A stretch of DNA of 64,000 nt, taken from NCBI GenBank assembly GCA_964036275.1, contig OZ038436.1, positions 399,001-463,000 on the forward strand, read 5' to 3'. This stretch comes from Litoditis marina. Taxonomy: Eukaryota > Nematoda > Chromadorea > Rhabditida > Rhabditidae. Below are positions 1 to 64,000 of the stretch, piece after piece. The notes under the pieces were generated by a model, which saw only the letters and a program-made list of their open reading frames with translations, did not search any database and was not told where the DNA came from. Position 1 is the stretch's first letter. Each line of letters starts with the position of its first letter. Position numbers and translations under genes: made by a program.

Positions 1-53
1 GGAGGGCCACTGAACTATATTTCAAAAATGACCTATAACCACTAAGAACTCAC

Positions 54-1498
54 CATCAGTTCATCCTTGATCAACTTCTCCTCACCGATCGTCATTCGCT
101 TCTCATTACGCTTGTAGTATTTCCGCTTTACCGCCTGAAAACATGTAGATTATGAATTATCCCACATCGCCAAACTAGGAAGGAAATAGCCTTTGCTGCA
201 GATATGCTCTCCAACACCGCCAAGGGTGTCTCATTTTTCCTGTTAGCTTAAAATACCTTCCTTTTTTGAGTCGGGAACCATCCAAAATAGTTCAAAACAG
301 CGATTTTCATCCTTATTTGTTTAAACTAATTTTGTCTGAAATTCGCTGGTTTTCAACTCGCTACCATACACCAGTAAACTTGTCAGGATAGTCAAAAAAG
401 TTCGAAAAACGAACTACTTCTTCGCCAAAATGAAGAAAATCGGTCTACCTTTGATGAAAAATCATAAATTTTCGCGTGTTGACATCTGGAAACGGACTAC
501 TTTTCGCCGCTCAGTCAGACCTTACTGGTAAATGCTCGCGACACATCATTTTCATGAAAAATTGTAGGCAGCATCCAACAAGAGGCCTTGGCTGTATATG
601 CATGTTATATATGAGTCGAAACAACTGAAAGTGACCTGAAGATTGAACCAAACATAGGCGAAATCCTTCACGTAGGGCAGAAGATGCTCCACGAACGGGT
701 GGTAATCATCCTGAAAACACACCAGAGTATAACCATATACCAGCAAAGTTGTCCTGGTAGCCAGAAAGATGGATTAGTTTTTTCGCAAATATCGGGAGAA
801 ATCGCCTATTTTTCATGAAAAATGAGTTGTTGTACGTATTTCAAAATTGAATTGAAAAAAATAGGTACTACGTTTTATGAAAGGGTAAGGTGTGTTAGTA
901 CACCAGTAACGTATGGCTCCGAATCAATTATGCAGAGCATTATCTCAAGACCATGGCAAATCTTTCTAAACTTATTAGGAGACATACACCAGCAAGGTCC
1001 GACTAAGCGACAAAAAGTAGTTCGTTTTCAGATGTAAATACGTGAAAATTCAACATGTTCATCAGAAGTAGACCGATTTTCTTCTTTTCGGCTAAAGAGT
1101 AGTCCGTTTTTCGAATATTTATGACTATTCGGACAACTGTGCTGGTGTATGTTAGGAGGAGTACAAGAAAAAAGAGCTGACTCTTCTTAGCTAGGCCCTC
1201 GTGGACATTATAATATAATTGACCGTCTCTACACAGCTCTCTCGGAGAAAGTTCGGGGGCGGGGGGGGGGGCTGGTTAAGCGCAAATGCGTTACCAGGTT
1301 ACTTCGTGAACGGGCTAAATTCTGAGCAACCTCCTGATTCTGTGCAAATGTAAATAATCGATAACTAACCGAGCAGTGATTGGGACTGAACTGATTTGAC
1401 CAATCCCCGGAGGGAGGGGGCATCGAGGTGTGTACCACCTGCTGCGAAACGGCATTCGGAATATCACGACCCGGTGAGGACACACCGCCCACATCCAC
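54..1498 (-). CDS. nfi-1: Nuclear factor I (NFI) transcription factor, 5' part
   Basis: Three minus-strand exons join in phase 0: 1370-1498, 636-710 and 54-134; the gene continues past the window start. The middle exon encodes [20 protein letters not shown] followed by WFNLQ, and the next encodes a basic stretch with [12 protein letters not shown] and ending KDELM. This is the start of the NFI DNA-binding domain, a nuclear dimeric factor binding TTGGC palindromes (family knowledge). The exon junction just before the DDYHPF block matches the junction known in vertebrate NFI genes. The first exon ends SPNHCS and is open upstream; it has an in-frame ATG (MPPPSGDW) but also an acceptor-like TTAAG before position 1498, so the true start is unresolved. 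Acceptors are TTTTCAG and donors GTCACT and GTGAGT. Caenorhabditis has one NFI gene, hence the symbol. Confidence 0.85.
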
Positions 1499-2609
1499 CT
1501 TAACAACAATTATACACTAAGACTAGGACTAGGTTAAACTTCTGAGGCGGGTACAAGCGTAAACTACACTTGTCGCTGAATTGAGCGACAGCGACGTGAT
1601 TTGGCAACAAAAAGTATCCATTTGGCGACGCGACGTCGCTGTAGCGGAATTCGGCAACAAGCGACGCGATCGATAATCAAGATTTGTGTATTGTCGCGCG
1701 TGCTGCCGAATTCAGCGAAAGGAAGTATGAACCCTGCCTTAGACATGAAATGAATGAACGTACCTCTAGATGCTGATCCATAATTAAGATTTGTCCAAAA
1801 TATTGATTCTAGGACAACTGTTTTTAGATTGTAGAGAATAATGGCAAGAGAGCAACGAGTCTTCAAATGCTAAATACTGCACATCTGGAAGTTGAATTCA
1901 TTGAAAACGAGAAATAAAGTTATAGATAAAATTATTAATGCCAGTGCCGCAGATCTACAGTATGATTTCTTCGTGAGATATGAACGAAAGTCAATTCAGA
2001 AAAAAAGATCAAAATAGAATAAAAACTAATTTTGACAGGAATTGTTCCTTCTAGGTTTCAGTAAGTGTGCTTATCAACACAATATGATCGAACAATTCCA
2101 AATATGACCTATAATTATAACTATTCAACGATGTTATTTGTTAAAAAACGGCAATTTCACTCAAAAACTAAATTTTTAACCTAGCAAAGTTTGTTCTCCA
2201 ATTCTAACGTTTATTTGATGTAGAACTAACACAGAACTAAATCAATTAGCGTAAAATTACAATAAATATAATTTTAATTCAAAAATAAAGATTTTGGGAA
2301 TTAGCCAGCGAAATTTGGCACCTAAAAGCCCTTCAATTGTTATGGGAAACCGCGTCTCCAACTACGGTAGGCAACCGCTCGCCTCGCATGGAGCGCGGTT
2401 TTCTGCAATTTTTACCGTACCCCCGAGTACGGTTTTCATTTTCTTATCAAACTGTTTACAACCTCTTTCAATTCTGAAATAAATGAAGAATCGTGTATTT
2501 CATATATTATATGTTGAATGGGAGACCTAATAAAACTGTTATACAAATAATGTTATACAAATAAAGATTATCAGAAGATACATTTATTATACAATGAATC
2601 CTTGGAGTA
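1499..2609. other. Spacer between the nfi-1 exons and the four-TM gene
   Basis: No coding exon was recognised. The segment is AT-rich. It contains a short GC-rich patch near 1565-1710 in which CGACGCGA-type strings recur, and otherwise no clear structure. The 3' UTR of the four-TM gene should lie in its upper part. Confidence 0.4.
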
Positions 2610-4608
2610 TCAAAAACATGACTCTAAATGACCGCCGGGTGATCTTTTCTCCTCATTTTTCTCAACGAATCTCTGTTGTTCCGGAGAAGTGTTCCGTGCT
2701 TCCTCGAATCCATATGATCTTTCCACGGGGGGCGGGGGAGCTACTCGTAACACTACTGGGTAGGGAGGGGACGGCTCGCCCAGGTCAGAATCACGACGCT
2801 TCTCGCCCTGAAACATTTGGACGAACTAGAAGAATATCACTTCAACTGTGGTTTACATTTACAATCGAAAAATCTCGATAAAACCATGAAAAGCTCGTGA
2901 TATTGAAAACGAGCTCAGTAAATATACAATAAACTAAATGAACCAGTTATATTAGATTCATTGAGAGAGAACGTACATCTTCTGAATCCCCAGTGGAGTC
3001 GGCGTTTATTCTTCCATGTCGAAGTTCTATGAAAGTTCGTCTGGCAATCGTCCAACCGTAGATTTTGATCGCCAACACAACCAGGGACACAGCCGTTATG
3101 ATGATTCCGTACTTTATAGCTGGAATTGTACAGAAATCACTAAAATTTCACGGAAATCAGTTTTCTTTCCGTGGGGTTTTTGCTTCCAAAATGTGGGCAA
3201 CAAGAGATCGATTGATTGCTAAAACCCTGTCATCCTATATATTATTGCCGCAACATTCAACTAAACTATAACTGAGCTGGTTTGCATTATTCTTTTCGCG
3301 AATATGTTTGGTGCATGAGGATTGCTATATATTTCTCAGATATATATTTTATTGTTAGAACTTCCTCAACGTTTTCGTCTTTTCTCAAGTAGTGAAACAT
3401 TGGAACGCTCAAAATCACTCCTCGTAAACTATAATGAAGTTTGGTAGATACGACTCATAAGACTGGCCGAGAACGTTTTAAACATCAAGTGATTCCCCGT
3501 TCCCATGTATAGTTTGTTCCACGCACGTATAACCCTCTACAGTAACCTGCTCAAACTTACAGGGTAATGTCGGGTATATTGGAATTTTGAAGTTTTCCCC
3601 AAATTTCGGTAGTGTCTGATGCACGTTTAATACTACAAACTCCGGAGTTTTGGAACCGACGTAATGGATTATTCATTGGGAAAAAGTCTCCTGAATAGTT
3701 GAAGGGTTACTGTAGAAGGACATCGATTGGTGAAACAGAGTCTACAAGTTCAGCGGCAGTGCTTTGTAAGAAAAAACTTTGGATATATATAAACAAAGAA
3801 ATAGATTTCATTTCGATGACATCATTCAACCGAGACTGAACAAACGACATTTAGTTATCATTCATCAAGTTTTTCTGCGTTTCAGTACCGTAGAAGAATT
3901 GGAATTATCTACAACATCTTGTTATATATTATTTGCGCAACATTCAACGACATTATAACTCAACTGGTTTACAATAGTCTTTTCGGGAAGATTTTTAGTA
4001 ATTGACTGGAGTATTCATTGGCATGCTGCCAAGTCTCAGCGGGAATGACTGGAACTATATTGCCCGTGAAATTTTAGAAGTAACATAAAAAGAAAAGGAA
4101 ACAAACTAGTGTACGTTGTTGTCGAAAGTTGTCAGTTAAATCTGATTCATCGTTGTTCTCAAATTTAAGGGAAGAAATTTCTTATTGATTCTTGAAACAT
4201 ACCGAAATTTCGACATGACGCTAAATGGTACAGGAATATTTTTGGCTCCATAGAACGCAAATACGCATATTCTGTTCTCCCGTGCTCTTAGTTGCTCACT
4301 GTCTTGAATTTGAAATTTCTGATGTTCTCACTAAACAAACTTGAATTCAAATGAGATCAACCCCTCTTTGCACTACCAACACTTGCAACACAGTGGGTAG
4401 TTTTCTCGTTCTTACTGTACCTGGGTCTGTCTCTCTTTCTCTGTTGCTGTCTCTCTCTCTCTCTCTCTCTTTCTCTCTATCTGTCTTTCTTCTGGTTTTT
4501 CTCACTCTCTCATTTTCTTTTGTTCAACTATAGAAAGAGAGTGAAGGAAAGAAGAGAAAAGATAAAAAGGGTGAGGGAAGAAAGAGAGATAGAGAGAAAT
4601 ACAGGGAG

Positions 4609-4669
<61 letters not shown>

Positions 4670-7600
4670 AAGGTAGAGATAGAAAGAAAAGAAAGTGAGA
4701 AACTCACACTTTTTCGTCTCTGGACTAGTTTGATTTGGGTCAACATAGTTGGGATCCATGATGTCATGACTGGTGGCCGCCCGACTGCTCTTCGGTCCCC
4801 CGAGCCATTCTAGGGACCATAGATGACCAGTCGTGATGGAGGTCACACTCGCGTATACCCAGATCATAATCCAGAATATACACACCGACTGAAACATTTC
4901 AGTGAACTAATTAACCAATGGTAGGTTTGTAGGTTAACTATTCATACACTGAATGGTTTGATTACGACTACACCAGAAGGGGTGACTGTTCTTGTAGTTT
5001 GTATTTTGTAGCGTTATAGATGCAATTCGATAATTCTTCTGGGCCAGTGAATGAGAATGAAACATGAGAAACAAACCGTGAACTATTTGAGAATCGTTGG
5101 TTTGTTTGTGATTTTTATATATTCTGCATTTTTTTCTAAATTTGTTCAATTTTTAATTCTAAATTTGTTTCACTTGATTCAGATCATAGGTTTCAAATGT
5201 TGGAACACTGGTATTACCATACATTCTTCATCTAGTTGTAGAATAGTTTTGCACGCATTAACAAACTACCAGCTCAAAGTTGATTTCATATACAAGCGGT
5301 GCAACATAGAGTTGGTTTACAATGAAGATTAGATATGAGTGCGGCACTGAGCTAGAATAGTAGTGAAACTAGTGGATTTTCGACGAAGTATTCTCCAAAT
5401 TCGATATACTCAGATGAAATGAGCGACCCAAAGGCAAATTCTAGTAAATTAGGAATCAATATTGATATTTCGAGGACGTTGAATTTCATTCGAGTCCCAA
5501 GTCTAACTTGAGACCTAATACTTTGATTCTATTCAAAAACCTCATGATCAGATAATGATATTGTGTTAGCTGGGTTAGCCTGTCTGAGATCTCCTCGACC
5601 TTCACACTATCTCATTTTTTGTAGCTGACCAATCGTAGAAAGTTGTTGCTAATGTTTCTTAGTGGCGAGATCTATAACCCCAACCTATTATGTATACATC
5701 GTGTTATTGTACTCGTTACTGCATTGTGTTTTCATTATGTGACTATAATTTCCAAAGTCGTGTCTCAACTTCTGATTTCTTGTTTTTTTTTTCATTCCGT
5801 TTTCTACATATATTTTACGCTCCCATTTGCGTAATAAATCATGATCAACAATGTCTATCTATGCTATAAACCGTGTTACTCTTTCTCGTTCGAGTCGCGA
5901 GCTCAATAGCGAGTTCCGTCTTCAATGTAAACCGATTCTATGTTGCATCGCTTCTATAAGACCAGATGCTAATTGTTACGAGAATGGATTTCTTTTGAAC
6001 CCAAAAAAGTGAGAGAATGCCGTGTGACACATGATAAGTATATACATGAATGTGTTAAATAACTAATGAAAACATCATAAATATGGAATTTTTTTCAGCT
6101 CCTCATCTTTTTTTCAAGTTCTCAAAAAGCTTCAACTGATTCAACCCAACCTTCGGAAAACAAAACCAGAATCGTTTTGAATCAGAGTCGAAACGATTTT
6201 GAGTGCACCTTTTACTTTTAGTAACATCCTTAGAGGTAATACATATTCCTGTTTCAAATAAGTATAACACGGTTTCAAATTAGTATAATAATATTAAGAA
6301 CAGTGTGAATTTTGTAAAAGCCTCACCAGATTGACCAACATTGGCAAAACGAGGGCCGGTTGTCTCTTCTTGTAGCAAATAGCATAGCTGCCCAATGCAA
6401 AAAGAGCCAGGAACAGGAAGGAGAAGTTGATGAACACCGGGACTGAAAAACGTATATTTGAACGGGCAATTCATAAACCGTTTTCTCATTTGAAACATTT
6501 TTGCCTTCTTTCCGTACCATTCCAAACCATAGTTCAATGTTGTTTGAACACGATATCGAACAGATTCGACTGAAAAGCAACAGGGTCAAACTACAAACTA
6601 TAAAAAACAGACACTGTATAGGCTGGCTGTGACTTTGCGCACTGAGCGAACCCTATATTTTTTTTAGGAAGATAGGAAGTTTTTCTCGTAGCATAAGTCT
6701 CGTGCATCATTATGAAGAGACGGGATCAAACTACATATCAGTAAGATTGGAACGAAGTAATTTTTAGCCCACAAGAAAAGATTAAGATTGAAATAAAGGT
6801 GTTTCTGAAAACTACGTTCAACTCTTTCTAAGAAATGATGCATTCTCAAACGAGAACTCAATCAAAAAGCAGAAACTTCCAATTGAAGATGTGCAATTGT
6901 AGATCTTACTACGGAAAAAAGAAAAAAAAACGGAGCCCAAAGAAACAAACTTTAACTTTACAAAAAATAAATAAAAATGAGGCACACAAATGAGAAAATT
7001 ATTTCAACTATAGTACAAATGAAAAAACTCACGCCAATTCTCTGAGTAAATAATCGAACAAATAGAAATAACCAAAACCAATTTGGCTATAATTCCCTCG
7101 AAAACTTGGAGAGCCTTTGATGATATCTGGAAAAATATGTACGGATTATTAAGAAATCAACTTTTCCCAAATATATACTTATTTTGATAAATTAACGGAT
7201 GTTGAAAACGATTATTTTCTGATTTATAGTCTTTTCCATTCCTACTGAGACCTCTACAGTAGGATTCCGAAATTTCCAAGCCGTTTTGCTCACTTACTCT
7301 TGATCGGAAAAGTTGAGGATTTCCGTACCTCATTCTCCTTCTCAGGTGAAGTAAATATACGAGAACATTTTCCATGAACTTCATTTTCAGCTTCACAACA
7401 GCCTTCGGAAAGTTTGTAAGGTTACTGTAGGAGTCTCAGTAGGAATGGTGTGAACTATACTAAAAATGGTATTTCGAAATCTAAACATACTGACTAACAG
7501 AAACACTATTATTGATAACCGAACGAATGACATTCCATGTCACATGAATGTTTCATTGTTATAGTAAGTACTCATTAGAACTGTTCCAAATTAGTGCATC

Positions 7601-8227
7601 CAAGTAGTCATTATCACTAATAATTTGAACATACTATCCAAAGTGACGTCTAAAGAGTTGATTAAAGAAAACCATGATAATGTTTCATCGTCACAATAAG
7701 TACTCAATAGAAGTTTCATATATTGATAGACACCAAATTTAAATAAAACTTCCCAAACAATAACGACTAGAGAAATAGCTCACTACAGCTAGACCACTCT
7801 CATTGATAACTGAACACACAAGTGAATGAAAATCAATATTATTAGAACGTTTCATGATCACAATAAATACGTTTTGATTAAGTTTGAGTGCTTTTCGGCT
7901 GGAACCAAACTCAATAACCGAACCTCTCAGAACCAAAGAAAACCATTGTTTACCTAAGTTCACTTTTAATACACTAACTGAAACTTTTTTGTTGATAACT
8001 AAGGGAATGACATTCAAAATCATGAACATGTTTCATCGCCACATTAAATACTGACAAAACGTGTCCTAAATTGCTAGACACACATACAATCAAACTACCT
8101 GAACAATCTAAATAAACGACTAACTAGAACACTTCTCACAAGTGAGAAAATCAATATCATTAGAATGTTTCATGATCACAATAAATACCTTGTGTTTGAG
8201 GGCGCATCCCGGCTGGGGTCGAGCCAT
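2610..8227 (-). CDS. Four-transmembrane protein, LAPTM-like topology
   Basis: Six minus-strand exons keep phase throughout: 8189-8227, 7033-7126, 6327-6442, 4708-4888, 2977-3119 and 2610-2807, giving 256 residues. The start is ATG at 8227 (MARPQPGCALKHK). Hydrophobic segments lie near residues 25-41 (AKLVLVISICSIIY), 45-67 (LPVFINFSFLFLALFALG), 84-103 (SVCIFWIMIWVYASV) and 147-165 (YGIIITAVSLVVLAI). A basic KKRQPALVLPML loop follows TM2, and the long segment between TM3 and TM4 holds an NQT sequon. The C-terminal tail is hydrophilic, with a proline-rich SPPYP motif and a PPPP run, then a stop. Topology and tail resemble lysosomal-associated transmembrane (LAPTM-like) four-TM proteins, which use PY motifs to bind NEDD4-type ligases; that family link is tentative. 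The intron between exons 3119 and 4708 contains a large CT/GA microsatellite that ends close to the exon boundary. Confidence 0.75.
3470..3745. repeat. MITE-like inverted repeat, family F copy 1
   Basis: The borders are TATAGTTTGTTCCACGCAC ... CTCTACAGTAA and GGGTTACTGTAGAAGGACAT ... GAAACAGAGTCTA. Related copies lie at 16090-16345 (opposite orientation) and 37140-37390. It is in an intron of the four-TM gene. No coding potential was seen. Confidence 0.5.
4431..4702. repeat. CT-rich microsatellite followed by GA-rich microsatellite
   Basis: An imperfect CT run (about 4431-4495) is followed after about 45 bp by an imperfect GA run (about 4535-4690). The two tracts are mutually complementary and could pair. 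The GA tract ends close to the 4708 boundary of the four-TM gene's fourth exon. Confidence 0.85.
7232..7452. repeat. MITE family E copy 1
   Basis: Terminal inverted repeats CATTCCTACTGAGAC.TCTAC and its complement TACTGTAGGAGTCTCAGTAG enclose about 220 bp. Further copies are at 52686-52900 and 57773-57998. It lies in the first intron of the four-TM gene. Confidence 0.65.
7545..8190 (+). repeat. Five spaced copies of a GTTTCAT ... AATAART motif
   Basis: Degenerate units near 7548, 7679, 7850, 8028 and 8165 share ATGTTTCAT, then about 9 bp, then ATAAGTACTC or ATAAATAC. They lie 130-175 bp apart. They resemble the bipartite promoter-like motif seen further right in the window. The last unit overlaps the donor of the four-TM gene's first coding exon on the other strand. 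Confidence 0.55.
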
Positions 8228-9276
8228 GATTCAAAGGGGGAATGCCTTATCGAGAGGCGTTCTCCCAGTGATAAGCCCGCTCATATATTGACTCGGAGTA
8301 TGCAAACAAATATAGTGTCGCACTGTACTTTATGAAGAAATTTTTGTAGAGTTCAAGTTATGTTCTCTGTGTTAGAACACAGCAAAACATTAAAATGAGT
8401 TTATTCTCGGGTACGGTAAACACTATTTTTTTGGATATGGCACTCCTTCGCGGACAAATGGAGAGAAAATTTACTTATTTATTTAACATGCAAACATGTG
8501 GATAGCCGCTGTCTTCCTAGAAGACTCTTTTCCCCCAACTCCCAGCGCCCTTTTGACGCCAACAACACCTTCACACAACACCCAGTGATACGGGAGAATA
8601 TAATAAACCTTGTATTGTAATGTATGTGAACGTAACCCAAAACGCTTGTAGATTCCCTAGTTGACATCAATATTGGGTTTTTTCCTCGCTTGTCTACTAG
8701 CGTTCAGGTTTCAGAGTTGATGAATACAGTACAAAGATCGAAACTTCAATGGGCATCTGAATATAAACATAGTAAGGTCAGTTTTCACAACGCCCAGTTT
8801 TGGAAAGTTCTAGTACACAGTGATATTTATCAGTTTTCTACATTCAACTCCAATGACTGGTGAACATTAATGGTTATTCAACTGCTTTTAAAACTACAGA
8901 GCTAACAAACAATCGTTTTTTTCACTATTATAAATATTTTTTCTTGTCATTCACTTGATCCTGAGCTCTAAGTTCCCGATTATCATCGAAAACGACTTCG
9001 GCGGTTCTGTAATTGATAACATTGTTCACAGCTCTACTGAAACTTCTACAGTGTACACATTCAGTTGCTACAATGAAACACAAATATTCTCGAATATTCT
9101 CATATAATAAGGAGAGAGAATAAAAAGCTTCCACTTTCATGTTTGTTAGGGGAAAAATAGGGGAAAACCACTGAACATTTTGTAAGCCTACTCTTCGATC
9201 TATATAGGAATCTAAGTAGCGACGGAAAAACTTTTCACCACGATTGCGCTAGCTCAATACCGGAAAAAAATATTAC
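8228..9276. other. Spacer between the four-TM and B-box genes
   Basis: This should hold the promoter and 5' UTR of the four-TM gene and perhaps the 3' end of the B-box gene. A minus-strand open stretch at 8928-9044 follows a TTTCAG acceptor and encodes RAVNNVINYRTAEVVF... up to a stop. It looks exon-like, but its phase does not fit the exon at 9277-9322. Confidence 0.4.
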
Positions 9277-12200
9277 CTGGCCTCGGTGCTCCTGTTGCAT
9301 TTGCAATGCCCGTCTCAATTTCCTGAAAAACTCAATTGTAGTCCCGGTCATTCTCACTGCGACTTGGCAACGCGTGCCAATGAATATTCCAGACCATTTT
9401 GAGATACCTTGAAGTCTAAGAAAAACTGGCCATTTCTGTTAGCTGTTGCTCAGTTTCACAATAACACGTGAATGAGAAAAGTGTCAGGAATACTTTTGCT
9501 TTGAGAAAAAGTTATCTGACAATCTGGGCACAATGCCAATGCGTCTTAAAGAAACCGTTTCCTTATAATCTGAGTTACACGAAAAGTTTAAAAAGCTCAA
9601 AAAAGTTCTCAATGTCTTCCAGTAGACCACGAAAAAAACGTTCTGATTGAAAATTTGTAAAGTTTGCATAAAATCAAGCAATACAAAAGAGGACATAAAA
9701 ATTTTCACCGCAACTTGACTTGGTTCATTTACGTCCAGATTTAGTTGCATTTTTTAGTGTCTAATTGTATTGTCAGTATATGATAGAAAGTTTTTAAAAT
9801 ATTTTTGTACCATAGAACACGTTCATAACTATTATTATTGAAAGAACCCGTTCAATTATTATGACGTATTTCAATGTATAATAATACAGTACGTCGGCCA
9901 ATTGTTGAGAAATTTGAGCTTTTCGTTACGTACCGAGCGAAGAAACTCCATTTCTCTGACGTTTTGCGCAATTATTTCCAGTTTTCTTCCGACTACTTCA
10001 CAGTCTTTTAGAAAATTCTGCATTGTTCCCAAATGTTGCACTGAAGCATTTTCGATAGTCGACACGAGCTGGAATTGAGCTGTTTAGCAGTCAACGAACC
10101 GTTATAGACATCACCTAGTCAATTTGGTGGGCTCTGCGTATCACTGATCTACACACTCTCTCGTATGCCAGAAGACAAACAACACACGCCCGCCTCACAT
10201 CGCTGAATCGGCTGCGGCCGTTTTTGTTAATGAAGTTCAGATTATAAACCGGTCGCTCAATGAACACGAGACAGCTAGATATGATCCGCCGTCCAGTTCT
10301 AGCGTAATTCCGGGTAATGTGCGGAATAGGCATGCACATCTATTGTCACGTTCAAAACTCTATATGAACACTGTTGGCTTACTGTGATCTTCGAATGACT
10401 TTTTAAGAAGTATATTCCTTTCTAGAAAATTCAACATAGTTCTGAGTACGAATGCTAGAAGATCTTGGCACTTTCACCCCATCCTGCGTCACCTCAAACA
10501 TACGATGTTTCTCTGCTCTCACATCCTTCCGGAATGTGAGAGGCGAGAAATGATGAGGCAGAGCGAGAGACGCAGGATGAGATGAAGCGGCCGAGATCTT
10601 CTAGCATACGTACTCTGACTAATCGTGAAGATGTTGAAGATGTTATGGAACCCAGTAATACAGTACCATAGTGGGTCACAATATTTGAAGTCTGTCTCAA
10701 CTCACAGCAGCATTTGCTGGAAAAACTTCAGAGTTGAAAAATATTGTCTATAATATGAATTCAACGCGCTAATGGATGAAAATCATCTCAGTGTCACGAA
10801 CCACAGAGAAAACATGGACATTTGCCACTGTGACGTCATGTACAACTGCATCAACCAGTCCTAGAGTGTGGCTACAAAAATCGTGGGAGCCCGTGAGTGC
10901 CAAGTTTAAAAATTTCTGTCTCTCCCCGAAATCCAAACTGCGAGCATGAATTTTGTAGCAGGGCGCTTACCACTGCGCTATTAGAGCACATATCCAATAA
11001 GCTTCGGAAACGGACATATGGGTGCGTCCACGTGCACAGCGGAAAGTGAGATATACAGTACCCTCCCGCCTTTCCGTTGGCAACGACTTTATGCCGTGCT
11101 TCACGTTTCCAGTTGATATCATGCATGTGACTCGCATTATACCTTCGATAGGCGATCGTCATTGACCTTCTTTTCACATTCACTCAGTGTCTTCATCTTC
11201 TCTAGCACCCCTTTGAATCGGCTCAAATCGGACTGAAATTCAACCATATTTGGTGATCTCGTTTAGAAAATGAGTTTAAACCACACTCAACAATGTAATC
11301 CATTCCACTTCACTCCAAGCACATCTGTTTTCACATATATGAAAACTGTGGACGAACTTTGGTTTCCGAATGACTTCTCTGAGGTTTTCTCTCTCTAGAA
11401 AATGCAACATTCTCTGAGATTTTCTCTCCATAGAAAATGCAACATAGACCTACTTTAACGTGAGGAATGTTATGACACACAGTTATGCTTCCATTCTTTC
11501 GGACCTGAACGTATTAATAATATTTCATGAAACTCTGTGTGCTTCATGGTCGTCTCATGAGGAGTTTAGCAGCGTGTCATTCGATATTCGAGACAGTTCA
11601 CTAATTAATCACATTTATTCTCATCAGAGCATGTTATCATCGATGCTATGGAGAAAAATGTTGTTTTCTACAAAATCACTCCGATTAACAATCATTGGCA
11701 CGGTTTCAGTGGCAAGGACAGGAACTATATGATGCGTTCAACGCATTTTCTACTCTATATATTACAGCCTCCAGAGGCCGTATGCATGAAACATCCCGGG
11801 CCGGGATGCTATCCCGACCTCAATTGGCCGGGAAATGGCCGAATCGAGCTCGGGTTGGCATTCCGACCCGGTCCAGGATGTTTCATGCATACGGCCTCAG
11901 AAAGATTTTCAACATCTGAGTTTTTGAAATTAAACACACGTTTTTATTCTGTGATTCATCGTTACCACACACACATAGACACGCTCCAAAAATTTTGGTT
12001 TGTTCGTTAAAGGAGACCGGAGAGCAACGTGGTTTCTCGTAAAGCTGCTGTATCCTACTTCTAATTATACGCGTTGCGTGTCGCGCGGCATCGTCATATG
12101 AATGTCACGTGTACTGATCAAATCAGAAAACGAGTTATTTGTGCTCTCTGATCTCAATTCAGTTAAAAACAGCCCGAAACAAAACCTCTGCTCAAGTTGT

Positions 12201-14942
12201 GTTCCGGTCTCCTTTAATGAATTCCATTTGAACGATTTGCCGAACTCGGAAATTGTTAGGATGAGTGGAACGAAATACAATGTGATGTGATGGGCAGCCC
12301 GGTTTTGTTCATTTCTACTAGAACTCGTACAGTATGACTAGAAACTTTCAAAAAAAAAACACGTGAATGTTATCGAAAACATCAACAAGGCAATCGATTT
12401 CAATCCCTTATCACAGATAAGGTCAGGAAATGTTCTCGACGTTCTAGTTCTTATTAGCCCACAGTTAGTGAATAGTTCATATGGGTACTGTAGGAGTCTC
12501 AGTAAACGATGCGAGCTATACCTTCGTGCGTGAATAAGATGCCGTTACATGTCCTCTGTGTGTTCCTTCAACGCAACAGTTTTCACAAGCAGCGAACTTC
12601 AGAAGCTGAGAAGTAAATGAAATTTAAACTGGCTGAAGGGCTCCTTCCCAATATGAAAATTACAACTTCATCAAAAGTAGTGTGATCCAAGAAAATGTGT
12701 AAGTCGTCCAAACCGTGCTTTTCCATTGAAACTCTATCAATCCCTTTCGAAAATGTGTTCTATAGAATCCTTCGGGACACGTTTTGCTGTAGGAGTCAAA
12801 TTTTATGTCATGTTTTCTCCAGATACTCAAATACTGTACATATGAGCAATACACTGTGTATGGTTCAAAAGTTCGAAGATGTCTTCTGTAGCAGTGTTAG
12901 TACAAATGATGTTCACTGTGTGAATGAGCCCTCACCACGGCGTTCTCAACAACAGCTTTATTAAATAAGGAACTCGCTTCCTCAATTTTAGACGCTCCGC
13001 AAACGATTCGCGTGAAAATAAGCGCGATACGCAGCGAATTAGTGCTGCGAACATTTCAAATTGCAGTGGGATACAGTGTCCCGCCACGAAAACTTTGTGG
13101 AAGGAGCTCAATACAAGTTTAATCGCAAAAATTACTGTAGGCGAGAACGCCGTGTCACTCACCTTATCGTGTGCCTCTAGAAGTGTTGCACATTCGCAAG
13201 CACATTTCAGACAGACCCGCATTGAGACAGCCGGGGCTCTCTGGCTACAAAAACCACACTTCCATGCATACTGGAATATGAGAATAAGAAAATGAATTAT
13301 TATTCGTACACTGGGTAGTAAGTTATATAATATAATCTATATATTAGAGGGTTATGTTGATAAGGCGTAGAATAAGAGGGAATCTATTCTTTTTCATTCC
13401 AGAAACGGTTGACGTGGAAACGAACCAAAATGGAGTGTTTAGATGAAAAGTCTTAGACTTTTTCAAAATTCGAATGATCGACTCGTTTTCTCGTGTAGAG
13501 TGCAGTCTTCAGTCACGCGATGATTACATTTCTCGTTGAAATCAGCTGACAACAGAAGCCGCATTCAGATATAGTCCCGGTCATTACCACTCACACCTGG
13601 CAGACAGCCGAAGAAAATTCCACGCGGTTTTTAACCATTTTTCAATGAACTGCAAACCTCTGTTAGAGGCGATTCAGTTTCCTAAGAACAAGTTATGAAA
13701 AGAATGTTCCGTAAAACTTATATCAATTTCAATAAATTGGCATCCGAAAATTTTCACACAATGCCAATGGATCTCGGGAATAAAGAGAACTACACAATTA
13801 CTCAGTATAACCGCAAGTTCCGGATATTGATCTGGGTTCAGGAAAGTGAAAAAAAAAACTTTTCAAGTTCCATCAATGTAATATATCTGCATTTTCACTA
13901 CAAGTATATACTTCCTCTCAATCTCAATTGGCGTCTCCGTACTCTACGACTATTCTCGCCTCGTTATTCGTTCCCAAAACTGTTCGAAGATGGTGTGGAC
14001 GAGATTGAAATTTGCGTCAGAGTACGTATACTAGAAGATCCCGGCACCTTCATCCCATCCTGCGTCTCCTCAAACATGCGCTATTCATCTGCTGTTACAT
14101 CCCGCCGGGATGTGAGAAACAAGAAATAGTGAGACAGAGCGAGAGACGCAGGATGGGCTGAAGGTGCCGGGATCTTCTAGCATACGTACTCAGAAGTCAT
14201 TAGAAATTCGAATTTGAACAGACTACACAAGCTACCCAGTGCAAATGCGAGTGCAAAGTCAAACGTGTAAACCGTGCATGCAATCCCACAAGTGGAAACT
14301 TCCGAGGATCGAAACGTGATAATCCGAGTTCCTGGCTCCATAAACTAGAACAATTTTTCGGAAAGAGCAGAACATTGTTGTTATTGTTGAAACTTGAAAA
14401 CTCGAAAACTGGAATATTACTGTGTCAAGAGCAAGGGATCCTACCCTGACTTCTGCATAGCTAGCTGTTTCGTGGCCAGCATGTCTGTCCAAGCAGCATG
14501 ACGTGCAGAAAGTGAATTGATCCATCTGTAAGTATTCGTGAAACATACAAAATATACATATTAAGTAGAACTGTGTGGTTATATTTGGAGTATTACATAA
14601 AGTTTATAGACATTTAGTATGGAAGTGAGCATTTGTCGTAGCGGGCCTATACCCCTATGCGGTGTTTTTCGCCTTTACCACCTTGACCGATTCCGTCCGC
14701 CAATATCCGTGGCGAAGAGACATTCCGAGTATGCAGAGACAAAGATATCTGGAGAGCTGTCAGGAAACCATTTCGTTACGATTTGAAGTGATCTGACCAT
14801 TCTTGAAATCTTGAAATCATAGCGGAAAACTAACCTTTTCGGTGTCATCCTTGTACTTGTATTCGTTTGGACAGCATTCCATGCACACACGAGCTGTTGC
14901 TCGTTCTCGCGCAACAGCACATTTCATACAGTCTAACCGCAT
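9277..14942 (-). CDS. B-box zinc-finger / coiled-coil protein (TRIM-like), partial model
   Basis: Minus-strand exons, all in phase 0, are 14835-14942, 14451-14525, 13163-13270 and 9934-10068; 9277-9322 probably continues the chain. The first two encode CMKC ... CMECC, then CTSCCLDRHAGHE, a C2/C2/C/H pattern typical of a B-box zinc finger. The third adds a second half-finger (CGFCSQRAP ... CLKCACEC ... H). The fourth and fifth (TIENASVQHLGTMQNFLKDC ... REMEFLRS, EIETGIANATG) look like the coiled coil that follows B-boxes in RBCC/TRIM proteins. No RING domain was found. Exon 14835-14942 begins with ATG directly after TTTCAG, so it could be the first exon after a spliced leader, or an internal one. 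The 3' end is unresolved, and a histidine-bearing exon between 13163 and 10068 may be missing. TRIM-type ligase or scaffold function is inferred only from domain resemblance. Confidence 0.6.
10444..10616. repeat. Palindromic MITE family C copy 1
   Basis: A nearly full-length inverted repeat whose ends read GAGTACGWATGCTAGAAGAT and the complement. The centre carries paired CATCCTGCGTC/GACGCAGGATG and ACATCC/GGGATGT blocks. It lies between exons of the B-box gene. Confidence 0.75.
10865..11100 (-). repeat. tRNA-like SINE/MITE family D copy 1
   Basis: The minus strand carries a degenerate tRNA-like module (GCGCAGTGGTAAGCGCCCTG), a decayed B box, a GAGAGACAGAAATTT tail, and the distal block TATATCTCACTTTCCGCTG. 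Other copies are near 17.7, 21.4, 26.3, 32.9, 33.9, 39.4, 58.7, 61.5 and 63.3 kb. Confidence 0.6.
11775..11898. repeat. Single-copy foldback element, family H
   Basis: A 124-bp element with perfect 23-bp terminal inverted repeats beginning GAGGCCGTATGCATGAAACA. The interior is unusually GC-rich (CCCGGGCCGGGATGC, CGACCCGGTCC). It has no coding content. Confidence 0.7.
12005..12222. repeat. MITE-like element, family I
   Basis: TTAAAGGAGACCGGA near 12008 faces TCCGGTCTCCTTTAA near 12220, about 215 bp apart. A shorter, decayed relative (GTTCAAGTTGTGTTTCG.TCTCC.TTAAT) is at about 19230-19308. Confidence 0.55.
14020..14191. repeat. Palindromic MITE family C copy 2
   Basis: The same palindrome as at 10444, with ends GAGTACGTATACTAGAAGAT and CTTCTAGCATACGTACTC. 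It lies in the B-box gene region, between exons 13163-13270 and 14451-14525. Confidence 0.8.
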
Positions 14943-14984
14943 CTGAAAGCAAAAACTGGTAATTCTGAACATACTAGAACATGA

Positions 14985-15312
14985 TCATACTAGAAGTAGA
15001 ATAAATAGTCACGTAAGGTGAGCTTTCCAATGAGAAATCGCGCACGTTGTCATTGCACGTTTCCCAGGCGGCGTAGCAATCTTCACAAAAGTTCATAAGA
15101 TCACCTCATGAGCTATTAGCACGAGCTTCTCATGAGATTCTATCGATTCCTATGCTACAACATTGAGAGTTCACGAGTAGCTCATGAGGTATCTCGTGAG
15201 AAACTCATATGAACTTCCCATGAGGTTGGACGGTTTGCTACGCCGCCAGCTCTGCTGTTGTGTTAAACATTTCACGTGACTGTGCAATTTACTAACAGTA
15301 AACAGTATTCTT
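14985..15312. repeat. MITE family A copy interrupted by another MITE
   Basis: The outer parts match family A: AGTCACGTAA ... TGTCATTGCACGTTTC on the left and CTGCTGT.TTAAACAT.TCACGTGACTGTGCAAT ... CTAACAGTA on the right. An intact copy would be about 130 bp. The extra DNA at 15067-15247 is a separate inverted-repeat element. Confidence 0.7.
15067..15247. repeat. Nested MITE with GGCGGCGTAGCA termini
   Basis: Perfect 12-bp terminal inverted repeats GGCGGCGTAGCA / TGCTACGCCGCC enclose about 155 bp rich in TCATGAG repeats. It interrupts a family A element. A CAG is present at both junctions and may be a 3-bp target duplication. Confidence 0.75.
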
Positions 15313-16089
15313 GTGGTCCCCAAGGATTACATGACGAATGGAACAGTAGAAAAATGATGTAATTGGTGATTACTAGGGCGTCAATCAACTCACAAATTTT
15401 CTATATGAACCAAAAATTTATTTCACTGCAACTCGAGGGAGTTCAGCACCTGCATTTGTTGCAACTTTGTGTTCATCGACATTGCTGAGATATCTTTTGG
15501 ATGTTTGAAAAATTTGCTTTTGAACGACGTTTTTCGCGTTCTCGTACGTTAGCGAAGGTGTTCATCGCAAAAGTTTTCATTGGAAAAATTCGCAAATCAA
15601 CGCAATTGGCCTACTCTACCTAAAAAAGTTTACCAAACAGGTCTGGTAAACTCAAAAACTAGTAGATTTGTAAACTTTTGTAGAAATTCGTCAGCCATGG
15701 CATGTATCGAAATTCAGCTACAATGAAGATTCGGTGACTTCTTATACGTGTAGAATTGGTAAGTTTCACGTGAGTATTAAACTTTTTATGACATTAGCAC
15801 AATGTAACTGATTTCAGAAAAAGATACTTATATGGAAAACGGATAGCCAAGTGTGAATGTAAAATTGAAGTGATTCCTAGCTCGTCAGTAGTTCTGATAA
15901 GAGATGCGATGAGAAATTATTTGTCCGCTCTTATCAATCAACGAAACAGTCAACAAAACAGATGTGAGTGAATAGATCTGTTTATTTTTTATCCGTGAAA
16001 TATACTAAATGAATTGAATATACTAAATGAATTGAATGAAGTGAACAAACGACAATTCCGTTTGTTGAGTCTGGGAGAATAAACGTTGA

Positions 16090-16345
16090 ACACTGCATAG
16101 TCTGTTTCACCAATCGATGTACTCATACAGTAATCCGTCAATTATTCAAGGGGTTGTTTTCTAATGAAAAAGTAATTACTTTGGTTCCAAATTTCCCGAA
16201 TTAGTAGTAGTAAACATGCAGAAGACACTATGAACATTTTGAGAAGTTCTGAATACACTAATATAGTAAATTTTGACCTGGAAGTGTTAGCAGATTACTG
16301 TAGAGGGTTAGTGGGTGGAACAAACTATAACTCATAAGCGCAAGC
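16090..16345. repeat. MITE-like inverted repeat, family F copy 2
   Basis: Inverted relative to the copy at 3470: TAGTCTGTTTCACCAATCGAT ... at the left and TTACTGTAGAGGGTTAGTGG ... GAACAAACTATA at the right. Confidence 0.5.
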
Positions 16346-17150
16346 GAATCGCACATTAGAAATGAAATCACGGCTAAACATTCGGAGCATTGGACTGGAA
16401 TATTTTGCACCTAGTGAAAAAAGGTAAGAATTAATATGAAACCTGAAAAATTACTCGAAATGAGTAGTGAAAATCCGTAAGTATTCGCTTTGCCATAGAA
16501 TCTAGCAGCATAATCGTCAAGTTTACAAACAACGAAACATTGACAGTTGCGTTGGTATTACCATTTTTTTGTTAACATTCAATGTGTATAAATATTCATA
16601 GTATTATTTATAAACGAAAGGTGTGTCCATATGCTGACGTCCATTCAATTTTTTACGGATTAGTTATCGTTCTAAGATAGCGATCAGAAGTTCTCACCAG
16701 TTATTTTGTGTAACCACATTTCTCATACTTCTGTCTTCATTTCACAAGACGAGTTGTTCTTAACTATGAGTCCTTATCTTGAATCCCTAATCGTGAGCGT
16801 GGCAAATTTTGATAACCCTGCCAGTTAAGCGTTACCCATTTAACCACTTTTTACAGTCATCCATTAGATAATTTGTCTATTAACCCACTGGTAACCCTTC
16901 TTTCTAACGTATTTTGAGCGAAATTCGCAGCCTAGAAAATTTAGAATATTTATTCAACGCATTCATGTATTTTGGCACATAGTATCACACGGCTACCAAA
17001 AATGCGAATCATTTTTGCGCTCAGCGGTTAAATACAAAAAAAACACGGTTAAATTGAGAAATCAGCAAAAAAACCATGACTTTTTTTTACTGTCTTTCAG
17101 TCGCGGTGTTATTCATCGATTGCACTGATTTCTGAAACTTGCCATGCTCC

Positions 17151-17322
17151 GAGTACGTATGCTAGAAGATCCCGGCACCTTCATTCCATCCTGCGTCTCC
17201 TCAAACATACGCTATTTCTCTGCTCTTACATCCCGCCGGGATGTGAGAGACGAGAAATAGTGAGGCAGATCGAGAGACGCAGGATTTGATGAAGGTGCCG
17301 GGATCCTCTAGCACACGTACTC
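17151..17322. repeat. Palindromic MITE family C copy 3
   Basis: The ends are GAGTACGTATGCTAGAAGAT and TCCTCTAGCACACGTACTC. The two halves are complementary through most of their length. Confidence 0.85.
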
Positions 17323-18894
17323 TGAGTGGTTTGATAGGAGTAGATAATACACATTTGACCATGACGGTCGCTCTATGAAACTGCATACTGTTCCTTTCCG
17401 CTGTGTTTGAAGGTCGTGCTCGGTTTCAGTAGTGAATTGCAAAACAGTGACACGTGGGTTACGCACGTGAGTAGAAAGTTATAAGGATTTATCAGATATT
17501 TGATGTAGTTTGACCTTAATATAGGTGAGATAATATGAATGCCACCGCAAACTAGCGGGCACAAACACAATGAGGTAGAGGAAATTACACCGTATTTACA
17601 GAAACAAATGTACAAAATTCTCAGCATTGCGCTAACTACTGCGCTATTAGTGCACATTCTCGGCAAGCTTTGGAAACTAAGACATGTGTGCGTACACAGA
17701 AGCAAGTGAGATATACAGTACCCTCCCGCCAATCTATTGGCTACGACTACAGTATCTCGCTCTCGAAACGCAAGTTCTATAGGCGGTGTTTCAAGTCTCA
17801 AAAGCGAAATATAACCCAGGTTCAATCACCCAAAATGAATTCCACACTAAACGTAAGTTGCAACAGTGTCCTTAGTGTGTACAGTAACTCTATCAGAGCA
17901 CTACAAAAACAACTAACACTTATTAAATACTACACTTACAAAAACAGTAACCGAAATAGTGGCGTGGATCAAAAGTCAAATCCACTTGTGTACTTTATTA
18001 CTTCTGTTTTCATGCAATAAACCGTCTGACTAGCATTATAAATATTACTCACTGCCGTTTTTTCCTTTCTTATCCGAACTGATAACGGTGCCAGCTCGCA
18101 CATTTTACCTGGCGTTGCACAACTGAGCACAACTGATAAATCCCTCGATTTTGAGACTGTTTAGCGACCTTCATTCTTTGCAACAAAGTTTACCGACCTT
18201 CACTCTTTGCAACAAAATAATATGGTTGATTCAAAATTACAAAACTACAAATATAGCACGGAACCTATTATACAAAATGAGTTTTCAACCGCTTTTTTAT
18301 AAGGATCACTAACAGAATAAGTTTCACAAGTTTGCTGCTCTCCCATCCTCAACCCCCTCTCCAGAGTACCGCTAGTAATGCAGATCGCGTTTTCAATTGC
18401 GTATTGGCCGTGGCGCCCTCTCGCTAACAGCTGACTGCGTATTACTCGCGAATTCTCGCAATTCACGCAATACAATACAATACAATACTACATTTATCTA
18501 TTACGGAATCAAAACCTGTACAATTTTCTGTTACGTAGTATTTCTGAAGGTCGTTCGATCTTCTCTGGCAGTTCTCGTCCAATTTCGGTACGCGTATCAT
18601 ACATTGTGACGAACCAACCAAATTTAACTAGAACCTTCGAGTTTTAGGAGTGAATTGAATAACATCTGTTCCAAAAGTTGGAAGAAAAACTTAGTATGTT
18701 AGTCATTTAGCTGTTAACGACTTAGCTCGAATAACCAGAGCGGATGTGTAATAGAAGTGACTTTTCTCCGAAATTGTCTAATCATTCCTGTATAGTATTC
18801 ATCGTTGTAGTACGAGTTCTTGATTGTATTCTGTTTTAGTTATGGATTAGCTGAAAGTGTAAGCGTAATTGTCGCTCAGTTAGTATTTCAGAAC

Positions 18895-21800
18895 ATGCGG
18901 ACATCAGTCATTTCACTTCTGACGCCAGTAGAGAACGGAGACACGTATACTTTTCACGACTTGGAGCTGGAGAGCATACTGCTGGACCCGGCGATTCGAG
19001 ACAAAAAGGTGGAGTTTGTTTCATCTCAGAACGATTGACGCCTTTTTATACGATTGTCACCTGCGAATGCGAGAGAGCATGCAGGTCAATGAGGTCGCAG
19101 ACATCTCAGACAGTTTCCAGCAAATTGGCCAGACATATGTGTAGCGGCCTCGACGAGAGAGTGTGCAGATCAGAGAGACGCAGATGTCTGCGGTGTGCCT
19201 TCTCGTTTTTATTTGTGCTGCTGGTCGATAGCATGATCAAGATAAACATGAATCAAAAACAGCTTGAAACGAAACTTTCGTTCAAGTTGTGTTTCGTTCT
19301 CCATTAATACGAAAAAATGGCGAGACTGAAGGGTATTCCTGACATTTTTGTACGTTCAACATGAATGTTCGGTTAACTGCATCGAAGAAACAACGTTTTC
19401 ATGGTTCGGTGGAATATACGCGCAAAAACATACATTTTTCTCAAGTGGAGTCTCATTCCCCCAACCAAGACTACACTTGCTCCACTCGATTGAGCCACAG
19501 ATTATCACAGATTATCTGCCAGCAGCTAAGACAGTGTGCTCAGAACGATTGGCGCCAATTTTCTTCGATTGGCCAGCTACAAAAGCGGGAGAGTGTGCAG
19601 GTCAATGAGGCCGCAGACATCTGGGTCTCTCTGACCGGCACACTCTCTCGCTCAGCCAATAAAAAAATGGCTGGCCAATTGGCTGGGAATTGTCTGAGTG
19701 TAGATCGAATGTTTACTGGCCGCTCGCCAGACCCCGCCCCCTCTACCGAATCGACGTAAGCTGTCCACAACGGTTGGATCGTTGTGTAGTCTAATACAAT
19801 AAAATATCAAAGTAGAGAGCGGTGCAAGGTGTTACAGATGTCTTTCTCTTCTTTTCCGAGGATACAATAGTAAATCAAGTCTCTTTTTAGGTGGCCATTC
19901 TATCGGTCGCTGGTGCGATGCGAAAAGGAAAAAGCTTTCTTCTCAACATATTCATTCGATATTTGTCGGCCTTTGAAAACGGTAAGTGGGGATCTTGGCT
20001 ACTATAGGTTATAAAATACGACCACAAATTGTCAAATACAGTGGCCGTATTCACTCAGCTCAAATAGCCGGGTGAGCTATTCGAGCATATTTTCGGAAAT
20101 TTTTTTTCTCGCTGGGTTATAATTATTTTCTCTCGTTTTTCTCCACACATGAATGTTCTGCCTAACTCAGCGAGAAAAGCAAGAAACTTTGAAAAGAAAC
20201 AAACGTACTTTATACAGTGCCATATTGAAAATTTGCTCAAATAGCGTACCCGGCTAATTGAGCTTAGTGAACACTGGTCGAGCAGATTTGAGTTGATTAG
20301 TATTTGAAGAAGCAGATTTTGATATTTGAAGAAGGTTATCAATTGAGATAAATGTGATGGCAATACTAGGCTTGTCTCTATCTAAATAAAAACACAATTA
20401 GTTAACGAACGAACACACACGTGAACTATTAAAGACTCCAGGCACATTAACGAAGTATTAGAGAAATGTGACCTTTTCAGCTGAGCTTTTTACTCTCCTT
20501 AAGTTAGATTAAATGTTGTAGAACAAAATAAACATAAATTATCTAAATAACAAAAACAAAGTTCGTAACTTTCGTGATCAGTTTGAGCTCACAGCTCGCA
20601 TTTCATTGTTACGGTGCCAGAGTACGTATGCTAGAAGATCCCGGCCCCTCCATCCCATCCTGCGTCTTCTCAAACACATGCTATTTCTTCGCTCTAACAT
20701 CCCACCGGGATGTGAGAGACGAGAAACAGTGAGGCAGATCGAGAGACGCAGGATGAGATGCCAGGATCTTCTAGAACACGTACTCAGAACGTTCAATGTT
20801 ACACAGGAGAACCTCCCGTTAGAGATGACTGGCTGCTCAACCCGTTGAGTATGGACGGTTTTTCATGGAGAGGTGGACGACAGAGAGACACCACCGGAAT
20901 TCTCCTGTTCAACAAACCTTTTCTCGTCAAGGACCCAGATGGGGAGGAGGTGAACATCTCTTCGCTTCACCTCACTTGATCGCGATTGTAAAAAAAAACT
21001 AGAAGTACTGTACAGCGTTAGGTTTTTTTTGGTATATAACCGAGTTTTTTCTCGAACCACATCAGTCGACATATCTCGCTCTGTCCATGGTTAAAAGATG
21101 AGCAAACATCGTTTGTTAGGAGAGAAGCGGAAAAGAATTTGAAGAGTTATCAAAATAGGACAGTGTCACATTTTATTTTCAGTTTGTTGTTTTTCTTATG
21201 GACACGCAAGGATGTTTTGATCATGCGACTACCATGAGGGGGTGTGCCACCATTTTCGGACTATCCACCCTGGTTTCTTCGATGCAGGTATTCGGTACAG
21301 TGTAGTCGACCGCGAACAGAACGGCGAGAGGTTACTGTATATCTCACTTTCCGCTGTGTACGTGTTTGATTCCCACATATGCGTTTTATGTACTCAATAG
21401 CGCAATGGTTAGCAGCCTGCTACGAATCTCTGCTCGCCGGTTCGATTCCAGGGAGAGACAGAAATATATATATTTGGAACCTACTATGAGGGGAAGGAAG
21501 CCTTTTCGACACTGTGAGGCTTGTGAAAATCAAACACGAGCAACATCAATCTCAAAGCTTCTTTTGCAGATCTACAACTTAACTGGACAAATTCAAGAGA
21601 ACGATCTTCAGAATCTTCAGCTTTTCACACAGTATGGAAGGCTGGCTTTGGAGGGGAATAGAGACACGCCTCTGCAGGTAAAGGTTTTGCACTTATCCAA
21701 GCAAGCCGATACGGGGTGAGTTATAGAATTGTTCCAACCGTTGTGGACACCGTAACATCGATTTTGTGAGGGACTCGGCGAAGGGCCAGCCAGTCTGCGT

Positions 21801-24800
21801 GTCATTGATCTACACTCTCTCTCGACCGCTGGCAAATAGTCAACGACCGCGCCAAATGACTGGGAATGGTCTGAGTGCAAGGGGAGTTGCACTCAGACCA
21901 TTCCCAGCCACTTGGCCAGTCACTTTCCATTGACTGAACGAGAGAGTGTGCAGGTCAGAGAGACCCAGAGTTTGTGGCCTCATTGACCTGCACACTCTCT
22001 CGCTTTTGTAGCTGGAAAATCAGAAAAAAATTGGTACTGGTCGGTCTGAGTATGGCTAAATAATTCAATTAATCGGAACTTTTCGGCTGGAAGTTCCATA
22101 AACGATCAAACTACAATTGAGATTCGGTCACGCTTCACGCGCTCGGAAGCTTCACCAGTATAAAATTGAATGATCCACTTGCTTTGTGAGCCTCGAAGAG
22201 GTTTTTATTTACAACAAATTTGCAGTCGCTTCTTTTTCTTGTGCGTGATTGGACGTTGGATGCTAAACTCGGATTCGAAGCGGGGCGAGAATACCTCTCG
22301 GAGGTTTTGACTGTGAGTGATAGCACGGTGTTGTCTAGTTATAGAATTTGTGAAACCGCTGTGGACAACGTGCTATTCACGGTTGTTAATCGAGTTCAAA
22401 CTTTCGACTTTTTGAGTTATTGGAACTCTCGAGTTTTGGTAAAATCGAGTTGTCGAGTTTTCGATTTTCATAGACAGAAAAGTTGAATTTTCAAATATTC
22501 ACCTTCAAAAACCTTCATTTTTCGAGTTGAAAGTTTTTAGTTTCGAGTTTTCGAGGTTTGGAAATTTTTCGAGTTCTCGAGTTATCGAGTTCGTCTTCAA
22601 CAAACCTAGTACAGTTCATAACAACAACAAGGGTTCGGCAAGAGGCCAAATTGTCTGCGCATCTTTGATCTACCCACTCTCGTATATGATGTCAGTAATC
22701 AACGACGGCCCGCTAGTAAGTGTTCAATCTGAAGTTTGCTGTTCTTCCCACAGAAATGAATAAATTATTCGTTCGTGAAAAACTACAGTATTCAGTCCCT
22801 AATGAGTGTTTTCACAGTCTGAACATCGCGGTAACACATACTTTGTGAAAAAATTAGACAGACAGAACAAATATAGAGTAGAGAATTGAGAGAGAAAGGA
22901 AGAGAGACAAAAAAAGATATGCAGGTTCAGCACAACTCAAATGTTTCAGGCAACCCGTACACAGCATCAGGATTTGAGGGAACTGAGGAGAGACATCAGA
23001 GACAGTTTTTCGTCCACCTCGTGTTTTCTGTTGCCGCACCCTGGCCTCGAAGTGGCCACACGGATTGACCCCAACGGCGATCTACCACGTAGGTCAAAAT
23101 ACTGATTTTTGATCTCATTACGCGTATTAGTTTGATCTCGATAGACGTTATAATTGACCAAAACGCGTGGGAAGCAAACCACTCACACAGCAAGAGAGGG
23201 AAACATCGCCTACTACGACAGATCTCATGGGACTTAGCCGTGGAGAAGGTAACGAACTCCGGATTTAGTACCCCCCTAAGTGTAAGTGCTATATTCTAAA
23301 AACTAAACTGATTAATCTAGCAACGGAAAATGGAAAAATATATGCAATTTGGATCGAATTTTCATTTTTTCATTTTTCATTTTATCAACTCAAACCGCAG
23401 TTTTGCCGCTTGAAGACTGAGGAACAGGCGCGTGGCATTGATTCTTCAAGGCAGGCCTGAGCCAATAAGCAACGCCCCCTTAGGTCCCCCTCTAACTACC
23501 CCAGGTTCTGTCTGTAGGCTTGCTTTCATTCTTACTCACACTGATACAGTGTTTTCCTGAACTTCCGGTTCGTTTTGTTCACGGAATGTTCTTATTGAAT
23601 CTGAAGTAAACTTGAAGCATTAAAAATAAGTCATGAGAAAATTTTAAAAATACTGTAATTTTAGTAGGAATGGTGGGGATCATAGGTGTATAGGAAACAT
23701 CCAATTCTTCAATGTATTTTCACATACGTCGATCGAAAAGCGACCAAATCAAACTACAAAAACACAGCGAAAAACGCTAGACACCTATATTTATGTAGAG
23801 AAAAAAACGAACCAAATACTATTACAACCAATTCTCAGCACCTGCTATCTGCTATCTGCCCGATTATTATTAACCATAGAAAATATGCAGCGTCTAAACT
23901 CACAGAGAAACAATGAGGAAACACGGCGTTAAAGAGCTAGCTGTTCCAGTTCTGAGTATGTATGCTAGAAGATTCCGGCACCTTGATCCCATCCTGCGTC
24001 TCCTGAAACATACGCTATTTCTCTGCTCTTACACCCCGTCGGGGTGTGAGAGACGGGAAATAGTGAGGCAGAGCGAGAGACGCAGGATGGGATGAAGGTG
24101 CCGGGATCTTCTAGCATACGTACTCGGGTATGTATTCAATGGCATTACGCAGCTTTCTCTCATTTAAAGATCCCAAGCTTGTTGATGACTATTGAAACAC
24201 AAAAGAGTAAATTTTTTCAGATTCGAAAATTTCAGATTATAGGGAAAATTTCAGACTTTAACATAGTTTCTCGAAACAGGAAAAATAAAATATTCTATTG
24301 TAAGAAACGACGCATGTATGTACTGGAACATTTAGAATCGTGTCGATTTGAGCTTCTCACTAACTCGCTCAGTCTCTGTCTGAACTGAATCTAAAACGCG
24401 TGCTCCAATGTTCAAACATTACACCATTTTTGTAAAGTTATTTCAACTTCATATATATTTTCTTTAAATTAAATGGTGTTATTCAGAATTGGATGAGTCG
24501 TTCCGCGACCAAGTATGTGATCTGACGCGAAGAATATTCAGCGCAGACCATCTGGCACCAAAGACAATAAATGGCGAGCCAATTGATTGCGCCAGTCTGT
24601 TTCAACACTTTCGGGTACGTTTGGACTTCTGGGAACTGGGCGAGCATCGTGACTGTACAGCGTGACTGTACTCTGGTAGCGAGTTGAACAGTCACGTGGA
24701 TTCGGCATTCTGATGAGGCATCGTGCACTTTGTCATTGCACGTTGCTCAGTTCTGCTGTGTTTAACATGGTTCGCGTGACTGTGAAACTGACTAACAGTA

Positions 24801-25381
24801 TTCAAGACCTGGATTTCGTTCCTTTTTCTTTGTGTCTGTCGCAACATACTTGAAGCCAGACGTTCTCGATATATTGTAGTGACGGCTTGAAATAAGCTTT
24901 CCGGATTTATCTTGGATTTGTCCAAATCAAGTGGATCGATAAAACGTCAAAAATGACTCAATATATTTCCAGGCGTACGTAAAAGTCTTTATGAGTGACG
25001 AAATTCCGACTCCAGGATCACTCCTAAAGGTGAGACTTTGCCCAATCTCTCCTCAAATTTTTTCCATACACTAGTAAATTGAATAGCCACGAGAAGATAT
25101 CATTCCAATGAAGCATGGTGCACTTTGTCATTGGACGTTTCTGAGTTCTGCTGTGTTTAGGATGTTTCATGTGACAGTGCAACTGACTATCAAAATAAGG
25201 AGCGCTTGCCAAAACTACCACGGTAGAGGAAAACAACGTTTCTCTGCTGGCTCATTTTATAGATTCGTACAAAATACACTAAATTATCATATTTCAGGCA
25301 ACTGCCGATACATTTAATGACGAAGTTGTGCACAAAGCTATGCTTATCTATGAAGGAACTGTTTATGACTGTCAAGTGGTT

Positions 25382-25424
<43 letters not shown>

Positions 25425-26976
25425 CTTTCCCTCTCACTCACTCTCTCTCTGTCTCTCTCTGTCTCTCTCTGTCTCTCTTTCTCTGTCTCTGTCTCTCTCT
25501 CTCTTTCTGTCTCTTTTTCTCTCTCTTCTTCCTCTCATCTCTATTTTCTATTTTATTCTTTCTCACTCACTAGCTATTCATTCGTTCATTTATGCCTCGT
25601 CCCTCCTAGTTTCTTCACTCATTTAGTGCTATGTACCTTTTTTTTCCTGTTTTTCTATCTTCTTATCTATCTTGTCTATTTATTTGTCAAAAATCCATTT
25701 TGCTCGAAAACTTGTCGATACCAATCGAAAACGTTGATGACAGACTGACATTTAGCTTTTGAACGACGGAACTCCTGTACACAATCTGCAGGAGATAAAC
25801 GATGAAGCGAAGGTCAGTTCGGCGAATATTCCCATTTGAACACATTTTTACGTGGGTGAGATATAAATATTATACTATTTATACCGCAACTGAAATATAA
25901 TAGTACATGTACTACGACTATTCTTACAGTATCAAACGTTCAGCCTAACTCTGATTTTTCAGCGACGAGCCATTATCTACTTCGAGGAAAAAAGAATGGG
26001 AACTGAAAGTGTGGCGGAACCGTTTAGGGACAAATTGAGAAAACTGATTAAAGTGAGATTCATTGATCAGTCAGAGCAAATAAATTGAGCAGCTCGATAT
26101 GCAAAATATGGAACTAAAAGAGTATGAATATTAAAAGAAGGTGGTACGTTGCGCCTCCACGTCCACGGTAAAGTCAGTAAAGTAGTGCCACATACGACAA
26201 GGTGGAAAGTCACGTGTAAGTCAAATCTTTGATTCCAACGATTTATATTCCCGTGCTCTAATAGCGCAGTGGTTAGCGCCTTGCTACGAAACTTTTGCAG
26301 CTTTTGCTGGCAGGTTCAGTTCCGGCAAGAGACAGAAATTTATAAATTTGGTCCTCACTATAGATACTGTTTCGCGCGACACTCTCCTCAAAACACATGC
26401 CATTTCGGTGCGCTCACAGCACACATTCGCAGAATACTATACGTCCGGTGTTTGAGTCCAAGAGATATTCAAAACCTGCTGTCACTATCGATATAAATGA
26501 ACTAAATTTTGACTGTTTTCGATTTGCTAGTCTCAGAGTAGTGTTGCATTGTAGTGCATTGTACTATTCCACTGTGAAGATCAAGTGAGCTGGGTTTTCA
26601 TACCGTGGTCACATTCTTGTGAGAGATACTATACCACATATTGTGAGTTGATTTCAATGTTTCAGATTGCTAATGAAGCGCTTGAATCGGAAAATGCGAG
26701 GAACAGGCAAAGGGCAAGTTTGAGAAAAGCGGTGGTGGTCGTAATAACCACGACCGTTCAAACCGCGATGGCTATCGGTTTACTGGTACGATAATTATGC
26801 TATTATATATATATATATTTATATCTTTGTCTAGTAATATATTTATTATTATCATTATTAAGCGGCCAACTCGTCTGTGTAACTTTCATCTGAACTCTCT
26901 AATGTACTGGTAGATAATGATGTTTCAGGCGTTCAAACTGCGTGGCGGAGGCTCCTTTCTTCGAATTCTGATTTAG
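18895..26976 (+). CDS. atln: Atlastin-family dynamin-like GTPase, short C-terminus
   Basis: Fourteen exons join in phase to 455 residues: 18895-19008, 19891-19981, 20807-20949, 21183-21287, 21570-21677, 22226-22312, 22950-23088, 24487-24614, 24973-25029, 25298-25378, 25756-25812, 25963-26052, 26666-26785, 26929-26976. Atlastins fuse ER tubules by GTP-driven dimerisation (family knowledge). The G domain is complete: P-loop GAMRKGKS at residues 46-53, TTG (switch 1) at 97-99, DTQG at 123-126, and the atlastin-type G4 RD in FLVRDW near 194. [13 protein letters not shown] and the [11 protein letters not shown] helical region follow. The C-terminus is odd: known atlastins have a paired TM hairpin plus amphipathic tail and are about 540-560 aa, but here there is only one hydrophobic run ([20 protein letters not shown], about 421-440) and a 15-residue basic end. 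The start ATG lies 3 bp after TTTCAG, suggesting trans-splicing (inference). A MITE ends about 20 bp before exon 3. Confidence 0.9.
19040..19200. repeat. MITE family G copy 1
   Basis: It contains GCGAGAGAGCATGCAGGTCA, GACATCTCAGACAGTTTCCAG and CCTCGACGAGAGAGTGTGCA. It lies in atlastin intron 1; a second copy is in the same intron at 19525-19705. Confidence 0.55.
19525..19705. repeat. MITE family G copy 2
   Basis: GATTGGCCAGCTACAAAAGC at the left and GGCTGGCCAATTGGCTGGGA at the right flank GAGAGTGTGCAGGTCAATGA and CCGGCACACTCTCTCG. The halves are partly self-complementary. Confidence 0.6.
20620..20785. repeat. Palindromic MITE family C copy 4, adjoining an exon
   Basis: The same GTATGCTAGAAGATCCCGG palindrome. 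Its right end is about 21 bp from the first base of atlastin exon 3 (20807), so it occupies the space normally used for the branch point and polypyrimidine tract. Confidence 0.85.
21310..21490 (+). repeat. tRNA-like SINE/MITE family D copy
   Basis: TATATCTCACTTTCCGCTGT, then AGCGCAATGGTTAGCAGCC (A-box-like), then GGTTCGATTCC (a B-box match), then GAGAGACAGAAATATATA. It lies in an atlastin intron. Confidence 0.7.
21780..22035. repeat. MITE family G, rearranged or double copy
   Basis: Several family G blocks are present in both orientations (GCACACTCTCTCG, GAGAGAGTGTGCAGGTCAGA). An internal inverted repeat around 21858-21908 (TGACTGGGAATGGTCTGAGT and its complement) points to two fused copies. 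Confidence 0.55.
23954..24125. repeat. Palindromic MITE family C copy 5
   Basis: The ends are GAGTATGTATGCTAGAAGAT and ATCTTCTAGCATACGTACTC. It lies in the atlastin intron between 23088 and 24487. Confidence 0.85.
24650..24802. repeat. MITE family A copy
   Basis: Contains GTCACGTGGATTC, TCGTGCACTTTGTCATTGCA and GTTCTGCTGTGTTTAACATG, ending in the GTGACTGTG...CTAACAGTA arm. It lies in an atlastin intron. Confidence 0.65.
25070..25195. repeat. MITE family A copy
   Basis: ACTAGTAAATTGAATAGCCACG at the left, GTGCACTTTGTCATTGGACG inside, and TCATGTGACAGTGCAACTGAC at the right. Confidence 0.65.
25381..25545. repeat. CT microsatellite inside an atlastin intron
   Basis: A long imperfect CT tract beginning 2 bp after the donor of exon 25298-25378. 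The donor reads GTTTGTCTCTC. Confidence 0.9.
26245..26370 (+). repeat. tRNA-like SINE/MITE family D copy
   Basis: AATAGCGCAGTGGTTAGCGC followed by GGCAGGTTCAGTTCCGGC and GAGACAGAAATTTATAAATT. The B box is slightly decayed. Confidence 0.65.
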
Positions 26977-27317
26977 AAATACACCATCGGTTTGCCAATA
27001 GAAACAGTCTCGACCACGAATGCCTGATTGTATAATGACAATTGTCCATTAGTCCTCTTGTCCGATTTTCAATTACATTCTTTTTTACATTGGTTTTGCA
27101 TTATATTCTTTTACTTCATCTATTGAACGCCTTTTCAGTTTTCTAGGTCTATATTTCGAAACAAAGCAATAACTCTGAAGCTGGAGAAAACCGGAATTCT
27201 GTCCAATAAAAAACTGTTAACTCGTACCGATGTAATTTCTTGGTGTTTTCTTTTCTGGTGTTTCATTAAATGATTCGATTCAGTCGACTGCGCCGCTCAC
27301 AGGATACCTGTGTTTGC

Positions 27318-27338
27318 ATGTTTCACTCTCCCAATATA
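27318..27338 (+). promoter_or_regulatory. Bipartite RTGTTKC/TATA-like motif
   Basis: ATGTTTCACTCTCCCAATAT with the AT-rich box ATATAAAG at the standard spacing. Confidence 0.45.
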
Positions 27339-27991
27339 AAGAGCTGTGTACAAATGAGCTGGTGAATATTTTTTTGATTAACTTGAACTTCTAAGAATTT
27401 GAGCAAATGAGAAAGACTTACTACAACAAAGAACGTCCTTCTTACGCTGGTTCTCTGTAGAAAAAAATAACAAGTATTCTTGAAAATCACTTGATGAATT
27501 GGTGAAATCCATACCCCCCCCCCCCCCCCGTCAAATGTAAGGAAATTAAAGACATCTGGGTGGTAGTTAAGTTGAGACTGAGAATATTTCTCGAGTTAAG
27601 AACTCATCCAACTACACCCATACGCAGAGTCACGCCAAGTGACCCAGACAGTCTGCGTCTCTCTGATCTGCACATTCTTTCGTCAAGATCGCTGAAAAGT
27701 TGGCATGGCAATTTGCAAGAACTTGAGTAGAAACGCGATCCAGATATTGCTCAAAATGGATTTCCCCGTTATTTGCTCTATGTTTGAAATTTGTTTTGAC
27801 AACAAAAGTTGTCGGCTCGTGAGTCAAACTACGCGAACATGTTTCATTGACTTGATATTGTTTGTTCCATGTCTCCATTTTCTCGTAATTGGAGTGCCAC
27901 ATATACCAGTGTGGAAAGACACGTGCTTAATCGCGAGTAGTCACTCTATTCTATTCTATGAACGTTTCTCACTTTCCGCTAAATTAGGACT

Positions 27992-28163
27992 GAGCACTCA
28001 TGCTAAAAGGTCCCGGCACCTTCATCCCATCCTGCATCTCTCGCTCTGCCTTACTATTTTGCGCCACTCGTATCCCGGCGAGATGTAAGAGCAGAGAAAC
28101 AGCGTATGTTTGAGGAGACGCAGGATGGGATGAAGGGGGCGGGATCTTCTAGCATACGGTAGT
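27992..28163. repeat. Palindromic MITE family C copy 6
   Basis: TGCTAAAAGGTCCCGGCACC on the left and GGCGGGATCTTCTAGCATAC on the right, with the inner CATCCTGC and CAGGATGG blocks conserved. Confidence 0.8.
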
Positions 28164-28505
28164 CTGCAGAAGGAATACAGAACTTCCATGCGTTCAATTC
28201 ACATAATTGTTGCGAGAAGGGTATTAATTGTTGCATCTGATTCTCACAAAAAGGTGTTTGGAAATGTGGTCGATAGAATTCAAGTTCATATCAGGAAGCA
28301 TTTTAGAATATTAGGTTATTTATTTCTGGAATCTGGATTTAGTGGAATAGCGGAGCTTGAGTTTTATCGTGTTTGACGTTTACAAGTGTAGTTCTTTGTA
28401 ATGAGCGAGTTCTTTCCATAATGACTCCCTGTGTTTTACATGACTTCACTCATACGCGCACTTCAACTTACTTTAAATACTTTTCCGAAGATTACGCGTG
28501 GTCAA

Positions 28506-28526
28506 ATGTTGCCTCGCATCTTCATA
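28506..28526 (+). promoter_or_regulatory. Bipartite RTGTTKC/TATA-like motif
   Basis: ATGTTGCCTCGCATCTTCAT followed by ATATGG; the second box sits at the same offset as in the other copies. Confidence 0.45.
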
Positions 28527-28777
28527 TATGGTTGACAAAAACGTATTCAATGGGTTTTCGCCACTATGTCATAATGTATAACTGTGCATCGAAGACTAAC
28601 GATTTGGTGATAGCCTTTTTGCTTTTATAAACATTCGACCTCCAATCCCACCGCCACAACTAAATTGTTCCGGCCAAGGTGTCAGTTATTTTGGAGAATC
28701 TGTTCTTCAATTCAATCTAAAAGTGAGAAACGGGGTGGAGGAAAGAAAGCAACTCAGAACATTAACGTCAATTTTTT

Positions 28778-28925
28778 TTTACGATTGGCCAGCTACAAAA
28801 GCGAGAGAGCATGCAGGTCAATGAGGCCGCAGACAGGTCGAGATTGTCTGAGTCTCTTTGAACTGTACACTCTATTGCCTGAGCCACAACAAAACTGACC
28901 TGCAAATTGGCTGGTAAATGTCTTT
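28778..28925. repeat. MITE family G copy
   Basis: GATTGGCCAGCTACAAAAGC, GAGAGAGCATGCAGGTCAAT and, at the right, CTGCAAATTGGCTGGTAAAT. Confidence 0.6.
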
Positions 28926-29754
28926 GAGTAAATTAGCAACTTGTCAGCACACATAAAGATCAGGGTGAATCTTTGAATTCATGCAACCAAAAAATTAGCA
29001 TCATAATGAATTATTGCTCGCCGTGCAAAGAAAAAAGATAACTCGGAATAAAGATTGTGATACGTAAGGCAACTCAAGTAGAGACACCAGCAAGTTACAA
29101 AGAGTGAGAAAAATAGCTATACATAACTGTGTAATAAGTGTATAATAAACTTGTTTCGTTTCTGATTGAGTAATAACTCGCACAACCTTCGTTTATTGTC
29201 TGCCTCAAGTCAAGCTCTTGTTTCCTCAATTTCCATTTGCTCGATCTGATTGTCTAGAAAGCGCAATTTATGGGCGTCAAGCAGTTTGGATTAGTTGGCT
29301 AGTTCAAGGTGTGTTGACCATCGACACGATACACGTTCACCGGTTAAACGCTTCAAATTTCCAGAGACCATCGTTACATTAACTCTGATCAACTCTTTTT
29401 ATCCATAGCAAGAGGTTCTGCTACATTCGACTGATGTTCACAAACGTAAACTGGTCTGACAAACCAAATTTCATTGTTCAATAATGAAAAAGAGGTCGAA
29501 TCAGCACTATTGGTTTGATCTACTGTGTTTGTAGTTCAAGTAGAATTACCATAGTCATAAATGCATGTTGACAACAAAATTCACCTACACATGATGGTAA
29601 GTATGTAGTAGTTGTAGTTTACCAACCCTAGCAGTAATCGTTTCTAAATTACCATAAAGAGCAACGAGATAAACTAAAATCACAACAGAACACTATTGAA
29701 GATCAAGCGGCAAACACATCATAATACTGTTACATGTACCGTCTCAGCTTGCCG

Positions 29755-30220
29755 AACTTCACAGAGAAACAGGGTTGTGAGAAACTTAGATCAACTATTC
29801 GGTTATATGGTTTGATTTCGTAGTTGAACCGTACACAAGGTAGTATGATGGAATATTCATTGTGGCGACTTTTCGGCAAGTTCGCCGTTTTCAGAGCCTG
29901 AAAAGGCATCATTTCCCTAAGTACAACAAACTTGATACAGTAAGCTTGATAAAAAATGTCACTAGGAATTACTGACAGATAGTAGTTCGTGCTATTTGGA
30001 GTACTTTTGGGTCACGTTTTTCTGCGCGAATGTCTCGAGTCTTTTGTACTTCGTGAACTGATGCCTTTTTCAGGCTCTGAAAACGGCAAACTTGCCGAAA
30101 CGTGGTCACAATAAATATTCCAGCATACTACCTCGTGTACGGTTCAACTACGAAATAAAACCATCTCCACAACTATGCCGAGGTTCAAAAAAAGCAGGAC
30201 TCGGAGAATATTTGGCTATA
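29755..30220. repeat. Inverted duplication, arms about 160 bp
   Basis: The segment 29755-29912 is largely complementary to 30058-30220. Shared blocks include CTTGCCGAA, TACACGAGG-type and GGTTTGATTTCGTAGTTGAA with its complement. The arms face each other across about 145 bp. Confidence 0.6.
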
Positions 30221-30587
30221 TTACCGTGGGAAAATCAGGCGATTAGGCGGATAAAATCCATCTACAACTGTCGGGTGATTTCTGATTTCATGTGAATGAA
30301 TGTTTGCAATTAATCCTCTGACACTTTGATTGCCGTATATTTATTGGATTTGGTTGATAAGATAAGTTTCTCACAATTTGGGCAAAGCTGAATGTTTCAT
30401 TGGCTCATGTTAGAGAGTTTTTTTTAACTCTTAAACCGGAATCGTAAAGAAATGAAAGGATAACCTGTGATGAAACATCAAATGGGGAATATTAGAAAAT
30501 CATTGATTGCTTAGTTCCAGTCAGTCATTCGGTGAGATGATGAGTTTTTCGAGAAAAGGATGATTTGTAATAATATTCACGTATTGA

Positions 30588-30608
30588 ATGTTTCACTCGC
30601 TCTTTATA
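30588..30608 (+). promoter_or_regulatory. Bipartite RTGTTKC/TATA-like motif
   Basis: ATGTTTCACTCGCTCTTTAT followed by ATAAG. Confidence 0.5.
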
Positions 30609-30874
30609 TAAGATTTGGTTATTGTGAAGATACTGTTACACGTCTGTCTGAATGAAAACAAAAACTTGAGGAAAACTATACTTCGTTTCATTCCCACTGA
30701 GACCCATTGGCATAGTGCCAAGATTTTTGAATAACTATTTTTTAAAGAAAATATAAATATTTTAAAGATATTTTTTAATTTACGTGTTCTTAAGAATGTT
30801 CTCATTTCTCTCTATGTGTTACCTGATACGCACATATTATACACCGGATTCCACGAAAGAACAAGCGTGGTCGA

Positions 30875-30895
30875 ATGTTGCGTCGTTTGTTTATA
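30875..30895 (+). promoter_or_regulatory. Bipartite RTGTTKC/TATA-like motif
   Basis: ATGTTGCGTCGTTTGTTTAT followed by AAGCAC. Confidence 0.5.
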
Positions 30896-31025
30896 AGCAC
30901 TTGAAGAAAACGTATTCAATGAGACTGCTTTATGGCCTATTATAATAACTCACTGTGAATAGAGGATATGGTAATAGAATTTCTGAATGCGTTTATAACT
31001 TCAACCGCATTTTTTTCACATTAAA

Positions 31026-31136
31026 GTAGGACGATTATGTGGACCGATCTCGTTTCAACTGTCCTTTTAACTGCAATTGAAAAATGTATTGCAGTAGGAA
31101 GGACTGAGCGATTGGACCACATAATCTTCCTTCCTT
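31026..31136. repeat. Short MITE, GTAGGACGATTATGTGGACC family, copy 1
   Basis: The left end GTAGGACGATTATGTGGACC faces GGACCACATAATCTTCC at the right, with internal CTGCAATTGA/TTGCAG complementarity. The second copy is at 32349-32457. Confidence 0.6.
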
Positions 31137-31440
31137 AACGCAGTTTTCTGGTTTAGTGGCATGTTAAACTACTTCCATTTTTGCACCATTGTTTTCGGTG
31201 CAAAATGCTAATCAAAAAGGTGAGCAAAACGTTGAGATCGTTGAGAACGTAACATTGAAGTTTCACCCACCTTTGTGAATTTGAATGGTTCTTGAGGAGT
31301 GGAACTCATTTGCGTTTCATGTTTAATGAATTCGAAAACATCGAATCAGTTGCATTTCGCTATCAAAAAAAACACCCCCAAATTGATTGGCAGCTTTTGG
31401 ATTGTTCGAGTTTTTGGATTCAAGAGACTGACGCGTTCGA

Positions 31441-31461
31441 GTGTTGCGCCAAGTAGTTATA
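31441..31461 (+). promoter_or_regulatory. Bipartite RTGTTKC/TATA-like motif
   Basis: GTGTTGCGCCAAGTAGTTAT followed by AACTG; preceded by TTCGA. Confidence 0.45.
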
Positions 31462-31879
31462 ACTGCCTGTTTGTGTCCATTTCAATGCGTTTGCAATTCT
31501 CACTTTGTAATGTAATATTCAATGAGTAATATTCATGTATACCGCATTTGGAAGCCCATCGCGGTGAATACTTGCTTATTTCTTCAAAATATCGAAAACT
31601 CCAAGTTTCCAAAACTATTCACTCGAAAACTCAAAAAAAAAAAACATCGATTTTAAACTTGACTGATATTTTCAGTTCGCATGCTGAAAACCCATAAAGA
31701 TAACTGAAAAACGTATAAATCGAACGAATGGTTGGACATAATTCATGCTTCGAGACACGCCATTGAATGAAAAGGAACTAGACAATTTAAATTAATCTAC
31801 AGAAAATAATGTGCTGGTGCTGAGCTATGTGTGATTATTTTTTTAGAAGTAAAAAACGACACAATTCGTGCTTCGGGAC

Positions 31880-32330
31880 ACGCCATGATAGACATTAGCA
31901 TATTAGACGGTCCTACGGCAAGCGAGCGCCATAAGGCTTTTTCTTTATCTAACCCATTCTTAGCGCATTCAGTATATCAGTGTCTTCTTCCGAATCTTCT
32001 CATCTGTATGTTTTCCTCTCCTTTTTTCGTTTTCCTCTGTGCTCTCCCATCTTCTCCGCTCCGCTCCGCAACGGTTATGGGTGTAGCTGGTAGCAACCAT
32101 CTTGCTACCACGGGTACCTCCGGACCAAGTCCGCAACTCCTCCGCTCAATCCCGCCCTCAGCCTCGTCCACTGAATGCACCCTACCACAGCGTTGGAGCC
32201 TTAAGCATTTCTTCTTTTTTAAGTCATCGATCGATCTCTCTCGTATCCATTTCGTCCAGTTGCACATTTTGTGTAGAATAAATAAATAAATAATAACCTG
32301 ACCAGTTGTTTCTGGCGACCTAACCGGAAA
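31880..32330 (+). mobile_element. Possible solo LTR remnant
   Basis: A block of higher GC content has LTR-like layout: a pyrimidine-rich stretch, a hairpin (GGTAGCAACCATCTTGCTACC region), AATAAATAAATAA signals near 32278, and TTTCTGGCGACCTAACCGG downstream, which looks like a primer-binding site. No target duplication or LTR partner could be defined. A plus-strand open frame crosses it but resembles no protein. Confidence 0.3.
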
Positions 32331-32348
32331 TTTTAAGTTGGAGGTGTA

Positions 32349-32457
32349 AGTAGGATGATCATGTGGACCCATCCCGAACTGCAATTGAGAAGTTCATTGC
32401 AGTTTGAAGAACTGAAGCGTTGCGATCGGTCCACATAATCGTCCTCTTAAACCGAGT
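32349..32457. repeat. Short MITE, GTAGGACGATTATGTGGACC family, copy 2
   Basis: GTAGGATGATCATGTGGACC at the left and GGTCCACATAATCGTCCTC at the right. It ends about 11 bp before the acceptor that opens the receptor gene's first recognised exon. Confidence 0.6.
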
Positions 32458-32485
32458 TTTCATTCCAGGTAACCAACTGGTTAGC

Positions 32486-35400
32486 ATGATGCTCATAGTG
32501 AACGGTTCGCTCTCGGATTTCAAATACGAAAACATTAACAAATCGGGGTTCTGGCTGCCGGAGGACTTTCACTTTTATCTAACCACGGAACGAGCAATTC
32601 ACATCCCCATATACCTAACCTGCATCTTATCCATATTGTTGGTATATACTATCAAAACATCGGAAAGATCTGATTTTATTTCGGATTTTTACCACGTTAT
32701 CTGTCACATATGTAAGTAGAAAAACAGAGTGGTTTTGAGAAATGAGGCCAGTTTATTTCCGAAACTGACCGTTTCCGAACTAGAGTGTAGTCCTTGCGAA
32801 CGGAAAGGCGGAAGGGTACGGTAATTATCACTTTTCACTGTGTACACATGTTTATCGCAGTGGTTAGCGCCCTGCTACGGATATTTTGCTCCCAGATTCG
32901 AATCCAGCGAGAGATAGAAACTTATAAATTTGGTACCCACTATACGTATGCTAGACGATCGCGGCTCTGCGTCTCTCGCTCTGCCTCTCTATTTCTCAAT
33001 ATCCGACATTCGTGTTAGAGCAGAGAAACAGCGTAAACAGCGTAAACAGCGTATCTTCTAGCATGTACACATAATCGAACCGATTCAGATACAAAACCGC
33101 ATTAAATCGTTTTAAACGTTACGTAATCAAGAAGAATCGGTTCGATTCGGATTCAAAAGAAATTTACCGTGAAATTGTAAGATGTCGTGTTTTCGGTGAC
33201 TATAATTTCGCAGATATCATGAAAAAAGTTTCTTTATGGAAATGTCTCAAACTTCAATCTGAGGTCAAATGCTGAAACGTCGCGGCACCTTCATCCCATC
33301 CCGCGTCTGTTGCGTTGCGCATTCACCCTTCGATTCTACTGGAAATCAAACTACTCAAACTCTGAGCTAACTCACTAGACTATAACTAAAAATATACTTT
33401 AATGATACCACTAGTATAATAAGATGAAGAAAAAATATGGCTAATAACGTTTAGGTCTTGTCTCTATCGTCAATTGTGTCTATGTGCTTTGGATGGATAT
33501 CGATCTGTATGTCTTTCGCACGTGGATGCACTCGCTGGCTCCCCATGTTTTAAGCTGTTTGGAACTCTATCAACAACTGGGTCTCCCTCTGACCCTCTCT
33601 CTATTGCACATGGGACTGGCGACCACTCGACTGCTAGCTGTTACAGCTCCGTTTCAGTTCAACAAAGTAGAGTCACTATTTTACTTTCCCCCAAAAGTAT
33701 TGAAGTCTGCATCATTAGTTATTGTGGAGTTAAAATGTGTCCTCTACCAGTCACAGCTCCATTTGAGTTCAAAAAGTATGGTCCTTTGTTTCACAACGTG
33801 AAAACGGACACAACACAGAATCAGCACCGTTATTACTATAACTATTATAGTAGTCGCCAACGGCAAGGCGGGAAGTTACTGTACATCTCACTTATCGCTG
33901 TGTACGCAAACATGTCTTTGATTCCAAATAGGGCAGTGGTCAGCGGCCTACTACGAATCTTTTGCTCGCTGGTTCAATTCCTGTGAAAGACAGAAATTTA
34001 TGAATTTGGCACCCACTATAGTGAATATCATCGATAAAACCGACGGTTAACGCATTTGGTTCTGATTTGTCAGTTTAGAGTGTCTCAAACTACTTTTGGA
34101 CAGCAATGAAGTATGAACTAGAGAGCATTCACTGTAAACTTGAAATGTGTACTCTAACTGTATCAGAAATATTTATCCGGTCTTCGAAATAAACACAACA
34201 ATATAAATGAATCAATAGCGTGTCAGCATGTCAGTAAGCTAGCTAACCAAAAATAGTATCTAAACTCGATTACAAAACTATTACCTTCCATATTTCAATA
34301 CTTATTCAACACACTCATGTGTACTCAACACATAGGACAAACATGAACTAATGTATCACATGGTGTTCTCTCAACTTATTGCTTCATGTGCTTTTGAACG
34401 AGGGAGAGCCAAGGTTCAGAGCGCAAAGGAACCATGTTAGAATTAACGTGATGTTGAGGTTCTGGCAATACGATCCGCGAGGAGTTGAGAAAGGGCTCAC
34501 TATGTAGTTCGCCGGGGGAGGCCTGTAGGAATACGTAGTATTAGGAAAGAAAAAGGAGATGCAGACAATCAACCAGTACAAACTATTACCTACGTTCTAC
34601 TATTATGAATAAACATTCCGCAGATTTCCGAGAAGAACATAGTGTCGCACTACATCAAATTTTGCTGGATTGCGCCCGTGCTGATCGACTATTTTGTATT
34701 CGTTTTCTTCGCTGACTTTTACTACGCTGTAAAAAATCATGTCATTATGATAATAGAGACATATGAAGGAGTGGATAACACGAAGAAATTCAAAGTAACT
34801 CAGCTGGGCCTGTCTTTTGTGGTCAACATGATGTCCAATCTAATGTACTGCACACTGATTGGAATGGCGTTCTGCTCGAGCGTGGGTCAGATTAGGGAGA
34901 AGGAGGGAAAGATAAAGAGAGAGAAAGAGAGAGAAATAAAGAAAGAGAGAGAGAAAGAAACAGACGGAAAATAGGTACAATACAACCGGTACAAGAATTG
35001 CAGGTATCGGGAATGATTCAGAAGGAAATTAAAACTGCGCTGTCGAAAAACACCATCGTGTCTCTGATAATAAGTGTCCGTGAGTTACTTATCGAACCTT
35101 TGAGACATATGTCAGTAATAGTTCTCTAGTTAGTCAATTGCACGGTCACGTGAAACATGTTAAACACATCATAATTTAGAAATGTGCAATGACAAAGTGC
35201 ACGATGCCCCATTAAAACGCTAGTTTTATCCCTTTACGTGACTTTTCCATTGACTTCCAGTATAAAAAAAAGTGAACACGTTTCGAAATGCTCGCAATAT
35301 CGGCAACCATGCGTCGGATTCTGCTCAGTCGGAAATAAAACTTTTATTTCATCGAGTTATAATCGCTTCTTCTGATTGTAAGCAAATAAGCATTGATTTG

Positions 35401-36701
35401 GTCATTTCCCGCAAAGGTCGTTTCAGACTACTTGTTCAGGTTTGCTTGAAAATGCGGTCATTATGAGTACGTATGCTAGAAGATCCCGAAATCTTCATAC
35501 CATCCTGCGTCTCTAGCTTTGCCTCACTATTTCCTGTCTCTTAAATCCCGGCGGGATGTGAGAGCAGAGAAATAGCGTATGTTTGAGGAGACGCAGGATG
35601 GGATGAAGGTTCCGGGTTATTCTAGCTAACGTACTCAGCTGTATTTGTAGTTTGATCCTGAGTGTGTTGGGTCCCTTCATTCTTTTTTAGTCTGCGGCAG
35701 ATACGTCAAACGAAATTGATATGCAGAGATACTATCTATGAGGGGTATCCCTACCCAATCGGGTTGTTAAAAAACATTTTCGAGTAAAGCCGGAAAACTC
35801 AGAAAACTCGAGAGTTCTCGATTACCAACTACCAAACTGGGAAATTTAGCAACTTTTCTGCGAACCCTTGTCATGTTTGGACAGCAAATCTACGCGACGA
35901 CACTGGGAGGGAATCTGTTCTACTGGTCCTATGACGTCTACGCGGTCCTCAAATACTCTTTCCTGGTGCTGGAGATGTGCATCACACAATGGACTCTTAT
36001 CATGTTCTTCGCTCCGGTAAGAAGCTATTTTTTATGGCGATCATTTATAGTTCCTTCTCGGACAATTCCCAGCCAATTGGCCCGCCACTTTTGTGGCTGC
36101 CTCGACGAGAGAGTGCGTAGGTCAGAGACACCCAGATGTCTGCGGCCTCATTGACCTGCATGTTCTCTCGCTTTTGTAACTGGCCAATCGCGAACATATG
36201 GCGCCAATCATTCTGAGAGCTACAAAGGCTAGAGAGCATTGAGATCTGCGAGACTGCAGACAGTCTGAGACAGACTGTGTCTTATTGATCGGTACAGTCT
36301 CTCGTCGGAGCCACTAAAAAGAGTGGCTTGCTGATTGTCAGAGTTTATCATCCTCATTTCTGTGTGTAGATCTGGGATCAACGACCGCTCGCTCGGCATC
36401 GTTCAATCCAGTTAACACTTTGTGGTCTTTTCCGAGGAAGTGCATACTATACTGTTAGTCCATTTCACTGTCACGTGAACATGTTAAACACAGCAGAAAT
36501 CAGAAACGTGCAATGACAAAGTGCGCGATTTCTCATTTGAATGCCAACTTTACGTGACTATTCATTTTACTCCTAGTATATACACGTGTTAAGGTCCGCC
36601 AAAACGCGAAGGAAATGCTTCTGCGACGATTCAAGGGAACCAGATGGGCGAAACCCGCCCAAATTAACACTACGAATGCACACGCAGTCGAAGCTTCTTA
36701 G
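32486..36701 (+). CDS. Seven-transmembrane serpentine receptor (nematode chemoreceptor-like)
   Basis: Six exons keep phase and give 348 residues: 32486-32711, 33455-33666, 34624-34881, 35004-35079, 35850-36016, 36594-36701. The start is the first of two adjacent ATGs (MMLIVNGS). The N-terminus has sequons NGS and NKS. Seven hydrophobic segments lie near 39-56, 72-90, 117-137, 160-177, 207-229, 248-268 and 285-310. TM3 ends TTRLLAVTAPF, the place of the DRY-like motif in nematode receptor families. A basic C-terminal tail (VRQNAKEMLLRRFKG) follows TM7 directly, the expected helix 8. This fits a plasma-membrane G-protein-coupled chemoreceptor; the srg superfamily is plausible but unproven. Introns carry several MITEs: families D and C plus one family A copy at each of the last two large introns, the last ending a few bases before the final exon. 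A GTAAG-type donor or TTTAG/CAG acceptor marks most junctions; donor GTGGGT at 34882 is weaker. Confidence 0.85.
32790..32945 (+). repeat. tRNA-like SINE/MITE family D copy
   Basis: CAGTGGTTAGCGCCCTGCTACGG, then CAGATTCGAATCCAGCGAG, GAGATAGAAACTTATAAATTT and a CACTATA end. It is followed at 32945-33067 by a damaged family C element. Confidence 0.65.
33845..34022 (+). repeat. tRNA-like SINE/MITE family D copy
   Basis: ACTATTATAGTAGTCGCCAACG at the left end, GGGCAGTGGTCAGCGGCCT, then CTGGTTCAATTCC and GGCACCCACTATAG at the right end. The two ends form short terminal inverted repeats. Confidence 0.65.
35120..35262. repeat. MITE family A copy
   Basis: TTAGTCAATTGCACGGTCACGTGA at the left, GTGCAATGACAAAGTGCACG inside, and TTTACGTGACTTTTCCATTGACTTC at the right. 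The two ends are inverted repeats. Confidence 0.75.
35465..35636. repeat. Palindromic MITE family C copy 7
   Basis: GAGTACGTATGCTAGAAGAT to TATTCTAGCTAACGTACTC. It lies in the receptor gene's intron between 35079 and 35850. Confidence 0.85.
36060..36320. repeat. MITE family G, two adjacent copies
   Basis: CCAGCCAATTGGCCCGCCAC ... GCATGTTCTCTCGCTTTTGT (36073-36185), then a second, more decayed copy from about 36225 to 36325. It is in the last receptor intron. Confidence 0.6.
36455..36583. repeat. MITE family A copy abutting the last receptor exon
   Basis: GTTAGTCCATTTCACTGTCACG at the left and TTTACGTGACTATTCATTTTACTCCTAGTATAT at the right. The right end is about 10 bp from the acceptor of exon 36594-36701. 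Confidence 0.75.
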
Positions 36702-36977
36702 AAAACACTCTTGCAACACAATAATTTAAATAATATTGTATTTATCAAACTTTCTATTCATTAAACTATGTTCGAGACTATCCAGATAGAGCTATCAACA
36801 GTCATCAGCTACTAGAGCTATCAAGATATATTCGTAAAATAAACAATTTACATGAATGAGCTACACATTTTGTGTAACTATTTTTTATCAGTGACGTATA
36901 TCGTTGAAACAGTTAATTCTGATGTATTGAACCCGAGAACATGAAATAGACTTGTTTTCAGGTTATCGAGCAAGTTA

Positions 36978-37058
36978 TCAGAGAGATAGAGAGAGAGAGA
37001 AAAAGAGAGAGAGATAGAGAGAGAGAAAGAGAGAGAGATAGAGAGAGAGAGAGTTATA
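36978..37058. repeat. GA microsatellite
   Basis: An imperfect GA/GATA-containing tract of about 80 bp. Confidence 0.85.
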
Positions 37059-37139
37059 GAAAATATGAAACTGATCTGCGCAGTTCTCGAAATACGACAA
37101 AAATATTACGGGGGTGAAGTACAAACAGAGTGGTTCAGA

Positions 37140-37390
37140 GTTATGTATAGTCTGTTCCCCCCCCCCCCACTCATAAAACTACAGTAACATTCTAAAGCCT
37201 TGAAATCGAAGTTTGATAAGTTGGCATTTCTGGATTACTTTCAAGTTTTGGTATGGTCTTCTGCACCCCTATTATTACATAATCTGAAAGTTTCGAATCG
37301 AAAAATCAATAGTTCATTGGAAATGGCTTCCGGAATATTCCACGGATTACTGTAGAAGGACATCATTGTTGAAACGCAGAGTATGTTATT
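37140..37390. repeat. MITE-like inverted repeat, family F copy 3
   Basis: TATAGTCTGTTCC at the left, then ACTACAGTAAC, and GGATTACTGTAGAAGGACAT ... GAAACGCAGAGTA at the right. Confidence 0.5.
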
Positions 37391-37711
37391 TACACATTCC
37401 TCTGAGCTAACCCTATAGTACAGGAACCATTTTACTTCATTCCAATATTTCAATGAGAACTTTTACTATTTTATTGTACTTGGTACGGGTGAATTCAGTA
37501 CTATTGCAAATATGTTATGTGTCAATAGTCAATAACCCACAGAGCCTCTTTTAGAACATAAAATATTTATTCGATCGTAATTTGTCGAACTATTGATAAG
37601 GCTTATTCAAATGCTACGTTTTGCTCTATTATACTTGTGTTCACATACAAAACATCGAATATAGAATTAATAATTGACGAAGCACGGATATTGCAGATTA
37701 CTGGCGGTTGG

Positions 37712-37732
37712 ATGTTTCAGTCGGTTATTCTA
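37712..37732 (+). promoter_or_regulatory. Bipartite RTGTTKC motif, weak second box
   Basis: ATGTTTCAGTCGGTTATTCT followed by AAGG; the second box is TCTAAG rather than TATA. Confidence 0.35.
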
Positions 37733-38173
37733 AGGCACAGAGTACTAGTGGAAACAATGCAAACGTCTTTTTGAGAGCAAATACAATTTTAACCAGTAGA
37801 CAAGCCAGCGCATGAACAATTTCTTGTTGCGAGACACAAACGTTATTATTAAAGTAATTATCTCAACTTTTGTATTTCAATATATGCAAATGTTTCCAAT
37901 CACTGCAATGTTCCATTCAATCTCCAGTTAATGCGTTGTATTATTTTGTTATAGTGAATTTGATTGAGCACGCGATTCAGAGTTTAGGATTATTTTTTTC
38001 ACTCTCTTACTACGATCGCTCTTTTTGTCTCTTTCGAGACAGTCCAATTTTTCAGTTTCACATTCGATTGAACTCGTATTTGGAATCCACTGTCCATACA
38101 AGTAAAATATTGTACCAACAGCTTGTCTGGTTGTTTGCTGTTCACAATTCGAGACAATACTATGTATTTCTGC

Positions 38174-38194
38174 TATATAGGCAGGATGAAACAT
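38174..38194 (-). promoter_or_regulatory. Bipartite RTGTTKC/TATA-like motif, minus strand
   Basis: Reads ATGTTTCATCCTGCCTATAT then AGC on the minus strand. Confidence 0.5.
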
Positions 38195-38682
38195 TCAATC
38201 GTCAGCAATACACTTGAACGATGAACTAATCGCGTGAAATTTATACTAAATTAACGAACGCAGAATAAGAGGCAAATTTGAGATATTCATGTTTTTCGTG
38301 ATTTTTTTCCGTTCGCAACTCAGGGAGGTTTGACTCAGGGAAACCATACTCAGGGAAATTTGATACTACTGAGAACTGAATAACCGAGAAGCATTCTTTA
38401 CAACAATAGAAACTATTAAATTCCTCAAACATTCAGCCACCAGTAACCTGGTGTTTTATTATTCAAATAATATCTGGTCTGGTAGTTCAGAATACAAATC
38501 CTCGAATGTTGCAAGCTGTGCTCTTAACTGAGTGTCAACATCTTATAACAGTATCATAACGTTCGAAACTTTACGATAAACATTCATCAAAAACAAATAG
38601 AAAGTGCAGGCATTGCAGTAGAAAGTTCGTTCATTGCAGTAACATTATTTCGGTGGGTGCGAAGCTGGGAAGCTTATGTTAT

Positions 38683-38790
38683 ACTGTAAGTAAATTGCAC
38701 AGTCAAGTGAACATGTTAAACACAGCACAACATGATTTCTCATTAGAATACTAACTTTACGTGACTATTTATTTTACTTCTAGTATATCA
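38683..38790. repeat. MITE family A copy, shortened
   Basis: ACTGTAAGTAAATTGCACAGTCA at the left and TTTACGTGACTATTTATTTTACTTC at the right, with part of the centre missing. Confidence 0.65.
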
Positions 38791-39018
38791 TCTCAACCAA
38801 ATATACTGCCAGAAAATAACTTTCTCTACAGTACTGGTTCAATGGTTCTTTTTTTATGTGGCTACATTGTTTAATGTTTCAATTAAGTCTAAAATTATGA
38901 ATTGAAATATAGTTGAGTTTTACCGTTCTTCTACAATATTGTACAATACAATCATTACAATGAGCGTTGGGACTGATTTGATTTGATCGAACACTCGCCC
39001 CACAGTTATTGAGGTTGA

Positions 39019-39039
39019 ATGTTTCACTCCTCCGTTATA
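39019..39039 (+). promoter_or_regulatory. Bipartite RTGTTKC/TATA-like motif
   Basis: ATGTTTCACTCCTCCGTTAT then AGGTG; preceded by GTTGA. Confidence 0.5.
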
Positions 39040-39785
39040 GGTGACTGTGTTCTTCCATGGTCAGTTCGTATTTGACTTTCAAAAAAAAACAATTATTAGA
39101 GTGAACAATGCGTTAACATTATCCTTTTTGTATACTTCAAACTAATTCACTGGCGCGCTCACTATGTATTCCTACCCTGTAATAAACTTCAGCTATTTCA
39201 CTTCAACGAAATCATCCGAGTGAGAACGTTTTATTATCCAACAAACTTGAAATTCAAACTCTTCAATACGTTTTATCTACCTATAACGAACTATATCAGG
39301 AAAAGCGCCAAAACAGATGTTTCTCGCTTATCACACACCCTCGAAACATTCGAATGTTTGAACTTAGCTAGAAGGGTGGAACTGGGAAACATATAAATTT
39401 TTGTCTTTCGCCGGAATCGAACCTGCAAGCAAAAGTTTCGTAGCGGGGCGCTAACCACTGCGTTACTTGAGTACATATCGGACAGGTTTTGGAATCGAAA
39501 CCATTATCTGGATGTAGAAAATGGGTTTCATAACGAGAGACCCGAACAAATTATGATTTTCCACGTGTTTTTAGAAAAGAAATATAAAAATGAAGAACTT
39601 TAAATAAAAAACTTTAAAGTGTTACAAACCCGAAAACGATGGTCTTTTTTGATTTGCACACCGTTTGGCGACACTCGTACTACGTTGTGTTGTGGAAGCA
39701 GAAAAATAGCGTATGTTTCAAGAGACGCAGGGTGGGACGAAAAGAGAGGAATATTCCTACATACAACCTCTATTCAACACAGGTT

Positions 39786-39791
39786 CATAAC
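39786..39791. repeat. Left target-site duplication CATAAC
   Basis: The same six bases follow the right end of the element at 51713-51718. Six bases is the duplication size of Polinton/Maverick transposons. Confidence 0.85.
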
Positions 39792-40399
39792 AGTAGTAGA
39801 CCAGCCCGTGAATGAACCAAAAGGGGCGGAGCCTAGCGCGCGGCTGCACCCGGCGCGCAGCCAGCCGGCAACATACAGTAACCTAGGTACAGTAACCTAG
39901 GTACAGTAATCCTTATACAGTATAACGGTAATTCTTAAGGAAAAAGTTTTTTCTCAGGTTTTCTCACACGTTTCTACACGTGTCCACACGCTCTCTCACG
40001 TTTTTTCTTGGCTCTTTTCCAAGGAATTTTCTGGAATCTGAGTATTTCGCAATACCTGATACATATTTCGCAATAGCTTGATAAAAATCGATAATGAAAT
40101 GATGGGCACGGTACGTTTGTAAGCGTTATCGCGTAGTGTAGGAAATTATCTGGCACGCTTGACTCAAGAACCTTAGTTTGAGAATACACGTTATTGATTT
40201 GTATTGACTTGTATCCGGTGGCTGCGCAACTATAGTTTGTTTATATTAGTGCAACAGGTGCCAGGCACCAGGCTGCTCAGAATAGAAAACGAGGGGGTTT
40301 AAAGCCTCATGGGGGTTATAACTTCCAAGTACAGTTTATTCGGTTCACACGTGACATGTGTTTTAACAGGAAAGATAGCATCCATCAATCTACCTCAAA

Positions 40400-40492
40400 C
40401 TTGGGTAATTAACCGGATGGGGTTATCCAACATACGTACTTAGATAACGTTTTCACGTGTTACACGTGGTGTGTCATGTAAATGTACGTGTC
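40400..40492 (+). repeat. Subterminal repeat 1, left arm
   Basis: ACTTGGGTAA ... ACATACGTACTTAG ... TTTCACGTGTTACACGTG ... GTGTCATGTAAATGTACG. A diverged second copy is at 40843-40942. It carries CACGTG palindromes. Confidence 0.75.
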
Positions 40493-40842
40493 CTGTACCG
40501 CCTTCCATATAAAATGAAACATGCGCGAGCTACATAGATCAAAACATAAGCTGCATTCTACTCTACATGAAACATGAAGAACACCCGAGATTCCCGATTT
40601 GTGATGCAATTTTTAAAGGACTGTGTATTGCAAATTCCGGGCGCTGCGAGACCCATAACGCAATTGAAATTAACTATGCCGACAAGCTGCAATACGCAGT
40701 ATATACGTTATATTGTTAATATAATATTACCTAAACTTATACGGATTCACACATAGAATGTTTTACAACAAGAAAGCATTTTCTGTGTTTTCCTATATTT
40801 TTTTTTCAAAACTTTGTCGGTTTAGAACCAGAACGCACCTTT

Positions 40843-40942
40843 AACTTGGGTAACTGAACAGACTGGTTGGAAAAATCGTCGACGTACGTATTTAGTTCGG
40901 GTTTTCACGTGTTACACGTGATGTGCCATGTGAATGTACGGT
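40843..40942 (+). repeat. Subterminal repeat 2, left arm
   Basis: ACTTGGGTAACTGAACAGAC ... GACGTACGTATTTAG ... TTTCACGTGTTACACGTG ... TGCCATGTGAATGTACGG. It repeats the block at 40400-40492 with divergence. Confidence 0.75.
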
Positions 40943-41318
40943 AACCGATTAACAACGTAAATAAATAGTGACCGGGATATCCTGCCATTTTCGCACTTTA
41001 TTCCAACATTTTTATACTTTAATGGCAAAACTACCTTAATTTTGTGACATTTGTGTACTTTAATAAAGTATCATCTTGGAATTCCCAGCACTGGTGTAAT
41101 TATTGATCACCTTCTAAAAGAGTATCTATATTATTGAACAACACAACACAACACATCCAATTTTAACTACAAACTCTAAAGCATTTAATGGAGTCACCAA
41201 ACGTGATTCCGTAATGCGTTTAACAACGTGCAGTATTTTCTTGGAATTCGTAGTATTGGTAATAAAGACACGCGGTGTGTTGCGCACAAAACAAAAGTTT
41301 TTTAGGTTGATAATTTTA

Positions 41319-42032
41319 TTACAAAGTCCACAATTTTATATACAATCTTCTCCTTCCGGTTCCTTGCTGGCGGGTTCGCCTGGACATGGGAGCTGGCGCC
41401 GGAACTCCATAAACTCTATCGGCGGAAGCGTTTGTTTCAGCCATTTTTCTCCTGGCGCTTCTTGAGACTACCGGAGTCCACTGGTCGGCACTTTTATCCG
41501 AAGCTGTATCGTAATTTTCGTTCTCATCGTTCTCAGACTCGGCCAACATTTCCAATTTAATAGGTTTTTCTTCCTTTTCCGCTATTGGCTGAATGTCGTA
41601 ATTCACTTTGCTTCGCACGTGATTGTAAAACTCCTCATAACCATACGGCATGAAATCAGTTTTGTACATTGCATAATCCAAGTTGGTATTTATGTTGGAT
41701 CTTTCTATGACTCGGCCATCCAGCACAATTTCTTGCCTATCGTTCGTGCGAATCCCTTCAAATATCTTCCAGAAGTTCTTATCTTTAGTAGGTAATTTGT
41801 ATGCTGGTACGACATCGTTCGAAGGCGGCAATTCGATTCGGACAGTTGGTGGAACATCAATAGATTCTAGAAAACCTCGCAACCGAGCCATCGCATCTTC
41901 ATAAAGTGCAACTTTTTCGTAGTCGGCGAGAGTTGTGCTATGAAGTATATCGGACATTCTCTGTTTCAGAGATGCTGTATGTTTCTCATCCTCATTCAGA
42001 GGGGCAAGCATATACTTTCCGGTTGTTTTCAT
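41319..42032 (-). CDS. Element protein of 237 aa, left-arm copy
   Basis: It encodes the same protein as 49472-50185 with no residue change. The ATG at 42032 is the first one downstream of the TATATAA box at 42174-42180. The protein is hydrophilic and acidic in its second third (ESENDENENYDTASDKSADQ) and ends in a basic tail (RRTRQQGTGRRRLYIKLWTL). No transmembrane segment, Walker motif or zinc finger is visible, and I do not recognise the family. A stop with overlapping AATAAA closes the gene. Confidence 0.7.
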   Translation of the reverse strand: MKTTGKYMLAPLNEDEKHTASLKQRMSDILHSTTLADYEKVALYEDAMARLRGFLESIDVPPTVRIELPPSNDVVPAYKLPTKDKNFWKIFEGIRTNDRQEIVLDGRVIERSNINTNLDYAMYKTDFMPYGYEEFYNHVRSKVNYDIQPIAEKEEKPIKLEMLAESENDENENYDTASDKSADQWTPVVSRSARRKMAETNASADRVYGVPAPAPMSRRTRQQGTGRRRLYIKLWTL

Positions 42033-42166
42033 CTTCTCAAGTCACAAAAAGTAAAAGCTGTATTCGGAAATGCCGTAATATTCTGCGCGGGGAGATTAAA
42101 TTGAGGGCTGGCTTCTGTAAGTGGTCTTAACGCAAGCACTTGGTTATTTGGCGGTTTGGTGCTCAT
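42029..42166 (-). CDS. Possible 45-aa upstream frame, left-arm copy
   Basis: Its TGA overlaps the ATG of the 237-aa gene in the string ATGA. It begins MSTKPPNNQVLALRPLTEAS. The start codon lies only about 8 bp after the TATA box, upstream of where transcription should begin, so translation is doubtful. Confidence 0.3.
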   Translation of the reverse strand: MSTKPPNNQVLALRPLTEASPQFNLPAQNITAFPNTAFTFCDLRR

Positions 42167-42173
42167 TGTCACC

Positions 42174-42180
42174 TTATATA
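42174..42180 (-). promoter_or_regulatory. TATA box for the 237-aa gene, left arm
   Basis: TATATAA on the minus strand, about 142 bp before the 237-aa ATG; no other ATG lies downstream of the expected start site. Confidence 0.6.
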
Positions 42181-42334
42181 CTCTCCATATGTCACACTTT
42201 CGTCCAACTTTTAAAAAAAAAAAAACTTGTTGCGGTGTTGTGGTGGGTGTTATCCACAAGTTGCGGTGGGTGTTTTTTTCTATTGTTAAAAGAAGCCATT
42301 ACAACTAATTAAATTGTTTATTCTATGAAAACAC

Positions 42335-42643
42335 TCATAATTGTAGGTTACAAGCTGTTAATGCTGGAATTATAATTGCTTCTATGTGATCCTGGGATAA
42401 GCGACGGAGTTGTCTTCTCGCCAAATCTGGACTGCGAATACTTGAAATGTCGTACAGGAGAGGTAGAACAGGTTTCAAAGTGTCCCTCTCAGAACAAGTT
42501 AGGAAAAGTTTGTCATTGTTCAAAATGTTATAAATAATCTCAACTAGGATATTTATCTGGGGAATCTGCGCTGTTTCAATTATAGAGCAATCGGACATGC
42601 ACGTAAATAGGAACCCAGAATGTTTGCTTAAGCGACTGGACAT
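42335..42643 (-). CDS. Element protein of 102 aa, left-arm copy
   Basis: Identical in protein sequence to 48862-49170. It starts MSSRLSKHSGFLF, 46 bp after a TATAAAA box. The central region is predicted helical (QINILVEIIYNIL, SERDTLKPVLPLLYDIS), followed by basic ARRQLRRLS and hydrophobic IEAIIIPAL. An AATAAA lies just after the stop. The family is not recognised with confidence; small helical proteins of this general pattern occur in Polinton-like elements (recollection, not checked). Confidence 0.65.
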   Translation of the reverse strand: MSSRLSKHSGFLFTCMSDCSIIETAQIPQINILVEIIYNILNNDKLFLTCSERDTLKPVLPLLYDISSIRSPDLARRQLRRLSQDHIEAIIIPALTACNLQL

Positions 42644-42848
42644 AATCGTTGTTCGTGTTAAAATGATTCATTTGTCCAGTTTTGGTCGTTTTATAGCCAA
42701 ATTGGGACATACATTGTAATGTTGTCAATCGCAAGTTTAGCACGCCTGCCTTCATCGAATCTTGTTGAGGTGTTGCGATAACCGCCTTTAGCGAACAAAA
42801 TACGACACGCCTACTCTCCAAATGATAATTCTCAAAACTAACAATCAT
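42576..42848 (-). CDS. Doubtful 90-aa frame, left-arm copy
   Basis: An ATG-initiated open frame (MIVSFENYHLESRRVVF) that overlaps the 102-aa gene in another frame. The TATA box of the 102-aa gene lies inside it. No family resemblance. It could be a real overlapping gene or chance. Confidence 0.3.
   Translation of the reverse strand: MIVSFENYHLESRRVVFCSLKAVIATPQQDSMKAGVLNLRLTTLQCMSQFGYKTTKTGQMNHFNTNNDYVQSLKQTFWVPIYVHVRLLYN
42689..42695 (-). promoter_or_regulatory. TATA box for the 102-aa gene, left arm
   Basis: TATAAAA on the minus strand, 46 bp before the 102-aa ATG at 42643; the first ATG after the expected start site is that of the 102-aa gene. Confidence 0.6.
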
Positions 42849-42927
42849 TTTCCAAACACCCACTTCTTAGGCAGCAGAGAGTTACAACAAGTAAGTCTCC
42901 ATGCCTTTTCTGTTCAAATAATTACGT

Positions 42928-45420
42928 ACAAGTACACTTGTCCTTGCTAATCCACCCCCTAGGTACATGAAAGTTACTTTTTTCAACTTTTGTAACTTTC
43001 GAAACATTCGAAACATTTTATTTGTGTGTACCCACACTTTTCCTTGCTAGTCCACCCCAGGGGTACATGAAAGTTACTTTTTTCAACTTTTGTAACTTTC
43101 GAAACATTCCAAAGGCGTCATTTTATTTGTGTGTATCCACACTTTTCCTTGCTAGGCCACCCGCTGGGTACATGAAAGTTACTTTTTCAACTTTTGTAAC
43201 TTTCGAAACATTCCAAAGGCACCATTTTATTTGTGTGTACCCACACTTTTCCTTGCTGGTCCACCCCCTAGGTACATGAAAGTTACTTTTTTCAACTTTT
43301 GTAACTTTCGAAACATTCCAAAGGCGTCATTTTATTTGTGTGTATCCACACTTTTCCTTGCTAGGCCACCCCCAGGGTACATGAAAGTTACTTTTTCAAC
43401 CTTTGTAACTTTCGAAACATTCCAAACATGTTATTTGTGTGTACCCACACTTTTTCTTGCTAGTCCACCCCCGGGGTCCATGAAAGTTACTTTTTCAACC
43501 TTTGTAACTTTCGAAACATTCCAAACATGTTATTTGTGTGTACCCACACTTTTTCTTGCTAGGCCACCCGCTGGGTACATGAAAGTTACTTTTTCAACTT
43601 TTGTAACTTTCGAAACATTCCAAAGGCACCATTTTATTTGTGTGTACCCACACTTTTCCTTGCTGGTCCACCCCCTAGGTACATGAAAGTTACTTTTTTC
43701 AACTTTTGTAACTTTCGAAACATTCCAAAGGCGTCATTTTATTTGTGTGTATCCACACTTTTCCTTGCTAGGCCACCCCCAGGGTACATGAAAGTTACTT
43801 TTTCAACCTTTGTAACTTTCGAAACATTCCAAACATGTTATTTGTGTGTACCCACACTTTTTCTTGCTAGTCCACCCCCGGGGTCCATGAAAGTTACTTT
43901 TTCAACCTTTGTAACTTTCGAAACATTCCAAACATGTTATTTGTGTGTACCCACACTTTTTCTTGCTAGTCCACCCCCGGGGTCCATGAAAGTTACTTTT
44001 TCAACCTTTGTAACTTTCGAAACATTCCAAACATGTTATTTGTGTGTACCCACACTTTTTCTTGCTAGTCCACCCCCGGGGTCCATGAAAGTTACTTTTT
44101 CAACTTTTGTAACTTTCGAAACATTCGAAACGTTTTATTTGTGTGTACCCACACTTTTCCTTGCTAGGCCACCCCCTAGGTACATGAAAGTTACTTTTTT
44201 CAACTTTTGTAACTTTCGAAACATTCGAAACATTTTATTTGTGTGTACCCACACTTTTCCTTGCTAGTCCACCCCAGGGGTACATGAAAGTTACTTTTTT
44301 CAACTTTTGTAACTTTCGAAACATTCCAAAGGCACCATTTTATTTGTGTGTACCCACACTGTTCCTTGCTAGGCCACCCCCTAGGTACATGAAAGTTACT
44401 TTTTTCAACTTTTGTAACTTTCGAAACATTCCAAAGGCGTCATTTTATTTGTGTGTATCCACACTTTTCCTTGCTAGGCCACCCCCAGGGTACATGAAAG
44501 TTACTTTTTCAACCTTTGTAACTTTCGAAACATTCCAAACATGTTATTTGTGTGTACCCACACTTTTTCTTGCTAGTCCACCCCCGGGGTCCATGAAAGT
44601 TACTTTTTCAACTTTTGTAACTTTCGAAACATTCGAAACGTTTTATTTGTGTGTACCCACACTTTTCCTTGCTAGGCCACCCCCTAGGTACATGAAAGTT
44701 ACTTTTTTCAACTTTTGTAACTTTCGAAACATTCGAAACATTTTATTTGTGTGTACCCACACTTTTCCTTGCTAGTCCACCCCCAGGGTACATGAAAGTT
44801 ACTTTTTCAACCTTTGTAACTTTCGAAACATTCCAAACATGTTATTTGTGTGTACCCACACTTTTTCTTGCTAGTCCACCCCCGGGGTCCATGAAAGTTA
44901 CTTTTTCAACTTTTGTAACTTTCGAAACATTCGAAACGTTTTATTTGTGTGTACCCACACTTTTCCTTGCTAGGCCACCCCCTAGGTACATGAAAGTTAC
45001 TTTTTTCAACTTTTGTAACTTTCGAAACATTCGAAACATTTTATTTGTGTGTACCCACACTTTTCCTTGCTAGTCCACCCCCGGGGTACATGAAAGATAC
45101 TTTTTTCAACTTTTGTAACTTTCGAAACATTCGAAACATTTAATTTGTGTGTACCCACACTTTTCCTTGCTAGTCCACCCCCGGGGTACATGAAAGTTAC
45201 TTTTTCAACTTTTGTAACTTTCGACACATTCGAAACGTTTTATTTGTGTGTACCCACACTGTTCCTTGCTAGTCCACCCCAGGGGTACATGAAAGTTACT
45301 TTTTTCCACTTTTGTAACTCTCGAAACATTCCAAAGGCGCCATTCTATTTGTGTGTACTCTCATTTTTCCTGGCCAGGCCCTTCCTTAGGTGAAAGTTAC
45401 TTTATCACTTTTGGAACTTT
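42928..45420 (+). repeat. Tandem array of about 24 units of 98-106 bp, left arm
   Basis: Each unit carries two hairpins: GTGTG-TACC-CACAC, and GAAAGTTAC ... GTAACTTTC around a TTTTTTCAACTTT loop. Between them is CCTTGCTAGTCCACCCCC. Units differ in a variable ending (CATTCGAAACATTTTATTT, CATTCCAAACATGTTATTT, CATTCCAAAGGCGTCATTTT), and these variants recur in a patterned order, suggesting higher-order duplication. Outer units are degenerate. Long open frames through it result from repetition and lack ATG starts. Confidence 0.95.
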
Positions 45421-45639
45421 CCAGTTTTCCAAAACTCTACTTTCACTCCGGTCTTTCACATTGTTTGTGGCGGGCTCATCGCCACGTCAGGCATTTTATG
45501 CCTAATACTCATTGTTGTTGGAACTGAATTGTAAAATAAAAGGCACATCGAACTCACTTATTGTGAGTTCTCAATGCCTAATGAGTGGGTGTTGAAAATT
45601 TATGATATTTTCTTTTTTTTTTTTTTCGATTTGGTTATT

Positions 45640-45656
45640 GCTCCGCGGTGCGGAGC
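45640..45656. repeat. Border palindrome, left side of loop
   Basis: GCTCCGCGGTGCGGAGC, a 7-3-7 perfect hairpin, is the last sequence shared by the arms on this side. Confidence 0.9.
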
Positions 45657-45848
45657 GGTTGAAGAAGTTATCTGCATAACAATCAACTGAGTTTGTCGTG
45701 AATGAATCACAGAAAATTGAGGGGGCCGTCTGGAAAAAGTCTGTTAGAAGGTTAGATTTCTTGTTTTCCAAATGAACGCGGGAAAACTGAGTCAATTAAG
45801 TTGAACGCCTTCAGCCAGGTGGTTAAAATTTGAGAGTTTCAAAACACA
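45657..45848. other. Unique loop at the centre of the palindrome
   Basis: About 192 bp with no inverted copy. A minus-strand open stretch starts in the loop and runs into the left arm (FSRVHLENKKSNLLTDFFQT ...). It has no ATG, so it may be the truncated remainder of a gene of the parent element. Confidence 0.75.
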
Positions 45849-46084
45849 GCTCCGCACCGCGGAGCAATAACCAAATCGAAAAAAAAAAAAAAGAAAATAT
45901 CATAAATTTTCAACACCCACTCATTAGGCATTGAGAACTCACAATAAGTGAGTTCGATGTGCCTTTTATTTTACAATTCAGTTCCAACAACAATGAGTAT
46001 TAGGCATAAAATGCCTGACGTGGCGATGAGCCCGCCACAAACAATGTGAAAGACCGGAGTGAAAGTAGAGTTTTGGAAAACTGG

Positions 46085-48577
46085 AAAGTTCCAAAAGTGA
46101 TAAAGTAACTTTCACCTAAGGAAGGGCCTGGCCAGGAAAAATGAGAGTACACACAAATAGAATGGCGCCTTTGGAATGTTTCGAGAGTTACAAAAGTGGA
46201 AAAAAGTAACTTTCATGTACCCCTGGGGTGGACTAGCAAGGAACAGTGTGGGTACACACAAATAAAACGTTTCGAATGTGTCGAAAGTTACAAAAGTTGA
46301 AAAAGTAACTTTCATGTACCCCGGGGGTGGACTAGCAAGGAAAAGTGTGGGTACACACAAATTAAATGTTTCGAATGTTTCGAAAGTTACAAAAGTTGAA
46401 AAAAGTAACTTTCATGTACCCCGGGGGTGGACTAGCAAGGAAAAGTGTGGGTACACACAAATAAAATGTTTCGAATGTTTCGAAAGTTACAAAAGTTGAA
46501 AAAAGTAACTTTCATGTACCTAGGGGGTGGCCTAGCAAGGAAAAGTGTGGGTACACACAAATAAAACGTTTCGAATGTTTCGAAAGTTACAAAAGTTGAA
46601 AAAGTAACTTTCATGGACCCCGGGGGTGGACTAGCAAGAAAAAGTGTGGGTACACACAAATAACATGTTTGGAATGTTTCGAAAGTTACAAAGGTTGAAA
46701 AAGTAACTTTCATGTACCCTGGGGGTGGACTAGCAAGGAAAAGTGTGGGTACACACAAATAAAATGTTTCGAATGTTTCGAAAGTTACAAAAGTTGAAAA
46801 AAGTAACTTTCATGTACCTAGGGGGTGGCCTAGCAAGGAAAAGTGTGGGTACACACAAATAAAACGTTTCGAATGTTTCGAAAGTTACAAAAGTTGAAAA
46901 AGTAACTTTCATGGACCCCGGGGGTGGACTAGCAAGAAAAAGTGTGGGTACACACAAATAACATGTTTGGAATGTTTCGAAAGTTACAAAGGTTGAAAAA
47001 GTAACTTTCATGTACCCTGGGGGTGGCCTAGCAAGGAAAAGTGTGGATACACACAAATAAAATGACGCCTTTGGAATGTTTCGAAAGTTACAAAAGTTGA
47101 AAAAAGTAACTTTCATGTACCTAGGGGGTGGCCTAGCAAGGAACAGTGTGGGTACACACAAATAAAATGGTGCCTTTGGAATGTTTCGAAAGTTACAAAA
47201 GTTGAAAAAAGTAACTTTCATGTACCCCTGGGGTGGACTAGCAAGGAAAAGTGTGGGTACACACAAATAAAATGTTTCGAATGTTTCGAAAGTTACAAAA
47301 GTTGAAAAAAGTAACTTTCATGTACCTAGGGGGTGGCCTAGCAAGGAAAAGTGTGGGTACACACAAATAAAACGTTTCGAATGTTTCGAAAGTTACAAAA
47401 GTTGAAAAAGTAACTTTCATGGACCCCGGGGGTGGACTAGCAAGAAAAAGTGTGGGTACACACAAATAACATGTTTGGAATGTTTCGAAAGTTACAAAGG
47501 TTGAAAAAGTAACTTTCATGGACCCCGGGGGTGGACTAGCAAGAAAAAGTGTGGGTACACACAAATAACATGTTTGGAATGTTTCGAAAGTTACAAAGGT
47601 TGAAAAAGTAACTTTCATGGACCCCGGGGGTGGACTAGCAAGAAAAAGTGTGGGTACACACAAATAACATGTTTGGAATGTTTCGAAAGTTACAAAGGTT
47701 GAAAAAGTAACTTTCATGTACCCTGGGGGTGGCCTAGCAAGGAAAAGTGTGGATACACACAAATAAAATGACGCCTTTGGAATGTTTCGAAAGTTACAAA
47801 AGTTGAAAAAAGTAACTTTCATGTACCTAGGGGGTGGACCAGCAAGGAAAAGTGTGGGTACACACAAATAAAATGGTGCCTTTGGAATGTTTCGAAAGTT
47901 ACAAAAGTTGAAAAAGTAACTTTCATGTACCCAGCGGGTGGCCTAGCAAGAAAAAGTGTGGGTACACACAAATAACATGTTTGGAATGTTTCGAAAGTTA
48001 CAAAGGTTGAAAAAGTAACTTTCATGGACCCCGGGGGTGGACTAGCAAGAAAAAGTGTGGGTACACACAAATAACATGTTTGGAATGTTTCGAAAGTTAC
48101 AAAGGTTGAAAAAGTAACTTTCATGTACCCTGGGGGTGGCCTAGCAAGGAAAAGTGTGGATACACACAAATAAAATGACGCCTTTGGAATGTTTCGAAAG
48201 TTACAAAAGTTGAAAAAAGTAACTTTCATGTACCTAGGGGGTGGACCAGCAAGGAAAAGTGTGGGTACACACAAATAAAATGGTGCCTTTGGAATGTTTC
48301 GAAAGTTACAAAAGTTGAAAAAGTAACTTTCATGTACCCAGCGGGTGGCCTAGCAAGGAAAAGTGTGGATACACACAAATAAAATGACGCCTTTGGAATG
48401 TTTCGAAAGTTACAAAAGTTGAAAAAAGTAACTTTCATGTACCCCTGGGGTGGACTAGCAAGGAAAAGTGTGGGTACACACAAATAAAATGTTTCGAATG
48501 TTTCGAAAGTTACAAAAGTTGAAAAAAGTAACTTTCATGTACCTAGGGGGTGGATTAGCAAGGACAAGTGTACTTGT
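46085..48577 (-). repeat. Tandem array, right arm
   Basis: Mirror image of the array at 42928-45420 with the same order of unit variants. One substitution distinguishes the arms (45097 versus 46408). Confidence 0.95.
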
Positions 48578-48656
48578 ACGTAATTATTTGAACAGAAAAG
48601 GCATGGAGACTTACTTGTTGTAACTCTCTGCTGCCTAAGAAGTGGGTGTTTGGAAA

Positions 48657-48929
48657 ATGATTGTTAGTTTTGAGAATTATCATTTGGAGAGTAGGCGTGT
48701 CGTATTTTGTTCGCTAAAGGCGGTTATCGCAACACCTCAACAAGATTCGATGAAGGCAGGCGTGCTAAACTTGCGATTGACAACATTACAATGTATGTCC
48801 CAATTTGGCTATAAAACGACCAAAACTGGACAAATGAATCATTTTAACACGAACAACGATTATGTCCAGTCGCTTAAGCAAACATTCTGGGTTCCTATTT
48901 ACGTGCATGTCCGATTGCTCTATAATTGA
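48657..48929 (+). CDS. Doubtful 90-aa frame, right-arm copy
   Basis: Mirror copy of 42576-42848. The only ATG-initiated form begins MIVSFENYHLE. The TATAAAA at 48810 lies within it, which argues it may be promoter DNA and not a gene. Confidence 0.3.
   Translation: MIVSFENYHLESRRVVFCSLKAVIATPQQDSMKAGVLNLRLTTLQCMSQFGYKTTKTGQMNHFNTNNDYVQSLKQTFWVPIYVHVRLLYN
48810..48816 (+). promoter_or_regulatory. TATA box for the 102-aa gene, right arm
   Basis: TATAAAA, 46 bp before the 102-aa ATG at 48862. Confidence 0.6.
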
Positions 48930-49170
48930 AACAGCGCAGATTCCCCAGATAAATATCCTAGTTGAGATTATTTATAACATTTTGAACAATGACAAACTTT
49001 TCCTAACTTGTTCTGAGAGGGACACTTTGAAACCTGTTCTACCTCTCCTGTACGACATTTCAAGTATTCGCAGTCCAGATTTGGCGAGAAGACAACTCCG
49101 TCGCTTATCCCAGGATCACATAGAAGCAATTATAATTCCAGCATTAACAGCTTGTAACCTACAATTATGA
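48862..49170 (+). CDS. Element protein of 102 aa, right-arm copy
   Basis: It encodes the same protein as 42335-42643. The gene is compact: TATAAAA at 48810, ATG at 48862, stop at 49170, AATAAA at 49183. Nothing suggests an intron. Cysteines are few and scattered, there is no signal peptide, and the C-terminal half alternates basic (ARRQLRRLS) and hydrophobic (IEAIIIPALTACNLQL) stretches, which could suit a small DNA- or virion-associated protein. That role is inference only. Confidence 0.65.
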   Translation: MSSRLSKHSGFLFTCMSDCSIIETAQIPQINILVEIIYNILNNDKLFLTCSERDTLKPVLPLLYDISSIRSPDLARRQLRRLSQDHIEAIIIPALTACNLQL

Positions 49171-49323
49171 GTGTTTTCATAGAATAAACAATTTAATTAG
49201 TTGTAATGGCTTCTTTTAACAATAGAAAAAAACACCCACCGCAACTTGTGGATAACACCCACCACAACACCGCAACAAGTTTTTTTTTTTTAAAAGTTGG
49301 ACGAAAGTGTGACATATGGAGAG

Positions 49324-49330
49324 TATATAA
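49324..49330 (+). promoter_or_regulatory. TATA box for the 237-aa gene, right arm
   Basis: TATATAA; transcription starting about 30 bp downstream would skip the 45-aa frame's ATG at 49338 and reach 49472 as its first ATG. Confidence 0.6.
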
Positions 49331-49337
49331 GGTGACA

Positions 49338-49475
49338 ATGAGCACCAAACCGCCAAATAACCAAGTGCTTGCGTTAAGACCACTTACAGAAGCCAGCCCT
49401 CAATTTAATCTCCCCGCGCAGAATATTACGGCATTTCCGAATACAGCTTTTACTTTTTGTGACTTGAGAAGATGA
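49338..49475 (+). CDS. Possible 45-aa upstream frame, right-arm copy
   Basis: It ends in the ATGA overlap with the 237-aa gene (TGA at 49473, ATG at 49472). Such an overlap allows termination-reinitiation coupling in some viruses, but the TATA position makes inclusion in the transcript doubtful. Confidence 0.3.
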   Translation: MSTKPPNNQVLALRPLTEASPQFNLPAQNITAFPNTAFTFCDLRR

Positions 49476-50185
49476 AAACAACCGGAAAGTATATGCTTGC
49501 CCCTCTGAATGAGGATGAGAAACATACAGCATCTCTGAAACAGAGAATGTCCGATATACTTCATAGCACAACTCTCGCCGACTACGAAAAAGTTGCACTT
49601 TATGAAGATGCGATGGCTCGGTTGCGAGGTTTTCTAGAATCTATTGATGTTCCACCAACTGTCCGAATCGAATTGCCGCCTTCGAACGATGTCGTACCAG
49701 CATACAAATTACCTACTAAAGATAAGAACTTCTGGAAGATATTTGAAGGGATTCGCACGAACGATAGGCAAGAAATTGTGCTGGATGGCCGAGTCATAGA
49801 AAGATCCAACATAAATACCAACTTGGATTATGCAATGTACAAAACTGATTTCATGCCGTATGGTTATGAGGAGTTTTACAATCACGTGCGAAGCAAAGTG
49901 AATTACGACATTCAGCCAATAGCGGAAAAGGAAGAAAAACCTATTAAATTGGAAATGTTGGCCGAGTCTGAGAACGATGAGAACGAAAATTACGATACAG
50001 CTTCGGATAAAAGTGCCGACCAGTGGACTCCGGTAGTCTCAAGAAGCGCCAGGAGAAAAATGGCTGAAACAAACGCTTCCGCCGATAGAGTTTATGGAGT
50101 TCCGGCGCCAGCTCCCATGTCCAGGCGAACCCGCCAGCAAGGAACCGGAAGGAGAAGATTGTATATAAAATTGTGGACTTTGTAA
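49472..50185 (+). CDS. Element protein of 237 aa, right-arm copy
   Basis: It begins MKTTGKYMLAPLNEDEKHTA. A helical N-terminal half (residues about 15-55) is followed by a proline-containing VPPTVRIELPPSNDVVP segment, then KDKNFWKIFEGIRTNDRQE and an aromatic MPYGYEEFYNHVRSKVNYD stretch. The acidic region (about 165-185) and basic C-terminus follow. AATAAA overlaps the TAA stop. No intron is apparent. Preservation of an intact 237-codon frame in both arms suggests recent origin or selection. Function unknown. Confidence 0.7.
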   Translation: MKTTGKYMLAPLNEDEKHTASLKQRMSDILHSTTLADYEKVALYEDAMARLRGFLESIDVPPTVRIELPPSNDVVPAYKLPTKDKNFWKIFEGIRTNDRQEIVLDGRVIERSNINTNLDYAMYKTDFMPYGYEEFYNHVRSKVNYDIQPIAEKEEKPIKLEMLAESENDENENYDTASDKSADQWTPVVSRSARRKMAETNASADRVYGVPAPAPMSRRTRQQGTGRRRLYIKLWTL

Positions 50186-50561
50186 TAAAATTATCAACCT
50201 AAAAAACTTTTGTTTTGTGCGCAACACACCGCGTGTCTTTATTACCAATACTACGAATTCCAAGAAAATACTGCACGTTGTTAAACGCATTACGGAATCA
50301 CGTTTGGTGACTCCATTAAATGCTTTAGAGTTTGTAGTTAAAATTGGATGTGTTGTGTTGTGTTGTTCAATAATATAGATACTCTTTTAGAAGGTGATCA
50401 ATAATTACACCAGTGCTGGGAATTCCAAGATGATACTTTATTAAAGTACACAAATGTCACAAAATTAAGGTAGTTTTGCCATTAAAGTATAAAAATGTTG
50501 GAATAAAGTGCGAAAATGGCAGGATATCCCGGTCACTATTTATTTACGTTGTTAATCGGTT

Positions 50562-50661
50562 ACCGTACATTCACATGGCACATCACGTGTAACACGTGAA
50601 AACCCGAACTAAATACGTACGTCGACGATTTTTCCAACCAGTCTGTTCAGTTACCCAAGTT
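50562..50661 (-). repeat. Subterminal repeat 2, right arm
   Basis: Mirror of 40843-40942, with CACGTGTAACACGTG at its core. Confidence 0.75.
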
Positions 50662-51011
50662 AAAGGTGCGTTCTGGTTCTAAACCGACAAAGTTTTGAAA
50701 AAAAAATATAGGAAAACACAGAAAATGCTTTCTTGTTGTAAAACATTCTATGTGTGAATCCGTATAAGTTTAGGTAATATTATATTAACAATATAACGTA
50801 TATACTGCGTATTGCAGCTTGTCGGCATAGTTAATTTCAATTGCGTTATGGGTCTCGCAGCGCCCGGAATTTGCAATACACAGTCCTTTAAAAATTGCAT
50901 CACAAATCGGGAATCTCGGGTGTTCTTCATGTTTCATGTAGAGTAGAATGCAGCTTATGTTTTGATCTATGTAGCTCGCGCATGTTTCATTTTATATGGA
51001 AGGCGGTACAG

Positions 51012-51104
51012 GACACGTACATTTACATGACACACCACGTGTAACACGTGAAAACGTTATCTAAGTACGTATGTTGGATAACCCCATCCGGTTAATTACC
51101 CAAG
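51012..51104 (-). repeat. Subterminal repeat 1, right arm
   Basis: Mirror of 40400-40492; the core reads CACGTGTAACACGTGAAAAC. Confidence 0.75.
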
Positions 51105-51712
51105 TTTGAGGTAGATTGATGGATGCTATCTTTCCTGTTAAAACACATGTCACGTGTGAACCGAATAAACTGTACTTGGAAGTTATAACCCCCATGAGGC
51201 TTTAAACCCCCTCGTTTTCTATTCTGAGCAGCCTGGTGCCTGGCACCTGTTGCACTAATATAAACAAACTATAGTTGCGCAGCCACCGGATACAAGTCAA
51301 TACAAATCAATAACGTGTATTCTCAAACTAAGGTTCTTGAGTCAAGCGTGCCAGATAATTTCCTACACTACGCGATAACGCTTACAAACGTACCGTGCCC
51401 ATCATTTCATTATCGATTTTTATCAAGCTATTGCGAAATATGTATCAGGTATTGCGAAATACTCAGATTCCAGAAAATTCCTTGGAAAAGAGCCAAGAAA
51501 AAACGTGAGAGAGCGTGTGGACACGTGTAGAAACGTGTGAGAAAACCTGAGAAAAAACTTTTTCCTTAAGAATTACCGTTATACTGTATAAGGATTACTG
51601 TACCTAGGTTACTGTACCTAGGTTACTGTATGTTGCCGGCTGGCTGCGCGCCGGGTGCAGCCGCGCGCTAGGCTCCGCCCCTTTTGGTTCATTCACGGGC
51701 TGGTCTACTACT

Positions 51713-51718
51713 CATAAC
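51713..51718. repeat. Right target-site duplication CATAAC
   Basis: Direct repeat of 39786-39791, in the same orientation. Confidence 0.85.
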
Positions 51719-52685
51719 GTATGTGAGCTAACACCATTTCATGGTGGATATTCTCATTCTTGACCTCAAAGTACAACTTTTGCCGACTACTACTGAAATG
51801 TTCACTTATTCTATGGAAATTTTGTAGTTTTCTCCAAGCAGTGGATTGAACAGGTCGACATTGAAATTATGTTGACGTTAATATACACATAAATTGGGTG
51901 TTTTTGTTTAAGTGTTTGTATTGGATCATTGTTTGTTTGTTTGGGTTGGATCATTGAATTATTCCAACATCTCTATATAAACAATTGATGTAACATTTAA
52001 ACACGATCCAATACAAAATCTCATAATGTGATACTCGAAACATTGTAATTTTGGTTGTAAAAGTTGTGGTCCGCAAAATGTACAAAAGAATTCATCGTTT
52101 CTGTGAAAAACTTTTAATGTTGCCCAATTGTAAGTAGTTAGTTCAGTTTTTGATCTAGTGCTTTGAGTTTGAATTTTTCTCTCACAAATATCTGAGCCAG
52201 AGAGCATTGTCCAATCGAGAACTATGGAACTATTTTCAAAACATTGCATTATAATAAAAAATTCTGGTAAACACCAAGAAATCCCAGGTAAGGTTTAGTT
52301 TTACCCTCTAATAACTGTATTTAACGCGGTCGAATTTACGGCATGGCTATCCCCAATTGACACCTGCAAGCATTATCAACTCTACTTCGTTCCGATGTTT
52401 CAGACAATCATCAAAGCGTCGGAAGAAACTGGGAGGAGGTCAAGACTTGCACTCAAAAAAAATAGAAAAATATTGAGTAGCTTATACGTTCACACAATCA
52501 AATCGCTTTTTCAGTTTTTTAAACAAAGTCGAAATGAAACAAAAGTCAATAACTATTAAGTGATGGAGAAAAGTTGTGAAGTTTTCCGTTGGTGATCGGT
52601 AGTACTACAACTTGAACTACATCTTGTAAGAACTAGTAAACGTGAAAAAATTGTAAAATAAGAAAGTAACAGACATATAGTTAAT

Positions 52686-52900
52686 CATTCCTACTGAGAC
52701 TCCTACAGTAACCTTACAAACTTTCCGAAGGCTGTTGTGAAGCTGAAAATAAAGTTCATTGAAAAAGCTCTCGTATATTTACTCTACCTGAGAAGGAGAA
52801 GGAGGTACGAAAATCCTCCGAAAAGTAAGTGAGCAAAACATCTTGGAATGTTTCAAATCCTACTGTAAGAGTCTCAGTAGGAATGGAAAAGACTATACAG
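52686..52900. repeat. MITE family E copy 2
   Basis: CATTCCTACTGAGACTCCTA at the left, TACTGTAAGAGTCTCAGTAG at the right. The interior matches the family E copy at 7232 in inverted orientation (CTGAGAAGGAGAAGGAGGTA versus its complement). Confidence 0.7.
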
Positions 52901-53135
52901 CAATCTTATTCGTTTAGTACAGTTTTGTGGTTCTTTTCAAATATTGTTCTCAGATTTCGGCTATAATCTACAAGAATATCATGTTAGTTTCCAGCTCAAA
53001 AGTGTACAAACTATTTCCCTGTGAAACATTTCACAGAAAGCTTTTAAAATGTTATTTTAACATTAACAAAACAGTATTTTTCATTCAACTGTGTTTAGAC
53101 CTGCCAAAACAACAAGTTGGCGGTTGAGCGTTTGA

Positions 53136-53156
53136 GTGTTTCAGTTTTCCATTATA
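53136..53156 (+). promoter_or_regulatory. Bipartite RTGTTKC/TATA-like motif
   Basis: GTGTTTCAGTTTTCCATTAT then AGGTG; preceded by TTTGA. Confidence 0.5.
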
Positions 53157-54565
53157 GGTGGATACGTGTAGTTATATTTGTTATATTAACACACAGAGTT
53201 GAAATGAATGCAACCAAACATTATTGTTAGGAGAGTTGAAACTGCCCCATGTTCCGGTTCTAAATTACTGATGCTTTACAGTATCGCTTCGAATATTCGT
53301 TTACATAAAACTAAGACAGAGAACCTATCAAAATGAATAAGGTAAATTATTCAATTGAACCTTTCTTAACTCTAAAAAAACGTTTCATTACAACCCGAAA
53401 GAGTTACATGAACTCATTTCGAATACGACATGAGGTCTTATTCAACTTATTCAACTTATTTTTTTAACTTATCATTCTTACAATTTAACCTATCCTCCTT
53501 ACAATTTTGACAATTGGCCTGACGTGGCTCTTAGATGCAATTCCCCAGAGGCCTGTTTTTGTAGGAAAATAGTAATTATGGAATTTCTGCTAGTTTCTGA
53601 GCCCCCGTTACTTTGCCTCGCGAGCGGTAGGCGTTGCGTTAACCAGACTGTTTGCATGATAGACCGGCTGGTGTCTACCTCGTATTTACAGCTTCTTTTT
53701 GGAATTCATGATATTCACGCTGTTACACAAACAAGGGAAATTCAATCCGGCCTTTCGCATACTTGTAATCATTACATAATCATGATTACCAAGTCATCAC
53801 ATAAAATTTACATAATTTACAACTTGATTTCAACTTCAAGGTTCATTTGTATAGTCTGTATCAGCTTTCGTTACGAAAAACGATCAAATCGACTTCTTTC
53901 TATGCATAGGTGCACTGAACTGTTACATACAGTAATGTTCTCCTTCTCTGAAAGTTTTTTCAAAATAGTTTTTTCACTTGATTCTGAGCAAATGCAGCAC
54001 TTTTCTTTCGCCTTCCCCGCCTCATAAAAACCACAGAGATAAATTAGAACTTTATTTGAATAATTGATAATGTCGCTTTTCCAGATATATAGTTCTCTCA
54101 CACTCGACATACATTCGAGTGTTGCTTTCTATTGGGTTTTCTGTCACGACGAACTTTGCACAAGGTTCGTTATAATGTTAAAAGCGAGCAATTCATCTTT
54201 CTCAGCAAGTTTTGTGTATTCCTCAAGTAGTCCGTGAACAAAATATAATTTTGGAACTCTCTTTATGGTTATAACAAGTAATTTTGCATTTGATCACGCA
54301 GTTTTCTAAAACTACCACCACATGCATTTAAATTCCGTTTGGTCAATGTTTTCATGATAAAACAATCATTAGAATGTTAAACGGGTTACGAAAAGTTCAC
54401 GTAGAAAATACGTGGACGGTTTCCTTTGATATTTTATGATTGCTGATTGAAAGAAGTTTGTTACTTTCATTTGAACGACATTGCAGTCACTCGCAACATT
54501 CAGAATTTATTGAATCTCAGTAGAGCATGTACTACATGTATTGTTTGACATGTTTTCGATGTATT

Positions 54566-54586
54566 TATTATGTGGCACTGAAACAT
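54566..54586 (-). promoter_or_regulatory. Bipartite motif, minus strand, in duplication unit 1
   Basis: Reads ATGTTTCAGTGCCACATAAT then AAATAC on the minus strand; preceded by CTCGA. Confidence 0.4.
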
Positions 54587-55449
54587 TCGAGTCTGTTTTA
54601 TAGGACAGCTGAATGTTCTCTCACTACTCAAATTGGGGGAGTCGAGCTACATAGAACAGATGCTACAGATAGCGGTCAATTATTGAAATCGAAACTCGAG
54701 TTCAATAAAAAGAAAAAAGGAAAAACGAGAGAGTATGTTAATACGACTGGAATAATACATGTTTGACTCCAAAATGAAAATCGTGAAGGCGAAACCATCA
54801 ATGTGAAAGAAGAGGTAATTAACAGCATTTTGCCAATAGTAGTACAGTATTCTCAAAATATCGATAACTTTCGTTCCAGGTGAAACAACATTTTACATAG
54901 CACTTTCCTCCCCCCCCCCCGCCTTAAAAAAACCCAGACTTATTAAATTAGAACTTCATTCTTTATTTGAATAATTGATAATGTCGCTTTTCAGATTTAT
55001 AATTCTCTCACATGCTCGACATACATTCGACTGTTGCATTTTATTGTATTTTCTGTCACGATGAACTTCGCACAAGGTAAAAGCGAGCAATTCATCTTTC
55101 TCATGTAGATCGTGAACTAGAATATAAATTTGGAACTCTCCATATGGTTATAACATGTGATACTCACGCAGTTTTGCATATTCACGCAGTTTTCTAACCC
55201 TTTCACCACATTCATTTAAATTTCGTTTGGTCGATGTTTTTATGACCAAATCATCATTTGAATGGTCAACTGGGTGCGCTAAGAGTCCACGTACAAAATA
55301 CGTGGACGATTCCTTGCGATATTTTATGATTGCTTTGAACTCATTTACAGAAGTTTGTCATTTTTATTTGAACGACATTCATTGTCTTATAGATACATTA
55401 TTCTACACGTTTATGGCACACGTATCGTTCGACATATTTTCGAACTACT

Positions 55450-55470
55450 TATTATGTGGCACTGAAACAT
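55450..55470 (-). promoter_or_regulatory. Bipartite motif, minus strand, in duplication unit 2
   Basis: Reads ATGTTTCAGTGCCACATAAT then AAGTAG; preserved although the surrounding duplication has diverged. Confidence 0.4.
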
Positions 55471-56371
55471 TCGAGTCTAGTTGGAGATATCTGAATGTTC
55501 ACTCACTAATCAAATTGGGGGAGTCCAGCAACTTAGAGCAAATGATCCAGATAGCAGTCTAGGATTATTATCACTCGGTTGCAATAAAAAAGAAAAAGGT
55601 AAAACGAGAGAGTATGTTAATACGACTGGAATATCACACGTTTGACTCCAAAATGAAAATCGTGAAGGTGATACCATCAATGTGGAAAAAGAGGTAATTA
55701 ACAGAAGTTTGCCAATAGTAAATAAGCATTGTCAGAATATTCATAAATAACTAGTGGAATAATGTTTATTTGATACTAATAAATTTCATGCAATGGTAGT
55801 GCCGTATTATCATAATATCGATAACTATGATCTATGATTCAATAGGTAACACAACGTTGAACATAGCTGGGTTTCTATTCTGATATCATAAAACTTGAGG
55901 TTCGGTAAAACTGTGCTCTGTGAGCTACTCTGTGGAAGTTTTGAGTGAGAAAAATGAAATTCAGTAATATGATCTTTCAATAATACTATTTATTTATTTT
56001 TATAATTCACAAGTTATTTTCACCGTTTGATGAGTGTTTTGTTTTACGTGATTTTGGATTTCACTAACTGTAATAAGCCGTTTCAGATAATTGAATCATC
56101 GGAAGTTCGACATATATATTCGATATATATTGGGTATTGGCCTTTTTTCGATTCGGCACATGATGATGAAGTAACATAAATAAAAGTAAGTAACATTTCA
56201 TACCAGTGCTTCCCTACTATGTACGATTCCTTTATTGAATGGTTATCACATCTTAATGTGCAGTTCGCCCTTTGCTGAGTCTATAGACTTTTCATGGTTA
56301 TTAAATCTTTATCTTACATTAATTAAAAGCACTTAAGACTGTACCAACAATCGACTTGTTTTCAAAGCACT

Positions 56372-56392
56372 GATATTGTGGCACTGAAACAT
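56372..56392 (-). promoter_or_regulatory. Bipartite motif, minus strand, third related locus
   Basis: Reads ATGTTTCAGTGCCACAATAT then CAGTG. Confidence 0.4.
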
Positions 56393-57772
56393 TCATGTAA
56401 GTGTTGTAAGTGTTGTAAGTGTAACATTAATGTAATTGATCTACTCCGACAGGTGTTCAATGTTTTCACCTGATTTTAACGGTATATACTTGCAGCCTGG
56501 AACAAATGATGCAGCCTGCAGTCGAAGATTGTAAAAACTGTATTCCTGAAAACTTGAAGAAAAACTGAATCTTCAGTGATGACAGGTAGGAACTTAGATT
56601 GAGTGTTCAGAAACTGAAAATAAATTCAACAAACAATTTTCACAAGTTTGCACTGAAATGAATAGAAAGTAATTCAAGTAAACATTTCAGTTTGAATGAG
56701 TGTGTCAATAAGATTATGTTGCGAGACATATCAAGTTGTTACTGTTCACTAAATTCGCAAAATGCAATGAACCGAAAATACTTATAAAAAAATCTTCCTT
56801 TTCAGAGAAAATACTATCATTTTATTCGATGTATATTCGACACTCTTGTTTTGAATCGATGAAAGTTGATGAACAGAGACGTAAATAGGTTATTGGAACT
56901 GAAGTTCAGATCGAAGGCACTGTTTTTCTACAATCTGAGTTGAACGAAAAGAAATAAAGTTGAAAAAAGTTAGTGGTATAGAAGAATGCACAAATCCCAG
57001 GCTAAACTTGGAGAAGAATACCTCAGAATTGTGCCTAACTAGATTGATTGACGCTTAACTGGACTGAAAAGTTGGAATGGATTATTTTAACGCAAACACA
57101 TTTTTTCGACCGAAGTTCTAGTTTTAGTTTCAATTGTTTGCGCCCACTCCACAAAGCGAAAAAATGTTTCTGATAAACATACTAGTAAGATTGTGTTCGA
57201 AGGAGTAAATGAACAATTCACTTTAGAAGAGAACAAAGTTTGAAAATGATTTAGATTTTGTTTTGGGTTTCCGATTGAATGACAATCAGAAACTAAAAGA
57301 TTGATCTCAACATTTCAAAAAAAGTTTTCGTTTACAGAATCAAGACTTCCATCAACTTATTTGCCAAGAAGATGCTGGATGTTTCAATGAAAATCAGATT
57401 TTTCTGTGAGCATTGAATAAAATCATAATATTAAAACGACTTCTCCCACAATTTCCACAAGTAACAGAGATGTCGTCTGAACTACCCGGCTGTTTAGCAC
57501 ACTCGGATGTCTCAGTCATTTCACTTAAGCTAGTGGAGATTAGCTGTACGTTACTGCTTTTCCAAAGTCTTTATCATTGAAACATTATGTATTTGTCTAG
57601 TTATAAAGAGCAAAAACTTTGTTCAGATGTTGATTTCCTCATCAAACAGGATTTTCGGCGACCTAACCAGTCTTTATTACTAAGCTTGTTCCAATGAACA
57701 TATGCTAGAATGAATTATCATTATAATTATCAACCGACTTTTAGTAACCTTTTTACAGGTTAGTATAGTCTT

Positions 57773-57998
57773 CATCATTCCTACTGCGACTCCTACAGTA
57801 TACTTTCGCATTTTCAATGGCTGTTTCCCAATATAAACTTCAACGTTGTCATGAAACATTTTCGAACTCTGTTTGAAATAGGCTCTCATATTCCAATTCA
57901 CAAATTTCTAACCTTCTCCATAATACAAACGTTGTTGAGACGGACTTCAAGTTTTGTAATCTTACTGTAGAAGTCTCAGTAGGAATGGAAGAGACTAT
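57773..57998. repeat. MITE family E copy 3
   Basis: CATTCCTACTGCGACTCCTA at the left and TACTGTAGAAGTCTCAGTAG at the right, ending in GAATGGAAGAGACTATA. Confidence 0.7.
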
Positions 57999-58227
57999 AG
58001 AGAAAGCGTTGATGTGTGCGGTTGTTGTGGTCAGAGTTGGTTTTTCTCTCAATTCTGAATAAATAAATAAATAAAAAAGTAGAGAGCATGTTTAGGAGTA
58101 CCACAATGTTGAATTAATACTTACAACACCTCGAAACGGGAGAAAGAGAGGGGAAGAATGAAAGAACAATACTTGAACACAGAGAGGGAGAGGAGAGCGA
58201 ATGAGAGTGAGATGGACGCGCGGTTGA

Positions 58228-58248
58228 ATGTTGCTTGATGTGCTTATA
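58228..58248 (+). promoter_or_regulatory. Bipartite RTGTTKC/TATA-like motif
   Basis: ATGTTGCTTGATGTGCTTAT then ATTTGC; preceded by GTTGA. Confidence 0.45.
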
Positions 58249-58624
58249 TTTGCTGGTGAGGTTATAAATCAATGCATGAAGTTTCAACTCTAATTCCGGT
58301 AATTCAAGGAAAACAACTCAAAACAGCAGAAATACAAAATCGGAGTTATAATTTTGATTCTGAATACTACTTTTTTTGCAAACTAGTCCGTGACTTCTGT
58401 TGCAACAGTTACACTTAAATGTATAACAAAAGCCACTAAATCCTAATCAAAATCGGATTCTCAAAGAACCAGTTTTTTTTTCGTTGCAGTTCCAAATGAG
58501 GTCTATTTCTTACTCACCCTATTACAAAAGCGAGCTAAAGAAAATTTAGTCATTTCCCTATGAAACTGCGTCTTTTCACGTCAAGGTTAGTACATCCGCG
58601 TTTTTGGTGAACAAAACGTAGCTA

Positions 58625-58815
58625 TAGTGAGTGCCAAATTCATAAACTTCTGTCTCTCGTCGGAATTGAACCTGCGAGCAAAAGTTTCGTAGCAGGGCGC
58701 TAACCACTGTGCCATTTGAAAACATGACAGGCAATCTTCAGAATCAAAGACGTGAGTGCGTACACAGCGGAAGTGAGATATACAGTTTCCTCCTCCCTTT
58801 TCGTTGGCAACGACT
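58625..58815 (-). repeat. tRNA-like SINE/MITE family D copy
   Basis: On the minus strand: GCACAGTGGTTAGCGCCCTG, a B-box-like GGTTCAATTCC, and GAGAGACAGAAGTTT. The distal arm is GTGAGATATACAG ... CGTTGGCAACGACTATA. Confidence 0.7.
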
Positions 58816-59696
58816 ATATCGATATACGAAGGGCCCGGGCCTAAAACGTTGGGAAATTTTCAAACTTTGGTCTACCATACTCTACCCTTTCCACTAAAAC
58901 CTTTCGACGAATTTTTCTTCAAAAAGTAAGGTCTCATTATATATAATAGAAATCAGCCAACAACTTTCAATCACACATAGGTGAAACAATACACTCTAGA
59001 CCGTTTCAGTGCTAGTAGACATAACATAGTCAAGCAGTGTTGAGTTTTGGGAGCAGAAGTTTCTGTTCCGAGTGTTGATTCTAACTTAATGTTCTGCTCA
59101 TCGAAGTTTCGGTGATCAATGATCTATAACTCGTCGCTCAACGGAAGGCGGGGTATACTGTATAACTCACTTTGTGCTGTGCATTGAACACACATTTACG
59201 ATTTGTCAACAACATTGCTATAAGCTTAGTTGGTGTAGTGGTCAGAATCTCCCAAACTTTGGGCCAGGTTTGAGCCTCACATGAGGCGGCTATTTTCTCT
59301 ATTTGGCAGGCACTATATCAAAAGTTTGCATAGTAGGTTCATGTCATATACTCTTATTATGGTGTTTTTCACGAAATTTCCGTTGTTTCAGTATTCTGGG
59401 AGAATTAAACGTTTGCACTACTTCCATTATGAAGAAGTGACAAAACATTGAAGCGCAGAGACGTTGGGTGTATGTATAATGAGCTTGTTGAAACTACACG
59501 TGCAGTGTTTTCAGTTTTCAGGACCGGTTACAATTTTCCTAGAACAGAAGAAAATATTGATTTATCAGTTACATTCTGGTGTTCAAAAATTATATAGGCA
59601 TCAAAAACAAGTACGAATAGAGAGAAATTTTACATTTAGGAACAAAATGCGTAATAAATTGACAATCGACAAAGAATAAGGCCATATTGATTCGTT

Positions 59697-62600
59697 TCAT
59701 CCAGAAGGGTCGGGTTTGATCTGTCTTGCCAAACCATACGGGGTCATTCCCTTCTGACTGGCACACTTGTTCGTTCCGTACTGAAACATTCGAGTGAGAA
59801 AAACGTTGTGTATTTTATGTGTCTGGTTCAATGGCAAATATCATTATTTTAAATAGAAAAGTGTGTCTAAAAACTGTTGTGTTAGATAGAATGTTACTCA
59901 TTGCTAGCATACCAAAATTTAACTTTAGTTTCCACTCTTCATGTAGTTTGAACTAACTTGTTGGGATTCGTTTTCTGCTCTACAGGTCAGGGTTACCTCT
60001 TCATTTCAGCTACTACCAAAGGTGTTTAGTTCTACCACTTGGATGTTTCGTCCTTTGTCATATAAACACTCCAGCACTTCATTGATCACGAGAATCATAC
60101 TGTTAGTCCATTCCACAGTCACGTGAAACATTTTAAACACAGAACAACACAGAAACGTGCAATGACAAAGTGCACGATTTCTCATTAGATCGCTGAATTT
60201 ACGTGACTATTTAATTTACTTCTAGTATATATGAGTATATTACCTGTAACGGGATGACCATTTCCCCTCTTCGCATGACAGCTTCTGGGAATTTTCGAGG
60301 CGTCGAATGGGCCAATCTTACCACCCACGAAGGAAACTCAACCGGCGCGCCTCGGGCCTGAGCCTGAAACACGTTTTATATGTGCTGTGAAACATTTATG
60401 CGATTTTGTTGGTACAACATGCTGAACCAAACAAGATCCTTCTTGGCGGCATACTTTCTTCAATAAATCTGTAGTCAGAAGAACAGAAAATCCCGTTCGA
60501 AAGACTGTTGCAGTCTTTCTATTTTCCCTTTACCTTTAACATTCAAGTGATTTGAAAAATCAGAAAATACCAAATATAGATATCACAATCTAGAGAAGCA
60601 ATACTATATTTGATTTTCAATTCAAAGTGAGCGAGAAGATTTGCCAAGTAAAACAAAAGTTGTCACAGCGGCCTTTCAATTAAATTTCAGCAAAAGCAGA
60701 TAAAGCAAAAACAAAACTAAAAACAAAACAAAACAAAAAAACGAAAACTAACCACGGCGGCTAACGAGCGAAGACATTCGATGACCTTGTAACACTGTTT
60801 ATTCTCATACAAATCCACGGTTTGGAAACAGCTGATCTCGGCGACGCCGTACGTTTTACAAGCCTCCAGAAAGTTGCTGATGTTCTCCATCTGGAAGGAA
60901 GTGGATGTTTAGCGCACTCAGATGTTTCTATCGTAATACTCAAGCTGATAAAGTTCAGTTGGGTGTTGTGACTTTGTGTGTCACTAGTATAATAATTATT
61001 TTGTGGTGTCACGTGCACTTATAACGTATGAATTATGAACTTCTCCATCTGGTAAGTATGTTAGTCATGTACATAATCACGTGAAACACGCTGGACATTG
61101 TTTACTGTGTTTAACCTATGCGAATGAACTTTTTATTATTATTATTATTGTTTAGTTTCTATAAAGTTATAACTACACAAAAAACTGCGACCTGAATTCC
61201 GAAGTTTCTAAAATGAAACTGAATTGAAAATACATTTCATGTACTGTTAGTCAATTGCACAGTCACGTAAAACATGTGAAACACAGCAGAACTCAGAAAC
61301 GTGCAATGACAAAGTGCACGATGCCTTATTAGAATGCTAACTTTACGTGACTATTCAATTGACTTCTAGTATATAGGAATATAGAGAGTGCCAAGTTTAT
61401 CAATTTTTGTCTCTTGCCGGAAACGAACCTGCCAGTAGAATATTCTTAGTTGTGTACTAGCCGCTGTGCTACGAGATTACTTTATAGACAAGCTCAACAA
61501 TCAAAGAAATGTGTCAATATACAGCGTAAGTTGAGTTATACATTGTCCTCCCGCCTTTCTGGTGGCGACGACTATAGTGGGTGTTTAGCGCACTTAGATG
61601 TTGCGGTCGTATTACATAGGCTTATGGAGTTTAGACCTGGTATCTGCATTCATCAGTGGCTTCATAAAACTACAAAAGTCTCTATCTTTCTCTCTACCCT
61701 TATTCTACATCATTCTCTATTTTTCTTTAATTTGTTTAAACTAAACTATTTCACTTGAATGTACTCGGGACACCTTTTCCTTCATGTTCAACACAACGAC
61801 AAACTTGAATAATAGCAAAACGAATATTGAAATATATTGACAAAGTATGTTGCTCACGTTCCCTACGACTTCAATTTACCAGTATAATAACTATTTTGTG
61901 GTCTCCCGTGCACTTATACCGAATGAAATAAACTTAGTGTTTTACCGCGATAATGTTTCGATGATCAACATGCTCTTATTTGATATTTAACGAAAATTTC
62001 TAAATCAATTTTGGAATGTTCTCTAAAAAGAAGTTTTCTTTGGAACGAAGTCATTCGCACGTTTGAAATTATACGGATTACTGTAGTGGTCCGTGTAAAA
62101 ATGACGGGAACTATATTTGAGACCCACCATGTGAAAAGGCATTTTCGGTCGAGCATTGAAAGGCACGCGGGTCCCTTCTCCGAGAAGACGAATTATCACC
62201 CTATAATTATTATGATTACCCTACTAACAAAGTCACTCGATAATATCAAGGTGAGAGGCTGAAACATTCGAGTCTTCAACTTTTAGAGTACGTACGCTGC
62301 ATCATCCCTTTTTCTTATCGCGTTTCTCATTTTTGCGATATTTGTATCCCGGCGGTATGTAACACTACTAATAGTGCAATTAAAGTAAAAGCTCGAACAC
62401 AGAGAACAAGAATACAATATTGATAAGGCACAGATATCGAGCTGACAATCGGCAGGTAGGACGTTGAAAATCGGGATATTCCTGCATACCGCTTCTGAAT
62501 ACCTACTTGCACAGGTGTACGCCGCCTTCAGCAGATTAGCTGCATTATGTGTAACTCGCCTTTCCCGCTACCTTGTGAGTCATTATAGAATGTAGACGGA

Positions 62601-62810
62601 GAGAAATAGTGTAAGTTTGATGAGACGCAGGTTGAACCATGATATTCTGTATAGAACGTACTTGCACAGGTGTACTCCGTCCTTGAGTAGATCGGCCACT
62701 TGTTGTGCCGACTGACAGGAGGTGGGGTCAGAGGTGAATGGCAGCTGGGAGACCTGTTCAACCCACAGCAACACCTCGATTGCCTCCTCCAGGTTGAAAC
62801 GGGCATTGTT
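59697..62810 (-). CDS. Calponin/transgelin-type actin-binding protein, partial model
   Basis: Four minus-strand exons are clear: 62662-62810, 60753-60890, 60244-60363 and 59697-59780. The first encodes the start of a calponin-homology (CH) domain, ending LLKDGVHLC plus a split K codon. The second encodes MENISNFLEACKTYGVAEIS then CFQTVDLYENKQCYKVIECL, the CH domain's C-terminal half. The third ends RRGEMVIPLQ and the fourth starts YGTNKCASQKGMTPYG, together one calponin-like (CLIK) repeat, and closes with a stop. Calponins and transgelins bind F-actin in muscle and cytoskeleton (family knowledge). Exons 2-4 join in phase 0. Exon 1 ends with two bases of a codon, so about 20 residues of the CH domain must come from an unrecognised exon in 60891-62661. 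The start codon lies upstream, perhaps outside the window. The 62810 acceptor is TTTGCAG. Confidence 0.8.
60098..60230. repeat. MITE family A copy
   Basis: ACTGTTAGTCCATTCCACAG at the left, GTGCAATGACAAAGTGCACG inside, TTTACGTGACTATTTAATTTACTTC at the right. It lies in the calponin intron and ends about 14 bp from exon 60244-60363. Confidence 0.75.
61244..61375. repeat. MITE family A copy
   Basis: ACTGTTAGTCAATTGCACAG at the left, GTGCAATGACAAAGTGCACG inside, and ACGTGACTATTCAATTGACT at the right. This is the best preserved copy and shows the terminal inverted repeats clearly. Confidence 0.8.
61378..61582 (-). repeat. tRNA-like SINE/MITE family D copy
   Basis: ATATAGAGAGTGCCAAGTTTA at the left and a GGTGGCGACGACTATAG end at the right. 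The tRNA-like part is decayed (GGTTCGTTTCC). It directly follows a family A element. Confidence 0.6.
61598..61618 (+). promoter_or_regulatory. Bipartite RTGTTKC/TATA-like motif
   Basis: ATGTTGCGGTCGTATTACAT then AGGC. Confidence 0.4.
62501..62550 (-). pseudogene. Degenerate duplicate of a calponin exon end
   Basis: TACTTGCACAGGTGTACGCC with following CTTCAGCAGATTAGC resembles the exon end and donor at 62656-62705 (TACTTGCACAGGTGTACTCC, CTTGAGTAGATCGGC). Read on the minus strand it would give NLLKAAYTCA where the real exon has DLLKDGVHLC. The copy is embedded in damaged family C sequence. Confidence 0.5.
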
Positions 62811-64000
62811 CTGCAAAGATCGATTATTTTCCTGAAACTTTGAACTTGCTCACGTGACTTTTCTGCGTTCGGAGATTTGATACTTTTCTTGGTTATGATT
62901 CGATTCGTGTTGTATTTTACGTACTTTTTGAGAGAGAAAAATTATTTGTATAATGTACATTTTTCTTATATCGATTATTTATACGGAAATGAGCATATAT
63001 TGATTAAATCCACAAGTTGCTTTACAGGCATTGCTCAAGATTCAAACAAATATCGATGGATGAAAACAAAAGTATTATAAAGTCGGAAAGATGAATAGCC
63101 CCTCTGTTTTTATTGCATGTAGTTGGAGACCAATAATCTCAACTGTTTTCAGAGTATAACGGAACTATAGCGGGTGCCAAATATATAAATTTCTGTCTCT
63201 CGCCGGAATCGAGCCGGCGAGCAAAATATTGGTAGCAGGGCTCTCACCACTGCGCTATTATTGCACACAACTCTGAAAAACCGCTGCAACTTAAAATACC
63301 GGACTGGCCAATTGTGCAACTTAAAATACCGGGGTCAGCCAGATGTCGCCTGTACTGTTTGAAATTCATAAGGAGATGCAGGCTAATTCGACACCAGTAT
63401 TTAAGCCTGCATCTTCTCCGGTATTTTAAGCTGCCAGCGTTTTCACAGAACGGGCAAGCTTCGGAATCGAATACATGTGTGCGTGCAACAGCGGAAAGTG
63501 AGATCTACAGTACCCTCCTGCCTTTCCGTCGGCGGTACTATACAAAACGAGATGAACGACTAAATGTCAAGAAATACCAGTCCAGAAAGATCAGTTAGTA
63601 GATCAGTCTGTAGTTTGATCTCCGTAAACGCTAGATTTTCTGATTTCCGTATGAAATGCGACTGGTTCGAACTACAAACACAGCGAGATAGAGCAACAAA
63701 CACCATAAAGGCTTTATTTGATGAAACAAACCTTTAAACTAGATAGGGAAAGGCTTCACAACACAAAAACTGACCAACTTTCCGCAAAAGTTAAACATTT
63801 TCACATTTTTATCTTGCGCAAGTGATTTTCTGTTGGGTAGAACCAATTTTCTATTCATAACTCTGAGAGGGGCTAATCCTACTTGAAGATGGGCTATTGT
63901 TTTCAGGATTTCCCTGGATTGACCTTGGACGGCCCTTTCCGCACTTCAATGCAACACGCGCGGCATAAATAAGACATAGGTGACCGATATCGCCATGAGT
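62811..64000. other. Right-end spacer
   Basis: No supported exon. A family D element lies at about 63168-63545. The final 100 bp hold a TTTTCAG followed by two open frames to a stop on the plus strand, too short to call. The upstream exons of the calponin gene may lie here or beyond. Confidence 0.4.
63168..63545 (-). repeat. tRNA-like SINE/MITE family D copy with an insertion
   Basis: The minus strand contains the tRNA-like module (AGCGCAGTGGTGAGAGCCCTG) and B-box-like GGCTCGATTCC near 63210-63255. The distal arm GAAAGTGAGATCTACAGTACC lies about 200 bp away. The gap holds an inverted repeat (AACTTAAAATACCGG ... CCGGTATTTTAAG, and GGAGATGCAGGCTAA ... TTAAGCCTGCATCTTCTCC). Confidence 0.65.

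What the first reader, a model, noticed from the sequence alone, without database searches (positions are those of the whole stretch)
39786..51718. An 11.9-kb palindromic transposon with Polinton-like ends
Two 5.86-kb arms in inverted orientation, outer ends starting 5'-AGTAGTAG, and a 6-bp duplication CATAAC make one transposition unit. Polintons/Mavericks have AG-starting inverted termini and 6-bp duplications, but their inverted repeats are normally hundreds of bp to about 1 kb and enclose 15-20 kb of unique genes. Here nearly the whole element is inverted repeat and all core genes are missing. I do not know a described example of such a giant foldback Polinton derivative in nematodes.
Basis: partly seen in the sequence, partly recalled or inferred. 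Interest (0 to 1): 0.92.

Follow-up and report, generated by a model that had tools for sequence, protein, structure and literature searches.

The report
Mirror-image snap-back Polinton transposons
In this nematode genome, large virus-like jumping genes (Polintons) have repeatedly given rise to mirror-image shortened versions that inserted as complete units, much like the defective "snap-back" genomes seen in some animal DNA viruses.

Summary
Confirmed. 39792-51712 is one insertion: two 5.86-kb inverted arms (one substitution and one poly-A indel apart), a 186-nt spacer, 5'-AGTAGT ends and a perfect 6-bp duplication. It is not alone: the nematode genome holds nine further copies of the spacer, and all nine other elements with these ends that I tested have 6-bp duplications. 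Each arm keeps two Polinton genes (pN/pS 0.33 and 0.25); polymerase, integrase and capsid genes are absent. Palindromes of the polymerase-bearing half of a Polinton exist too, one with 98% the same ends.

A second Polinton family shows how such palindromes arise. A copy with polymerase and capsid genes has three near-identical derivatives, each turning back at a different junction (3-nt, 15-nt imperfect and no microhomology). A copied strand switched to its complement and ran back to the same end, as in snap-back defective viral genomes. In the window family, four of seven copies have virtually identical arms although copies differ by 2.5-6%, so both arms probably come from one template arm.

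Polinton derivation is strong; fold-back origin is strong for family 2 and inferred for the window; hairpin replication and trans-supplied enzymes are inferred. My paper searches found no description.

The parts
39786..39791 (.). left copy of target-site duplication CATAAC
51713..51718 (.). right copy of target-site duplication CATAAC
39792..45659 (+). left arm of the palindrome
   Evidence: inverted repeat
45846..51712 (-). right arm of the palindrome (reverse complement of left arm)
45660..45845 (.). 186-nt unique centre (loop); 10 copies in the genome; of the 9 other copies, 8 lie in elements shown here to be palindromic in whole or in part and one (C1:10218727) was not examined
39792..40039 (+). 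~248-nt terminus shared at 98-99% with a polymerase-bearing Polinton palindrome (C1:3481508)
51465..51712 (-). same terminus at the right end
41319..42032 (-). 237-aa ORF, homologue of a gene next to the ATPase-like gene in a full Polinton (42-46% identity)
   Evidence: pN/pS 0.33
49472..50185 (+). second copy of the 237-aa ORF
42335..42643 (-). 102-aa ORF, homologue of the neighbouring Polinton ORF (50% identity)
   Evidence: pN/pS 0.25
48862..49170 (+). second copy of the 102-aa ORF
42934..45335 (.). 99-bp tandem array, ~24 units
46170..48571 (.). mirror 99-bp tandem array
40394..40414 (-). SL1 spliced-leader-like exon followed by GTA (one T fewer than nematode SL1)
   Evidence: the motif is also dispersed genome-wide
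51090..51110 (+). mirror SL1-like exon

Best explanation
The element is a non-autonomous, palindromic Polinton (Maverick) derivative of snap-back type. In a parent Polinton, a DNA strand being copied by (presumably protein-primed) strand displacement switched template onto its own complementary strand and was copied back to the terminus it had started from. The product carries the same Polinton end on both sides, a loop in the middle, and has lost the other half of the parent. Because both ends are valid replication and integration ends, such molecules can be copied and inserted with 6-bp duplications by enzymes supplied in trans by intact relatives. One such product, the window family, became a lineage of its own that keeps two Polinton genes. 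A new copy commonly receives both arms from one template arm, most simply because a displaced single strand folds into a hairpin and is copied around. Shown: palindromes, TSDs, shared ends, homologous genes, three distinct fold-back junctions against one canonical copy in family 2, low within-copy versus high between-copy divergence in four of seven copies. Inferred: protein priming, the direction parent to derivative, the hairpin intermediate, the trans supply, and that the window family arose the same way as family 2.
For: (1) Perfect 6-bp TSDs, all different, in the window and in 9 of 9 elements tabled: six window-type palindromes, two polymerase palindromes and one full Polinton. Two family-2 derivatives also have them, ATGAAG and TACGTG, read by eye. 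(2) A canonical copy and three derivatives with three different junctions. The copy at C18:1.85M has PolB at 1864404, the capsid gene at 1856539 and the 237-aa homologue at 1853743. Derivative A at C16:3.0M follows it to about 1859775, then returns on the other strand from about 1856188 with microhomology CGA. B at C16:18.6M turns at about 1860046 and returns from about 1856056 over a 15-nt imperfect inverted match. C at C2:16.3M turns at about 1861666 and returns at a place extrapolated to about 1855495, with no microhomology and one extra nt. Identity to the copy is 99.3-99.9% over the long aligned stretches; near the turn of C there is a repetitive stretch at 97.8% with a gap. (3) The 237-aa gene: 24 inverted pairs within 20 kb among 89 gene loci, 23 of 24 in the same divergent order (from the list, a lower bound). 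(4) The terminus is 98% identical between the window and a palindrome carrying PolB twice (99.2% over 248 nt). 5'-(AGT)2 ends and 6-bp TSDs are reported for vertebrate Mavericks (PMC8097293, passages). (5) Outer 3 kb of arms: 0, 0, 0 and 1 substitutions within four of seven copies, against 2.5-6.0% between copies.
Against: No parent Polinton with the window's own spacer was found: the 10 spacer matches include none in an element known to be full-length, so the window junction cannot be traced. The full Polinton read here has ends only 83-88% identical to the window's, and the closest homologue of the 237-aa protein outside the window family is 46-47% identical. Three of seven copies have diverged arms (22, 49 and 120 substitutions in 3 kb), and 10, 25 and 65 of those sites have both alleles in other copies too, so arms are sometimes of mixed origin. 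Identical arms could also result from gene conversion in the chromosome. The polymerase palindromes do not join cleanly to the full Polinton: 822 and 330 bp of essentially unmatched sequence lie before their centres. Of the family-2 canonical copy only 1856000-1863500 was read plus search hits; its ends and TSD are not shown. Of derivatives B and C the whole arms were not fetched. The protein-primed mechanism is taken from knowledge of Polintons, not tested.
Confidence: 0.82

Rival explanations
1. Assembly artefact: fold-back (chimeric) reads or a mis-joined inverted duplication.
For: Fold-back chimeras are a known long-read artefact (recalled). One copy, C493, has 37 one-base gaps and no substitutions between its arms, which looks like unpolished sequencing error.
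Against: The palindromes tested have two different flanks joined by a perfect 6-bp TSD. Ten loci share the same centre. Three copies have arms differing by 0.7-4%, so the assembly can tell arms apart.
Confidence: 0.03
2. The palindrome formed once by an ordinary inverted duplication in the chromosome, and arm identity is kept by arm-to-arm gene conversion, as in Y-chromosome palindromes (recalled); no replication intermediate is needed.
For: Would explain near-identical arms; three copies show arm differences at sites that are polymorphic among other copies.
Against: Three independent junctions against one canonical copy and palindromes from both the polymerase side and the integrase side point to a recurrent property of Polinton replication. 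The palindromes with both ends tested end exactly at Polinton termini with TSDs, so the palindrome existed before insertion.
Confidence: 0.15
3. A different transposon class (for example a foldback element or another DDE transposon with 6-bp TSDs) that captured two Polinton genes.
For: Foldback elements with long modular inverted repeats exist in Drosophila and sea urchin (recalled).
Against: The terminal ~250 bp are 83-98% identical to the ends of PolB-bearing elements; the 237 and 102 ORFs lie side by side as in full Polintons; family 2 shows the route directly.
Confidence: 0.03
4. Pure dead-end defective copies without function: the ORFs are just passengers.
For: Some copies have stops or frameshifts in the 237-aa ORF (C85 left arm, C4:48.76M, C16:32.30M, C493 right arm).
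Against: pN/pS is 0.33 over 7 copies for the 237-aa ORF and 0.25 over 6 copies for the 102-aa ORF (no significance test, related sequences). Several copies have almost identical arms yet differ from each other by 2.5-6%, so the lineage has persisted.
Confidence: 0.2

Closest known systems
Polinton/Maverick self-synthesising transposons
   Same: 5'-AGTAGT ends, perfect 6-bp TSDs, ends near-identical to a PolB-bearing element, two homologous genes
   Different: nearly the whole element is inverted repeat; no PolB, integrase, ATPase or capsid frame seen in the window element
Snap-back defective interfering genomes of AAV (PMC8235507, passages read)
   Same: head-to-head self-complementary genomes made from either the left or the right moiety, symmetric or with a loop
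   Different: AAV is a parvovirus with hairpin-type replication; here they are integrated transposon copies with TSDs, and some form families
Adenovirus symmetric defective genomes with duplicated ends (recalled, no paper read)
   Same: protein-primed linear genome giving palindromes with one end duplicated
   Different: virus particles in culture, not inherited insertions
Foldback (FB/TU) transposons (recalled)
   Same: very long inverted repeats with internal tandem repeats
   Different: ends, TSD length and gene content differ; here the relatives are Polintons
Teratorn (PMC6431247, passages)
   Different: 41-182 kb with 18-bp TIRs, a piggyBac-type transposon joined to a herpesvirus; not a fold-back derivative of a Polinton

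Membership tests
Polinton/Maverick | 5'-AG/(AGT)n-type termini | tested here: met
   AGTAGTAG in the window and the 9 elements, AGTAGTGT in two family-2 derivatives; (AGT)2 end motif in PMC8097293
Polinton/Maverick | 6-bp target-site duplications | tested here: met
   window plus 9 of 9 in the table; two family-2 derivatives by eye
Polinton/Maverick | encodes type-B DNA polymerase | tested here: not met
   no ORF of 100 aa or more beyond the 237, 102 and tandem-array frames, and no PolB match at the window's place; two relatives with the same kind of ends encode it in both arms
Polinton/Maverick | encodes RVE integrase, packaging ATPase, capsid proteins | tested here: not met
   no such frame in the window element, no capsid match there. 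In the full relative C16:24.6M they are present by inspection; Pfam support is below cut-off for ATPase (22.1 of 22.8 bits) and capsid (18.1 of 27), none for the protease-like frame, and the integrase was read by eye only
Non-autonomous Polinton derivative | ends and internal genes homologous to a Polinton in the same genome | tested here: met
Snap-back defective genome | one terminus and adjoining region duplicated head-to-head through a fold-back junction, other half lost | tested here: inconclusive
   shown against a canonical copy for three family-2 derivatives; for the window the form is met but no parent was found
Snap-back defective genome | replicates with enzymes supplied in trans | not testable with these tools
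   inferred from absent PolB and integrase plus shared ends

The most novel reading that the evidence does not exclude
The genome hosts a split, segmented Polinton. Palindromic polymerase segments (two PolB copies), palindromic 237/102-gene segments and other palindromes share ends and complement each other in trans. Each replicates through a hairpin that renews both arms from one strand, so that a virus-like transposon has become multipartite.
Probability: 0.15. Interest if true: 0.95.

Novelty: new variant of a known kind. Interest (0 to 1): 0.8.

Why it matters
Polintons are thought to replicate by protein priming, but this is inferred from their genes (recalled; PMC8097293 says it would be expected). 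Recurrent snap-back derivatives with traceable junctions would be a physical footprint of strand-displacement copying, readable from assemblies. Arm identity offers a built-in clock, like LTRs, and suggests insertions that are recent yet drawn from a diverse pool, as expected of a circulating virus-like population. Palindromes that duplicate Polinton genes could also give hairpin RNA, a possible trigger of RNA interference against the parent (inference). A search for such palindromes in other genomes would test whether defective-genome dynamics are general for Polintons.

Tried and rejected
Rfam at gathering threshold on the window gave nothing. Neither arm protein has a Pfam family at E up to 1. 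The 237-aa protein had six relatives above threshold in the protein database, none with a name; its AlphaFold2 model is poor (mean pLDDT 57), so no fold search was made. I considered that the element carries its own spliced-leader RNA gene. The SL1 exon plus GT donor recurs in four Polinton families, and a chosen set of 12 loci and the window gave 10 matches with up to 2 substitutions against 0 for each of 30 shuffled 22-mers. But the exact 25-mer occurs 742 times in the genome, reversed control 0, the Rfam SL1 score in the window is only 23.9 bits, and I saw no convincing Sm site downstream, so it is reported only in passing. An empty site was not found in the own assembly. The energy z-score of the centre is not evidence, because the folded stretch includes the complementary inner ends of the arms. 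A PDB search with the ATPase-like frame gave nothing useful. Paper searches: ten in all. Those closest to the point: maverick+polinton+palindrom (21 papers hold the terms, 15 seen in the listing); polinton, maverick, snapback, foldback, defective interfering, at least 3 of 5 (6 papers); polinton+non-autonomous+terminal inverted repeats+nematode (11 papers, 8 seen). I read passages, not whole texts, of PMC8097293, PMC2836005, PMC4028283, PMC6431247 and PMC8235507. No listing or passage that I saw described palindromic Polintons; subscription journals are mostly not in the library.
Full report
OBSERVATION. Arms 39792-45659 and 45846-51712 are inverted copies around a 186-nt spacer; 5865 aligned nt hold one substitution and one poly-A indel. 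Ends read AGTAGTAG and the TSD is CATAAC. Elsewhere in the window the longest exact inverted repeat is 65 nt.

CONTENT. Each arm has a terminus of about 250 nt, an SL1-like motif, a 237-aa ORF, a 102-aa ORF next to it and a 99-bp tandem array of about 24 units. Neither protein has a Pfam match.

THE FAMILY. The terminal 200 bp have 38 matches in the 262-Mb genome, many of them inverted pairs about 8-17 kb apart. Fetching pairs as halves showed window-type palindromes at C18:3.18M, C4:19.65M, C493, C4:46.10M, C85, C16:28.85M and C4:48.76M. At C16:32.30M only one arm was read, but the 237-aa gene is present twice there in inverted order. The spacer occurs 10 times: the window, these eight, and C1:10218727, which I did not examine. 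TSDs are perfect in 9 of 9 elements tabled. At C4:48.76M one terminus appears interrupted, and no TSD was tested there, at C16:32.30M, or at C481.

POLINTON ORIGIN. C16:24626391-24643746 (17.3 kb; inverted ends aligned over 315 nt at 90%; TSD GACGTA) has a polymerase over the Pfam cut-off (PF03175), an ATPase-like frame just under it (Pox_A32, 22.1 against 22.8 bits), a capsid-like frame under it (DJR-like, 18.1 against 27) and, by eye, an integrase with chromodomain-like tail split over the two fetched halves. It also has homologues of the 237-aa (42%) and 102-aa (50%) ORFs, side by side. Its ends are 83-88% identical to the window's. Two more palindromes, C1:3481508-3494506 (arms aligned over 6394 bp, 99.98%) and C3:21330548-21342362 (5854 bp, 99.88%), carry the polymerase twice, facing inward. 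The first shares 98-99% of its terminus with the window, the second 86-93% depending on the method. Their centres differ (1 nt and 33 nt) and they leave the full Polinton at different places, so they probably arose separately.

HOW PALINDROMES ARISE. A second family gives the answer. At C16:3.0M, inverted arms of about 5.19 kb with at most one mismatch carry in each arm an integrase-like frame, a 292-aa frame (237 homologue), a 102-aa frame, an ATPase-like and a minor-capsid-like frame (named by eye, except the 237 homologue), with one capsid gene in the unique centre. A copy at C18:1.85M has the 237 homologue and the capsid gene at the same spacing, followed by a polymerase. Three derivatives follow this copy at 99.3-99.9% over the long aligned stretches and then leave it at three different places to run back along the other strand. 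The junctions have a 3-nt overlap, a 15-nt imperfect overlap, and no overlap with one extra base. Two of the three have both ends read, with 6-bp TSDs ATGAAG and TACGTG. The ends of the third and of the canonical copy were not fetched. This is what template switching onto the complementary strand during strand displacement would give. That the canonical copy represents the parent is inferred: it continues unbroken through all three turning points.

HOW COMMON. Counting gene loci from six-frame searches whose lists are lower bounds: 24 inverted pairs within 20 kb among 89 loci of the 237-aa gene, 23 in the order minus-plus; 6 pairs among 74 polymerase loci; 6 among 66 capsid loci. Pairs are a proxy: arms were checked directly only for the elements named above and for C481, whose arms are degraded to 81-98%. 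Some pairs may be neighbouring insertions or gene fragments.

ARM RENEWAL. In the outer 3 kb, seven copies show 0 (window), 0 (C18), 120 (C4:19.65M), 1 (C493), 0 (C4:46.10M), 49 (C85) and 22 (C16:28.85M) substitutions between their two arms, while different copies differ by 2.5-6.0%. Over whole arms four of eight window-type copies have 0-3 substitutions (window 1, C18 3, C493 0, C4:48.76M 1). In C4:46.10M the 51 mismatches of the full alignment lie outside the outer 3 kb. In the three diverged copies both alleles are seen in other copies at 65 of 120, 25 of 49 and 10 of 22 sites, and the two arms of C4:19.65M fall in different places of the tree with different terminus variants. So more than half of the copies look young, with arms made from one template, yet they stem from a diverse pool; some are hybrids. 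Hairpin copying explains this best in my view; gene conversion is the main rival.

ARE THE GENES USED? pN/pS is 0.33 for the 237-aa ORF (7 copies, one arm each) and 0.25 for the 102-aa ORF (6 copies). This suggests purifying selection in the lineage, without a significance test. Broken copies exist.

HOST. A nematode: tandem SL1 RNA genes in units of about 1.36 kb (57.7 and 56.3 bits, under Rfam's gathering score of 75); the one read has an exact SL1 exon and an AATTTTGG Sm-like site. Species not identified.

VERDICT. A snap-back, palindromic Polinton derivative that became a family, in a genome where such derivatives have formed repeatedly. New variant of a known kind; the viral counterparts are known (AAV; adenovirus, recalled).

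Noticed in passing
window 40394-40414 (-), 51090-51110 (+); L013 4563 (-), L025 4642 (-), L053 997 (-), L046 3800 (-): The nematode SL1 exon followed by GTA sits with unrelated flanks in four Polinton families (with one changed or missing base in the window and L046); in PolB elements it is antisense, apparently inside a short intron (judged by eye). The exact 25-mer occurs 742 times genome-wide, reversed control 0; among the first places listed many are single and dispersed. Cause unknown.
   Followed up: partly
G000 C1:5293, C1:27348, C1:46614: Three right-end copies of the window family repeat at about 19-22 kb near the start of contig C1, shortly before an SL1 gene array at 64-91 kb. Only one was partly read (L032).
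   Followed up: partly
L015/L016 (C493): Arms differ by 37 one-base gaps and no substitutions in 5.7 kb, which looks like unpolished sequencing errors.
   Followed up: partly
G000 C4:52931016-52938477: Four polymerase matches in alternating orientation within 7.5 kb, perhaps an inverted duplication of back-to-back fragments.
   Followed up: no
G000 C4:48772990-48784636: The right terminus of a window-type palindrome appears to be split by an 11.6-kb insertion, judging by two part matches.
   Followed up: no
ends of window-type copies: Termini of four copies (window, C18, C4:19.65M left arm, C493) are 100% identical (rounded) over about 250 nt although their outer 3 kb differ by 2.9-4.8%, suggesting constraint or exchange at the ends.
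   Followed up: partly
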